A stretch of DNA of 41,122 bases from the NCBI GenBank assembly GCA_017550625.1, contig JAFZOL010000017.1:1-41122 (forward strand). The letters run 5' to 3'. This DNA is from Clostridia bacterium (lineage in GTDB: Bacteria > Bacillota > Clostridia > Oscillospirales > Acutalibacteraceae). The translations under genes were made by a program, and so were the position numbers. Shown piece by piece: positions 1 to 41,122 of this stretch (positions are counted from its first letter, which is position 1; every line of letters starts with the position of its first letter). Below the pieces are notes generated by a model. It saw only the letters and a program-made list of their open reading frames with translations. It did no database searches and was not told the DNA's origin.

Positions 1-916
1 CGCGCAGATGGACGGCGCGATCCTCGTGATCGCCGCCACCGACGGCCCCATGGCGCAGACCAAGGAGCACCTGCTTCTTGCCCGTCAGGTTAACGTTAAG
101 TATATCGTTATCTTCATGAACAAAGTCGACCAGGTCGACGATCCCGAGCTCCTTGAGCTCGTCGAGATGGAGATCCGCGAGACCCTCGATTTCTACGGCT
201 TCCCCGGCGACGACACCCCCATCATCCAGGGTTCCGCCCTCAAGGCCCTCGAGTACAACGGCAACGACGTCAACGCTCCCGAGCTCAAGTGCATCTGGGA
301 ACTCATGGACGCTGTCGACTCCTATATCCCCACCCCCGACCGCAAGGCCGACCTGCCCTTCCTTATGCCTGTTGAAGACGTGTTCACGATCACCGGTCGC
401 GGCACCGTGGCCACCGGCAGAGTGGAGCGCGGCCAGCTGAAGCTCGGCGAATCCGTCGAGATCGTCGGTCTTACCGATGAAAAGAGAACCGTCGTCGTGA
501 CCGGTATCGAAATGTTCCGCAAGCTCCTCGACTATGCCGAGGCCGGCGACAACATCGGCTGCCTGCTCCGCGGCGTCAACAGAACCGACATCGAAAGAGG
601 CCAGGTTCTTGCCAAGCCCGGTTCCATTCATCCGCACACCAAGTTCAAGGGCCGCGTCTACGTCCTTACCAAGGATGAAGGCGGCAGACACACCCCGTTC
701 TTCAACAACTATCGTCCTCAGTTCTATTTCAGAACCACCGACGTTACCGGCGTCATCTCCCTGCCCGAAGGCGTTGAGATGTGCATGCCCGGCGACAACG
801 TCGACATGGACGTTGAGCTGATCACCCCCATCGCCATCGAAAAGGAACTCCGCTTCGCTATCCGTGAAGGCGGCAGAACCGTCGGCTCCGGCGTTGTTAT
901 CGGCATCGAAGAATAA
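1..916 (+). CDS. tuf: Elongation factor Tu, 3' part (5' end outside window)
   Basis: EF-Tu is the GTPase that delivers aminoacyl-tRNA to the ribosome. The reading frame is open from base 2, so the N-terminal ~95 residues, including the GHVDHGKT P-loop, are missing. Visible are the [19 protein letters not shown] segment following the G3 region, the guanine-specificity motif as MNKVD, SALKALE, and the two beta-barrel domains ([13 protein letters not shown], then the C-terminal [27 protein letters not shown]). The NKxD motif reads NKVD where many bacteria have NKCD. The gene ends in TAA and is followed within 20 bases by a strong intrinsic terminator, so it is the last gene of its operon, classically rpsL-rpsG-fus-tuf, though that context is not visible here. 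Identity is very secure. Confidence 0.98.
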
Positions 917-935
917 TCTCCCCTTAACGCAAAAC

Positions 936-965
936 GCGCAGTCTTCTGACTGCGCTTTTTGTTTA
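936..965 (+). terminator. Intrinsic terminator of tuf
   Basis: A perfect 8-bp stem (GCGCAGTC / GACTGCGC) with a TTCT loop is followed by TTTTTGTTTATT. It lies 20 bases after the tuf stop codon, in the expected place for a rho-independent terminator. Confidence 0.92.
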
Positions 966-975
966 TTCCCGCGCC

Positions 976-1009
976 TTGTAAGATACCCGTAAGCTTGGCG
1001 CGCTATGCT
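976..1009 (+). promoter_or_regulatory. Regulator-type promoter: two direct-repeat boxes plus -10
   Basis: TTGTAAG (976-982) and CCGTAAG (987-993) form a direct repeat whose TGTAAG/CGTAAG cores start 11 bp apart. Exactly 10 bp after the second core comes a good -10, TATGCT (1004-1009). There is no canonical -35. Instead the second box sits where the -35 would be, which is the usual layout for OmpR-type activators. The same arrangement with the same spacings recurs at 2888-2920 before the permease gene, which supports it as the binding site of the regulator encoded at 1045-1752. Confidence 0.7.
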
Positions 1010-1044
1010 GGAAACTGGATAAATACGGATGGGAGAGAGCGAAA

Positions 1045-1752
1045 ATGAGGGTTTTGATCATTGAAGACGACGTCGTGCTGCGCAGCGGCCTTCGGGACCT
1101 GATGAACAGGGCCGGCTACGAGGCCGACGCCGCGGGCGATATCCGCGCGGCATGGGCGGCGGGCGCGGGCGGGCCCGGGTATGGGGCGTATCTGGCGGAC
1201 GTGATGCTGCCGGATGGGTCCGGCGTCGATTTCTGCGCCGAGCTGCGCGCGAAAACCGCCGCGCCGATCCTGCTTCTGACCGCGCTGGACGACGAAGAGA
1301 GCGTGATCGCAGGGCTCTCGGCAGGTGCGGACGACTATATTTCCAAGCCGTTCCGCGCGCGGGAGCTCTTGGCGCGCCTGGCAGCGAACCTCAGGCGGTC
1401 CGCGCCGCGGGCGTCGCTGATCGAAAGCGGCGCGCTGGTCTGCCGGGGAGCCGACCGGTTCTTTTTGAACGGCGAACCGCTCACGCTGCCGCCGAACGGG
1501 CGAAAGCTTTTGTCGGCGCTGCTCGAGAGCGCGGGCAGGCTTCTGACGCGCGAGCACCTGTTTTACAGGCTTTGGGATATCGACGAAAACTACGTGGACG
1601 AAAACACCCTGTCGGTGGAGGTCTCGCGGCTCAGAAAGGCGCTCGGCAGGTTCCGGGGCGCCGATTACATCGAAACGGTGCGCGGCGTCGGCTACCGCTG
1701 GGCGCTTCCGATCATGACGGTGGGAAAGGACGGGGATCCGGATGAAGCGTGA
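1045..1752 (+). CDS. OmpR-family response regulator of an ABC-transporter-linked two-component system
   Basis: A 235-residue DNA-binding response regulator. The receiver domain (about 1-115) has the acidic pocket IIEDD (D8, D9), the phospho-acceptor D52 in LADVMLPDGSG, T79 and K101 in ISKPF. The winged-helix effector (about 135-225) ends in the typical RGVGYRW hairpin. GGGAGAG precedes ATG 1045 at normal distance. The 3' end overlaps the histidine kinase start by 11 bases, so the two are translationally coupled. Gene order (RR, HK, FtsX-type permease, ATPase) resembles BceRS-BceAB or VanRS-like cell-envelope stress modules. In such systems the regulator activates the transporter when the kinase senses an antimicrobial peptide or transporter flux. 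The signal here is unknown. Direct-repeat boxes upstream of this gene and of the permease are its likely targets. Confidence 0.93.
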   Translation: MRVLIIEDDVVLRSGLRDLMNRAGYEADAAGDIRAAWAAGAGGPGYGAYLADVMLPDGSGVDFCAELRAKTAAPILLLTALDDEESVIAGLSAGADDYISKPFRARELLARLAANLRRSAPRASLIESGALVCRGADRFFLNGEPLTLPPNGRKLLSALLESAGRLLTREHLFYRLWDIDENYVDENTLSVEVSRLRKALGRFRGADYIETVRGVGYRWALPIMTVGKDGDPDEA

Positions 1753-2884
1753 AAGCCGGGCGTTTTTGCTCCTGCTCGCGGTATGGCTCGTTTCGGCTCT
1801 CGCAGTGCTGGCCTTTTTGCGCGCGCTCGCGGTAGATCGCCTGCAGACCGCGGCGGCGGACCTGTACGAAAGAGACCCCGAAGCAGCCTTTTCGCTGATG
1901 CAGGCCTTTTTGGCGGAGGAGGACCGCAGCGCTCCCGACGCGGCGAACGCGCTGGGCCTGACCGACAGATATTACGGCTTCGTGCTCCGAAAGGCGCTGC
2001 CGCCGCGGCGCGCGCTTGCGCTTGCCGCCCTCGTTTCCTGCCCGCTGTTTTTCGGCGCGGCCGCCTTTGGCGTTTGCCGCCGGCGGCGGAAAAAAGCGCT
2101 CGAAAACACCGCCCTGCGGGTGGACGAGGCACTTGCCCGCGCGGCCGTATTCGAGCCGGAGAACGAAGAAGAGCAGCTCCTTGCTATGCTGATCGGCCGC
2201 TGCCGCGCCGCCGAAGAGACGCGCGCCCGGCGTGAAAGGGAGCTTCGCACCTACGTCGAAAACGTGGCGCATTCGATCAAAACGCCGCTGGCGGGGCTGA
2301 GCCTGCAATTGGAGCTGCTGCGCGAAGAGGCGGGGGCTTCCGACCGGCTCGACGCCGCCGAAGAGCAGGCCAAAAAGATCCGCCGTTATATTTCTTCCCT
2401 TCTGACCCTCGCCCGCATGCAGGCGGGGCGCGTGCGCTTCGAGCGCGCGCAGGTGGAGCTTGCCGAGCTCTGCGCGGAACAATGCGCCGCCTACGGCGGG
2501 CGCGTCGAGTTCTGTGCCGAAACCGCCGACGGCGTAACGGTGCGCGGCGACCGTGAATGGCTTGGCGAGGCCGTCGGCGTACTGCTCCAGAACGCCGTGC
2601 GCTACGGCGAGGGCGCCGTCAGGGCGCGCCTCGGCGTTTTTGCGGGGTCGGCGCGTTTTACCGTTGAAAACGACGGCGGCGCCCCGCTTGAAGTCCCGCC
2701 CGCGCGGCTGTCCGAGCGCTATTACGTCCCGAAGGAGGACGGGACCTCCACCGGCATCGGCCTGTCCGTCGCCGCGGCCGTGGCCGAGGCGCACGGCGGG
2801 AGCCTCGTTCTGCGTCCGCGCTCCGACGGCGGCATGACGGCGGCGCTGAGCCTGCCGCTCGTGCGGTTCAAAGAAAAGCTGTAA
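1742..2884 (+). CDS. Sensor histidine kinase, two transmembrane segments
   Basis: A 380-residue membrane sensor kinase. TM1 lies at about residues 8-29 and TM2 at about 91-111, with a short external loop of roughly 60 residues between them, followed by a basic CRRRRKK stop. The dimerisation/phosphoacceptor helix carries YVENVAHSIKTPLAGL with H177 as the phosphorylated residue. The ATPase domain shows the N box (LLQNAVRYGEG) and a G box (GTSTGIGLSVAAAVAEAHGG). It starts within the last codons of the response regulator and is its cognate partner. The small external loop suggests sensing within the membrane or through a partner transporter, as in BceS-like kinases, rather than direct binding of a large ligand; that is inference. 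The stop codon lies inside the upstream copy of the regulator box before the permease gene. Confidence 0.93.
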   Translation: MKRESRAFLLLLAVWLVSALAVLAFLRALAVDRLQTAAADLYERDPEAAFSLMQAFLAEEDRSAPDAANALGLTDRYYGFVLRKALPPRRALALAALVSCPLFFGAAAFGVCRRRRKKALENTALRVDEALARAAVFEPENEEEQLLAMLIGRCRAAEETRARRERELRTYVENVAHSIKTPLAGLSLQLELLREEAGASDRLDAAEEQAKKIRRYISSLLTLARMQAGRVRFERAQVELAELCAEQCAAYGGRVEFCAETADGVTVRGDREWLGEAVGVLLQNAVRYGEGAVRARLGVFAGSARFTVENDGGAPLEVPPARLSERYYVPKEDGTSTGIGLSVAAAVAEAHGGSLVLRPRSDGGMTAALSLPLVRFKEKL

Positions 2885-2920
2885 GGCTGTAAGCCTGCCG
2901 CAAGAAACCCGCGTTATCCT
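2880..2920 (+). promoter_or_regulatory. Second regulator-type promoter, upstream of the ABC permease
   Basis: TGTAAG (2888-2893) and CGCAAG (2899-2904) have starts 11 bp apart and are followed after 10 bp by the -10 TATCCT (2915-2920). These spacings are identical to those upstream of the response regulator. An additional TGTAAG at 2880-2885 overlaps the kinase stop codon. The promoter would allow the permease and ATPase to be transcribed apart from the regulator and kinase. Confidence 0.68.
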
Positions 2921-2942
2921 GAAAGCAAACGGAGGTGAGCCC

Positions 2943-5765
2943 ATGAAAACAAAAAACGGCTGGGGCATGTTCCTGCTCGGCCTCAGACGAAGAAAAAAAG
3001 AGACGAGGCGCCTGCGGCTGCTGACGGCGCTCTCGGTCTTCTTTCTGGCTTTCACGCTGCTGCTGCAGGATAACATGGGCGCTTATCAAACGGCGCTCAA
3101 CGCCGAGACCTACGGCGCCTGGTTCGTCCGCGGCGACGCCGGCGTCTTCGAAAACCATCCGTATCTGAGAAGCCAGGGGCAGGTCCTCCGGGGCAGCCTC
3201 ATGTTTTCGGGGCGCACGTCCGCCGAGATCCTCACCGGCGAAAGGGCCTCCGACGAGATGAGCTACGACGACTACCTCGCGGCATACCTCGACGGCGACG
3301 AAGACGTCTACCCCCGCTTTCAGGACCAGCACCTCGGCGCCCGCACCACGCTCGACTTCATCGGGTCCTTCCCCGAGGGCTTTGCCGAAGAAAACCGCGT
3401 TTCTCTTTTGTCCGGGCGCTGGCCCGAGGCGGACGACGAGATCGTGATGACGATCCCGGCGCTCGAGCACTACGGCTACTCTATGACCCTCGGGCAGACG
3501 GTCTCTTTTTATCTGCAGCGGGGCTACGCATCCCCGTTTACATATCTCGTCGATCCGTCCGAAATATCCGATTTCATGTTCCCCGTGAGCTACCGCCTCG
3601 TCGGGATCATGGAGGACTACCTGCAGGTCTGGGACGCGGGCACGACCGGCGAGCTGCCTGCCGCCGTTGTCACCGAGTCGGCGCTGAAAAAGCAGGACAT
3701 GCTGATCTTTTCGCGCAGCTTTTTTGCGATCGGGGACGCATACAAAACGGGCGATTACGCCGCCTTCGCCTCGGCGCTGGCCGACGCCGTGCGCGCGGAC
3801 GGGTCGAACGGCCGCGAGGTGACGGATCTTGCGCCCATGAGCGTCGGCGACCGGTCGCCGAACACCCGGTATTACGCCCTGAACCGGTCCGGTTACGAGA
3901 CCGCCTTCTGGGGCGACGCCGCCGTCTTTCACGCGGTCACGGCCCTTCTGGTCGTCATGAGCGCCGCGGTTTCGGCCTATCTCTACGCCTCTTACCTCTC
4001 GCGGCGGCGGACCGGCTTTCTGCGGATGCGCGAAATCGGCCTGTCGGTGCGCGAGAGCTGGAAAATGGCGGCGTTCGAGTGCGTGTTCTCGGTGCTGCCC
4101 ACGGCGCTCATAACGCTCCTGGTCTCATACGCGATGAGCCTTCTGGCGGTGCTCGGGATCTCAAAAGCGGCCGGCCTGCCGTTTTTCTACCGGTTCACCG
4201 CCGCAACGCCGGGACTCATCCTGCTGCTGTTTCTGCTCGTCACGCTGTGCGCCCTGCTGGTGGCGGTGCCGGTCTTCTCCGGCCGCCGCGTCTTTATCAA
4301 GCGCCGCGGGCTCTCAAGGGCCGCCGTGCGGTCCCTGCGGCGGCGGGCGAAACGAACCGAAAAGCGAAAAAACATGGGAGTCGTGCGCGAAACGCTTTTG
4401 CGACAATCTAAAACGCGGCCCGTGCAGACGCTCGCGCCCCGCGTGCTGACCGTTTTCGTTTCCGTCGTGGTGCTCATGGGCGTCACGCAGATCTCTGATG
4501 CCTACGGCGCCTACCGCGTTCTGGCCGAGGCGCCCGCCATGACCGCCTACGCCGAGGGGACCGTGCAGGAATGGACGCTGTGGGTGCCGGTCTATCCCTA
4601 TGAGGACGCGAGGGGGCAAACGCGCGACACGCGCAAGCATAGCGTCGTGGCTGAAGGCTTTACGTCCGGGCACGTGGTGTCCGAGGCTTCGCTTGATCGT
4701 TTGAGGCAGATCCCGGGCGTTCAGGGGCTGAGCTGCGTCTTCCGTGACGTCACCCACGTTTTGTCCTGGCAGGGAAAAGAGACGAACCCCGTGTTCCTGT
4801 CCTGCCGCGCGGCCCTCGCGAAGCGCTATGGCCCCGAGGACCTCGATCTCAGCCGCCCCGAGATCTCGGCGCTCTACGCCCGCGTCGAGCCGCTGCTCTA
4901 TTCGATCGTCTGCTTTGAGGACGACGAAGCGGCCGAGGCGTACCTGTCCGCCGCCGACCCGGGCGTTTACGACGCCGCCGCGTTTTGCGAGGGCAGGCAG
5001 GCGCTGATGCTGCTCGATGAAACGATGGGGCAACTCTCGCCCGGCAACGAAAACGCGCCCGCGCCCGACGTCGGCCTTTCGCCGGGCGACGCCGTGGAGG
5101 TCCAAACGGCGTCCGGCGCTTTGACGCTCACGCTCGCGGGGGTCTGCCGCAACACCGACCGCGTGAGCACCGGCATGGCGGCCCTTCTTGTGTCCCCGGC
5201 CTTCGTCCGGCTTCTGGCCGAGGCGGACGGCAGGGTCTTCGGCTGCAACACGGTGGGGCTGCAACTGGACCCACGCGCCGACCTCATCGGCACCGCCGGG
5301 CTGGTCACGCCGCTTCTGACCGGCGAAGGCATGCGCTATGTCAACCGCGCCGAGGCGGTCGAAAACGCCCGCCGCGCCTTCTCCCGCACCGTGTTTGCCT
5401 ACGGGTCGTTCGCGCTGATCCTGGCGTCCCTCGGGCTTCTGGTCCTGAACGCCGCCGCGGGCGAAGAGCGCCGACGGGGCGAAGCGTCCGCGAAACGCCT
5501 GTCCCGCCTTGGGCTCGAGTCCCGGCGCTATACGCGCGGCGTCCTGTTGCGGGAGGGCAAAGAGAGCCTGTTCGTCCTTCCCGGCCTGCCGCTCTCGGTC
5601 CTCGGGGCGGGCGTCCTTGCGGACCCTGCCTCGATCCGGCAGTTCCCGTTTTTCACCGCCGCGGCTGCCGCGGCCGCGCTCACGCTCACGCTGCTCGTCT
5701 TTCTCTGCCGCGCCCTCGGCGCGCTGCGGCCCGAGACGGACGAACCCCCGAAGAAAGAGGTGTGA
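2943..5765 (+). CDS. FtsX-like ABC transporter permease
   Basis: A 940-residue integral membrane protein. A basic N-terminus precedes TM1 (about 27-43, LTALSVFFLAFTLLLQ). A large extracytoplasmic region of roughly 280 residues follows. Then comes a group of hydrophobic helices beginning near VFHAVTALLVVMSAAVSAYLYASYL and including LITLLVSYAMSLLAVLG and PGLILLLFLLVTLCALLVAVPVF. A second extracytoplasmic region follows VLTVFVSVVVLMGVTQISDAYGAY, and two further helices lie near the C-terminus (FALILASLGLLVLNAA, AAAAALTLTLLVFLCRALGAL). This duplicated FtsX/MacB_PCD organisation fits mechanotransmission or peptide-antibiotic resistance transporters better than solute importers. A strong GGAGGTG site precedes ATG 2943. 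The ATPase starts three bases after its stop. The substrate is unknown; antimicrobial-peptide detoxification is plausible from the linked two-component system. Confidence 0.88.
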   Translation: MKTKNGWGMFLLGLRRRKKETRRLRLLTALSVFFLAFTLLLQDNMGAYQTALNAETYGAWFVRGDAGVFENHPYLRSQGQVLRGSLMFSGRTSAEILTGERASDEMSYDDYLAAYLDGDEDVYPRFQDQHLGARTTLDFIGSFPEGFAEENRVSLLSGRWPEADDEIVMTIPALEHYGYSMTLGQTVSFYLQRGYASPFTYLVDPSEISDFMFPVSYRLVGIMEDYLQVWDAGTTGELPAAVVTESALKKQDMLIFSRSFFAIGDAYKTGDYAAFASALADAVRADGSNGREVTDLAPMSVGDRSPNTRYYALNRSGYETAFWGDAAVFHAVTALLVVMSAAVSAYLYASYLSRRRTGFLRMREIGLSVRESWKMAAFECVFSVLPTALITLLVSYAMSLLAVLGISKAAGLPFFYRFTAATPGLILLLFLLVTLCALLVAVPVFSGRRVFIKRRGLSRAAVRSLRRRAKRTEKRKNMGVVRETLLRQSKTRPVQTLAPRVLTVFVSVVVLMGVTQISDAYGAYRVLAEAPAMTAYAEGTVQEWTLWVPVYPYEDARGQTRDTRKHSVVAEGFTSGHVVSEASLDRLRQIPGVQGLSCVFRDVTHVLSWQGKETNPVFLSCRAALAKRYGPEDLDLSRPEISALYARVEPLLYSIVCFEDDEAAEAYLSAADPGVYDAAAFCEGRQALMLLDETMGQLSPGNENAPAPDVGLSPGDAVEVQTASGALTLTLAGVCRNTDRVSTGMAALLVSPAFVRLLAEADGRVFGCNTVGLQLDPRADLIGTAGLVTPLLTGEGMRYVNRAEAVENARRAFSRTVFAYGSFALILASLGLLVLNAAAGEERRRGEASAKRLSRLGLESRRYTRGVLLREGKESLFVLPGLPLSVLGAGVLADPASIRQFPFFTAAAAAAALTLTLLVFLCRALGALRPETDEPPKKEV

Positions 5766-5768
5766 CCC

Positions 5769-6443
5769 ATGTCAAACGACCCTGTGATCCTGCGGGCGGA
5801 TCAGATCTCCCGCACCTATCCCGGCTCCGTGCCGGTGCACGCCCTGAAGCCCTGCTCGCTGACCCTGCAAAAGGGGACCTTCACCGCCGTGGTCGGCAAA
5901 AGCGGCTCGGGCAAGTCCACGCTCTTGCGCATCCTCGGCACGCTGGACCCCTCCGATACCGGCACGCTGACGATCGAGGGGCGCGAGATCTGCAGGCTCG
6001 GCGACGCCGCCCTCTCGAGGTTCCGGCGCCGCAGGATCGGCTTCATCCATCAGGATTACGATCTGTTCCCCGAATACACGGCCTACGAAAACGCCGTATT
6101 CCCCCTGCATCTCGACTCCAAAACGGAGGACCGCAAAAAAACGGAAGCGCTGTTCGAGCAGCTCGGGCTCACGGACTGCCTGAATAAGTTCCCGCACGAG
6201 ATGTCGGGCGGCGAACAGCAGCGCGTCGCGATCGCGCGGGCGCTGGCCGCGAGCCCCGCCCTCATCCTCGCCGACGAGCCCACCGGCAACCTCGACGCCG
6301 CCAACGCCGAGCGGGTCGCCGGGATCCTGTCGTCCCTCGTGGATACGGAGAACGTCACCGTGGTGATGGTCACGCACGACGCGTCCCTCGCCGCGGCGGC
6401 GGACCGCGTGATCCGTATCTCAAACGGCGTGCTCGAGGCGTGA
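5769..6443 (+). CDS. ABC transporter ATP-binding protein (LolD/MacB/BceA type)
   Basis: A 224-residue nucleotide-binding subunit with every ABC motif: Walker A GKSGSGKST (about 43-51), Q-loop IHQDYDLFPEYTAYENAVFPL, signature MSGGEQQRVAIARAL (about 145-159), Walker B LILADEPTGNLD (about 165-176) and the switch histidine in MVTHD. EPTGNLD and the Q-loop sequence are typical of the family that pairs with FtsX-type permeases. It begins three bases after the permease stop behind a GAGGTG ribosome-binding site and is its energising partner. Its stop is followed by a 7-bp inverted repeat (CGCGTGA / TCACGCG, 6448-6474) without a clear T-tract, which may mark the end of the operon. Confidence 0.95.
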   Translation: MSNDPVILRADQISRTYPGSVPVHALKPCSLTLQKGTFTAVVGKSGSGKSTLLRILGTLDPSDTGTLTIEGREICRLGDAALSRFRRRRIGFIHQDYDLFPEYTAYENAVFPLHLDSKTEDRKKTEALFEQLGLTDCLNKFPHEMSGGEQQRVAIARALAASPALILADEPTGNLDAANAERVAGILSSLVDTENVTVVMVTHDASLAAAADRVIRISNGVLEA

Positions 6444-6500
6444 CCGGCGCGTGAGGTTTTTGCGGTTTCACGCGTCAAAGATACGAAGCCTCCGCCTTTC

Positions 6501-6529
6501 TTGACTTTTTCCGCTTTTTGTGCTACGAT
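6501..6529 (+). promoter_or_regulatory. Sigma-A promoter of the YGPP/radical SAM operon
   Basis: TTGACT (6501-6506) and TACGAT (6524-6529) are separated by exactly 17 bp. The promoter lies about 35 bases before the first YGPP gene and separates this operon from the upstream ABC transporter. Confidence 0.82.
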
Positions 6530-6563
6530 GAAAACGGAGAAACCCTTTGAAGGAGGGGAGACT

Positions 6564-6806
6564 ATGCGCATCAAGGGGACGAAGAAGGACAAGATCGCCC
6601 GGCCGGTCCGGTGCCGCCGCGCGTCCGAGAACGTGCCGATCTGCATTTACGGCCCGCCCGAAATGCTCAGAAAACGCGCCGGCAAGCTTGAAGAGCCCGC
6701 GCCCGAAACGCCCGTGCCCGACGAACCCGCGCCCTTCGATCCGCGCGGCAACGTCGCCGACCCGCTCTACGGCCCGCCCGCCGGGGAAACGCTTGCCGAC
6801 AAATAA
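6564..6806 (+). CDS. Small YGPP-motif protein A, candidate radical SAM substrate
   Basis: An 80-residue protein without signal peptide or membrane segment. The N-terminus is strongly basic (MRIKGTKKDKIARPVRCRR) and the rest is rich in Pro and Glu. It contains two Tyr-Gly-Pro-Pro motifs, CIYGPPEM at residue 29 and PLYGPPAG at residue 69, 40 residues apart; the second lies near the C-terminus. ATG 6564 is chosen because AGGAGGGG (6551-6558) sits at ideal distance, although the frame is open further upstream through the promoter. The next gene encodes a second protein with the same motif, and the third a radical SAM/SPASM enzyme, so A is probably a precursor or substrate of that enzyme. I cannot assign it to a named family. 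Confidence 0.78.
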   Translation: MRIKGTKKDKIARPVRCRRASENVPICIYGPPEMLRKRAGKLEEPAPETPVPDEPAPFDPRGNVADPLYGPPAGETLADK

Positions 6807-6820
6807 GGGGAGGAAAGACC

Positions 6821-7174
6821 ATGAAACGCAGAAGACCCAACAAGCGCACCGCAGCCGCGATTCTGGCGGGCAGCCTTGCCGCGTCCGCCGTGTTGCTGCC
6901 CGCGTGCGAGAACCGCAACCAGAACCTCTACGGCCCGCCGCCGGAGGACTCCACCGGCGAGTCGGAATACGACCCGTCGTATAATCAGAATGAGGATATC
7001 TACGGCCCGCCCGAGTGGTTCAGCACCGAGGACAACGAAAACGTGTCGCTCTACGGCCCGCCCGAGATATTCGACGACGAAGAAGACTCCGACGAGCCCG
7101 AAACGGACTTTGCGCCCGAAGACAACACCGCCGCGCCGCTCTACGGCCCGCCCGCGGGCGAGGCGGAGGCGTGA
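6821..7174 (+). CDS. YGPP-repeat putative lipoprotein B, candidate radical SAM substrate
   Basis: A 117-residue protein. A basic start (MKRRRPNKR) is followed by a hydrophobic helix (about 10-27) and a lipobox-like LPAC with Cys29 as predicted lipid site, so it is likely secreted and tethered to the outer face of the membrane. The mature part is acidic and low-complexity, with four YGPP motifs at residues 37, 61, 78 and 108 (NLYGPPPE, DIYGPPEW, SLYGPPEI, PLYGPPAG). The last context, PLYGPPAGE, is the same as in protein A. A GGGGAGG site precedes ATG 6821. The radical SAM gene follows after 4 bases. Its design (lipoprotein with repeated short motif beside a SPASM enzyme) recalls the rSAM/lipoprotein systems described in Bacteroidetes. 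That kinship is inference from memory of the family, not a search. Confidence 0.78.
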   Translation: MKRRRPNKRTAAAILAGSLAASAVLLPACENRNQNLYGPPPEDSTGESEYDPSYNQNEDIYGPPEWFSTEDNENVSLYGPPEIFDDEEDSDEPETDFAPEDNTAAPLYGPPAGEAEA

Positions 7175-7178
7175 GCCG

Positions 7179-8249
7179 ATGAAGACCCTCAAAGAGCGGC
7201 ACCTTGACGAGCTTGCCGCCTATCACGAAACGCTCTGCCGCGAACCGAAGCTCAGGCACCTCTTTCTGGAGCTTACGCTCCGGTGCAACGCCAATTGCTT
7301 CCACTGCGGCTCCAACTGCACGCCCGACGGCGGCGAGGGCCTCACCCTCGCCGACTACCGCCGCATCCTCGACGAGGTCAAAGCGGATTTTGATATCTCG
7401 AAGCTCATGCTCTGCATCACCGGCGGCGAGCCGCTATTGCGGCACGATTTCTTTGAGATCATGGAATACGCTCACGCCCTCGGCTACAACTGGGGCATGA
7501 CCTCAAACGCCACGCTCATCGACGAAACGACAGCCCGCCGCCTTGCCGAGACCGGCATGAAAACGATCAGCGTCTCGATCGACGGCCTTCGGGAGACCCA
7601 CGACGACCTGCGCGGGATGGTCGGCGGCTTCGACCGCGCCATGCGCGGCGTGCAGAACCTCATCGACGTGCGCGCGTTCCAAAACGTGCAGATCACCACG
7701 GTGTTCAACCACCGCAATATCAAAGAGATCGACGCGCTTTTCGACCTCATGAAAAGCGTCGATATCGACTCGTGGCGCGTGGCGGCGCTCGAGCCCATCG
7801 GCAGGGCGCTCTCGCGTCCCGAGCTCATGCTCACGCCCGACGACGTGCGCGCGCTGATGGATTTCGTCCGCGAAAAGCGGCGGCAGGGCTGGCCCGTGGA
7901 ATACGGCTGCTCGCACTATCTCGGGCTCGGTTACGAAGCCGAGGTCCGCGACTGGTATTGGCTCTGCAACGCCGGGGTCTACACCGCCTCGATCATGGAA
8001 AACGGCGACGTCGGCGCCTGCCTCGACATCGAGCGCCGACCCGAGACCGTGTTCGGCAACGTCAAAACGCGGCGCTTCTCCGAGATCTGGAAAAACGGCT
8101 TCGGCATCTTCCGCGGCAATCTCGGCGAAAAGAGCGAAACCTGCCGCGCCTGCCCGCACCTGAAATACTGCCGCGGCGACGCCGCCCACAGCTGGAACTT
8201 CGACGAAAACGAGCCGATGGTCTGCTACCGCCATATCCTGTTCGACTGA
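7179..8249 (+). CDS. Radical SAM/SPASM-domain enzyme of the YGPP system
   Basis: A 356-residue radical SAM protein. The [4Fe-4S]-SAM motif is CNANCFHC (C36, C40, C43), followed at once by GSNC. The GGEPLLR motif that binds SAM is present, and the TIM-barrel strands VSIDGL and TTVF are recognisable. The C-terminal SPASM region has C263, C281 (CNAG...GDVGAC), C322, C325, C331 and C349, suited to binding auxiliary Fe-S clusters, as in peptide-modifying enzymes. AGGCGGAGG lies just before ATG 7179 and the gene starts 4 bases after protein B, so the three genes form one operon. The LELTLRCNANCFHCGSNC start resembles the subgroup that accompanies small lipoproteins. No separate RRE or precursor-recognition domain is obvious. 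The likely role is post-translational modification at YGPP sites; the chemistry is unknown. Confidence 0.9.
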   Translation: MKTLKERHLDELAAYHETLCREPKLRHLFLELTLRCNANCFHCGSNCTPDGGEGLTLADYRRILDEVKADFDISKLMLCITGGEPLLRHDFFEIMEYAHALGYNWGMTSNATLIDETTARRLAETGMKTISVSIDGLRETHDDLRGMVGGFDRAMRGVQNLIDVRAFQNVQITTVFNHRNIKEIDALFDLMKSVDIDSWRVAALEPIGRALSRPELMLTPDDVRALMDFVREKRRQGWPVEYGCSHYLGLGYEAEVRDWYWLCNAGVYTASIMENGDVGACLDIERRPETVFGNVKTRRFSEIWKNGFGIFRGNLGEKSETCRACPHLKYCRGDAAHSWNFDENEPMVCYRHILFD

Positions 8250-8266
8250 CTATTTGAATATTCAAA

Positions 8267-8293
8267 AAAGGAGCCTCATGGCTCCTTTCTTTT
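8267..8293. terminator. Bidirectional intrinsic terminator
   Basis: A 9-bp stem AAAGGAGCC / GGCTCCTTT with TCAT loop is flanked by an A-run on the left and TTTCTTTTTT on the right. It lies between the convergent radical SAM and zinc-ribbon genes and could serve both. Confidence 0.88.
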
Positions 8294-8303
8294 TTGGTTT
8301 ATA

Positions 8304-8936
8304 TCAGGATTCGGACTCTTCTTCGGTTCCGGTTGTTTCTTCTTCGTTTGAAGCTTCCTCCTCTGAGGAATCCATGGTTTCGGATATATCGTCAGCAGAA
8401 GACGCTTCATCCGAAACGCTTGTAGTTTCACCGTTAGCTTTTGAGGGGTCCGCATTTTGATCAGATTGGGTCGCACCGATAATCAGAAGCAATACCCAAA
8501 CGCCTGCAATAATGGCAATTCTGATTTTTTTGTTTAGTTTTATTTTGTCCGTTTTATAAAACCAGATGGACAACGCAATAGGGAAGAAGGATATTGCAAG
8601 GATCCAGAGCCCGATTTTTTTCCAGTCAACGTTTGAACTTTTCTTCGCTTTTGCGTTTGAATCCCATGAGTATCCGCAAGACTGACAGACTGCCGTCGTT
8701 CTGTAATAGACTTCTTTTGAAGTCTTGCTTTTGGTGTTCCCGATTTCTTCGCGCCTGAATTTGATGTTGTTATGTCCGCACCTGGGACACGAGATCGCGG
8801 CGCCTGGTTCATTCTTTTCGTTATAATAGTTGTTTGTTATCTGAATCTTCGGTTGCTCTTTTTCGACTTCACTGTTGCAATAAGGGCAGACAACAGACGT
8901 TCCCGGGATTTCAGCGCCGCAGCTTTTACACTTCAT
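8304..8936 (-). CDS. Zinc-ribbon membrane protein, function unknown
   Basis: A 210-residue protein. The N-terminus has a zinc ribbon, CKSCGAEI...VCPYCNSEV, and a second Cys4 set, CPRCGHNN...CQSCGYSWD. It is followed by two membrane segments, IGLWILAISFFPIALSIWFY and IAIIAGVWVLLLIIGATQ. The C-terminal tail is acidic and low-complexity, rich in Ser, Glu and Asp. The start is taken at the second methionine (8936) because GAAAGGA then sits about 8 bases upstream; the first possible ATG (8945) overlaps that site. The gene is AT-rich compared with its neighbours and is divergent from an XRE repressor gene. A palindromic operator lies inside its promoter spacer. I do not recognise a functional family; zinc-ribbon proteins of this form are often annotated only by domain. 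Confidence 0.85.
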   Translation of the reverse strand: MKCKSCGAEIPGTSVVCPYCNSEVEKEQPKIQITNNYYNEKNEPGAAISCPRCGHNNIKFRREEIGNTKSKTSKEVYYRTTAVCQSCGYSWDSNAKAKKSSNVDWKKIGLWILAISFFPIALSIWFYKTDKIKLNKKIRIAIIAGVWVLLLIIGATQSDQNADPSKANGETTSVSDEASSADDISETMDSSEEEASNEEETTGTEEESES

Positions 8937-8962
8937 CCATCTCATCCTTTCAGTTTTTTTTC

Positions 8963-8991
8963 AGTATACTGCAATTTGCGGTAAAAGTCAA
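8963..8991 (-). promoter_or_regulatory. Promoter of the zinc-ribbon gene with embedded operator 1
   Basis: Read on the minus strand, TTGACT (complement of 8986-8991) and TATACT (complement of 8963-8968) are exactly 17 bp apart. The spacer contains operator 1 (8967-8983), an imperfect palindrome TACTGCAATTTGCGGTA. Binding there would block this promoter. Confidence 0.8.
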
Positions 8992-9016
8992 TACTGCAAA
9001 ATGCGGTACATATAAT
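8992..9016 (+). promoter_or_regulatory. Operator 2 and -10 of the XRE regulator gene
   Basis: TACTGCAAAATGCGGTA (8992-9008) differs from operator 1 at only two positions and starts 25 bp after it. TATAAT (9011-9016) follows immediately as a perfect -10 for the plus strand. The -35 is weak (AGTCAA/GTCAAT region). The overlap suggests autoregulation by the XRE protein. Confidence 0.72.
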
Positions 9017-9048
9017 AATACCGAACTGAAAAAGGACGGTGTTAATGT

Positions 9049-9258
9049 ATGTATCAGCGAATACGCGATTTGCGCGAGGATCACGATCTGACGCAGAGAG
9101 AAGTAGCCGAAATGCTTCATTGTTCCCAACAGGTATACAGTAATTATGAGCTTGGACAACGTGATATCCCGACAGACGTTCTGATCCGCCTTTCTGTTTT
9201 TTATCACGTTTCAACCGATTTTATCCTAGGGCTCGAAACCGATATGAATAGGGGATAG
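9049..9258 (+). CDS. XRE-family helix-turn-helix repressor
   Basis: A 69-residue protein that is essentially a single Cro/cI-type HTH domain: IRDLREDHDLTQREVAEMLHCSQQVYSNYELGQRDIPTDVLIRLSVFYHVSTDFILGL. The recognition helix lies around CSQQVYSNYE. AAAGGA (9031-9036) precedes ATG 9049. An out-of-frame ATG at 9045 is ignored. Two near-identical 17-bp palindromes lie in the divergent spacer, so it probably represses both itself and the zinc-ribbon gene. It is the only intact gene here that ends in TAG, which fits the separate, AT-rich character of this island. Confidence 0.93.
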   Translation: MYQRIRDLREDHDLTQREVAEMLHCSQQVYSNYELGQRDIPTDVLIRLSVFYHVSTDFILGLETDMNRG

Positions 9259-9260
9259 AT

Positions 9261-9296
9261 AGAGACTGTATCGGAGCTTTGCAGTCTCTGTTTTTT
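9261..9296. terminator. Terminator between the XRE gene and bofA-like gene
   Basis: AGAGACTG (9261-9268) pairs with CAGTCTCT (9282-9289), with a 13-base loop and a GTTTTTT tail. The BofA-like gene, converging from the right, ends inside the T-run. Confidence 0.82.
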
Positions 9297-9543
9297 ATGT
9301 CAGCATGATCGCCATCACGTTGTATAAGATCACGCCCGGGATGCCGCCCACGGCGGCAAGCGTGAGCGACAGGGCGTTGAGCGGCAGGTTGAAGTGAAAA
9401 AACGAGCAAACAAAGTCCGCGCCGATGAGCGCCAATATTCCCGCGGCGGCAGACAGCAGAAAATACCGCAGCTTCACGCGCCGAAAGGCGAAAACGAGGG
9501 CGATCGCCCCGGCGATCACGAGCAAAAGCAGCAAACGGTTCAT
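9295..9543 (-). CDS. bofA: BofA-like pro-sigma-K processing inhibitor family protein
   Basis: An 82-residue hydrophobic protein with two or three membrane segments (LLLLLVIAGAIALVFAF, FLLSAAAGILALIGADFVCSFF, LTLAAVGGIPGVILYNVMAIML). The C-terminal motif with Pro-Leu-Asn followed by GGIPGVILYN matches the BofA family. In Bacillus, BofA holds the SpoIVFB protease inactive in the outer forespore membrane. Clostridia often keep a BofA-like gene with a less clear role. AGGAAAGGA precedes the ATG (complement of 9541-9543). Presence of this gene supports an endospore-forming ancestry. The neighbour recR/yaaK context known from Bacillus is absent here. The assignment rests on size, topology and the GIPG motif. 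Confidence 0.78.
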   Translation of the reverse strand: MNRLLLLLVIAGAIALVFAFRRVKLRYFLLSAAAGILALIGADFVCSFFHFNLPLNALSLTLAAVGGIPGVILYNVMAIMLT

Positions 9544-9690
9544 AGCTTCATCCTTTCCTGAACGGTCCTTCCAATTCTATGTCCGTCCCCTTGTGCAGTA
9601 TGCCGAAATTTACCGGTTTTCCGAAAACGATGATTTTTCGCGCGTGGGCATAATAAACTTTAGTACGTCTGCGGATACGGGAGGATGGGC

Positions 9691-9894
9691 ATGAAACAGC
9701 ACAAAAACACCTACGAGCAATACTGTTTCGTCAGGGGCGGCAACGTGATCTTTGAAGAAACGGTCTTTCACAACGGGGCGCGCACGCGGCGCTGCAGCCG
9801 GTACGAAACGTGCCTAAGCGAGGGCGGGTGCAAAAACACCGCCTTAATTTCGCAGATCGGCGAAAACGCGGTTGACGCGCCCGCCGCTTTTTGA
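9691..9894 (+). CDS. Small cysteine-containing protein of unknown function
   Basis: A 67-residue protein with four cysteines (YCFV, RRCSRYETC, GGCKN) and a basic centre. The spacing could bind a metal or form disulfides, but no known domain is recognised. ATG 9691 is preferred to ATG 9685 because GGGAGG (9679-9684) abuts the latter and is correctly spaced for the former. An AT-rich patch containing CATAAT (9649-9654) lies upstream, without a clear -35. The manA promoter overlaps its 3' end. Clean start signals make it likely to be real. Confidence 0.6.
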   Translation: MKQHKNTYEQYCFVRGGNVIFEETVFHNGARTRRCSRYETCLSEGGCKNTALISQIGENAVDAPAAF

Positions 9895-9900
9895 TATACT
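9872..9900 (+). promoter_or_regulatory. Sigma-A promoter of manA
   Basis: TTGACG (9872-9877) and TATACT (9895-9900) are separated by 17 bp and lie 37 bases before the manA start. The -35 and most of the spacer fall inside the end of the preceding small gene. Confidence 0.87.
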
Positions 9901-9936
9901 GGAAGGTGGAACCTTTTTGCGAAAGGATGGAATCGT

Positions 9937-10899
9937 ATGGAGATCCTCTCCCTAAGTCCCGCCGTCAAGCGCGCCATCTGGGGCGGCGACAGGCTCAGAA
10001 CGGTCTGGGGCTACGAAACGGACCTTGACCGTCCCGCCGAAAGCTGGCTGCTCTCGTGCCATCCGGCGGGCCCCTCCACGGTCAAAAACGGCGTCTACGC
10101 CGGCAAAACGCTTATCGAGGCGATCGAAGCGGAAGGCATTGGCGTGCTCGGCACGCACAACGTGGACAAGCCCGGCTTTCCGATCCTCATCAAGCTCATC
10201 GACGCGAAGGACAAGCTCTCGGTGCAGGTGCACCCGGGGGACGACTACGCCCGCCGCGTGGAGAATGAAAACGGCAAGACCGAAGCATGGCTCGTGCTCG
10301 AGGCCGAGCCCGGCGCCGAGCTCGTTTACGGCGTGAACGCGAAAACGGACCGCCGCGCCTTTCGCCGCCATATCAAAAACGGCACGCTCGAAACCGTGCT
10401 CAACCGCGTACCCGTCAAGGCGGGCGACGTGGCGTTCATCCCGGCGGGCACCCTGCACGCGATCGGCGCGGGGATATTGATCGCCGAGGTACAGCAGTCC
10501 TCCAACACCACCTACCGCGTCTACGACTATAACCGCCGCGAGCCCGACGGCTCCCTGCGCCCCTTACATATCGACAAGGCGCTCGACGTGGTGGATCTCA
10601 CCGTGCCCACGCGCGGTTTTCAGCCCGAAGGGGAGCCCGTCCCCGTCGGCGACGCCGAAAAAACGCTGCTCGCTTCCTGCCCGTTCTTCACGATGACGAA
10701 CGTCTCTCTCGAGGGCACGGTGGACGACGTTTCGGACGAAACGAGCTTCGTCTCGCTCGTCGTGCTCGAGGGCGAGGGCGAACTTGAATGCGGCGACGAG
10801 TTTTTGCCGCTCAGAAAGGGCGACAGCGTCTTCATCCCCGCCGGCAAGGGCGACTACACGCTCACCGGGAATCTCCGGCTTCTCGAGACCCGTACGTAA
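9937..10899 (+). CDS. manA: Mannose-6-phosphate isomerase, class I type
   Basis: A 320-residue cupin-fold enzyme that interconverts mannose 6-phosphate and fructose 6-phosphate with a bound zinc. Diagnostic motifs are present: WGGDRL near the N-terminus, AESWLLSCHP, the metal-binding LSVQVHPGDDYA, KTEAWLVLE, FIPAGTLHAIGAG and EVQQSSNTTYRVYDYNR. The length is typical for the short Bacillus/clostridial type, and a C-terminal cupin half follows (LECGDEFLPLRKGDSVFIPAGKG). GAAAGGA precedes ATG 9937. The ABC-F gene begins 9 bases after the stop, so the two may share a transcript even though they are functionally unrelated. Confidence 0.95.
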   Translation: MEILSLSPAVKRAIWGGDRLRTVWGYETDLDRPAESWLLSCHPAGPSTVKNGVYAGKTLIEAIEAEGIGVLGTHNVDKPGFPILIKLIDAKDKLSVQVHPGDDYARRVENENGKTEAWLVLEAEPGAELVYGVNAKTDRRAFRRHIKNGTLETVLNRVPVKAGDVAFIPAGTLHAIGAGILIAEVQQSSNTTYRVYDYNRREPDGSLRPLHIDKALDVVDLTVPTRGFQPEGEPVPVGDAEKTLLASCPFFTMTNVSLEGTVDDVSDETSFVSLVVLEGEGELECGDEFLPLRKGDSVFIPAGKGDYTLTGNLRLLETRT

Positions 10900-10908
10900 G
10901 AGGAAACT

Positions 10909-12798
10909 ATGTCTATTCTGAACTGTCAAAACGTCAGCCTCTCTTTTCCGGATAAAGAGGTGCTGCGCAACATTACCTTCTCGGTCGAAAAGGGCGATAA
11001 GATCGGGCTCATCGGCTCCAACGGCAGCGGCAAGACCACGCTCTTCCGCCTCATCACGGGGGCGCTCGAGCCCACCGACGGCAAGATCTTCATGTCGGCT
11101 GATCTCAAGCTCGGCTTCGTGGAGCAGCACGCCTGCGGCGACAGCGACGTGAGCGTCTACGACGAGCTGCTCACCGTGTTCGCCCCGCTCATGGAGATGG
11201 AGCGCCGGCTCGAAGAGGTCCACCGCAAGGTGGAGCTCACCGACGGCAAGGTGCCCGAATACCTGCATCTGCAGGAGGAGCTCACCACCGCCTTCCAGAG
11301 CGGCGGCGGGCTTACCTATGTGTCGCGCGCGCATTCTACCCTGCAGGGGCTCGGCTTCACGCGCGAAGAAGAGGCGCTGCCGGTGTCGGCGCTCTCGGGC
11401 GGCCAGCGTACGAAGCTCGCGCTCGGAAAGCTGTTGCTCTCCGAACCGGAGCTCATGCTGCTCGACGAGCCCACGAACCACCTCGATATCACCAGCACCG
11501 AATGGCTCGAGGACTTTCTGTCCAAATACCAGGGCGCCCTGCTCGTGGTGTCGCACGACCGGTATTTCCTCGACAAGGTCACCTCCTCCACGATGGAGCT
11601 CACGGCCTGCCGCCTGTATTCCGCGCCCGGCTCGTATTCCACCTACATGAAAACCAAGGCCCTGCGCTATGAAACGGACAAGCGTGAATACGAAAAGGGC
11701 ATGCTGGAGATCAAGCGCATCGAAAAGATGATCGAGCAGCAAAAGCAGTTCAATCAGGAGCGCAACTACGTGACCATCGCCTCGAAAGAAAAGCAGATCG
11801 AGCGCATCCGCGCCTCGCTCCCCGAGCTGCCCCCGCGCGAAAAGGAGATGCGCCTCAGGTTCTCCGAGATCGTCCGCTCGGGCGACGAGGTCCTGCACGC
11901 CGAAGGGCTTTCAAAGGCCTACGACGGCAAGGCGCTGTTCCGCGACGCCTCGCTCGACCTCCGGCGCGGCGACCGCGTGTTCCTGCTCGGGCCGAACGGC
12001 TGCGGCAAAACGACCCTTCTCGGCGTGCTGCTCGGCAAAGTGACGCCCGACGCCGGCTTCGTCCACTTCGGCCAGAACGTGAAGGTCGGCTATTTCGAGC
12101 AGACCCAGCGCGAGATGATGCACGATAAGACCGTGCTCTACGAGATCTACGATGAGTTCCCGTCCCTCACCGTGCCCGAGATCCGCTCGCTTTTAGCGGC
12201 CTTCCTGTTCCGCGGCGACGAGATCGAAAAGAACATGCGCACCCTCTCGGGCGGCGAGCGCGCCCGCGTGGCGCTTCTGAAGCTCATCCTCCGAAAGCCC
12301 AATTTCCTGATCCTCGACGAGCCCACGAACCACCTCGACCTTGCTTCGCGCGAGATCCTCGAAGAGGCGCTCGCGTCGTTCGAGGGCACGATCCTCTGCG
12401 TGTCGCACGACCGCTATTTCGTCAACCGGCTCGCGACCTCGGTCATGTCGTTCCGCGACGGCACGATCTCAAAGATCGAGGGCAATTACGACGCCTATCT
12501 CGCGCTTTTGCAGGCGGGGCCCGCGGGCGACAAAAAGCCCGCAGCCGAAAAAAAGCCCAACGCCTATCAGCTGCGCAAAGAGACCGAGCGCGCCGAGCGC
12601 CTGAGAGTCTCGCGCCTCAAAAAGATCGACGCGCGTCTGAATGAAATCGAAGCCGAAAAAGGCGCGATCGAAGCGGATCTCTCGACCCCCGAGACCGCCG
12701 CCGACTACGAAAAGGTGCTGCGCCTGACCGCCGCCGTCGGCGCCCTCGACGCCGAGCGCGAATCGCTTGAAGAAGAGTGGCTGACGCTCAACGAATGA
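10909..12798 (+). CDS. ABC-F family ATPase (ribosome-associated type)
   Basis: A 629-residue protein with two ABC cassettes on one chain and no membrane segment. Cassette 1 has GSNGSGKTT, signature LSGGQRTKLALGK and LMLLDEPTNHLD. Cassette 2 has GPNGCGKTT, LSGGERARVALLK and FLILDEPTNHLD. Between them is the charged helical linker (P-site tRNA-interaction motif region) around YETDKREYEKGMLEIKRIEKMIEQQ, and a C-terminal coiled-coil follows about residue 540. ABC-F proteins act on the ribosome, some easing stalled translation and some protecting against antibiotics. This one looks closest to the general housekeeping (YdiF/Uup-like) architecture; resistance is not indicated by any visible feature. 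It follows manA by 9 bases and ends at a strong terminator. Confidence 0.93.
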   Translation: MSILNCQNVSLSFPDKEVLRNITFSVEKGDKIGLIGSNGSGKTTLFRLITGALEPTDGKIFMSADLKLGFVEQHACGDSDVSVYDELLTVFAPLMEMERRLEEVHRKVELTDGKVPEYLHLQEELTTAFQSGGGLTYVSRAHSTLQGLGFTREEEALPVSALSGGQRTKLALGKLLLSEPELMLLDEPTNHLDITSTEWLEDFLSKYQGALLVVSHDRYFLDKVTSSTMELTACRLYSAPGSYSTYMKTKALRYETDKREYEKGMLEIKRIEKMIEQQKQFNQERNYVTIASKEKQIERIRASLPELPPREKEMRLRFSEIVRSGDEVLHAEGLSKAYDGKALFRDASLDLRRGDRVFLLGPNGCGKTTLLGVLLGKVTPDAGFVHFGQNVKVGYFEQTQREMMHDKTVLYEIYDEFPSLTVPEIRSLLAAFLFRGDEIEKNMRTLSGGERARVALLKLILRKPNFLILDEPTNHLDLASREILEEALASFEGTILCVSHDRYFVNRLATSVMSFRDGTISKIEGNYDAYLALLQAGPAGDKKPAAEKKPNAYQLRKETERAERLRVSRLKKIDARLNEIEAEKGAIEADLSTPETAADYEKVLRLTAAVGALDAERESLEEEWLTLNE

Positions 12799-12816
12799 GC
12801 CCCAACGACAAAAAAG

Positions 12817-12849
12817 CCGGACAGACGAAAGTCTGTCCGGTACTTATTT
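12817..12849. terminator. Terminator between ABC-F gene and convergent lipoprotein gene
   Basis: A perfect 10-bp stem CCGGACAGAC / GTCTGTCCGG carries a GAAA tetraloop. An A-run precedes it and TACTTATTTATT follows. Confidence 0.88.
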
Positions 12850-12856
12850 ATTCATT

Positions 12857-14029
12857 TTATCCTGTAATCCGGATCGTGATCCTGCCGTCGCGCCCCACCG
12901 TGACGTTGAAAATCCTTTCGGCCACAAAGCCCGCGTCCCAGCCGGTGGAATAGCGGAACGCCACCGTCGTGGTGCCGATGCCCACGCCCCTGAAGGTGAA
13001 GCGGTGGGTGTTCGCGTTTTTGTTGGGCGTGTCGCTGTAGAGCCGCAGCACCGCCTGGTTCTCGATCTTGCAGATCCAGCGGCACGAAGAATCCTTGTTC
13101 GTGTTGAACTCGATATACGACAACAGTTTTCCGTCCGAGATGGTCACCGAGGTGTCCACGTCCTCGGCGGCGCCGGCGCGCGTGGTCTGCTCGGGCAGGC
13201 TGTATTCGCCGTGTCCCACGGGCACCAGCTCGCCGTTCTGCCAGATGTAGTCGGTGGTGAGGAGCAGCGTCGTGCTGCGCCGGTCCGACGAGATGATGCG
13301 CTTGTTCTGCATGTCGAAGGTGGGCGAGGGGATCGACGACAGCGGCAGATAATACTTGAATGTGTGCGCGGACATATCCCACAGCCAGCAGAAATAATAG
13401 GTGTTGAAGGTCCCGCGCGCGTGCAGCAGCATGAAATCGGTGTAGCCGTCGAAATTGACGTCGCCCGCCAGCAGCTGGATCTCGCCCTCGGTATAGCCGC
13501 CGGTCACTTCCACGATGCCCGGGGAATAGGGGTCGTCGAAGTCGTATTCGTCCTCGTCCTCGTCGTCCCAATCGTAATCGTCGTCGTCCCAGTCATAGGG
13601 GTCCTTCGTCACGGGGTCGCCGTTTTCGTCGGTCTCGGTCTCCTCGGTCAGAAACGCCTCGCGCTCCTCCGCGCCGTCGGGATGATAGCCCTCGGCGTAC
13701 AGCGTGAACAGCAGGTCCCCGAGCGGGTCGATCACGGCAAGGCGGTCCTGCTGGTAATAGATCACGAGCCTGCCATAGATCTCCGAATTGAACGCGCCGA
13801 GATAGGTGGCGGCGTCCTCATTGAACTCCAGCGGCGGCAGATCGGGTTCAAGGCTGTCCTCGGTCGTCAGCGGCACGCCCACCGGCTGCGTATACACCGG
13901 CGCGTAGGGGTCGATGCTCACAGGCACCGTATTCGGCGTCTCCTGCACCGCGCGCGTCTGCCCGCAGGCGGCGCACGTAAACAGCAGGATCACCGCTGAC
14001 AATATGGAGATGAGGCTTTTTTTCTTCAT
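12857..14029 (-). CDS. Putative lipoprotein with Ca-loop-like repeat and chagasin-like C-terminus
   Basis: A 390-residue exported protein. MKKKSLISILSAVILLFTCAAC forms a signal helix ending in a lipobox-like CAAC, although -3 is Cys rather than Leu. The start at 14029 is chosen because a CGGAG site lies upstream and the signal peptide then begins normally. The middle contains a very acidic stretch (about residues 135-160, dominated by Asp, Glu, Trp and Tyr), followed by GDVNFDGYTDFMLLH. That is a D-x-N-x-D-G-x-x-D loop of the kind that binds calcium in FG-GAP/dockerin-like repeats. The C-terminus has an NTNKDSSCRW turn and GVGIGTTTVAFRYSTGWDAGF, which recall chagasin (I42) protease-inhibitor beta-sandwiches; this is only a fold-level resemblance. 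It has its own promoter, divergent from mscL. Function unknown. Confidence 0.8.
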   Translation of the reverse strand: MKKKSLISILSAVILLFTCAACGQTRAVQETPNTVPVSIDPYAPVYTQPVGVPLTTEDSLEPDLPPLEFNEDAATYLGAFNSEIYGRLVIYYQQDRLAVIDPLGDLLFTLYAEGYHPDGAEEREAFLTEETETDENGDPVTKDPYDWDDDDYDWDDEDEDEYDFDDPYSPGIVEVTGGYTEGEIQLLAGDVNFDGYTDFMLLHARGTFNTYYFCWLWDMSAHTFKYYLPLSSIPSPTFDMQNKRIISSDRRSTTLLLTTDYIWQNGELVPVGHGEYSLPEQTTRAGAAEDVDTSVTISDGKLLSYIEFNTNKDSSCRWICKIENQAVLRLYSDTPNKNANTHRFTFRGVGIGTTTVAFRYSTGWDAGFVAERIFNVTVGRDGRITIRITG

Positions 14030-14082
14030 ACCCGGCTCCGTGGTGAATGGAATGAGGGGCGGCGGCATGCCGCCCTTTTCTT

Positions 14083-14111
14083 ATTCTATCAAAACCCCGC
14101 CGGATTTTCAA
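14083..14111 (-). promoter_or_regulatory. Promoter of the putative lipoprotein gene
   Basis: On the minus strand, TTGAAA (complement of 14106-14111) and TAGAAT (complement of 14083-14088) are 17 bp apart. A GGGCGGC / GCCGCCC hairpin (14057-14075) lies in the resulting 5' leader. Confidence 0.75.
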
Positions 14112-14143
14112 GAGAAAAAAACGCGTTTCGCCCGATTCGCTTC

Positions 14144-14172
14144 TTGACAAAAGCCCTGTTTTGGTTTACACT
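14144..14172 (+). promoter_or_regulatory. Sigma-A promoter of mscL
   Basis: A perfect -35 TTGACA (14144-14149) and TACACT (14167-14172) are 17 bp apart, 30 bases before the mscL start. It is divergent from the lipoprotein promoter. Confidence 0.9.
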
Positions 14173-14201
14173 TGAATCAAGAAAGAGAAAGGAGCGTATT
14201 T

Positions 14202-14678
14202 ATGAAAGGATTTTTCAAAGATTTTAAGGAATTCGCCCTGAAGGGCAACATCATCGACATGGCCGTCGGCGTGATCATCGGCGGCGCGTTCGGCAAGATC
14301 GTCACCGCGCTTGTCGAAAAGATCATCTCCCCGCTCATCGGCCTGCTGCTCGGCAACGTCAACCTTGCCGACAAGGGCGTCGTGCTCAAGGCCGCCGAGG
14401 GCGAGGCCGAGGCGCTCGTGCTCCAGTGGGGCGCGTTCGTGCAGGCGATCATCGACTTCCTGATCATCGCCCTGTCCATCTTCCTTGTGCTGCGCGTCAT
14501 CATGAAGGCCAAGAAGAAGGCCGAGGAGCTCAGGAAGAAGGATGAGGAAGAAGAGAAGGAAGAAGAGCCCGCCGAGACCGAGCTCGACATCCTCAAAGAG
14601 ATCCGCGATTCTCTCGTCAAGAAAGAAGAATGCGAAGAGGAACCCGCCCCCGAAGAGGAGCCCGCTCCCGAGGAATAA
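14202..14678 (+). CDS. mscL: Large-conductance mechanosensitive channel MscL
   Basis: A 158-residue homolog of the pentameric channel that opens under membrane tension to release solutes during hypo-osmotic shock. The family N-terminus is clear: FFKDFKEFALKGNIIDMAVGVIIGGAFGKIVTALVEKIISPLIGLL (amphipathic helix plus TM1, with the pore-lining small residues). The periplasmic loop is followed by TM2, IIDFLIIALSIFLVLRVIMKAKKK. The C-terminus is longer and far more acidic than usual: runs of Glu, then LDILKEIRDSLVKKE (the conserved cytoplasmic helix), then a Glu/Pro tail (EEPAPEEEPAPEE). GAAAGGAG precedes ATG 14202. It is monocistronic between a consensus promoter and a terminator. Confidence 0.96.
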   Translation: MKGFFKDFKEFALKGNIIDMAVGVIIGGAFGKIVTALVEKIISPLIGLLLGNVNLADKGVVLKAAEGEAEALVLQWGAFVQAIIDFLIIALSIFLVLRVIMKAKKKAEELRKKDEEEEKEEEPAETELDILKEIRDSLVKKEECEEEPAPEEEPAPEE

Positions 14679-14698
14679 TTCCGAACACAACAAAAAAG

Positions 14699-14727
14699 AA
14701 GAGCCGCGCACGCGGCTCTTTTTTTAT
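14699..14727. terminator. Terminator of mscL, possibly bidirectional
   Basis: AAGAGCCG pairs with CGGCTCTT around a CGCACG loop. An A-run precedes it and a seven-T tract follows. It also sits at the 3' end of the convergent gene at 14739-15257. Confidence 0.88.
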
Positions 14728-14738
14728 CTTTTATGCGG

Positions 14739-15257
14739 TCAGAACGTGATCTGCAGCGGGATCTCAAGATACCGCTCGTCCGCCGTGCCCTCGGTCATGC
14801 CCGAAACGTAATGCAGCACGAGGGCGGGGGAGAGGGCCTCATTTGACGCCGCGGTAAAACGGACCTTCACCGAAAACGTCAGCGGAACGGCCTCGCCGTT
14901 TTCCACGGGCAGCAGCACGCCGTCCTTCGTCAGCGCCCCCTTGCCGGTCGCGTCTGCGATCTCAAGGGCGTCCGCGTCGAGCCCCTCCACGGTAATGCCG
15001 AGGATCTTGGCGTAAAAATCCGGCTCCGTCTTTTTGAGCGTCACGGTCAGCGGCAGCTCGAAGGCGTTGTCGCCTTCTTCGTCCCACACGAGCGTGAACG
15101 CGGTGTTCTCCACCGTGATGTCAATGCGGTCGGCGAGCTTCTGATAAAACGCCCCGCTCTTCGTCTCCGGCTGCCGGAATCCCACGGCGGCGGCGAACAC
15201 GGCCGTGCCGAGCAAAACGGCGGCGAGGACTGCTATGACGATCTTTTTCGATTTCAT
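14739..15257 (-). CDS. Membrane-anchored or secreted hypothetical protein
   Basis: A 172-residue protein with a basic N-terminus and one hydrophobic helix (MKSKKIVIAVLAAVLLGTAVFAAAVGF), then a beta-rich soluble domain facing outside (FTLVWDEEGDNAFELPLTVTLKKTEPDFYAKILGITVEGL...). No family is recognised; the domain looks like an immunoglobulin-type beta-sandwich. The start at ATG 15257 is used, but an in-frame GTG at 15266 is also possible, since the GAAGG that would serve ATG lies very close to it. It is the last gene of the minus-strand run, 42 bases after the RNase M5-like gene. Confidence 0.72.
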   Translation of the reverse strand: MKSKKIVIAVLAAVLLGTAVFAAAVGFRQPETKSGAFYQKLADRIDITVENTAFTLVWDEEGDNAFELPLTVTLKKTEPDFYAKILGITVEGLDADALEIADATGKGALTKDGVLLPVENGEAVPLTFSVKVRFTAASNEALSPALVLHYVSGMTEGTADERYLEIPLQITF

Positions 15258-15299
15258 ATCCTTCACCCGTTTCGATTGTACCTTTCCGGCGCCGCTTTG

Positions 15300-15893
15300 T
15301 CAAGCGCCGGATTTTTCTGTCTTTTCCAAAAACTGACGTTTCGTCAGAAATGAGTTGAGCACCAGCAGCAGATTTTTCCCGGTCAGGCGCGCCGGCAGGC
15401 CGAGGTCCGTCAGAAACGCGCGCCGTTTTTCGGCGGCGTTCGGGCCGCCCGTGAGCCCCGCTTCGTAAAGGTCCGCCGTGGTGATGGGGTCGGCGTTTCT
15501 TTCTCCCGGCGCTTCGCTGAACACCCCGGCGCGCCGGAGCGCCGCTTCGAGGGCGGCGGTGTCCATGCCCTCCACGCCGAGCTTGCCCTCTTTCGACGGC
15601 TGGTCCTTGCGCTTCTCCTTGCCGAACACGTCGGGGATATACACCTGCAGCACGTCGGCGTTCTCGCCCGCGACGTCGGTCAGAAACCTTCGGATCTGAA
15701 AGCCTGCCGCGTCGGAATCCGTCACCACCACGAGCCCCCGCTCGGCGGCGGCTTTGCGGATGAAGCGCTGCTTTTCCTTGTCTTTGAACACGCCGAAGCC
15801 CTCGGTCGTCATGATCGGGGCGTCGATGAGGGGCGCGAGCCTTATTTTATCGTATTTGCCCTCCACGAGCACGAGTCTGTCCGTATGAAACAT
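15300..15893 (-). CDS. rnmV: RNase M5-like Toprim protein with DUF4093-type C-terminus
   Basis: A 197-residue protein. The N-terminal Toprim domain has the catalytic Glu in VLVEGKYDKIRL and the DxD in VVTDSDAAGFQIRRF. A C-terminal region beginning near GVEGMDTAALEAALRRAGV matches the clostridial DUF4093 extension. RNase M5 cuts the 5S rRNA precursor to its mature ends, acting with ribosomal protein L18 in Bacillus. The C-terminal part differs from the Bacillus enzyme, so the exact substrate is inferred. It starts 4 bases after the holA stop. In Bacillus, rnmV sits beside ksgA; this neighbourhood (holA, PHP, mfd) is different. Confidence 0.82.
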   Translation of the reverse strand: MFHTDRLVLVEGKYDKIRLAPLIDAPIMTTEGFGVFKDKEKQRFIRKAAAERGLVVVTDSDAAGFQIRRFLTDVAGENADVLQVYIPDVFGKEKRKDQPSKEGKLGVEGMDTAALEAALRRAGVFSEAPGERNADPITTADLYEAGLTGGPNAAEKRRAFLTDLGLPARLTGKNLLLVLNSFLTKRQFLEKTEKSGA

Positions 15894-15897
15894 CGTC

Positions 15898-16932
15898 TTA
15901 CACCGCGGCGAGCCTGCAAACGAGCTCCGTCAGCAGGGTCTCGGGGTCGAAGGCGCGCGATTTCGTGATCACGTCGGCCTCGAGCAGTATTTCAATCGCC
16001 TCGCGCGCCCGGGCGGGCGTGCGGTTTCTCGCGTACGGCGCGGCCTTCTGCACGCCGTATGACGATTTATACCCGAAGGTCTCGGCGAAATCGGCATAGC
16101 GCTTGCCGTCGCCGGCGGCGGTCACGAGGCGGTAGAGGTTGACGTAGGCGGACGACAGCGCGCCGATGATGCTCTGGATCGGCACCTTGCGCCTGAGTAG
16201 CTCGAACGCGGCGGCCAGCGCCTCGTCGGGGTCGCCCCTGAGAATGGCGTCGCTGATGTCGAACACCGAGGCCTCCACGGTCTTCGTCACGACCCTGTCG
16301 ATCATCTCGCGCGTCACGGCCTGCCCGTCGGCGTAGGCGCAGAGCTTGCCGATCTCGTTGAGAAGATGGCCGGTGTCCTCGCCCGTCACGTCGATGAGAT
16401 ATTGCGCGTCCGCAGCCGAGAGCTCGGCGCCGCGGTCCTTCGCGCCCTTCACGAGCATGCGCACGAGGCGGTTGCCCGTGCGGTGCGTGAGCTCCGCCGC
16501 CGTGCCGGTCTCGCCGAACGCCTTGATCACGTTCTGCCACTTCGGGTAGTCGTATTGGTTCCTCGTAAAGTCCACGGTGAGAAACGCGAACACGATAACG
16601 GCGGTCTCGGGCACGTTTTTAAGGCTTTGGACGAACGCCTCGAACTCTTTGGCGCTGAGCCCCGAAAGGGGATAGTCCTTCACGAGCAGGCAGGTGCGCT
16701 CGCTCATCACGGGCAGGTTGTCCGCGTCCGCGAAGATATCCGCAAAGGGCGTATTGTCTTCCTCATATTCGTGAAAGTTGAAAAACCTCAGGCTGTCGTC
16801 GCCGAGCACGGCGTTCACGATCCGGTCGGCGTAAACGCGCTTCATATAGCCGTCGTCGCCGTACACCAGATACACGCGGTCAAGCGCGCCCGATTTGAGC
16901 CTCGCGGCAAGCTGTTCTTCGGTCAGAAACAC
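15898..16932 (-). CDS. holA: DNA polymerase III delta subunit
   Basis: A 344-residue clamp-loader subunit that opens the sliding clamp. It shows the family's N-terminal pattern LDRVYLVYGDDGYMKRVYADRI (a degenerate nucleotide fold), YPLSGLSAKEFEAF, the LTHRTGNRLVRMLVKGAKDRG helix region, the LLNEIGKLCAYADG segment and a C-terminal helical domain with SSYGVQKAAPYARN. The start is GTG (complement of 16930-16932) because AAAGGAG lies 8 bases upstream; the nearby ATG at 16939 is out of frame. The gene is followed at 4 bases by the RNase M5-like gene and preceded at 14 bases by the PHP gene, so co-transcription is likely. Confidence 0.93.
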   Translation of the reverse strand: MFLTEEQLAARLKSGALDRVYLVYGDDGYMKRVYADRIVNAVLGDDSLRFFNFHEYEEDNTPFADIFADADNLPVMSERTCLLVKDYPLSGLSAKEFEAFVQSLKNVPETAVIVFAFLTVDFTRNQYDYPKWQNVIKAFGETGTAAELTHRTGNRLVRMLVKGAKDRGAELSAADAQYLIDVTGEDTGHLLNEIGKLCAYADGQAVTREMIDRVVTKTVEASVFDISDAILRGDPDEALAAAFELLRRKVPIQSIIGALSSAYVNLYRLVTAAGDGKRYADFAETFGYKSSYGVQKAAPYARNRTPARAREAIEILLEADVITKSRAFDPETLLTELVCRLAAV

Positions 16933-16946
16933 GTTTCATTCTCCTT

Positions 16947-17693
16947 TCACAAGATATTGCGTCGGAACCATTCCTTCGCCGGGGCGGGGTCGATATCCTT
17001 CAGCCTGTGCGCGTCCGTCCCCACGCGGAACGTCACGCCGATCTCTTTGCCGAGGTGGTAATACCGCCTGAAAAAGCCGCGGTACGCCTCGAAATAACGG
17101 GTGTTGAGCTCGAACGCCACGCCGTGGAGTTTGCCGAACTCCAAAAGGTCGCCGAGCGCCTCGTCCGTCCACAGGTCCGTCACGCACCCCTTATGAAAGC
17201 GGGGCTCGTCCTCTTCGAACTCGCGCACGATATAGTGGTCCACAAAGGGGTGGGCGAGGCAGTCGCACTTGCCCGACGCGATCACGTTCCTCATCGACTT
17301 CTCGCAGTGCCGCCGGTAGCCCTCGAACGAGCGGTCCTCGGGCTGCTCCCAGCCGCGCATGTGATAGTGGTTGTGGGCGTAGAGCCGGTATTCGAGCGGG
17401 ATGTCGCAATACTTGAGCGTGTATTTCTTCTCCCCGTGGGCCGAGAGCTCCGCCCCGAGCAGCACCTTCACAGGGCCGTCGTATGCTTCGATCTGCGGCG
17501 TCAGCACGCGGATGTTTCGCCCGAGCTTCGGCGTCTCAAACGGGTGGATGTGGTCGGTCAGCGCGACTGTTCTGAGCCCCGCTTTTTCGGCGGCGGCCGT
17601 GATCGCGCCCACGGTCATCTCCACGGCCCCGCAGCGGGACAGGGAGGTGTGGATGTGGTAGTTGTTCTGAAAGAGCTCGTCAAGATAGGACAT
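16947..17693 (-). CDS. PHP-domain metal-dependent phosphoesterase
   Basis: A 248-residue PHP-fold hydrolase. Metal ligands are visible in order: NYHIHTSLS (HxH), TDHIHPF, LGAELSAHGEK, YAHNHYHMRG, LAHPFV and FRVGTDAHR. The set is nearly that of histidinol-phosphate phosphatase-type PHP proteins, but HisK-specific context is lacking, so the substrate is open. ATG 17693 is chosen as the first methionine before the motif. An open frame extends upstream only through the repeat-rich spacer, and no strong Shine-Dalgarno precedes the start. It is followed by holA at 14 bases. Confidence 0.85.
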   Translation of the reverse strand: MSYLDELFQNNYHIHTSLSRCGAVEMTVGAITAAAEKAGLRTVALTDHIHPFETPKLGRNIRVLTPQIEAYDGPVKVLLGAELSAHGEKKYTLKYCDIPLEYRLYAHNHYHMRGWEQPEDRSFEGYRRHCEKSMRNVIASGKCDCLAHPFVDHYIVREFEEDEPRFHKGCVTDLWTDEALGDLLEFGKLHGVAFELNTRYFEAYRGFFRRYYHLGKEIGVTFRVGTDAHRLKDIDPAPAKEWFRRNIL

Positions 17694-17705
17694 AGGTTCG
17701 GGAAT

Positions 17706-17843
17706 GCAAAATGCAGAATACAAAATACAAAATGGAGGGGCCGGAGGCCGGAGGCCGGGGGCGCGGCGCCGCCGCGCTGCTGTTTCAATACTCCCGTGCA
17801 CCCGTGGACCGTGCACCCGTGCACCCGCCGCCGCAGGCGGCCT
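17706..17843. repeat. Mosaic intergenic repeat, copy A (heptamer array, hairpins, octamer array)
   Basis: The 150-base spacer between mfd and the PHP gene is nearly all repeat. Eight phased 7-bp units occupy 17706-17761 (four of RCARAAT, one GGAGGGG, then three of CCGGRGG). A GCGCGGC / GCCGCGC hairpin follows (17761-17777). Next come four CCCGTGNA octamers (17793-17823, one shortened by a base) and a GCCGCC / GGCGGC hairpin abutting the mfd stop. The same order of parts is found in the spacer at 21952-22160. Confidence 0.85.
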
Positions 17844-20800
17844 TTATACCGTCAGCGTCTTCAACGTCTCTTCCAGTGCGTCCAGCGCGTTCTGTCCGGG
17901 CAGGATGCGCACCGAATAATAGGGCTTGAGGCCGGCGTTGGCGGATACCCGTCCGCGCAATACCGACAGCTTTTTGAGCGTTTCTTTCTCGATGGACGGC
18001 ACGAACAGGATGAGCGCGTTGCCGCGCTGCGTGATCTCGGTCACGCCGTTGTCGGCGGCGGTGTTCTTGAGCAGCGCCACCTTCACGAGGCCCAGCGCCG
18101 CCTTCGGCGGGTCGCCGTAGCGGTCGATGAGCTCGTCGGTCACGTCCATGGCGTCGGCCTCGGTGTGGATGTCCGCGATGCGCTTATAGATCGCGATGCG
18201 CTGCGGGTAGCTTTCGATATAGCTCTCGGGGATGTGCGCGTCGATCTGGATGTCCACAAGGCAGTCGCGCTTCGGCACGTAGGCCTTTTCGCCGTGCTTG
18301 AGCATGGCCACGGCCTCGCTCAAAAGCTCGATATACAGGTCGTAGCCCACCGATTCGATGTGGCCGTGCTGCTCGGCGCCCAGCATGTTGCCCGCGCCGC
18401 GGATCTCAAGGTCGCGCATCGCGATCTTGAAGCCCGAGCCGAACTGCGTGAACTCTCTGATCGCGGTGAGCCGCTTTTCGGCCACCTCGCTGAGTTCCTT
18501 GTCGCGCCTGAAGGTGCAGTAGGCGTAGGCGCGGCGCGACGACCGCCCCACGCGCCCGCGGATCTGGTGCAGCTGCGCCAATCCCATGCGGTCCGCGTCC
18601 TCGATGATCAGGGTGTTCACGTTTGCCACGTCCACGCCGGTCTCGATGATCGTGGTGCACACCAGTATGCGGATCTCACCCTCCAACAGCTTCTTCCACA
18701 CGCCCGAAAGCTCGGCCTCGTTCATCTTGCCGTGCGCCACGCCGATCTCGACGTCCGGGAACAGCTTTTTAAGGCTCGCGGCCGTCTCTTCGATATCCTG
18801 CACGCGGTTGTGGAGGTAATACACCTGCCCGCCGCGCCTGAGCTCCTTCGCGATGGCCTGCTCGATGATGAGCCAGTCGTGCTCGATCACGTACGTCTGC
18901 ACGGGATAGCGGTCCATCGGCGCCTCTTCGATCACCGACAGGTCGCGGATGCCCATCATCGCGAAGTTGAGCGTCCGCGGGATCGGCGTCGCCGAGAGCG
19001 TCAGCACGTCCACGGACGGGAATTTCTCTTTCAGCGTCTCTTTCTGCTGCACGCCGAAGCGCTGCTCCTCGTCCACGATGAGAAGCCCCAGGTCCTTGAA
19101 AACCACGTCCTTCGAAATGATGCGGTGCGTGCCCACCACGATGTCCACGCCGCCCGCCTTCACGTTTTTGAGCGTCTCTTTCTGCTGCTTCGGCGAGCGG
19201 AAGCGGCTGAGCATGTCCACCGACACCGGGAAGGTGTCCATCCGGTGCAAAATCGTGCGGTAATGCTGCAGGGCGAGGATCGTGGTCGGCACGAGGATCG
19301 CCACCTGCTTGCCGTCGCACACGGCCTTGAAGGCGGCTCTCAGCGCCACCTCGGTCTTGCCGAAGCCCACGTCGCCGCACAACAGGCGGTCCATGGGGCA
19401 GTTTTTCTCCATGTCGCCTTTGATCTCGTCCACGCACCTCAATTGATCGTCGGTCTCCTCGAACTCAAAGCGGCGCTCGAAGTCGTTCTGCATGTCGATG
19501 TCGGGCGAAAACGCGTAGCCGGGCGTCGCCTGCCGTTCGGCGTAGAGCTTGATGAGATTCGCCGCGATATCCTTCACGGCGGCGCGCACGCGGGTCTTGG
19601 TCTTCTCCCAGTCGCCGCTGCCGAGGCGGTTGATCTTCACGGTCCTCGCACCGTCCTCTTCGTGCGGGCCCACGTATTTCGAAACGAGCTCCAGCTTCGT
19701 CACGGGCACGTACAGCACGTCGCCCTTGGCGTAGCGGATCTTGAGATAATCCTTGGTCACGCCCTCCATCTGCACCTGCTCGATACCGTCGAAAATGCCG
19801 ATGCCGTTCGTGTTGTGCACGATATAGTCGCCGCGGTGCAGCTCTTCGAGCGAGTGGAAGGCATTGGGGTCGCGCTTCGGTTTTGAGGCCGTCTTGCGGC
19901 GCACGCTTTTCGCGTCGCGGCCGTACGAGATCACGGTCATGCGCCCGGCGGGGTAGTCGATGCCGCCCGAAACCGAGCCCGTGAGCACATGGACGTGCCC
20001 GCGCGCGAACGTGCCGGGCTTATTTCCGTGGAAAACAGCGGGCGCGCCGTCCTCCACGAGGGACTTCATGATGCCCTCGGCGTATTTTTCGGTGCCGCAG
20101 AACACCAATACCGCGTAGTTTTTCCGCAGCAGCGGCTCCGCGTCCTCCAACAGCAGGTTATATGAGCCGTCCCAGCGCGAAAGGCCGCCCACGTCGTAGT
20201 TTATAAGGTCCTTCACCGGGGTGTCGAACGAGCCCCTCGCGAAGTTGTCGAGATACACGGTCTTCGAGCTCTCATACGCGCGCAGCACGGCGCTGAACTC
20301 GTCGGTATAGCCCTCGAGCCCGCGGCACAGCGTGCCGTCGAGATACAGGGCTTTGAGCTCTTCGTTCATCTGCCGGTTCACAGCTGTCACGCGTTCCTTC
20401 ACGCCGCCGGATTCGCACACGAGAAAAAGCGCGTCCGGCAGATAGTCGCGCACCGTGGCGGTGCGTTCATACGCCAGCGGCAGATACTTGTCCGCCGACC
20501 CCGGCGCGGCTCCGGCTTTCAACAGCTCTATGTCGCGGTTCAGGTTCTCGCGCGCTTTCTTCGCCCCGGCCTTTCCCCTGAGCGACGCCGACAGCTTTTC
20601 GAGGGCAAACACGAACGCCTCGGGCGAGTCGAACAGCACCTCGCTGCACGGCGTGATCTCAAGTCTTTTCAGCGCGTCGGTGCGCCGCTGCGTCAGCACG
20701 TCGAAGAGCGAGATCGAGTCGATCTCGTCGCCCCAGAACTCCACGCGCACGGGCGACGCGCCCCCGGCCGGGAACACGTCCAATATGCCGCCGCGCACCG

Positions 20801-21317
20801 AAAACTGTCCGGGGCCTTCCACCATCTCGCTGAAGGCGTAGCCCGCCGCCACGAGGTCGCGCCGGAGCGTGTCGAGCGAATATTCCTGCCCCGCGCAAAG
20901 CGTCAATATACGCTTTCTGAGCGCCGCCGGCGGGAGCGTCCTTTGGATGAACGCCTCGGCGGAGCACACCAGCACCGGCGCGTCGGTCTTCAGCGACGCG
21001 TAGAGCGCGCCGATGCGCAGCTGCTCGTAGTCGCGCCCCTCGCTCTCCACGGGCTGGAAGTTAAAATCCCGCGCGGGATAAAACACCGCGTCGGTGCCGT
21101 ATACCTGCAAGTCCTCCGCGCACTTGATCGCCGCAGCCTCGTCCGGCAGCACGATCAGCGCGCCGTGCTTCGTGTTCTCGCACAGCGTGTGGATCAAAAG
21201 ATGCTTCGTGGCGGGCGGCAGGCCGAGCACGCCGAAGGGATAACGGCCCTTTTCAAGGTCGTAGCGGATCGACGCGTATTCGGGCCCGGAGGCGAAAAGC
21301 TGGGAATACGTACTCAT
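17844..21317 (-). CDS. mfd: Transcription-repair coupling factor Mfd
   Basis: A 1157-residue SF2 translocase that removes stalled RNA polymerase from lesions and recruits UvrA. The N-terminal UvrB-like module (to about 330) includes FYPARDFNFQPVESEGRDYEQLRIGAL and VEFWGDEIDSISLFDVLTQR. The RNA-polymerase-interacting CarD-like domain lies around residues 485-545 (HRGDYIVHNTNGIGIFDGI...YLKIRYAKGDVLYVPV). Translocase motifs are DRLLCGDVGFGKTEVALRA (Walker A), LLIVDEEQRFGV (Walker B), TLSATPIPRTL, and QLHQIRGRVGRSSRRAYAY (motif VI). The C-terminal TRCF domain is present. Length is normal. It begins 6 bases after the pth stop, with only a weak AAAGAAAA as ribosome-binding site, so coupling to pth is likely. 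Spacer repeat A follows. Confidence 0.98.
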   Translation of the reverse strand: MSTYSQLFASGPEYASIRYDLEKGRYPFGVLGLPPATKHLLIHTLCENTKHGALIVLPDEAAAIKCAEDLQVYGTDAVFYPARDFNFQPVESEGRDYEQLRIGALYASLKTDAPVLVCSAEAFIQRTLPPAALRKRILTLCAGQEYSLDTLRRDLVAAGYAFSEMVEGPGQFSVRGGILDVFPAGGASPVRVEFWGDEIDSISLFDVLTQRRTDALKRLEITPCSEVLFDSPEAFVFALEKLSASLRGKAGAKKARENLNRDIELLKAGAAPGSADKYLPLAYERTATVRDYLPDALFLVCESGGVKERVTAVNRQMNEELKALYLDGTLCRGLEGYTDEFSAVLRAYESSKTVYLDNFARGSFDTPVKDLINYDVGGLSRWDGSYNLLLEDAEPLLRKNYAVLVFCGTEKYAEGIMKSLVEDGAPAVFHGNKPGTFARGHVHVLTGSVSGGIDYPAGRMTVISYGRDAKSVRRKTASKPKRDPNAFHSLEELHRGDYIVHNTNGIGIFDGIEQVQMEGVTKDYLKIRYAKGDVLYVPVTKLELVSKYVGPHEEDGARTVKINRLGSGDWEKTKTRVRAAVKDIAANLIKLYAERQATPGYAFSPDIDMQNDFERRFEFEETDDQLRCVDEIKGDMEKNCPMDRLLCGDVGFGKTEVALRAAFKAVCDGKQVAILVPTTILALQHYRTILHRMDTFPVSVDMLSRFRSPKQQKETLKNVKAGGVDIVVGTHRIISKDVVFKDLGLLIVDEEQRFGVQQKETLKEKFPSVDVLTLSATPIPRTLNFAMMGIRDLSVIEEAPMDRYPVQTYVIEHDWLIIEQAIAKELRRGGQVYYLHNRVQDIEETAASLKKLFPDVEIGVAHGKMNEAELSGVWKKLLEGEIRILVCTTIIETGVDVANVNTLIIEDADRMGLAQLHQIRGRVGRSSRRAYAYCTFRRDKELSEVAEKRLTAIREFTQFGSGFKIAMRDLEIRGAGNMLGAEQHGHIESVGYDLYIELLSEAVAMLKHGEKAYVPKRDCLVDIQIDAHIPESYIESYPQRIAIYKRIADIHTEADAMDVTDELIDRYGDPPKAALGLVKVALLKNTAADNGVTEITQRGNALILFVPSIEKETLKKLSVLRGRVSANAGLKPYYSVRILPGQNALDALEETLKTLTV

Positions 21318-21323
21318 TTTTCT

Positions 21324-21938
21324 TTATCCGTTATACCGGTTCATGGCTTCGTCGGTCTTGCCGTCCACGATCAGCGCCACGGCCTCGGCGGCGCGCTCGC
21401 CGGTCGCGCGGATCGTCTCAAGATCCGCCTTCGAAAATCTGCCCAGCACGTGGTCCCTGAGGTCCTCGTCGGGGTCGGCCTTGCCGCCCACGCCGATCTT
21501 CAGGCGCGGGAACTCCTCGGTGCCGAGGCAGTCGATGATGCTCTTCACGCCGTTGTGCCCGCCGGCGGACCCTTTTTTGCGGATGCGCAGCACGCCGAGC
21601 GGGAGCGAGACGTCGTCGTAGAGCACGATCACGTGGTCGGGCGCGATCTTATAGAACGCGGCGGCCTCTCCCACGGCGTTGCCGGAGAGGTTCATATAGG
21701 TCTCGGGCCGCACCAAAAGGCACACGTGCCCGTTGATGTCGCACAGCCCCGTCAGGGCGTGATATTTGAAGCGGTCGGTCTTGCCGCCGTATTTGTTGCA
21801 GATGACGTCCAGCGCCAGAAAGCCCGTATTGTGGCGGGAATACTCATACTCCCGCCCCGGGTTGCCGAGCCCCGCGACGATATATTCCGGCTTGCCGACC
21901 ACCCGCGCCGGCACGGTGCGTTTCTTGAAGAAAGACAT
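21324..21938 (-). CDS. pth: Peptidyl-tRNA hydrolase
   Basis: A 204-residue esterase that recycles peptidyl-tRNA released prematurely from ribosomes. Family signatures are YIVAGLGNPGREYEYSRHNTGF, with the catalytic His in RHNTGF, then RPETYMNLSG, VLYDDVSLPLGVLRIRKKGSAGGHNGVKSI and FPRLKIGVG. A short basic N-terminal extension (MSFFKKRTVPARVVGK) precedes the core. GGAGG lies 7 bases before the ATG. The pth-mfd pair is a common order in Bacillota. It is separated from glmU by repeat B. Confidence 0.97.
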   Translation of the reverse strand: MSFFKKRTVPARVVGKPEYIVAGLGNPGREYEYSRHNTGFLALDVICNKYGGKTDRFKYHALTGLCDINGHVCLLVRPETYMNLSGNAVGEAAAFYKIAPDHVIVLYDDVSLPLGVLRIRKKGSAGGHNGVKSIIDCLGTEEFPRLKIGVGGKADPDEDLRDHVLGRFSKADLETIRATGERAAEAVALIVDGKTDEAMNRYNG

Positions 21939-21951
21939 AAAACCTCCGATC

Positions 21952-22162
21952 TGAGGGGCCAGAGGCCAGAGGCCAGAGGCCGGGGGCGCGGCGAAGCCGC
22001 GCGGGTTTTTCTCGGTAGCGCGGCAGACCTCTGCCGCAGCGCAAATGGATTAGCTGTTCCTGTTTTGCCCGGTCGGCGAGACCGGCACACAACCGTTAAA
22101 TACTCCCGTGCACCCGTGTACCCGTGCACCCGTGCACCCGCGCGGCTCCGCCGCGCCCTGTG
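21952..22162. repeat. Mosaic intergenic repeat, copy B (long form)
   Basis: The spacer between glmU and pth has TGAGGGG, three CCAGAGG and one CCGGGGG, phased at 7 bp (21952-21986). It continues with hairpin GCGCGGC-GAA-GCCGCGC (21986-22002), hairpin GCGGCAGA / TCTGCCGC (22020-22037) and hairpin CCGGTC / GACCGG (22069-22085). Four exact-phase CCCGTGNA octamers follow (22105-22136), then a final GCGCGGC / GCCGCGC-type hairpin close to the glmU end. Copy A lacks the two middle hairpins, and copy C upstream of glmU has mainly those. Confidence 0.87.
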
Positions 22163-22174
22163 CGCCCTGATCCC

Positions 22175-23560
22175 TTAATATTTCTTCTCCCTATACGGCT
22201 TCTTCCTGATCACCCAGTTTTCCTTGTTCTCCTGCCGGCTTCTCGCGATGGCGAGGGCGTCGTCCGGGATGTCGCGGTCGATCGTGGACCCGGCGGCGGT
22301 ATAGGCGCGGTCGCCGATCTTCACGGGGGCGATGAGGTTCGTGTTGCAGCCGATGAAGGCGTCGTCGCCGATCACGCAGCGGTTCTTGGTCTTGCCGTTG
22401 AAGTTGACGGTCACCACGCCGCAGCCGAAGTTCACGCCCTTGCCGACGTCGGAGTCGCCCACGTACGTCAGGTGCGACACCGCGGTGTGCGCGCCGATCA
22501 CCGAGTTCTTGACCTCCACGAAGTTGCCGCAGTGGACGTATTCGCCGATCTTCGCGTTCGGGCGCAGGTGGACGAAGGGCCCGAGGTTCGCGTTGTCCGC
22601 CACCTCGGCCTCCTCGGCCTGCACCTGGTTGAGGGTCACGTTGTCACCGACCTTTGTCTTATAAAGCACGGTGTTCGGGCCGATCACGCAGTGCCTGCCC
22701 ACCGTCGACCCCTCCTTGATGATGGTGCCGGGCAAAATTACGGTGTCGGTGCCGATCTCGGCGTGGTCGTCGATGATCACGCCGTCGGCGCAGGGGATCG
22801 ACACGCCCGAAAGCATCAGCCGCTCGAGCACCTTTCTCCGCAGCTTTTCGTTGAGCTCCATCAGCTGCAGGCGGTTGTTCGCGCCGAGCACGGCGTCGGC
22901 GTTCTTGGCGGTGTAGGCGCCCACCGGGCGCTTCTCGCGCACCGCGATGCCCACGGTGTCGGTCAGGTAATATTCGCCCTTCGAGTTGTCGTTCGTGACC
23001 TTCGATAAGAGCTCCACCAGCGCGTCGGCCCTGAACCACATCGCGCCGGAGTTGATCTCGTTGATCTTCTTGGTCTCTTTGTCCGCGCTCGCTTCCTCGA
23101 TGATGGCGGTGAAGTCGCCGTTGTAGTCGCGCACGATGCGCCCGTAGCCGGTGGGGTCGTCGATGCGCGCCGAGATCACGGTCTGCACGAAGCCGCGGGT
23201 CAGGTGATAGGAGAGCGCCTCGCGGATCGTCTCGCTGTCGATGAACGGCGCGTCGCCGTTGAGGATCAGCACGTTGTCGAACTGCTTTTCGCGCAGCAGC
23301 GGCAGCGCCTGCATCACGGCGTGGCCTGTGCCGAGCCTGCGGTCCTGATGGACGCACACGGCGCGCCCCGCGAGGTGGTTTTCGAGGATCTCGGCCTTGT
23401 AGCCGGTAATCACGCACACCTCGTCCGCGCCCGCGCCCTTCGCGGCGTCGAGCACGCGGTCGATCATGGGACGGAACAAAATCTCCGCCATCACCTTCGG
23501 TTTTTCCGAATGCATGCGGGTGCCTTCGCCCCCGGCAAGAATGATCGCCAAATTGTTCAT
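22175..23560 (-). CDS. glmU: Bifunctional UDP-GlcNAc pyrophosphorylase / glucosamine-1-phosphate acetyltransferase
   Basis: A 461-residue enzyme making UDP-GlcNAc for peptidoglycan. The N-terminal nucleotidyltransferase domain shows LAGGEGTRMHSEKPKVM, GTGHAVMQALPLL, LNGDAPFID and GYGRIVRD. The C-terminal left-handed beta-helix of hexapeptide repeats runs from about residue 255 (IIDDHAEIGTDTVILPGTII...) and includes the acetyltransferase segment VKNSVIGAHTAVSHLTYVGDSDVG and NFNGKTKNRCVIGDDAFIGCNTNLIAPV. Length is normal. GGAGG precedes the ATG at 23560. It has its own consensus promoter with an overlapping palindrome and heads the minus-strand housekeeping run. Confidence 0.97.
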   Translation of the reverse strand: MNNLAIILAGGEGTRMHSEKPKVMAEILFRPMIDRVLDAAKGAGADEVCVITGYKAEILENHLAGRAVCVHQDRRLGTGHAVMQALPLLREKQFDNVLILNGDAPFIDSETIREALSYHLTRGFVQTVISARIDDPTGYGRIVRDYNGDFTAIIEEASADKETKKINEINSGAMWFRADALVELLSKVTNDNSKGEYYLTDTVGIAVREKRPVGAYTAKNADAVLGANNRLQLMELNEKLRRKVLERLMLSGVSIPCADGVIIDDHAEIGTDTVILPGTIIKEGSTVGRHCVIGPNTVLYKTKVGDNVTLNQVQAEEAEVADNANLGPFVHLRPNAKIGEYVHCGNFVEVKNSVIGAHTAVSHLTYVGDSDVGKGVNFGCGVVTVNFNGKTKNRCVIGDDAFIGCNTNLIAPVKIGDRAYTAAGSTIDRDIPDDALAIARSRQENKENWVIRKKPYREKKY

Positions 23561-23600
23561 ATGTCTTCCTCCAAGCGATATTATTCCATACTAACATCAT

Positions 23601-23629
23601 AGTATATCAAATTCCGCTGTTGATGTCAA
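23601..23629 (-). promoter_or_regulatory. Consensus sigma-A promoter of glmU
   Basis: On the minus strand, a perfect TTGACA (complement of 23624-23629) and TATACT (complement of 23601-23606) are spaced by exactly 17 bp, about 40 bases before the glmU start. Confidence 0.9.
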
Positions 23630-23635
23630 CAGCGG
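23614..23635. promoter_or_regulatory. Perfect 22-bp palindrome overlapping the glmU -35, candidate operator
   Basis: CCGCTGTTGA (23614-23623), a TG centre and TCAACAGCGG (23626-23635) form a perfect inverted repeat covering the -35 box. Protein binding would occlude RNA polymerase. In RNA it lies upstream of the start point, so a DNA-level role is more likely than a hairpin. Confidence 0.55.
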
Positions 23636-23713
23636 CGCGGCGTTTTCGCGCGCCCCACACCGTTTTTCCCGCGCGCCCCCCCCGCCGCCCCCGCCGGACC
23701 GCCGCCCCTTCCC

Positions 23714-23790
23714 GGCAGCGCGGCAGACCCCTGCCGCTGCGGAGAGGGATTCCCGGTTTTCTTTTTGCCCGGTCGGCGATCCCGCCGGTT
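23714..23790. repeat. Mosaic intergenic repeat, copy C (middle-hairpin module)
   Basis: GCGGCAG-ACCC-CTGCCGC (23720-23737) is followed by GCCCGGTCGGCGA at 23767. The distance between the two starts is 47 bases, exactly as in copy B (22020 and 22067). The sequence between them is only partly conserved. The flanks are C-rich. The remaining 23640-23940 region shows no gene. Confidence 0.75.
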
Positions 23791-23949
23791 CGCAATCCGC
23801 TCTTCGCCCGCTCTCTCCCCGTCCTTTCAAAACCTTATACGAAAAACCGCCTTTTTGTATAATACCGCGCGCCGCCGCTCCCGAAACACGAAATCCGACG
23901 CGTGTCTGAAAGAATGTTGAACAAAGACGTGTTTTTCTTTTTGTCATTA

Positions 23950-23986
23950 TTGTCAATTGAAAAGCCATATAAATATATTATATAAT
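23950..23986 (+). promoter_or_regulatory. AT-rich promoter region of the giant surface-protein gene
   Basis: A strongly AT-rich tract (about 23935-24000) stands out from GC-rich surroundings. TTGTCA (23950-23955) with TATATT (23974-23979) gives an 18-bp spacer, and a perfect TATAAT lies at 23981-23986. Which -10 is used cannot be decided. Confidence 0.55.
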
Positions 23987-24031
23987 ATTTTTTGTGTACT
24001 ATAACTGCACAGAGAAAGGATGACACGAAGA

Positions 24032-27000
24032 ATGAAGACGAAAGCCTTCAAGAAACCCATCAGCGTGTTCTTATCGCTGATCATGGTGCTGAGCATGTTC
24101 AGCGTGCTCGGCGCTGTCTCGTATGCCGCGATCGACGGCGTCCCCACGAGGACCAACGCCGAAAATCAAAATTGGTATCCTGACGAAACGCTTTACGAAG
24201 CAGAAAAATGGGATAAGTCCACGGGGCTTGCCTCGCTGAGCTTCAGCTGGAACGCTTACAGCTGGAGCCTCGGCTACGATCCGCAGCCCGGCTCATTCAC
24301 GTTTACTTATCCGTCACACATTTACCTCAACGTGGGTGAAACGCTTGAGGCCGCGGGCTACATGGGCCATATGACCGCTTCCTACGGCGAGAACGACGGC
24401 AGCGACGTCACCGATTTCCGCGTGATGCTGTCCTCCGCCACGTGGGGCGAATCGACCCGTGAGAACTTCTCGCCCATCTCGCAGCTCATTTCGAACTACG
24501 GCCATCAGGGCACCTGCACCGAGGGCTCGAAGCTCATGACCGGCTCCTCGTCGCACTACGACTTCTCGAACGACGCGCACGGTTCCGATCAGATCATCCG
24601 CAACAAGACGGGCGAGAACGAAAACTTTGAATACGATCACGAAAAGCTCATCGTGTGGAGAAGCAACATTCAGTGGACCTCCTCCGACTTGAACAACTTC
24701 GATGAGTATGTTTTTCTCACCGGTACCGCGAAAAAAACCGGTGAAGTCGTTTTTAACCCGACTTCTGCTCAGAACTTCACCATCGGCGCGGCGCAGCGCT
24801 ACACGGCTTCTGCCTGGCATACCGATAACGGCGCGAGACTGAACCGTTGGAAATTCAATAACGGTTCCCGTCCGGAAGTTGCTCCCGCTGAGGACGCGCT
24901 TTCCATCACCGTCACGGTGTACGATAAGAGCGAACTCAACCGCCTGATCGAGGCCGCGGACAACGGCGTCCTTTCCGCCGATCCCACCGCCCTCGCCGCC
25001 GCCAAAGCGGTCCTTGCCGACCGTGAGGTCACGCAGGCGCAGATCGATGCCGCCGCGAATTCCATCGGCGACAGAATGACGATGCTCATCAACGCGAACA
25101 AAGACGATTACGCCTCCGGCGGCGATCCCTTCGGCACGGCTGCCAACACCTTTGATGCGCAGGCGTATCATCAGGGCGATCCCGCTCCCAGCCGGAACGT
25201 CGTGTATTCTCCCATCTGGTCTACTTCTTGGTGGGGTTATGAAAACAGTAATACTTATCTTGAAGTTGGCAGACAGAGCGTAAAGCTCGCAACACCTGAA
25301 AACGTCGTCATGGTTTACGACGGCGTTTCGGGGCATGAACCTTTCGCGCCGATCGTGCTCGAAACTATGTGCAACGATGACGGCGGTTCTGCTCATCAAA
25401 TCTATTTCCTGTACAAAGAGAACAAGCAAATATATAATCTCGGCAATGAATCTTGGAGCGGTTCCATTTCTCCCGACGGCGGCACGAATACGGTTGCCGT
25501 GACAGACGCTTGGAATTTCTGGCCCGGCAATTACAGCGAGACCGACCACTTCTCCGCGCAGAGTGACGATTCCAACAACCGTTCGCAGGATAATCTGAGA
25601 GACAAGAACAAACGTCATTATTGGTGGAACACGATGGCATATGTCGGTTCGGGCAATACGACCTCCTATTATGACGTTGAATCCGATCCTTACTTCTATA
25701 TGAAAATGAGGTATAACGATTGGGGCAACAAAGAAAAAGATGGCTGGCCGATGGCCAAAACGAACTACTACACCATCAACTACGAGCCTGTTTACAACAA
25801 ACTTGATGAAGCCGCTGCGGTAAAGGCGATCATCGATAACCCCTATGAGGTTTGGAAGTATACCGAGGCCTCCGTCAACCGCGTCAAAGCGACCCTCGCC
25901 GTGATGGTGAAAGCAAACCCGAAGTCGTATACATATTCTAACGTTTCGGGTGACGTGGAAACCTGCGCCAATTATATTTCCGACGCTGTTTACATGTTCG
26001 CGAACCGCGGCCTGGAGCTTGATTACAAGCAGGGCACCGTGACCTTCGTTCTGCAGGACGGCACCACCGTCGTTCAGACCAACACCAAGAATTACGGTGA
26101 AACCGTGACCGTCCCCGTGGCGACGAACGGCGCTTATCTGCGCACCGATAACGCGCAGTGGGATTACACCGATAACGCGAACGACCTTCGCTGGGAGCCC
26201 GACGTTGCCGCCGGCAGCACCATCACCGTCAACGAGCCTGAAAAGATCTATCAGCTCAACGACAATAAGACCGTGCAAAAGTATGAAGTCAGCTTCTACG
26301 ACACGGATAAAACGACCGTTCTGTATCTCAACCGCTACGACGAAGATACCGACTCCTACGTCTACGTGCCTTCCACCAAGGAATGGCAGTACGGCGACTA
26401 TCCCGATTGGGGTGACGAGGCTCCGTCGAAGCAGGACTATGACTATAACTACGCGTTCGACCATTGGACGAATTGGGACGGCACGGAAAACTATGAGCTC
26501 AACGCTATCCTCCAGAAGTTTGAAGTTGCCGACGTTGAGAATTCCACCCGCGCCGATCTTGATATCCCCCAGATGACGAAATACGTCGTCGTTTGGGCTC
26601 AGACCGCCCGCGTTGACGCGTACTACACCGCCTACGAGGCCGCCCTTGAGGCCGCCGAGGCCGTGAGAGATACCCCCGGCATCGACGCGCCGACCGCCCT
26701 TGCAATCCAGGCGATCATAACCACCGAGATCGCCCGCGCGCATGACGATCAGGGCAGGAACTACAGAAGCGACGATGCAGACGGCGTTGCCGACATCGCT
26801 ATCGCTGTCCAGCACCTGCTTGCCATCGTTGCCGACTACACCGACGGCGAAGGCAACCTGAAGGACGAATACAAGGCGAACTACACCGTCACCTTCTACG
26901 CCGAAGACGGCGAGACCGTGCTCGACACGAAAGCCGACTATCACTACGGCGACGCCCCTGAGGCGCCCACCGCGCCCGTCAAGGCGACAGCGCAGTATAC

Positions 27001-30000
27001 CTACACGTTCCTCGGCTGGAACGACGGCGAAACGACCTACACGGCCGCCGAACTGCCCGCCGTGACCGCGAACGTGACCTACACCGCCGTTTACGATAAC
27101 GCGCACCCCGTCACGAACACCTACACCGTCCGGTTCTTCGACCTCGACGATCACCAGATCGGCGAAGCGCAGACCGTCGAATACGGCGCCTCCGCCGCGG
27201 AAGCGACTCTCCCGACCAAAGAAGCGGACAACGAGAATCACTATATCGTCACGTGGGATACCGAAGCGTGGCAGAACGTGACCGGAGACGTTGACGTCCA
27301 CGCCGAGGCAACGCCCGAAGCCCACGAGTGGGATTACGAAAACGCCGCCTACGTCTGGACCGGCTATACCTCCTGCACCGCCACCGTGCCCTGCACCGGC
27401 TGCGAAAAGACCAAAGTTTATGTGTCCGCCTCGGTCACCGACGAGACCTCCGAGCCCTGGGACTGCATGCACAAGGGCACGAAGACCTACACCGCGCACT
27501 TCGAGGTCGCTGCGCTTTCCGCCACCACGACCGAGGATCTCGGTTACGGCGCGCACAGCGCGACCTTCGTGGCTGCCCAGGCCGGCGAAAACTGCGTGAC
27601 GAAGGGCACGATCGCGCATTATCACTGCTCCGTCTGCGGCAAAGACTTCGCCGAAGAGACCTGCGAGACCGAGCTTTCCGAGGCTGAAGTCAATAACGGC
27701 GCCTATGGCGAGCACGTTTGGGGCGCCTGGACCGTGACGATCGTTCCCACCCTTACCGCGGTCGGTGAAGCGAAGCGCGTGTGCACGCTCGGCCACGAAG
27801 AAAACAAGCAGCTCACGATGCTTGATCCCGGCGCCGCCGAGGTTACGGTCTACCCGGCCGAAGAAACCCCCGGCACGCTGGTCATCAGCGCCGTGAAGGA
27901 CGATGAGAATCACGTCATCGCCACCGACGTTCCCGTCGTCATTCCCGCCTTCAATTACACCGACTACACGCTCGATCATACAGCCCCCGGCAACTGCACC
28001 GTTGAGGGCACGGCGTATTACAACTGGAACGGCAACGACGCCTACGGCGTTGACGTCACCATCCCGGTCAACATCGGCACCGTCGCGACCGCGCACGCCT
28101 ATCACGATGCTTACGACAAGATCATTCGCCCGGTGAAGGACGAGACCACCGGTGAATGGGGCAAGGGCACGCTTGTCTACTATTGCTACAACACCGAAAA
28201 CGAAGGCGAATTCAATCATTCGCACGACAAGACCGAAGAGGTTGACCGCGCGAACTACACCGCTTACGATGCGCTGAAAGAAGCGCTTGAGGAGCTGGAC
28301 AAACAGGATCTCGTTCCCGAGATCGCCGCGCTCGTCGATCAGGCGCTCAGTCAGCTCGGCGAGATTGCGCAGGACTACGTCGTTCCCGAGCAGGATGTGC
28401 TTGACGCGCTTGTCAATGCCGTTCAATCCATCAAGAACACGATCGACAACAACATCACCGAAGCCGGCGAAAACGCCTACAACCACTACACCGTCACCTT
28501 CACGCAGCGCGACGGCAGCGTCACCACTTATAACGACCTGCTTCTGAACGCCGTTGTGAACGTGCCCGAAGCGCCCGCCATGGTCGACGGCTACGTGTTC
28601 GAGGGCTGGACGCTCGACGGCACCACCGTCGCGCTGGCCGCCGACGCCGCCACCTACACCGTGACCGGCAACGCCGCCTTCACCGCGAAGTATTCCGACA
28701 CCGCCACCCTCGTCGCCATCACCTGGATCATCGCGGGCGAGCCCACCGAGACCGACGTCGTCTACGGCGAGACCCCGACGCACGCCCTGCCCACCAAGGC
28801 CGACGACGAATACTACACCTATTCCTACGCCTGGGATCCCGCCATCGTTCCCGCCACCGAGCCCGCGACCTACACGGCCGTCGAGAGCAAGACGTGGAAT
28901 GAAGAAAAGCAGGCGGTCATCGACGCGGGCGAAGAGCTCGTCGACGAGCACGCCGCCGAATACGATCCCGAATACGTCGAGGATATCGAAGACCTGCTCG
29001 AGATCGTCAACGACGAAACGAAGTCCGACGAAGAGAGAGAAGAAGCCCTCGACGACCTTGAGGTGCTCCTTTCCGAACAGTCGCAGGCCGCGCACAAGTA
29101 CTACACCATCACCTGGGTCAACGCGGGCGAGCCCACCGAGACCAGCGTCCTCTTCGGCGACACCCCGGAGCACGACCTGCCCACGAAGGCCGACGACGAG
29201 TATTACAAGTATTCCTACACTTGGGATCCCGCCATCGTTGCGGTGACCGGCGAAGCGACCTACACCGCCGTCGAGAGCAAGACCTGGAACGAAGAAAAGC
29301 AGGCGATCATCAACGAGGCCGAAGAGCTGCTTGACGAACACGCCGACGAGTATGACGACGATTACACCGGCGCGATCGAAGACCTGCTCGACGTCATCAA
29401 CGACGAAACGAAGTCCGACGAGGAGAGAGAAGAGGCGCTCGACGACCTTGAAGATCTTCTCGACGAACAGACCCAGGCCGAGCACAGGTTCTACACCGTC
29501 ACCTGGATCAACGCGGGCGAGCCCGCCGCCACCAGCGTCCACTACGGCGACACTCCGGCGCACGACCTGCCCGTGAAGGACGACGACACGCTCTACACCT
29601 ACTCCTATGCATGGGACCGTGCGTTCGAGCCCGTCACCGAAGACACCTCCTACACCGCCATTGAGACCAAGACCTACAACGAGCACGTCCTTGAAGTGAT
29701 CGATGAGGCCGAAGAGCTCATCGACGAACACGCCGACGAATACGACGACGGCTACATCGACGCCATCGAACACGACCTCGAGGTCCTCGACGATCCCGAC
29801 GCCACCGACGAAGAGAAGATCGAAGCCCTCCGCGACCTCGAAGAAAAACTCTCCGAAGAGGGCAAAGAGGCGAACCGCCTGCACACCCTCACCGTCGTTT
29901 ACGGCAACGGCGCCGAAAACAAGACCCTGAAGGGCAAGGCCGGCGCCTCCGTCACGATCGACGAAGCCTATCCCGTGAGAGAAGGCTATGCCTTCACCGG

Positions 30001-31249
30001 CTGGACCGCCGACAAGGGCACGGTCAATGACAAGACCTACACCTTCGCCGCCGAGGACGCCACCGTCACCGCCGGCTGGTATGATCTGACCCACGTGAAC
30101 GAAGTGATCGACGACGGCGAAGACGTGATCGCCGACGACGACTACGACGACGGGTATCAGCAGCAGATCGAAGACCTCATCGACGAGATCGAAGACCTCA
30201 TTGATAACCCGCCCGTGGATCCCGAGACCCTTGAAGACCTCATCGAACAGCTCGAAGACCTGCTCGACGAAGAGACCAAGGAAGAGAACAAGCTCTACAC
30301 CCTGACCGTGGTCGTGAGCGGCGAAACCGTCGCCACCTACCGCCAGAAGGCCGGCACCACCAAGGTCCTGCAGCCGCCCACGGCGCCTGAGAAGTACGTC
30401 TTCACCGGCTGGACCGCCGACGTCGGCACCGTCACCGGCGCCACCTACACCTTCGTGGCGGCCGACGCCACCGTCACCGCCGTGTTCGAGCTCGATTCCC
30501 GCGTGATCGACAATCTGATCGGTCAGGCCGAGGATATCCTTGCCGAAGGCGACGAAGTTTACGAAGAGGACTATCTCGAAGAGCTTGAAGACAAACTCAA
30601 CGAGCTCAAAGACGCCGTCGAGAACGGCGCGGACGACGAAACGGTCAAGACCCTGCTTGACGAGCTCGAAGCCCTCATCAACGAGGCTGAGAACAACAAG
30701 CACGTCTGGGGCCCGTGGGAGATCCTTGAGCCCGCCGACTACGGCGTGACCGGCACCGAGATCCGCTACTGCCAGCACGACGGCTGCACGCACTTCCAGA
30801 CCCGTTCCTACGAGATCTCCGAAGCGCGTGACCGCGAGATCCAGTTCACGCACACCAAGGGCACCTACTTCATCGCCCACCTCGGCAACACCGACTATTA
30901 CGCCTACGTCGACGGCAAGGTGATCAAGTGGTATTCCGGCGCGACGGTCAACTTCGACGTCGTCGTAACGCCCGAATTCCGGTATGAGAAATACGTGGTC
31001 TTCATGAACGGCAACGTCATTGAGCCCAACGAAGACGGCAGCTTCACGATCCCCGCCGGCTGCGACCGCGCGGTGATCACGGTGGTCGGCGCCTACGAGG
31101 GCGGCAGCGAATCCGGCTCCGGCGCGGAACACTCCTCCGGCTCCGGCGTCTGCAAGCTCTGCGGCCAGGATCACGGCAACACCATCTGGGGCAGACTCGT
31201 GGCGTTCATCCACATGATCATCTACTTCTTCAAGAACCTGTTCAGATAA
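24032..31249 (+). CDS. Giant secreted repeat protein with InlB-B-like repeats and Cys/hydrophobic C-terminal tail
   Basis: A 2405-residue exported protein. Residues 1-32 form a signal peptide (MKTKAFKKPISVFLSLIMVL... ending SYA). ATG 24032 is chosen over 24020 because AAAGGA (24015-24020) is correctly spaced for it. The first ~600 residues are an unrecognised region with Trp- and Tyr-rich segments and two FIVAR-like helical pieces. Then follow InlB-B/Flg_new-like beta repeats (YTVTFYAEDGETVLDTKADYHYG...YTFLGWNDG...YTAVYD), a Cys-bearing section with CTGCEKT and CSVCGKDF, and from residue 1564 three tandem 130-residue units, each a beta part plus an acidic helical part. Diverged repeats continue to about 2250. 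The tail is CKLCGQDHGNTIWGRL followed by a hydrophobic helix ending KNLFR. No LPXTG or SLH motif is seen. Adhesion or a surface scaffold role is plausible; no catalytic domain is recognised. Confidence 0.92.
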   Translation: MKTKAFKKPISVFLSLIMVLSMFSVLGAVSYAAIDGVPTRTNAENQNWYPDETLYEAEKWDKSTGLASLSFSWNAYSWSLGYDPQPGSFTFTYPSHIYLNVGETLEAAGYMGHMTASYGENDGSDVTDFRVMLSSATWGESTRENFSPISQLISNYGHQGTCTEGSKLMTGSSSHYDFSNDAHGSDQIIRNKTGENENFEYDHEKLIVWRSNIQWTSSDLNNFDEYVFLTGTAKKTGEVVFNPTSAQNFTIGAAQRYTASAWHTDNGARLNRWKFNNGSRPEVAPAEDALSITVTVYDKSELNRLIEAADNGVLSADPTALAAAKAVLADREVTQAQIDAAANSIGDRMTMLINANKDDYASGGDPFGTAANTFDAQAYHQGDPAPSRNVVYSPIWSTSWWGYENSNTYLEVGRQSVKLATPENVVMVYDGVSGHEPFAPIVLETMCNDDGGSAHQIYFLYKENKQIYNLGNESWSGSISPDGGTNTVAVTDAWNFWPGNYSETDHFSAQSDDSNNRSQDNLRDKNKRHYWWNTMAYVGSGNTTSYYDVESDPYFYMKMRYNDWGNKEKDGWPMAKTNYYTINYEPVYNKLDEAAAVKAIIDNPYEVWKYTEASVNRVKATLAVMVKANPKSYTYSNVSGDVETCANYISDAVYMFANRGLELDYKQGTVTFVLQDGTTVVQTNTKNYGETVTVPVATNGAYLRTDNAQWDYTDNANDLRWEPDVAAGSTITVNEPEKIYQLNDNKTVQKYEVSFYDTDKTTVLYLNRYDEDTDSYVYVPSTKEWQYGDYPDWGDEAPSKQDYDYNYAFDHWTNWDGTENYELNAILQKFEVADVENSTRADLDIPQMTKYVVVWAQTARVDAYYTAYEAALEAAEAVRDTPGIDAPTALAIQAIITTEIARAHDDQGRNYRSDDADGVADIAIAVQHLLAIVADYTDGEGNLKDEYKANYTVTFYAEDGETVLDTKADYHYGDAPEAPTAPVKATAQYTYTFLGWNDGETTYTAAELPAVTANVTYTAVYDNAHPVTNTYTVRFFDLDDHQIGEAQTVEYGASAAEATLPTKEADNENHYIVTWDTEAWQNVTGDVDVHAEATPEAHEWDYENAAYVWTGYTSCTATVPCTGCEKTKVYVSASVTDETSEPWDCMHKGTKTYTAHFEVAALSATTTEDLGYGAHSATFVAAQAGENCVTKGTIAHYHCSVCGKDFAEETCETELSEAEVNNGAYGEHVWGAWTVTIVPTLTAVGEAKRVCTLGHEENKQLTMLDPGAAEVTVYPAEETPGTLVISAVKDDENHVIATDVPVVIPAFNYTDYTLDHTAPGNCTVEGTAYYNWNGNDAYGVDVTIPVNIGTVATAHAYHDAYDKIIRPVKDETTGEWGKGTLVYYCYNTENEGEFNHSHDKTEEVDRANYTAYDALKEALEELDKQDLVPEIAALVDQALSQLGEIAQDYVVPEQDVLDALVNAVQSIKNTIDNNITEAGENAYNHYTVTFTQRDGSVTTYNDLLLNAVVNVPEAPAMVDGYVFEGWTLDGTTVALAADAATYTVTGNAAFTAKYSDTATLVAITWIIAGEPTETDVVYGETPTHALPTKADDEYYTYSYAWDPAIVPATEPATYTAVESKTWNEEKQAVIDAGEELVDEHAAEYDPEYVEDIEDLLEIVNDETKSDEEREEALDDLEVLLSEQSQAAHKYYTITWVNAGEPTETSVLFGDTPEHDLPTKADDEYYKYSYTWDPAIVAVTGEATYTAVESKTWNEEKQAIINEAEELLDEHADEYDDDYTGAIEDLLDVINDETKSDEEREEALDDLEDLLDEQTQAEHRFYTVTWINAGEPAATSVHYGDTPAHDLPVKDDDTLYTYSYAWDRAFEPVTEDTSYTAIETKTYNEHVLEVIDEAEELIDEHADEYDDGYIDAIEHDLEVLDDPDATDEEKIEALRDLEEKLSEEGKEANRLHTLTVVYGNGAENKTLKGKAGASVTIDEAYPVREGYAFTGWTADKGTVNDKTYTFAAEDATVTAGWYDLTHVNEVIDDGEDVIADDDYDDGYQQQIEDLIDEIEDLIDNPPVDPETLEDLIEQLEDLLDEETKEENKLYTLTVVVSGETVATYRQKAGTTKVLQPPTAPEKYVFTGWTADVGTVTGATYTFVAADATVTAVFELDSRVIDNLIGQAEDILAEGDEVYEEDYLEELEDKLNELKDAVENGADDETVKTLLDELEALINEAENNKHVWGPWEILEPADYGVTGTEIRYCQHDGCTHFQTRSYEISEARDREIQFTHTKGTYFIAHLGNTDYYAYVDGKVIKWYSGATVNFDVVVTPEFRYEKYVVFMNGNVIEPNEDGSFTIPAGCDRAVITVVGAYEGGSESGSGAEHSSGSGVCKLCGQDHGNTIWGRLVAFIHMIIYFFKNLFR
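28721..29890 (+). repeat. Three tandem 390-bp (130-residue) coding repeats
   Basis: Units run 28721-29110, 29111-29500 and 29501-29890 and are exactly in phase. Each opens with TW(I/V)xAGEP and carries a xGxTPxHxLPxKxDD turn and a YSYxWD strand. It then shifts to an acidic helical half with EELxDEHAxEYD and, in units 1 and 2, NDETKSDEEREEALDDLE. A diverged 414-bp fourth unit (29891-30304) follows. Confidence 0.93.
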
Positions 31250-31281
31250 GCTGAACGCTGAACAAAACACAACACATCACG

Positions 31282-31314
31282 GCGTCCCCGCTCCGGCGGG
31301 GACGCTATTTTTTT
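31282..31314 (+). terminator. Intrinsic terminator of the giant surface-protein gene
   Basis: A perfect 10-bp stem GCGTCCCCGC / GCGGGGACGC with TCCG loop is followed by TATTTTTTT, 33 bases after the stop codon. Confidence 0.93.
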
Positions 31315-31322
31315 GCCCGCGC

Positions 31323-31351
31323 TTGCTTTTTGCCTCGGAACATGCTATACT
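31323..31351 (+). promoter_or_regulatory. Promoter of the Nudix-GNAT gene pair
   Basis: TTGCTT (31323-31328) and TATACT (31346-31351) are 17 bp apart, 22 bases before the Nudix start. Confidence 0.82.
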
Positions 31352-31372
31352 GCAAACAAAGAAGGTGTTTCT

Positions 31373-31924
31373 ATGCGTTTTACCTATTGCCCCGACTGCG
31401 GAAGCAAACTCACGCTCCGCGTGCTCGGCGACGAGGGCGAGGTCCCGTATTGCGTCTCCTGCGCCCGTCCCTGGTTCGATTCGTTCCCCACGGCCGCCAT
31501 CGTGCTGGTGGTGTCCGCCGACGGTAAAGTCGCGCTTTTGGACCAGCACTATATCTCCACCGTGTATAAAAACCTCGTGTCGGGCTACGTCAAGCCCGGC
31601 GAAAGCGCCGAAGAAACGGCGCTGCGCGAGGTCGAAGAAGAGATCGGCGTGCACATCCACACGCTCGAGCTGCAGTTCACCCGCTGGTTCGAGCGTTCGG
31701 GCGTGCTGATGATCGGCTTCATCGGCTACACCGACGACGCCGATTTCACCCTCTCGTCCGAAGTCAACGCCGCCGGCTGGTTCGACCCGGCCGAGGCGGC
31801 CTCGCTCGTCCATCCCAAAGAGTCGGGCTCGGTCTCCGGCGTGCTCGTGGATCTCTATCTCCAGCGCCGCCTCGCGGACGAGACCCAGCGCGACGTGTTC
31901 GTCGAACTGCATGACCGCGACTGA
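31373..31924 (+). CDS. Nudix hydrolase with N-terminal zinc ribbon
   Basis: A 183-residue protein. The N-terminal Cys4 ribbon is CPDCGSKL...YCVSCARPW. The Nudix fold follows with a complete Nudix box, GYVKPGESAEETALREVEEEIGV (G-x5-E-x7-REVEEEIG), which binds the catalytic divalent metal. The ribbon plus Nudix order is that of NudC-type NAD pyrophosphatase / RNA decapping enzymes, but the protein is shorter than NudC (about 257 residues) and the NudC-specific SQPWPFPxS motif is not seen. The substrate is therefore open; it is likely a nucleoside diphosphate derivative. Its 3' end overlaps the GNAT gene start by 14 bases, indicating translational coupling. Confidence 0.9.
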   Translation: MRFTYCPDCGSKLTLRVLGDEGEVPYCVSCARPWFDSFPTAAIVLVVSADGKVALLDQHYISTVYKNLVSGYVKPGESAEETALREVEEEIGVHIHTLELQFTRWFERSGVLMIGFIGYTDDADFTLSSEVNAAGWFDPAEAASLVHPKESGSVSGVLVDLYLQRRLADETQRDVFVELHDRD

Positions 31925-32453
31925 CCGCCTCATGATCCGCCCCTTCACGGCGGAAGACTTCCCGGCGTGGTACGCGATCTTCTCCGACCCCGATCTCATC
32001 CGCACGTTCGGCGGCGGGCTCTACCGCGACGAAAAAGAGGCGCGCGACAAGTTCTTTGCCGGGTCGGTCGGCGACCCGCGCCGCAACGCGATCGTGCTCA
32101 AAGAAACGGGCGAGGTCGTCGGCGTGATCACCTGCTGCGAGCCGAACCCGTGGGTCGCCGCGCGCGAAGACCTCAAGCCCTTTCGCGGGCGCTCGCTCTC
32201 TTACGCCCTGCTGCCCGCCTTTCGCGGCCGCGGCTACGCGGTCGAGGCCGCCCGCGCCGTGACCGAAGCGTGCTTTGCCGAGGGCGCCGACTACGTCAAC
32301 GCCGGGTTCTTCGCGGGCAATTTGTCGTCCGAGGCCGTACAGAAAAAGCTCGGCTTCTCCTACTACGGCGCCCACACCTACGCGCGCAACGGCGACGTTG
32401 TGCAGGTCACCGAAAACATCCTGTGGAACCCGGCTTCCGCGCCCGACGCGTGA
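31911..32453 (+). CDS. GNAT-family N-acetyltransferase (RimJ/RimL-like)
   Basis: A 180-residue acyl-CoA-dependent acetyltransferase. The N-terminus TDRLMIRPFTAEDFPAWYAIFSDPDLIRTFGGG is characteristic of the RimJ/RimL-like (Acetyltransf_3) group. The acetyl-CoA site appears as LSYALLPAFRGRGYAVEAARAV (R/Q-x-x-G-x-G/A type), and the C-terminal part has SEAVQKKLGFSYYG. It starts within the Nudix gene and probably shares its promoter at 31323. The acceptor (protein N-terminus, sugar or small molecule) cannot be told. Confidence 0.92.
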   Translation: MTATDRLMIRPFTAEDFPAWYAIFSDPDLIRTFGGGLYRDEKEARDKFFAGSVGDPRRNAIVLKETGEVVGVITCCEPNPWVAAREDLKPFRGRSLSYALLPAFRGRGYAVEAARAVTEACFAEGADYVNAGFFAGNLSSEAVQKKLGFSYYGAHTYARNGDVVQVTENILWNPASAPDA

Positions 32454-32494
32454 GCCCGCGTTCCTTATACCTATTTTAAAAGGAGGCCCCCCGC

Positions 32495-35215
32495 ATGAAG
32501 TACTCCATCGTTCAGTGGTTCCGGCGGCTGATAGCGTCCCTCACGGCGTTTTTCACCGCCCTCGTCCCACACACGGCGCCAGAGGCCGAGCGCCCGCGCC
32601 CGGAGGATAACGCCGTTACGCCCTACAGCGTCGAAGAGGCCGATTACACGCTCGCGATCGACGCGGGCGAGGAGCTCCACGAGATCTCCGACCTGCTCTT
32701 CGGCGTGTTTTTTGAGGACATCAACTTCTCCGCCGACGGCGGCCTCTACGCCGAAATGGTGGCGAACCGCTCGTTCGAGTTCACGTCCCTCGCGGCGGGC
32801 GACGGCCTCTATCATTACGCCCCCGTGAGCGGCGCCGTCCTCTCTGTCGAGGCGGACGAGGGCACGGCTTTGAACACCAACAACCCGCATTATCTCTCGC
32901 TCACGAATGCCGGCTCCGTCCCCGCGGGCGTCGAGAACACCGGCTTTTTAGAGGGCATGGCGATCGAGGCGGGCAAAGCTTACCGCGCGAGCGTCTATCT
33001 CAGGAGCGAGTCTTACCGCGGCACGGCCACTCTTTGCCTCATGGCGGGGGATCAAGTCGCCGCCGAGGCCGTGACCGGCGAAGTGACCGGCGAATGGACC
33101 AAATACACCGTCACGCTCACGCCCGATACTACGGCGTCTGAAAACGTGCGCCTGAGGCTCCTGATCGGGCAGGGGAGCGTGCTCGCCGACATGCTCTCGC
33201 TCTTCCCGACCGACACCTATAAGGGCCATGAGAACGGCCTCAGAAAAGACCTCTGCGAAAAGCTCGAGGCCCTGCAGCCGAAATTCCTGCGCTTCCCGGG
33301 CGGGTGCGTGATCGAGGGCTACGATAAGAACACCGCCTATTCGTGGAAGGCTTCGGTCGGCGCGGACGAAAACGGGCAGCCCCTGCTCTTCGACGGGCGC
33401 TACGGCGACGTCGCCGCGCGGCGGCAGGGCGTCGACCTCTGGACCGACCTCTCGGCCACCGACGACCCGTGGCCGTCCTTCATGAGCTACGGCCTCGGCT
33501 TCTTCGAGTTCTTCCAACTCTGCGAAGACCTCGGCGCGGCTCCCGTGCCGGTGCTCAACGCCGGGCTCTACTGCCAGATGCGCGGGCAGCACGGCGAAGA
33601 GGACGAAGCGGAACTCCAAAAGTTCGTGCAGGATATGCTCGACCTTGTGGAGTTCGCCAAAGGCGACGAGAGCACCGTCTGGGGCGCTGTGCGCTGCTCG
33701 CTCGGCCATCCCGAGCCCTTCGACCTGCCCTATATCGCGATCGGCAACGAGAACGAAAACGTCGAATATTACGAGCGTTATTCCATGTTCCTCGCGGCGC
33801 TGAATGAGGCGAAGGAACAGGACCCCGATCTCTACGGCGGCGTTCAGCTCATCTATTCCGCGGGCCCGTCCGACGCGATGGGCAGCCCGATGTACCTCAG
33901 ATCCTACGAATACGCCAAATCTCAGCTTGGGAACAGCGATAACGCCGCTGATTTCGCCGGCGCCACCGACCAGCACTATTACCAGTCCCCGCTGTGGCTC
34001 AGGCAGAACGCCGACTATTATGATGAAAACAATTATAAGCGCAGCGTTTCTGAGATGACCGACACCGTCTACGGCGGCGCCATCGGGGTCTTCCTCGGCG
34101 AATACGCCGGGCGCTCAAACACCCTCGAGGCTGCGCTGGCCGAGGCCGCCTACATGACGGGCCTCGAGCGCAACGGCGACGTCGTGCGCATGGCGTCTTA
34201 CGCCCCGCTCTTCGCCTCCGGCGCGGCGTGGCACTGGGCGCCGGACCTCATCTGGTTCAATAATCATTCTTCGATCGCCTCGGTCAACTACTACGTCCAG
34301 CAGCTCTTCTCGAACCACACGGGCGCCGCGCTCGTAAAGTCTTCGCTCTCCGGCGCCCAGATCGAACAGCCCACGCTCAAGGGCCGTGTCGGCCTCGGCA
34401 CGTGGTACACCGCCGCCGAGTTCGACAACCTGCTCGTCAAGTCCAACGTCAACGGCCGCACCCTCATCCGCGAGACCTTCACGGTGCCGGACTTCAAATG
34501 GAGCTGGCAGAACCCGAACGAGGGCGATTTTCAGATCAAGGGCGGCAAGCTCGTGCACGTGGGCACGGGCATGAACTGGTCCGACATCGGCGATATCGCC
34601 TACACCGGCGTCGACGACAACATGTGCGACTACACGATGACCGTTGAGGCCACGAAGACCGAGGGCGACGAGGGCTTTCTGATCGCCTTCGCCGTGGGCG
34701 ACCGCGACAACAACTACTTCTGGAACCTCGGCGGCTGGGAGAACACCGTTTCCTGCCTGCAGCAGATGGAAAACGGCGTCAAGACCGGCCAGATCCTCAA
34801 AACGGTCAAGCCCTTCACGGTCGAGACCGGGCACACCTATCAGCTGAAAGTCGAAGTGAACGGCTCCAAGGTCCGCTGCTGGGCGGACGGCGAGCTTCTT
34901 GTCGACTACGATACCGCCCACCCGGCCGAGGCCGAGGCGTATCAGGTGGTGTCGAAGGCCGACAACGGCGATCTCATCGTCAAGCTCGTCAACGTGACCG
35001 AAGAAAAGCACACCTTCGCCGTCTCGGTCGAAAACTTCGCCATGCCGCAAAGCGCCGCCGTTTACCAGCTTGCCGGGAAATCGAACGCCGACGAGAACCG
35101 CCTCAACGAGCCCGAGACCTGCTCTCTCAGCGAGTTCACGCTCGAAAACCTCTCCGCGTCCTTCAACTACACCGTGCCGGCGCTGAGCGTCACGGTGATC
35201 CGCATCCCCGCTTAA
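32495..35215 (+). CDS. GH51-like alpha-L-arabinofuranosidase with inserted concanavalin-like domain
   Basis: A 906-residue glycosidase expected to release arabinofuranose from arabinoxylan or arabinan. The N-terminus is signal-like (hydrophobic LIASLTAFFTALVP). GVFFEDINFSADGGLYAEMVANRSFEF is the GH51 opening motif, followed by a CBM4_9-like beta-sandwich (about 115-235). The TIM barrel has LRFPGGCVIEGY, the acid/base E419 in IGNENENVEYY and the nucleophile E536 in FLGEYAG. After NGDVVRMASYAPLFA, the GH51 C-terminal beta domain is interrupted by a roughly 170-residue LamG/DUF1080-like sandwich (IRETFTVPDFKWSW...GELLVDYD). It then resumes at YQVVSKADNGDLIVKLVNV. AGGAGG precedes ATG 32495. It opens a carbohydrate-oriented gene group. 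Confidence 0.88.
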   Translation: MKYSIVQWFRRLIASLTAFFTALVPHTAPEAERPRPEDNAVTPYSVEEADYTLAIDAGEELHEISDLLFGVFFEDINFSADGGLYAEMVANRSFEFTSLAAGDGLYHYAPVSGAVLSVEADEGTALNTNNPHYLSLTNAGSVPAGVENTGFLEGMAIEAGKAYRASVYLRSESYRGTATLCLMAGDQVAAEAVTGEVTGEWTKYTVTLTPDTTASENVRLRLLIGQGSVLADMLSLFPTDTYKGHENGLRKDLCEKLEALQPKFLRFPGGCVIEGYDKNTAYSWKASVGADENGQPLLFDGRYGDVAARRQGVDLWTDLSATDDPWPSFMSYGLGFFEFFQLCEDLGAAPVPVLNAGLYCQMRGQHGEEDEAELQKFVQDMLDLVEFAKGDESTVWGAVRCSLGHPEPFDLPYIAIGNENENVEYYERYSMFLAALNEAKEQDPDLYGGVQLIYSAGPSDAMGSPMYLRSYEYAKSQLGNSDNAADFAGATDQHYYQSPLWLRQNADYYDENNYKRSVSEMTDTVYGGAIGVFLGEYAGRSNTLEAALAEAAYMTGLERNGDVVRMASYAPLFASGAAWHWAPDLIWFNNHSSIASVNYYVQQLFSNHTGAALVKSSLSGAQIEQPTLKGRVGLGTWYTAAEFDNLLVKSNVNGRTLIRETFTVPDFKWSWQNPNEGDFQIKGGKLVHVGTGMNWSDIGDIAYTGVDDNMCDYTMTVEATKTEGDEGFLIAFAVGDRDNNYFWNLGGWENTVSCLQQMENGVKTGQILKTVKPFTVETGHTYQLKVEVNGSKVRCWADGELLVDYDTAHPAEAEAYQVVSKADNGDLIVKLVNVTEEKHTFAVSVENFAMPQSAAVYQLAGKSNADENRLNEPETCSLSEFTLENLSASFNYTVPALSVTVIRIPA

Positions 35216-35235
35216 CACCTGTCGATACCTAAAAA

Positions 35236-35267
35236 CAAAGGGACGCTCGCGCGCCCCTTTGATTTTC
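35236..35267 (+). terminator. Intercistronic hairpin, possible partial terminator
   Basis: CAAAGGG pairs with CCCTTTG around a GC-rich core, followed by ATTTT. Only five or so bases later comes the GGAGG of the next gene. It may reduce read-through or stabilise the upstream mRNA rather than end transcription. Confidence 0.5.
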
Positions 35268-35278
35268 CGGAGGTCCCT

Positions 35279-37741
35279 ATGAAAGTCTTCGCTTCGCTCG
35301 GCGCGCTGCTGACCCTGTTTTTCGGGTCGTTCCGCTATGCCTTCGTGCCCACGGTCGTGTTCGACGCGGCCGATCTTGCCGCGCCCATGTCGTCGCGCGC
35401 GTCGGGGCACCTTTACGGCCTCGCCGAAGAAAACGTGCCCGACGCCCTCATGGCCGAGAGTCTTGATATATCCTCCGCCTCGCAAAAGGTGATCGACGGC
35501 CTGCAGCACCCCATCGGCGACATCGACCACGTGGCGGCGAACCTCGGCAGGGCCGATTACCTCGTCGTCTACCTGCAGGACGCCTACGACACGTGGTATT
35601 ACGATAACGATAAGATCATCGAGGCGCGCAAAAACGGGACTTACGATCCCGACGCCTTCCTGCACGACGATTTCTTCCCGCGCGTCAAAGAAAAGGTGAC
35701 CGCCCTCATGACCAAAGACTACGCGGACCGCCTTGTCTACTGTCCCTTCAACGAGTGCGACAACGGCGTGTGGTTCGGCACGTGGACGGATAACAGCTGG
35801 TGCGCGTTTGACGACGAGGGGCAACTGCGCTTTCTGAATGCGTGGAAAGAGACCTATGATTATATCCGCTCCCTCGACCCCACCGCGAAGATCGGCGGGC
35901 CGGGCTACTGCGATTACGCCGCGTGGAAGGAGGCCCGCTTCCTCAGCTTCTGCGCCGAAAACGACTGTCTGCCGGACGTGATGATCTGGCACGAGCTCGG
36001 CGAGAAGAGCGCCGAGGAATTCGACCTGCACGTCGCGAACTACCGGAACCTTGAGGCGCTGGAGGGGATCGACCCTCTGCCCGTGATCGTCACCGAATAC
36101 GGCATGATGGAAGAATGCGGCGACCCCGCGAAGATGTTCCGCTACGTTTTGCAGATCGAAGAGACCGGCGTGTGGGGCAACATCGCCTACTGGCGGCTCT
36201 CAAATAACCTCAACGACAACTCCGCCGACGGCGTGTCGCCGAACGCCTGCTGGTGGCTCTACCGCTGGTACGCCGACATGGACGGCTCGCGTATGGCCAA
36301 ACAGATCCGCGACCTCTTCCACGAGGATTTCGGCAAGGCGGTCAAAGAGGGGCGCGAGGCGCGCCACAAGCACCTCGAAGCCCTCGGCTGCATCTCGGAC
36401 GACAAGAATAAGATCTCCGTCCTCACCGGCGGCGCGGACTACGGCTATCAGATCAAGATCAAGAACGTGGATGCCACCGCCCTCGGCAAAAAGGTCCGCG
36501 TCAGGGTCGAAAGCGTCACGTATCAGGGCCTCACGGGCAAGGTCTTTGCCCCGACCCTCCTCTTCGAGCGGGATATGAACGTCCTCGGCGGCACGCTCAC
36601 GGTCAAGCTCCCCACGGCCGACCCCGACGCCGTCTATCACATCGAGGTCACGCCCGCCACCGGCGCGCCCAAAACGGAGAACAAAAACCTCCCGGCGCGG
36701 TATGAGGCCGAGCGCGGCACACTGCTCGGGCAAGCCTATACCTACGACTCCGCCTACGCCACCACCGGCGAGATCGCGGGCATGGTCGGCGGCATGGAGC
36801 GCCCGGGTGACGGCGTGTCGATCCCCGTCAAAGTAAACGAAGCGGGCGTCTACGACCTCACGCTCGTCTACGGCAAGCACAACGACCTCGGCGGCGCCGA
36901 CGGGCGCGTCTCCGGCAGGGCAGATCTTTCGGTCAACGGGCAGACGCAAACCCTCGTCCTGCCGAACACCATCCGCAGCGAATACACGAGCGCCCTGCAC
37001 GTTGACGTTTCGCTCGAAAAGGGCGAAAACACCCTTGTCTTCACCCATAACGACGGCACCTTCGTGCTCGACAGCCTGCTTCTGACGAAGAAAACCGAAA
37101 CGGATATCGCCGTGCTTTACGACGCGGACCGCTCGTCCGAAAGCGGCGCTGCCTTCCTCGTCGTCGCGCCCGAAAACGGGTATTACACGCTTTCGTCGGA
37201 CGCCGCCGCGTTCACCGTCAACGGCAGCAAAGTGAGCTCCGCGACCGTGTTCCTGCGGCAGGGGCTCAACCTGATCGAGACCGCCGGCGGCACGTCCCTC
37301 TCGGCGGAATATGAAGGCGGCGGCGACCCCGTCACGGTCCTGCCGTCCGATATGGCGCTCACGGATTGCAAGGTCGAAAACGGCGTGCTGACCGGCGTCT
37401 CGTCCGAGGGCGGCAGCGCGGCGTTCGCCGTCAGCGTCCCTGCGGCGGGCGACTATTGCCTCACCTTCACCTATTCGAACAATCAGGAGAGCGGCGTGCA
37501 CGCCTACAACGTCGACCTCGTCGAGGCCTATTTCACGCTCACGGTGAACGGCGAACAAACGCGCGTCTGGTGCCGCAACACCTACAGCCGCGAGACCTTC
37601 GCCACGGTCACCGTCAACGTACGCCTGAAGGCGGGCGAAAACCGGTTCGTCCTCTCCAACGACGGCGCGGTGCGCTTTGTCGGCCGCCCCTCTTTCGCCC
37701 CCGACCTCAAAGAACTGCGTATCGACCCGGTTTCCAAGTAA
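35279..37741 (+). CDS. GH39-like (clan GH-A) glycosidase with CBM35/CBM6-like modules
   Basis: An 820-residue protein with a short N-terminal hydrophobic segment (FASLGALLTLFFGSF) that may act as signal or anchor. The catalytic barrel (about 60-400) has the clan GH-A pair: acid/base E159 in CPFNECDNG and nucleophile E273 in IVTEYGMM, with IGGPGYCDY and AYWRLSNN strands. A beta domain follows, then RYEAERGTLLGQA...GMVGGMERPGDGVSI, a typical CBM35/CBM6-like carbohydrate-binding module (about 480-610). A second beta-sandwich lies at the C-terminus. GH39 members act on xylosides, arabinosides or iduronides; which applies here is not visible. GGAGG precedes ATG 35279. It follows the GH51-like gene and both likely act on the same polysaccharide. 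Confidence 0.8.
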   Translation: MKVFASLGALLTLFFGSFRYAFVPTVVFDAADLAAPMSSRASGHLYGLAEENVPDALMAESLDISSASQKVIDGLQHPIGDIDHVAANLGRADYLVVYLQDAYDTWYYDNDKIIEARKNGTYDPDAFLHDDFFPRVKEKVTALMTKDYADRLVYCPFNECDNGVWFGTWTDNSWCAFDDEGQLRFLNAWKETYDYIRSLDPTAKIGGPGYCDYAAWKEARFLSFCAENDCLPDVMIWHELGEKSAEEFDLHVANYRNLEALEGIDPLPVIVTEYGMMEECGDPAKMFRYVLQIEETGVWGNIAYWRLSNNLNDNSADGVSPNACWWLYRWYADMDGSRMAKQIRDLFHEDFGKAVKEGREARHKHLEALGCISDDKNKISVLTGGADYGYQIKIKNVDATALGKKVRVRVESVTYQGLTGKVFAPTLLFERDMNVLGGTLTVKLPTADPDAVYHIEVTPATGAPKTENKNLPARYEAERGTLLGQAYTYDSAYATTGEIAGMVGGMERPGDGVSIPVKVNEAGVYDLTLVYGKHNDLGGADGRVSGRADLSVNGQTQTLVLPNTIRSEYTSALHVDVSLEKGENTLVFTHNDGTFVLDSLLLTKKTETDIAVLYDADRSSESGAAFLVVAPENGYYTLSSDAAAFTVNGSKVSSATVFLRQGLNLIETAGGTSLSAEYEGGGDPVTVLPSDMALTDCKVENGVLTGVSSEGGSAAFAVSVPAAGDYCLTFTYSNNQESGVHAYNVDLVEAYFTLTVNGEQTRVWCRNTYSRETFATVTVNVRLKAGENRFVLSNDGAVRFVGRPSFAPDLKELRIDPVSK

Positions 37742-37755
37742 CCGGGTCGTTTTTT
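37724..37755 (+). terminator. Intrinsic terminator overlapping the GH39-like stop codon
   Basis: A 9-bp stem GACCCGGTT / AACCGGGTC with a 7-base loop, then GTTTTTT. The TAA stop lies in the loop and right arm, so the last codons form the left arm. Confidence 0.9.
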
Positions 37756-37776
37756 CTCATTTTCCGATAAATCCGG

Positions 37777-37805
37777 TTGCAATCCGACCTTAAATAATGT
37801 AAAAT
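37777..37805 (+). promoter_or_regulatory. Promoter of the CDF transporter / metallophosphoesterase / GH43-like group
   Basis: TTGCAA (37777-37782) and TAAAAT (37800-37805) are 17 bp apart in an AT-rich patch, 31 bases before the transporter start. No further promoter is evident before 40914. Confidence 0.75.
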
Positions 37806-37836
37806 CATAATATAAACGCACGGGAGGCGATTCGGC

Positions 37837-38667
37837 ATGCGCGCATATAAAAAGATCGCTCTGATCGCCGCGGCGCTCGTGCCGGTGAATTTCGCGCTCT
37901 TCGGCGTGAAGCTCTATATCGGCCTTGCGTCGAACTCCATCGCGATCTATTCCGACGGCATCAACAACCTGTTCGACGCCCTCTCGCTCGGCGTGACGGC
38001 GGCGGCCCTTTATTTTACCTATAAAAAAAGCGGACGCTTCCTGTCGTCCGCGGCGCGCACCGAAACGCTGTTCACCTTTCTCATCTCGCTCGTGATCGCG
38101 GGCACAGGCCTTTATTTCATCTATAACGCCCTCGAGCGCTTTTTCTACCCCGCCCCCGTGTGGTACACCAACGGCTATCTGTACGTGCTCTTGGGTTCCG
38201 TGGCGGTCAAGCTCGCCCTCTTCTTCGCCCTGCGCCGCCCCGCGCGGCGTTACGCCTCGGGCGTGCTCAGGGCAGCCGGCAGGGATTCGCTCACCGACGC
38301 CCTCATCACGGTGATGACGGCGCTCACGCTCCTCATCTCGAACGTCGGCGGCGTGAGCTTCGACGCGGTGTTCGGCTTCGTGATCGGCCTCATCATCACG
38401 GTGTCGGCCGTGCGGCAGATCATATCGACGGGCCGCGCCCTCACCGACACGCCCGCCCCCGGCCAAAAGGGCGCGCTCGAGGAGCTTCTCGCATCCCTGC
38501 CGCCCGAAACGGAGATTCTCAGAACCACCGTGAGCCGCGCGGGGGACGAGACGCTCTGCTTCGTTACCGTGCAAAACATCCCGCAAAACGCGCAGACGCT
38601 TCAGACCGAAGCTTTTGCTACATGCGGCGTAACGCTTCGTTTCGTCGCGTCCGAAAAGGAGGATTGA
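37837..38667 (+). CDS. Cation diffusion facilitator family transporter
   Basis: A 276-residue membrane protein, probably a metal/proton antiporter. The family signature NSIAIYSDGINNLFDALSLG holds the D-x3-N-x2-D type metal ligands of TM2, and RDSLTDALITVMTAL holds the paired Asp ligands of TM5. Six hydrophobic helices can be counted, with a short C-terminal cytoplasmic domain (about 205-276). That domain is smaller and more divergent than in typical CDF members. GGGAGG precedes ATG 37837. The metallophosphoesterase starts 2 bases after its stop. Metal specificity (Zn, Mn, Fe) is not visible. Its link with a metal-dependent phosphoesterase may be functional, but this is inference. Confidence 0.85.
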   Translation: MRAYKKIALIAAALVPVNFALFGVKLYIGLASNSIAIYSDGINNLFDALSLGVTAAALYFTYKKSGRFLSSAARTETLFTFLISLVIAGTGLYFIYNALERFFYPAPVWYTNGYLYVLLGSVAVKLALFFALRRPARRYASGVLRAAGRDSLTDALITVMTALTLLISNVGGVSFDAVFGFVIGLIITVSAVRQIISTGRALTDTPAPGQKGALEELLASLPPETEILRTTVSRAGDETLCFVTVQNIPQNAQTLQTEAFATCGVTLRFVASEKED

Positions 38668-38669
38668 CC

Positions 38670-39974
38670 ATGGCAGTCAAAACAAAGGTCCAACCGGAAG
38701 AGAAAACGAAAAAAGGGAAAAAGGGCAAACGCGGCAGGTGCTTTTTGAAGGCGCTGCTCGTCATCGTCGTGCTCATCGCCCTGGCGGCGGCCGCGTCGTT
38801 CGTCGCGAGCAAAATCACCAACGGCGGCAACCGCAAAAAGCTCGAGCAGATCGAAACCGTGCAATACGTCGACCGCATCGAGCCCACCGTCGACGCCTTC
38901 GGCAACGTCTCTTTCGTCACCGACCGCGACCTCAAGGTCATGCAGCTGACCGACGTGCACATCGGCGGCGGCTGGATGTCCGGCAAGAAGGACGCCATGG
39001 CGATCAACGCCGTCGCGGCGATGGTCACGGCCGAAAAGCCCGACCTTGTGATCGTCACCGGTGACGTGGCCTATCCCGTGCCCTTCCAGGCGGGCACGCT
39101 CAACAACAAGACCTCCGCCAAGCTCTTCGCCGACCTCATGGAGCGCCTCGGCGTCTACTGGACGCTCGTGTTCGGCAATCACGATACCGAGCTCTATTCG
39201 TTCTATTCGCGCGAGACCATGGGCAAGTTCTATTCGGGCGGCGACTATCCTCACTGCCTGTTCAAGACCGGCCCCGAAGACGTGGACGGCGTGGGCAACT
39301 AGGTGATCAGCGTGCAGAACTCCAAGGGCGAATATACGCGCGTGATGATCCTGCTCGACTCCCACTCCTACATCGACGGCGACTTCCTCGGCGCGATGTG
39401 GAAATACGACAACATCCATGAAAACCAGGTCGCGTGGTACAAGGCGCAGGTCGAGGCCTACACCGCCGCGAACAACGAAAAGGGCGTCGACGGCGTCGTG
39501 AAGAGCAGCCTGTTCTTCCACATCCCGCTCGTCGAGTATAAGGACGCGTGGTACGAATACGTGAACAACGGCTTCAACAACACCGAAAACGTGCAGTATA
39601 TCAGCGGCGACACGGGCGAAGAGAAAAAGGTCATCTACTGCGGCATCCACGAGGACGACCTGTTTGAGACCGTATTGGAGCTCGGCTCCACCGACGCGAT
39701 CTTCTGCGGCCACGACCACTACAACAACTTCGACATCGTCTACAAGGGCATCCACCTGACCTACGGCATGAGCGTGGACTACCTCGCTTACCCCGGGATC
39801 TATCTCGAGGGCGCGCAGCGCGGCTGCACCTTGATCGGCTTCACGAACGAGGGCGAATACTACCGCAAGACCGAAAACTATTACCAGAACAAATACGTTT
39901 CGGTCTTCGGCAAAGAAGACGTCACCATGGACGTGCGCGAGCCCGTCACGACCTTCGTCGAAGAAGCGGGATAA
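38670..39974 (+). pseudogene. Membrane-anchored metallophosphoesterase interrupted by an in-frame TAG
   Basis: A calcineurin-like phosphoesterase reading frame of 434 residues with one internal amber codon at 39300-39302 (residue 211). The N-terminus is basic with a membrane anchor (FLKALLVIVVLIALAAAASFVASKI). Upstream of the stop are LTDVHIG (D95, H97), IVTGDVAY and FGNHDTE. Downstream in the same frame are FFHIPLVEYKD and FCGHDHYNN, so all metal-site blocks remain. The interruption falls in VDGVGN-stop-VISVQN, where relatives commonly have a Tyr; TAC or TAT to TAG is a single change. The frame ends in TAA. There is no other damage. It may be a recent nonsense mutation, a sequencing error, or a read-through site. 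GGAGG precedes ATG 38670, and the GH43-like gene follows after 10 bases. Confidence 0.85.
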
Positions 39975-39984
39975 GGAGGCGCAC

Positions 39985-40914
39985 ATGCCGTATCTCAGCG
40001 TGCATTTCCGCGAGTCGCTCTCGCCCGAGGGCGAGCAGGTGCATTTCGGCCTGTCGAAGGACGGGTATCACTGGGAGGCCGTCAACGGCGGCCGCCCGGT
40101 GCTTCGCTCGTCGCTCGGGACCGGCGGGTGCCGCGACATCGAGATCGTGCGCAAACAGACCGGCGGCTTCGTGCTCCTCGCCACGGATCTCTGCATCGTC
40201 TATAAGATGGACGAGCACCATAACGTCGACTGGAAGGACTGCAACCACAACGGCTCAAAGCGCCTTTGCTGCTGGGAGACCGACGACCTCGTGCACTTCT
40301 CCGACCAGCGCCTTCTGTACTTCGGGCGCGACGATTTCGGCTGCCTCTGGGCGCCCGAGGTCTTTTACGACGACGATTCGGGCGACTATCTCGTCCACTG
40401 GGGCTCCACCGTTCGTGAGACAGACTTTGAGCACATGAGCATCTACGCCTGCCGCACGAAGGATTTCGTCACGTTCACGCGCCCCGAAGTGTTCTTCGAC
40501 AAACAAAACGAGATCCTCGACTCGCACATCGTGAAGTTCGGGGATACCTACCACCTGTTCTACAAAAACGCGAACGACCCCTCGGGCAACATGCACGAGA
40601 CAGCCAAATCCCTTTCCGGCCCCTTTACGCACGACGATGAAATGGACCGCGTGATGCGCTATTACACCAACGCCGGGGCGTACGAAGGCGCCACCACCTA
40701 CGTCCTGCCGGACGGGCGCTGGTGCCTGATGCTCGACTTCTTCGGCTGCCCGAAGGACGAGATGGGCTACGTGCCCTACGTCTCCGCTTCGCCGGGCGAC
40801 ACGCGCTTCAGGCGCGCCGACTCCGAGTTTTCGTTCCCCTACGGCTTCAAGCACGGCCGCTTCATCGAGATCACGGACGAGGAATACGGTCGGGTCAAAG
40901 CCGCGTTCGGATAA
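39985..40914 (+). CDS. GH43-like five-bladed beta-propeller glycosidase
   Basis: A 309-residue cytoplasmic-type protein without signal peptide. Repeated blade motifs are seen: GLSKDGYHWEAVNGGRPVL, SLGTGGCRDIEIVRKQTGGFVLLATDL, CCWETDDLVHFSDQRLL, LWAPEVFYDDDSGDYLVHWGS, CRTKDFVTFTRPEVFFD, ILDSHIVKFGDTYHLFYKN and ATTYVLPDGRWCLMLD. WAPE and the conserved acidic residues fit the GH43/GH117-like propeller superfamily acting on arabinosides or xylosides. The exact family is uncertain, and the first-blade Asp could be in CRDIEI. AAGGAGG precedes ATG 39985. It follows the interrupted phosphoesterase and complements the GH51- and GH39-like enzymes upstream, perhaps acting on oligosaccharides inside the cell. 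Confidence 0.82.
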   Translation: MPYLSVHFRESLSPEGEQVHFGLSKDGYHWEAVNGGRPVLRSSLGTGGCRDIEIVRKQTGGFVLLATDLCIVYKMDEHHNVDWKDCNHNGSKRLCCWETDDLVHFSDQRLLYFGRDDFGCLWAPEVFYDDDSGDYLVHWGSTVRETDFEHMSIYACRTKDFVTFTRPEVFFDKQNEILDSHIVKFGDTYHLFYKNANDPSGNMHETAKSLSGPFTHDDEMDRVMRYYTNAGAYEGATTYVLPDGRWCLMLDFFGCPKDEMGYVPYVSASPGDTRFRRADSEFSFPYGFKHGRFIEITDEEYGRVKAAFG

Positions 40915-40917
40915 GAA

Positions 40918-41122
40918 CAAAAAAAGCCGAGATCAGGCGCCCTCACTTAGGGATTTACATGGTTCTTCGCCGCACATTTGGCGCCCGAACTGCCTGTCCG
41001 GCAGGGGATATCCGCCAGGATTATCCCCTGCCGTTCAGATTGTTCGAACAAAAAATAGCCGGCGAAAAACTGCTTCGCACCGCAGTGGATGCAATTTTTG
41101 TGAAAGACAAGGCGCAGGGGTC
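40918..41122. other. Gene-free tail with a perfect 12-bp inverted repeat
   Basis: CGGCAGGGGATA (40999-41010) and TATCCCCTGCCG (41022-41033) form a perfect 12-bp stem with an 11-base loop. No T-tract follows on the plus strand. A short frame is open on the minus strand from the window edge to a stop at 40946-40948 (about 58 codons, containing a CIHCGAKQF segment), but it crosses the hairpin and cannot be judged without sequence beyond 41122. A poly-A run directly after the GH43-like stop begins the region. Confidence 0.5.

Follow-up and report, generated by a model that had tools for sequence, protein, structure and literature searches.

The window, by which we mean the whole stretch of 41,122 nucleotides analysed here, carries a three-gene operon that may encode a tag-directed protein modification module. 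Going by sequence comparisons, we give a probability of about one half to the reading that its radical SAM/SPASM enzyme acts at the Tyr-Gly of a short YGPP-containing tag with a splicease-type reaction. In the proposed mechanism, the cytosolic enzyme would recognise the tag in any protein carrying it; we infer that the tag is acted on at all, the putative target being its Tyr-Gly. The reaction would be that of the spliceases (PlpX), in which tyramine is cut from the backbone, and each tag is predicted to become lighter by about 135.07 Da.

Results

Organization of the YGPP operon

The operon opens with a promoter-like site, continues with the genes of protein A, the lipoprotein-like protein B and the radical SAM/SPASM enzyme, and closes with a terminator-like hairpin (Table 1). 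The genes are separated by 14 bases (A-B) and 4 bases (B-enzyme), so that the coordinates, tight gaps and single promoter-like site described in the sequence-only reading were all borne out. In the region 6300-8400, one sigma-70-like site was found versus 0.3 expected from shuffles, and the same scan detected seven terminator-like sites versus 2.7 expected, the best stem with a T-run being the one at 8267-8288.

Table 1. Coordinates of the operon features in the window
Feature	Position	Strand	Remark
Sigma-70-like promoter, TTGACT-17-TACGAT, extended TG	6501..6529	+	sequence scan
Protein A, 80 aa, YGPP x2	6564..6806	+	candidate cytosolic substrate
YGPP site A1, ICIYGPPEML	6648..6659	+	
YGPP site A2, FDPRGNVADPLYGPPAGE	6768..6779	+	
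Protein B, 117 aa, lipoprotein-like, YGPP x4	6821..7174	+	candidate surface substrate
YGPP site B1, QNLYGPPPED	6929..6940	+	
YGPP site B2, YDPSYNQNEDIYGPPEWF	7001..7012	+	
YGPP site B3, FSTEDNENVSLYGPPEIF	7052..7063	+	
YGPP site B4, FAPEDNTAAPLYGPPAGE	7142..7153	+	
Radical SAM/SPASM enzyme, 356 aa, CNANCFHCGS	7179..8249	+	Pfam + NCBIfam matches
Intrinsic-terminator-like stem-loop, then T-run	8267..8288	+	directly 3' of enzyme gene

The six YGPP motifs of the two small proteins (two in A and four in B) were also confirmed. They are not due to chance, because 100,000 shuffles of A and B gave a mean of only 0.0097 YGPP and a maximum of 2. As a DNA pattern, YGPP occurred 18 times in the genome (both strands, any frame), six of these inside the operon, and a reversed control pattern occurred 25 times. 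With the tag profile A2 only the operon was found in this genome (four matches at E ≤ 0.01).

By eye, protein A has no signal peptide, and protein B, which is acidic (pI 4.05), has a lipobox-like LLPAC with Cys29 as the lipobox Cys. Neither protein matched a family in Pfam, NCBIfam or PADLOC, and leader-peptide models gave no match to either of them; neither a Nif11 nor an NHLP leader was found. The TIGR04134 lipoprotein model matched neither B, A nor four YGPP proteins of the loci L001, L002 and L017. In a search of the whole genome neither this model nor the controls gave any match, so that this negative carries no weight.

An ABC permease/ATPase pair lies upstream in the window (2943-6443) and was considered as a RiPP exporter. 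When compared to 42 loci, the permease had no match and the ATPase had weak matches (27-33% identity) in two. As the pair is missing beside the other loci, it was rejected as a part of the YGPP module.

Features of the enzyme

The enzyme matched Radical_SAM (PF04055, 75.9 bits) and SPASM (PF13186, 34.1 bits), both over the cut-off, and the CNANCFHC motif and the six Cys of the SPASM part (counted by eye) were present as first described. Seven SPASM Cys are the pattern for two full auxiliary clusters. The window enzyme has six; in the alignment the CX3C position is occupied by a non-Cys residue in the YGPP, JAMM-like and TIGR04133 rows shown, and the Cys of the CX3C near the TIGR04103 C-terminus is missing in the window enzyme, which argues against the splicease reading. 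The motif CxxxCxxCGS on the other hand, found in all 24 clade rows and in none of the 10 outgroup rows, argues for a link to the spliceases. There is no room for an RRE domain ahead of the radical SAM part. Top Foldseek matches were SuiB, BlsE, SkfB, anSME, CteB and PqqE.

The best NCBIfam match was TIGR04133 (264.1 bits, well under the cut-off of 425). TIGR04103 scored 105.4 bits (cut-off 725) and was outscored by AhbD, NirJ, MftC and TIGR04053 (147-126 versus 105 bits), again a point against the splicease reading. A role in anti-phage defence was considered as well and rejected: the PADLOC matches were confined to pVip models covering the radical SAM part (60.8-69.8 bits), which were taken as generic, and a pVip-kinase model on locus L053 (28.4 bits).

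The enzyme and the tag occur together

Among 43 loci with enzyme identities of 51% or more, collected by enzyme search and not by the tag, a YGPP protein was encoded directly upstream of the enzyme in 42, a number that takes in the window, one duplicate and one near-duplicate. The 43rd locus has only 2 upstream bases and is hence uninformative. In the other direction, the tag profile matched in 10 of 59 genomes (the own genome and 58 relatives; E ≤ 0.01), all ten of which have the enzyme, cut at a contig end in two. In 200 genomes of another family six matched at E ≤ 0.005, and the enzyme was present in each. A lack of genomic co-occurrence had been named as a result that would refute the sequence-only reading; this refutation did not occur, as enzyme and tag accompany each other almost completely whichever of the two is searched for. 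The profile failed to pick up G474 and G504, although both encode real YGPP lipoproteins, and could equally have passed over an enzyme-free genome with weak tags. Moreover, the enzyme gene of G504 contains an in-frame stop, yet three YGPP are kept, which argues against the reading.

Apart from the YGPP proteins, any neighbour family of the enzyme occurred in at most 4 of 40 loci when frames from 40 aa were counted, and a search with frames from 120 aa detected no widely conserved gene near it. Enzyme records were named Clostridiales, Ruminococcaceae, Lachnospiraceae, Erysipelotrichaceae, Coriobacteriales and Eggerthellales and were mostly MAGs. The source bacterium has relatives living in animal guts. 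No description of a YGPP/radical SAM system was found in the literature searched (mostly without subscription papers), and a scan of viral contigs gave no further TIGR04133 relatives.

The tag is found in unrelated proteins

We counted 134 YGPP in 47 proteins; the tag consensus is [FY]-[DE]-P-x-x-N-x4-[VLI]-Y-G-P-P-x-x-F. The residue before Tyr is V, L or I in all 134 sites (Y and G being given by construction), and N is found at -6 in 113 of them. By a loose pattern, 41 of the 47 proteins are lipoprotein-like. Further types of carrier are membrane proteins of the DUF805 family, Cys-rich and zinc-ribbon proteins, and small peptides. The tag lies in the middle of proteins as well as at their ends, and some carriers are encoded far from the enzyme gene. 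For instance, in G572 the enzyme is encoded on C7, where roughly the nearest 2 kb hold no gene of a tagged protein, and a tagged DUF805-like protein is encoded on C2. Dispersed tagged proteins were also found in G003, G004, G018, G279 and G459. Judged from these sequences, the tag is portable across unrelated proteins. Against the reading, homologues of the Cys-rich family T1 are untagged in the enzyme-positive genomes G005, G015 and G024; the T1 homologue of G010, which holds an enzyme fragment, is untagged too.

The carriers bear on the idea of a conventional RiPP pathway, in which A and B would be precursors of small products, released by cleavage after the modification and then exported. 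Small precursor-like genes directly ahead of a SPASM maturase fit such a pathway. However, the mostly lipoprotein-like, otherwise DUF805 membrane or zinc-ribbon carriers, the tags in mid-protein and the lack of any conserved protease, transporter or RRE gene near the enzyme loci argue against it and make it the least probable of the explanations considered.

Taken together, the reading made from the operon alone stands in part. The pairing of enzyme and YGPP proteins supports it, whereas its two dedicated substrates have given way to a tag on unrelated proteins, some encoded elsewhere, and its unusual, isolated clostridial version to a system spread over several named groups and related to the Bacteroidetes radical SAM/lipoprotein family.

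Phylogeny of the enzyme

In a tree calculated without cyclophane synthases, sactipeptide synthases and PlpX itself, the enzyme clades with TIGR04133 (support 99/98). A JAMM-like fusion falls into the same group, and so do TIGR04103/TIGR03913, with which the enzyme forms a clade at a support of 98/96. Alternative groupings, picked after the tree was seen, gave p-AU values of 0.044 (MftC), 0.026 (MftC+PqqE), 0.004 (AhbD+TIGR04053) and 0.002 (NirJ). The JAMM assignment of the fusion enzyme is based on the motif HSHPx7SxxD alone, with no Pfam JAB family at E ≤ 1; at one of eight JAMM-type loci (L055) the flanks encode no YGCP peptide. Because the enzyme groups with TIGR04103, TIGR03913 and TIGR04133, whose substrates mostly carry X-Tyr-Gly, splicease chemistry is favoured.

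The same tests bear on the view that acidic surface proteins use YGPP for binding or as a structural element, in which case the enzyme would act on another residue, a cofactor or a metabolite. Tyr-containing Pro-rich motifs often serve as ligands, and the next families by bit score after TIGR04133 include the heme/cofactor enzymes AhbD, NirJ and MftC. We nevertheless consider this view very unlikely: the AU tests disfavour these groupings, the tag accompanies the enzyme over distant taxa and unrelated carriers, and the enzyme has no other widely conserved neighbour.

An MftC-like Val-Tyr chemistry, suggested by VYGPP, was rejected. The Tyr on which MftC acts is C-terminal, conservation of the residue preceding Tyr is confined to the YGPP group, and the tree uniting these enzymes with MftC is disfavoured, if only marginally (p-AU 0.044).

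Tyr-Gly rather than Pro is the probable target

The sequence-only reading had named Tyr or Pro as the putative target. Tyr-Gly recurs in most substrates seen across the wider enzyme clade, and the following residue varies (P, T, S, M, C, L, A, G or V). In G493, where the enzyme has lost the CxxxCxxC loop, the neighbour reads NYDVTANINQPRSGPPEM, with SGPP replacing YGPP. These results suggest that Tyr-Gly is a likelier target than Pro, and of the two proposals only Tyr is kept. In the JAMM-like group the residue X before Tyr is itself a Tyr; TIGR04133 partners have Glu or Cys there, unlike natural PlpXY substrates with their Met or Leu, which argues against a splicease.

The variable third residue also matters for a cross-link within the tag, e.g. 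a three-residue cyclophane between the Tyr ring and the beta-carbon two residues on (Tyr-Gly-X). In the available text of PMC9062424, links of this kind are described for SPASM enzymes, and repeats of aromatic motifs are interpreted in the same way. The third residue is Pro in 134 of 134 YGxP sites of YGPP proteins, and elsewhere it usually has beta-hydrogens. Its variation over the wider clade would be odd for a cross-link partner, whereas Tyr-Gly itself recurs, and the tree, which held no cyclophane synthases, puts the enzyme with TIGR04103. A cross-link thus seems unlikely.

Another Tyr-centred reaction at Tyr-Gly is a somewhat better candidate, though still a doubtful one: C-alpha/C-beta cleavage without religation, hydroxylation, dehydrogenation or epimerisation of Tyr or its neighbour. 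It shares all target evidence with the splicease reading, including the Tyr loss in decayed G493, and the absent PlpY-like partner and seventh SPASM Cys leave room for a diverged reaction. It does not explain the recurrent Gly after Tyr through the clade, whereas splicing at X-Tyr-Gly does.

Discussion

Tentatively, and at less than even odds, the module may represent a general system through which anaerobic gut bacteria edit their proteins and in which tyramine would be excised from a portable tag in many unrelated proteins encoded genome-wide, giving surface alpha-ketoamide arrays. If so, TIGR04133, the JAMM-like fusions, TIGR03913 and TIGR04103 would be branches of one Tyr-Gly-directed backbone-editing superfamily, and tyramine splicing would be a widespread protein modification and not a natural-product curiosity. 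It would give a function to unexplained radical SAM/lipoprotein gene pairs of gut and rumen bacteria and show that many proteins can be modified by one SPASM enzyme directed to them by a tag. Natural multi-site ketoamide proteins would be indicated as well, the ketoamide being a reactive group of protein labelling and protease inhibition. More speculatively, several ketoamides per surface protein might serve as reversible electrophiles, their simplest use being protease traps with Val/Leu/Ile at P1 and Pro at P2'-P3'. As the motif is short and found on unrelated carriers, the enzymes could become practical tools.

Comparison with known systems

Spliceases (PlpX) cut tyramine out of the backbone at X-Tyr-Gly, according to the available text of PMC11002830 and PMC10533398, and work with the RRE partner PlpY (available text of PMC11002830). 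No PlpY-like partner is conserved beside our enzyme in 40 loci (frames from 40 aa), a point against a splicease. As far as the text of PMC10533398 is available, PlpXY spliced short tags placed in unrelated proteins, and a PlpA2-derived splice tag reads PIRP-G/L-YGLPI; most tags inserted into FtsZ stayed unspliced, LYG versions included, which again argues against the splicease reading. The available part of a review places PlpX in IPR026482, and its TIGR04103 membership is presumed here. TIGR04103 (nif11-class peptide radical SAM maturase 3) is a sister clade that shares CxxxCxxCGS with the YGPP enzymes. A Nostoc TIGR04103 enzyme (853 bits; cut-off 725) adjoins a precursor ending in IALYGLPPELF, of which LYGLPPELF resembles IYGPPEWF of the window. 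In contrast to PlpXY/TIGR04103, the YGPP tag is carried by proteins of the surface and the membrane and not by peptides, and the system has neither a detected Nif11/NHLP leader nor a PlpY-like RRE gene.

TIGR03913 (the GDL-motif system with DUF1843 peptides) is a sister clade of the YGPP enzymes' group as well; it is 47-48% identical to the Nostoc TIGR04103 enzyme, only remotely related to the YGPP enzymes, and has different peptides. LYG or PYG is found near the N-terminus in 5/8 Azospirillum and 1/3 Aureibacter peptides; the peptides without an N-terminal YG (3/8 and 2/3, respectively) argue against a splicease.

The SPASM enzyme anSME modifies a short sequence inside proteins without an RRE. 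Its fold (4k38) is similar to that of the window enzyme and its mode is alike, but target sequence and reaction differ and it is distant in the tree.

Finally, in the TIGR04133/TIGR04134 pairs of Bacteroidetes the lipoprotein gene lies directly beside the radical SAM/SPASM gene, like in the window, and all three partner lipoproteins seen carry YGxP (CEYGTP, CEYGSP and SCYGMP). Compared to these pairs, the YGPP system has many repeated tags, carriers other than lipoproteins, and carriers encoded in trans.

Organization of the operon

The sequence-only reading had placed three genes behind one promoter, and this order was borne out, with a terminator-like hairpin closing the unit (window 6501-8288). 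The six YGPP (Tyr-Gly-Pro-Pro) motifs that it had counted in the two small proteins were recovered as well; in 100,000 shufflings of A and B the mean was 0.0097 and the maximum two. By eye, a signal sequence and a lipobox-like LLPAC were seen at the start of protein B, and no signal peptide in protein A. Protein B is acidic (pI 4.05; 29% Asp+Glu after the lipobox), and neither protein matched Pfam, NCBIfam or PADLOC. The enzyme matches Radical_SAM and SPASM (Pfam); among NCBIfam models it scores best with TIGR04133 (rSAM_w_lipo), reaching 264 bits where the cut-off is 425. In an AlphaFold2 model (mean pLDDT 86.4) its predicted fold resembles SuiB, BlsE, SkfB, anSME, CteB, PqqE and ChlB (TMq 0.64-0.73). 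The N-terminal stretch ahead of CxxxCxxC has only 35 residues, too few to accommodate an RRE domain.

Features of the YGPP operon in the window
Feature	Position	Strand	Remarks
Promoter-like site	6501-6529	+	TTGACT-17-TACGAT; sequence scan
Protein A	6564-6806	+	80 aa, two YGPP
Protein B	6821-7174	+	117 aa, four YGPP
Radical SAM/SPASM enzyme	7179-8249	+	356 aa
Terminator-like hairpin	8267-8288	+	sequence scan

Directly upstream (2943-6443) lie a large FtsX/MacB-like permease, recognized by eye, and a LolD-like ATPase, a pair that is not conserved beside the other YGPP loci. The gene convergent with the operon, 8304-8945 on the reverse strand, encodes what by eye is a zinc-ribbon membrane protein. 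It has no YGPP, and its CQSCGYSW resembles the zinc-ribbon proteins that bear the tag in relatives, a likeness that may be fortuitous.

The enzyme and the YGPP protein occur together

Loci were searched with the enzyme, not the tag, as query. In GTDB genome contigs 39 loci were detected, of which 35 reach 53-81% identity (best segment); more came from a set of 59 genomes that comprised the window's own and 58 relatives. Forty-three loci have an identity of 51% or more. In 42 of them a same-strand YGPP frame lies directly upstream, as the proposed co-occurrence predicted; for the 43rd (L031) only two upstream bases are available. The window itself, one duplicate (L041, the same as L001) and one near-duplicate (L035 and L004) are counted among the 42. 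When frames of at least 120 aa were compared at 35 loci, the next group was present in four, and among same-strand frames of at least 40 aa within 1.5 kb at 40 loci no group occurred in more than four. Apart from the YGPP partner, the enzyme has no widely conserved neighbour.

Co-occurrence also held in reverse, when a 20-residue tag profile (A2) was run against whole genomes. It matched 10 of the 59 (E<=0.01; G005 and G025 only at E 0.006-0.007), and all ten have the enzyme; in G020 and G025 its gene is cut by the contig end with a recognizable start. An eleventh genome, G010, holds an enzyme fragment at a contig edge, and the substrate position is without sequence. Across 398 genomes of the phylum the profile matched three: the window's own, G279, which has the enzyme, and G316, whose match, in a frame of 13 residues, was put down to chance. 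In the family of G279 (200 genomes) the profile matched six (E<=0.005), all with the enzyme; it is not fully sensitive, having missed YGPP lipoproteins in two genomes of this family. We attach no probability to these counts because genomes of one genus are not independent. Together, the genome comparisons indicate that the pair is real.

The tag is found on different carriers

After exclusion of L035 and L041 as duplicates, of L031 as uninformative and of two chance frames, 134 YGPP were counted in 47 proteins from 40 loci. Tyr is preceded by Val, Leu or Ile in 134/134; position -6 is Asn in 113 and position -9 is Pro in 86. The unit has the consensus [FY]-[DE]-P-x-x-N-x4-[VLI]-Y-G-P-P-x-x-F. 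Five near-forms occur in the same proteins (three YGPA, one YGPM and one YGPE). Of the 47 proteins, 41 look like lipoproteins when judged by a loose pattern, and DUF805 membrane proteins carry the tag in their tail at L029, L045, L047 (Pfam) and L046 (by eye).

Tagged proteins are also encoded far from the enzyme gene. Carriers include five copies of a Cys-rich family (CxGTCPKC) in G003, G004 and G018, small peptides that contain a seemingly amphipathic stretch (G004, G018) and a zinc-ribbon protein (G279). In G459 the enzyme and a tagged peptide of 47 residues are separated by about 4.4 kb. No tagged protein lies within about 2 kb of the enzyme in G572, where a DUF805-like protein encoded on a different contig bears the tag. 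Untagged Cys-rich homologues occur in G005, G007, G010, G015 and G024, so a protein can gain or lose the tag. Three of these five genomes have a YGPP-type enzyme and G010 has the fragment; thus the enzyme does not force the tag onto this family. The distribution argues that the tag is a portable unit.

The Cys-rich family (L122, L124, L126), which has tagged and untagged versions, is marked by acidic tails, and in two genomes a thioredoxin or metal P-type ATPase was seen by eye near their genes. Three zinc-ribbon proteins (L192:2717-3031, L193:3993-4394, L127:1973-2416) carry IYGPMP, IYGPKP or TYGPP between Cys-pair motifs; two adjoin a YGPP-type enzyme and one is on another contig.

Within G279's family, 13 of the 200 genomes gave an enzyme match at E<=1e-45. 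The tag profile matches six of these, YGPP lipoproteins adjoin the enzyme in G474 and G504, a zinc-ribbon protein with YGPKP or YGPMP does so in G481 and G544, and the G603 locus is cut by the contig end. Around the damaged enzymes of G641 and G493 no tag was seen in 15-16 kb. The G641 enzyme, readable in two frames, looks frameshifted. That of G493 (L189:6481-7942) is open but decayed, with the whole CxxxCxxC loop lost and GGEP changed to GAEP. The adjacent protein has the C-terminus NYDVTANINQPRSGPPEMAG, a tag in which Ser replaces Tyr (SGPP, not YGPP). Loss of both loop and Tyr would be expected if Tyr is the target, although one case is not proof; against this pattern, the G504 enzyme gene has an in-frame stop and yet three YGPP.

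Related enzymes and their substrates

In a maximum-likelihood tree of 34 SPASM enzymes, with no cyclophane or sactipeptide synthases among its rows, TIGR04133 formed one clade (99/98) with the YGPP group and with a sister group whose enzymes are fused to a JAMM-like domain. The sister of this clade comprises TIGR04103, TIGR03913 and two relatives below family cut-offs (Tropicibacter, Agathobacter), with a joint support of 98/96 (91/97 in an earlier 37-row tree). Alternatives, picked after the tree was seen, joined the YGPP/JAMM/TIGR04133 group with MftC (p-AU 0.044, marginal), MftC+PqqE (0.026), AhbD+TIGR04053 (0.004) or NirJ (0.002). The cluster motif is extended to CxxxCxxCGS, with Cys-Gly-Ser at its end, in 24/24 clade rows and 0/10 outgroup rows. 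AhbD, NirJ, MftC and other models score the window enzyme above TIGR04103, and bit scores alone would not have revealed this kinship. The JAMM-type sisters (L048-L055; same-genus genomes G002, G003, G004, G005, G007, G015, G022 and G024) have 38-43% identity and a C-terminal JAMM-like domain, with HSHPx7SxxD in those aligned.

Tyr-Gly recurs in most of the substrates seen across the wider clade, while the following residue varies. All three TIGR04133 lipoproteins seen carry Tyr-Gly (CEYGTP, CEYGSP, SCYGMP), and at 7/8 JAMM-type loci the enzyme adjoins small proteins that carry YYGCPNS(K/N)KAxKLQL close to the end, three in a row in L050. In Nostoc the precursor beside a TIGR04103 enzyme (853 bits; family cut-off 725) ends RGSIALYGLPPELF. 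LYG or PYG occurs in 5/8 Azospirillum and 1/3 Aureibacter TIGR03913 peptides. In Agathobacter rectalis an unannotated 35-residue frame (L070:2806-2913) immediately precedes a TIGR04103-like enzyme; chosen because of its YG, it ends VMYGTGVRM. The Nostoc plasmid locus (L134:5615-7436) consists of a Nif11-leader precursor ending LYGLPPELF, the TIGR04103 enzyme and a downstream 71-residue gene, which may be a PlpY-like partner.

Proposed chemistry

A review (PMC11002830) describes PlpX as a SPASM enzyme that, with the RRE protein PlpY, excises tyramine from Xaa-Tyr-Gly, the backbone being rejoined as an alpha-ketoamide. According to PMC10533398, the natural PlpXY sites are MYG and LYG, the leader is not required, and the GYG form of a ten-residue PlpA2-derived tag was spliced in unrelated proteins; in FtsZ only two of many listed constructs were spliced, the LYG forms PIRPLYGLPI remaining unspliced there. 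The same source states a mass loss of 135.0757 Da, against about 135.07 from the formula C8H9NO.

A PlpX-type reaction is the most economical reading, because the window's IYGPPEWF and LYGPPEIF resemble Nostoc LYGLPPELF and the PlpA2-derived YGLPI. The window enzyme would then excise tyramine at X-Tyr-Gly of the tag, with the backbone rejoined as an alpha-ketoamide. We put the probability of this splicing at about one half. Against it, the window system has no PlpY-like partner gene, the enzyme lacks the seventh SPASM Cys, and the placement of PlpX in TIGR04103 is an assumption. Some change at Tyr-Gly is much more likely than any exact form of it. At the cell surface, ketoamides might act as protease traps, a guess in line with protease inhibition as a use of ketoamide products stated in PMC11002830.

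Radical SAM/lipoprotein pairs are annotated as TIGR04133/TIGR04134, and our literature search found no function for them. These models do not cover the YGPP branch, with its repeats of a portable tag and its trans-encoded carriers. If the splicing chemistry held on YGPP proteins, the system would be more than a variant of a known one.
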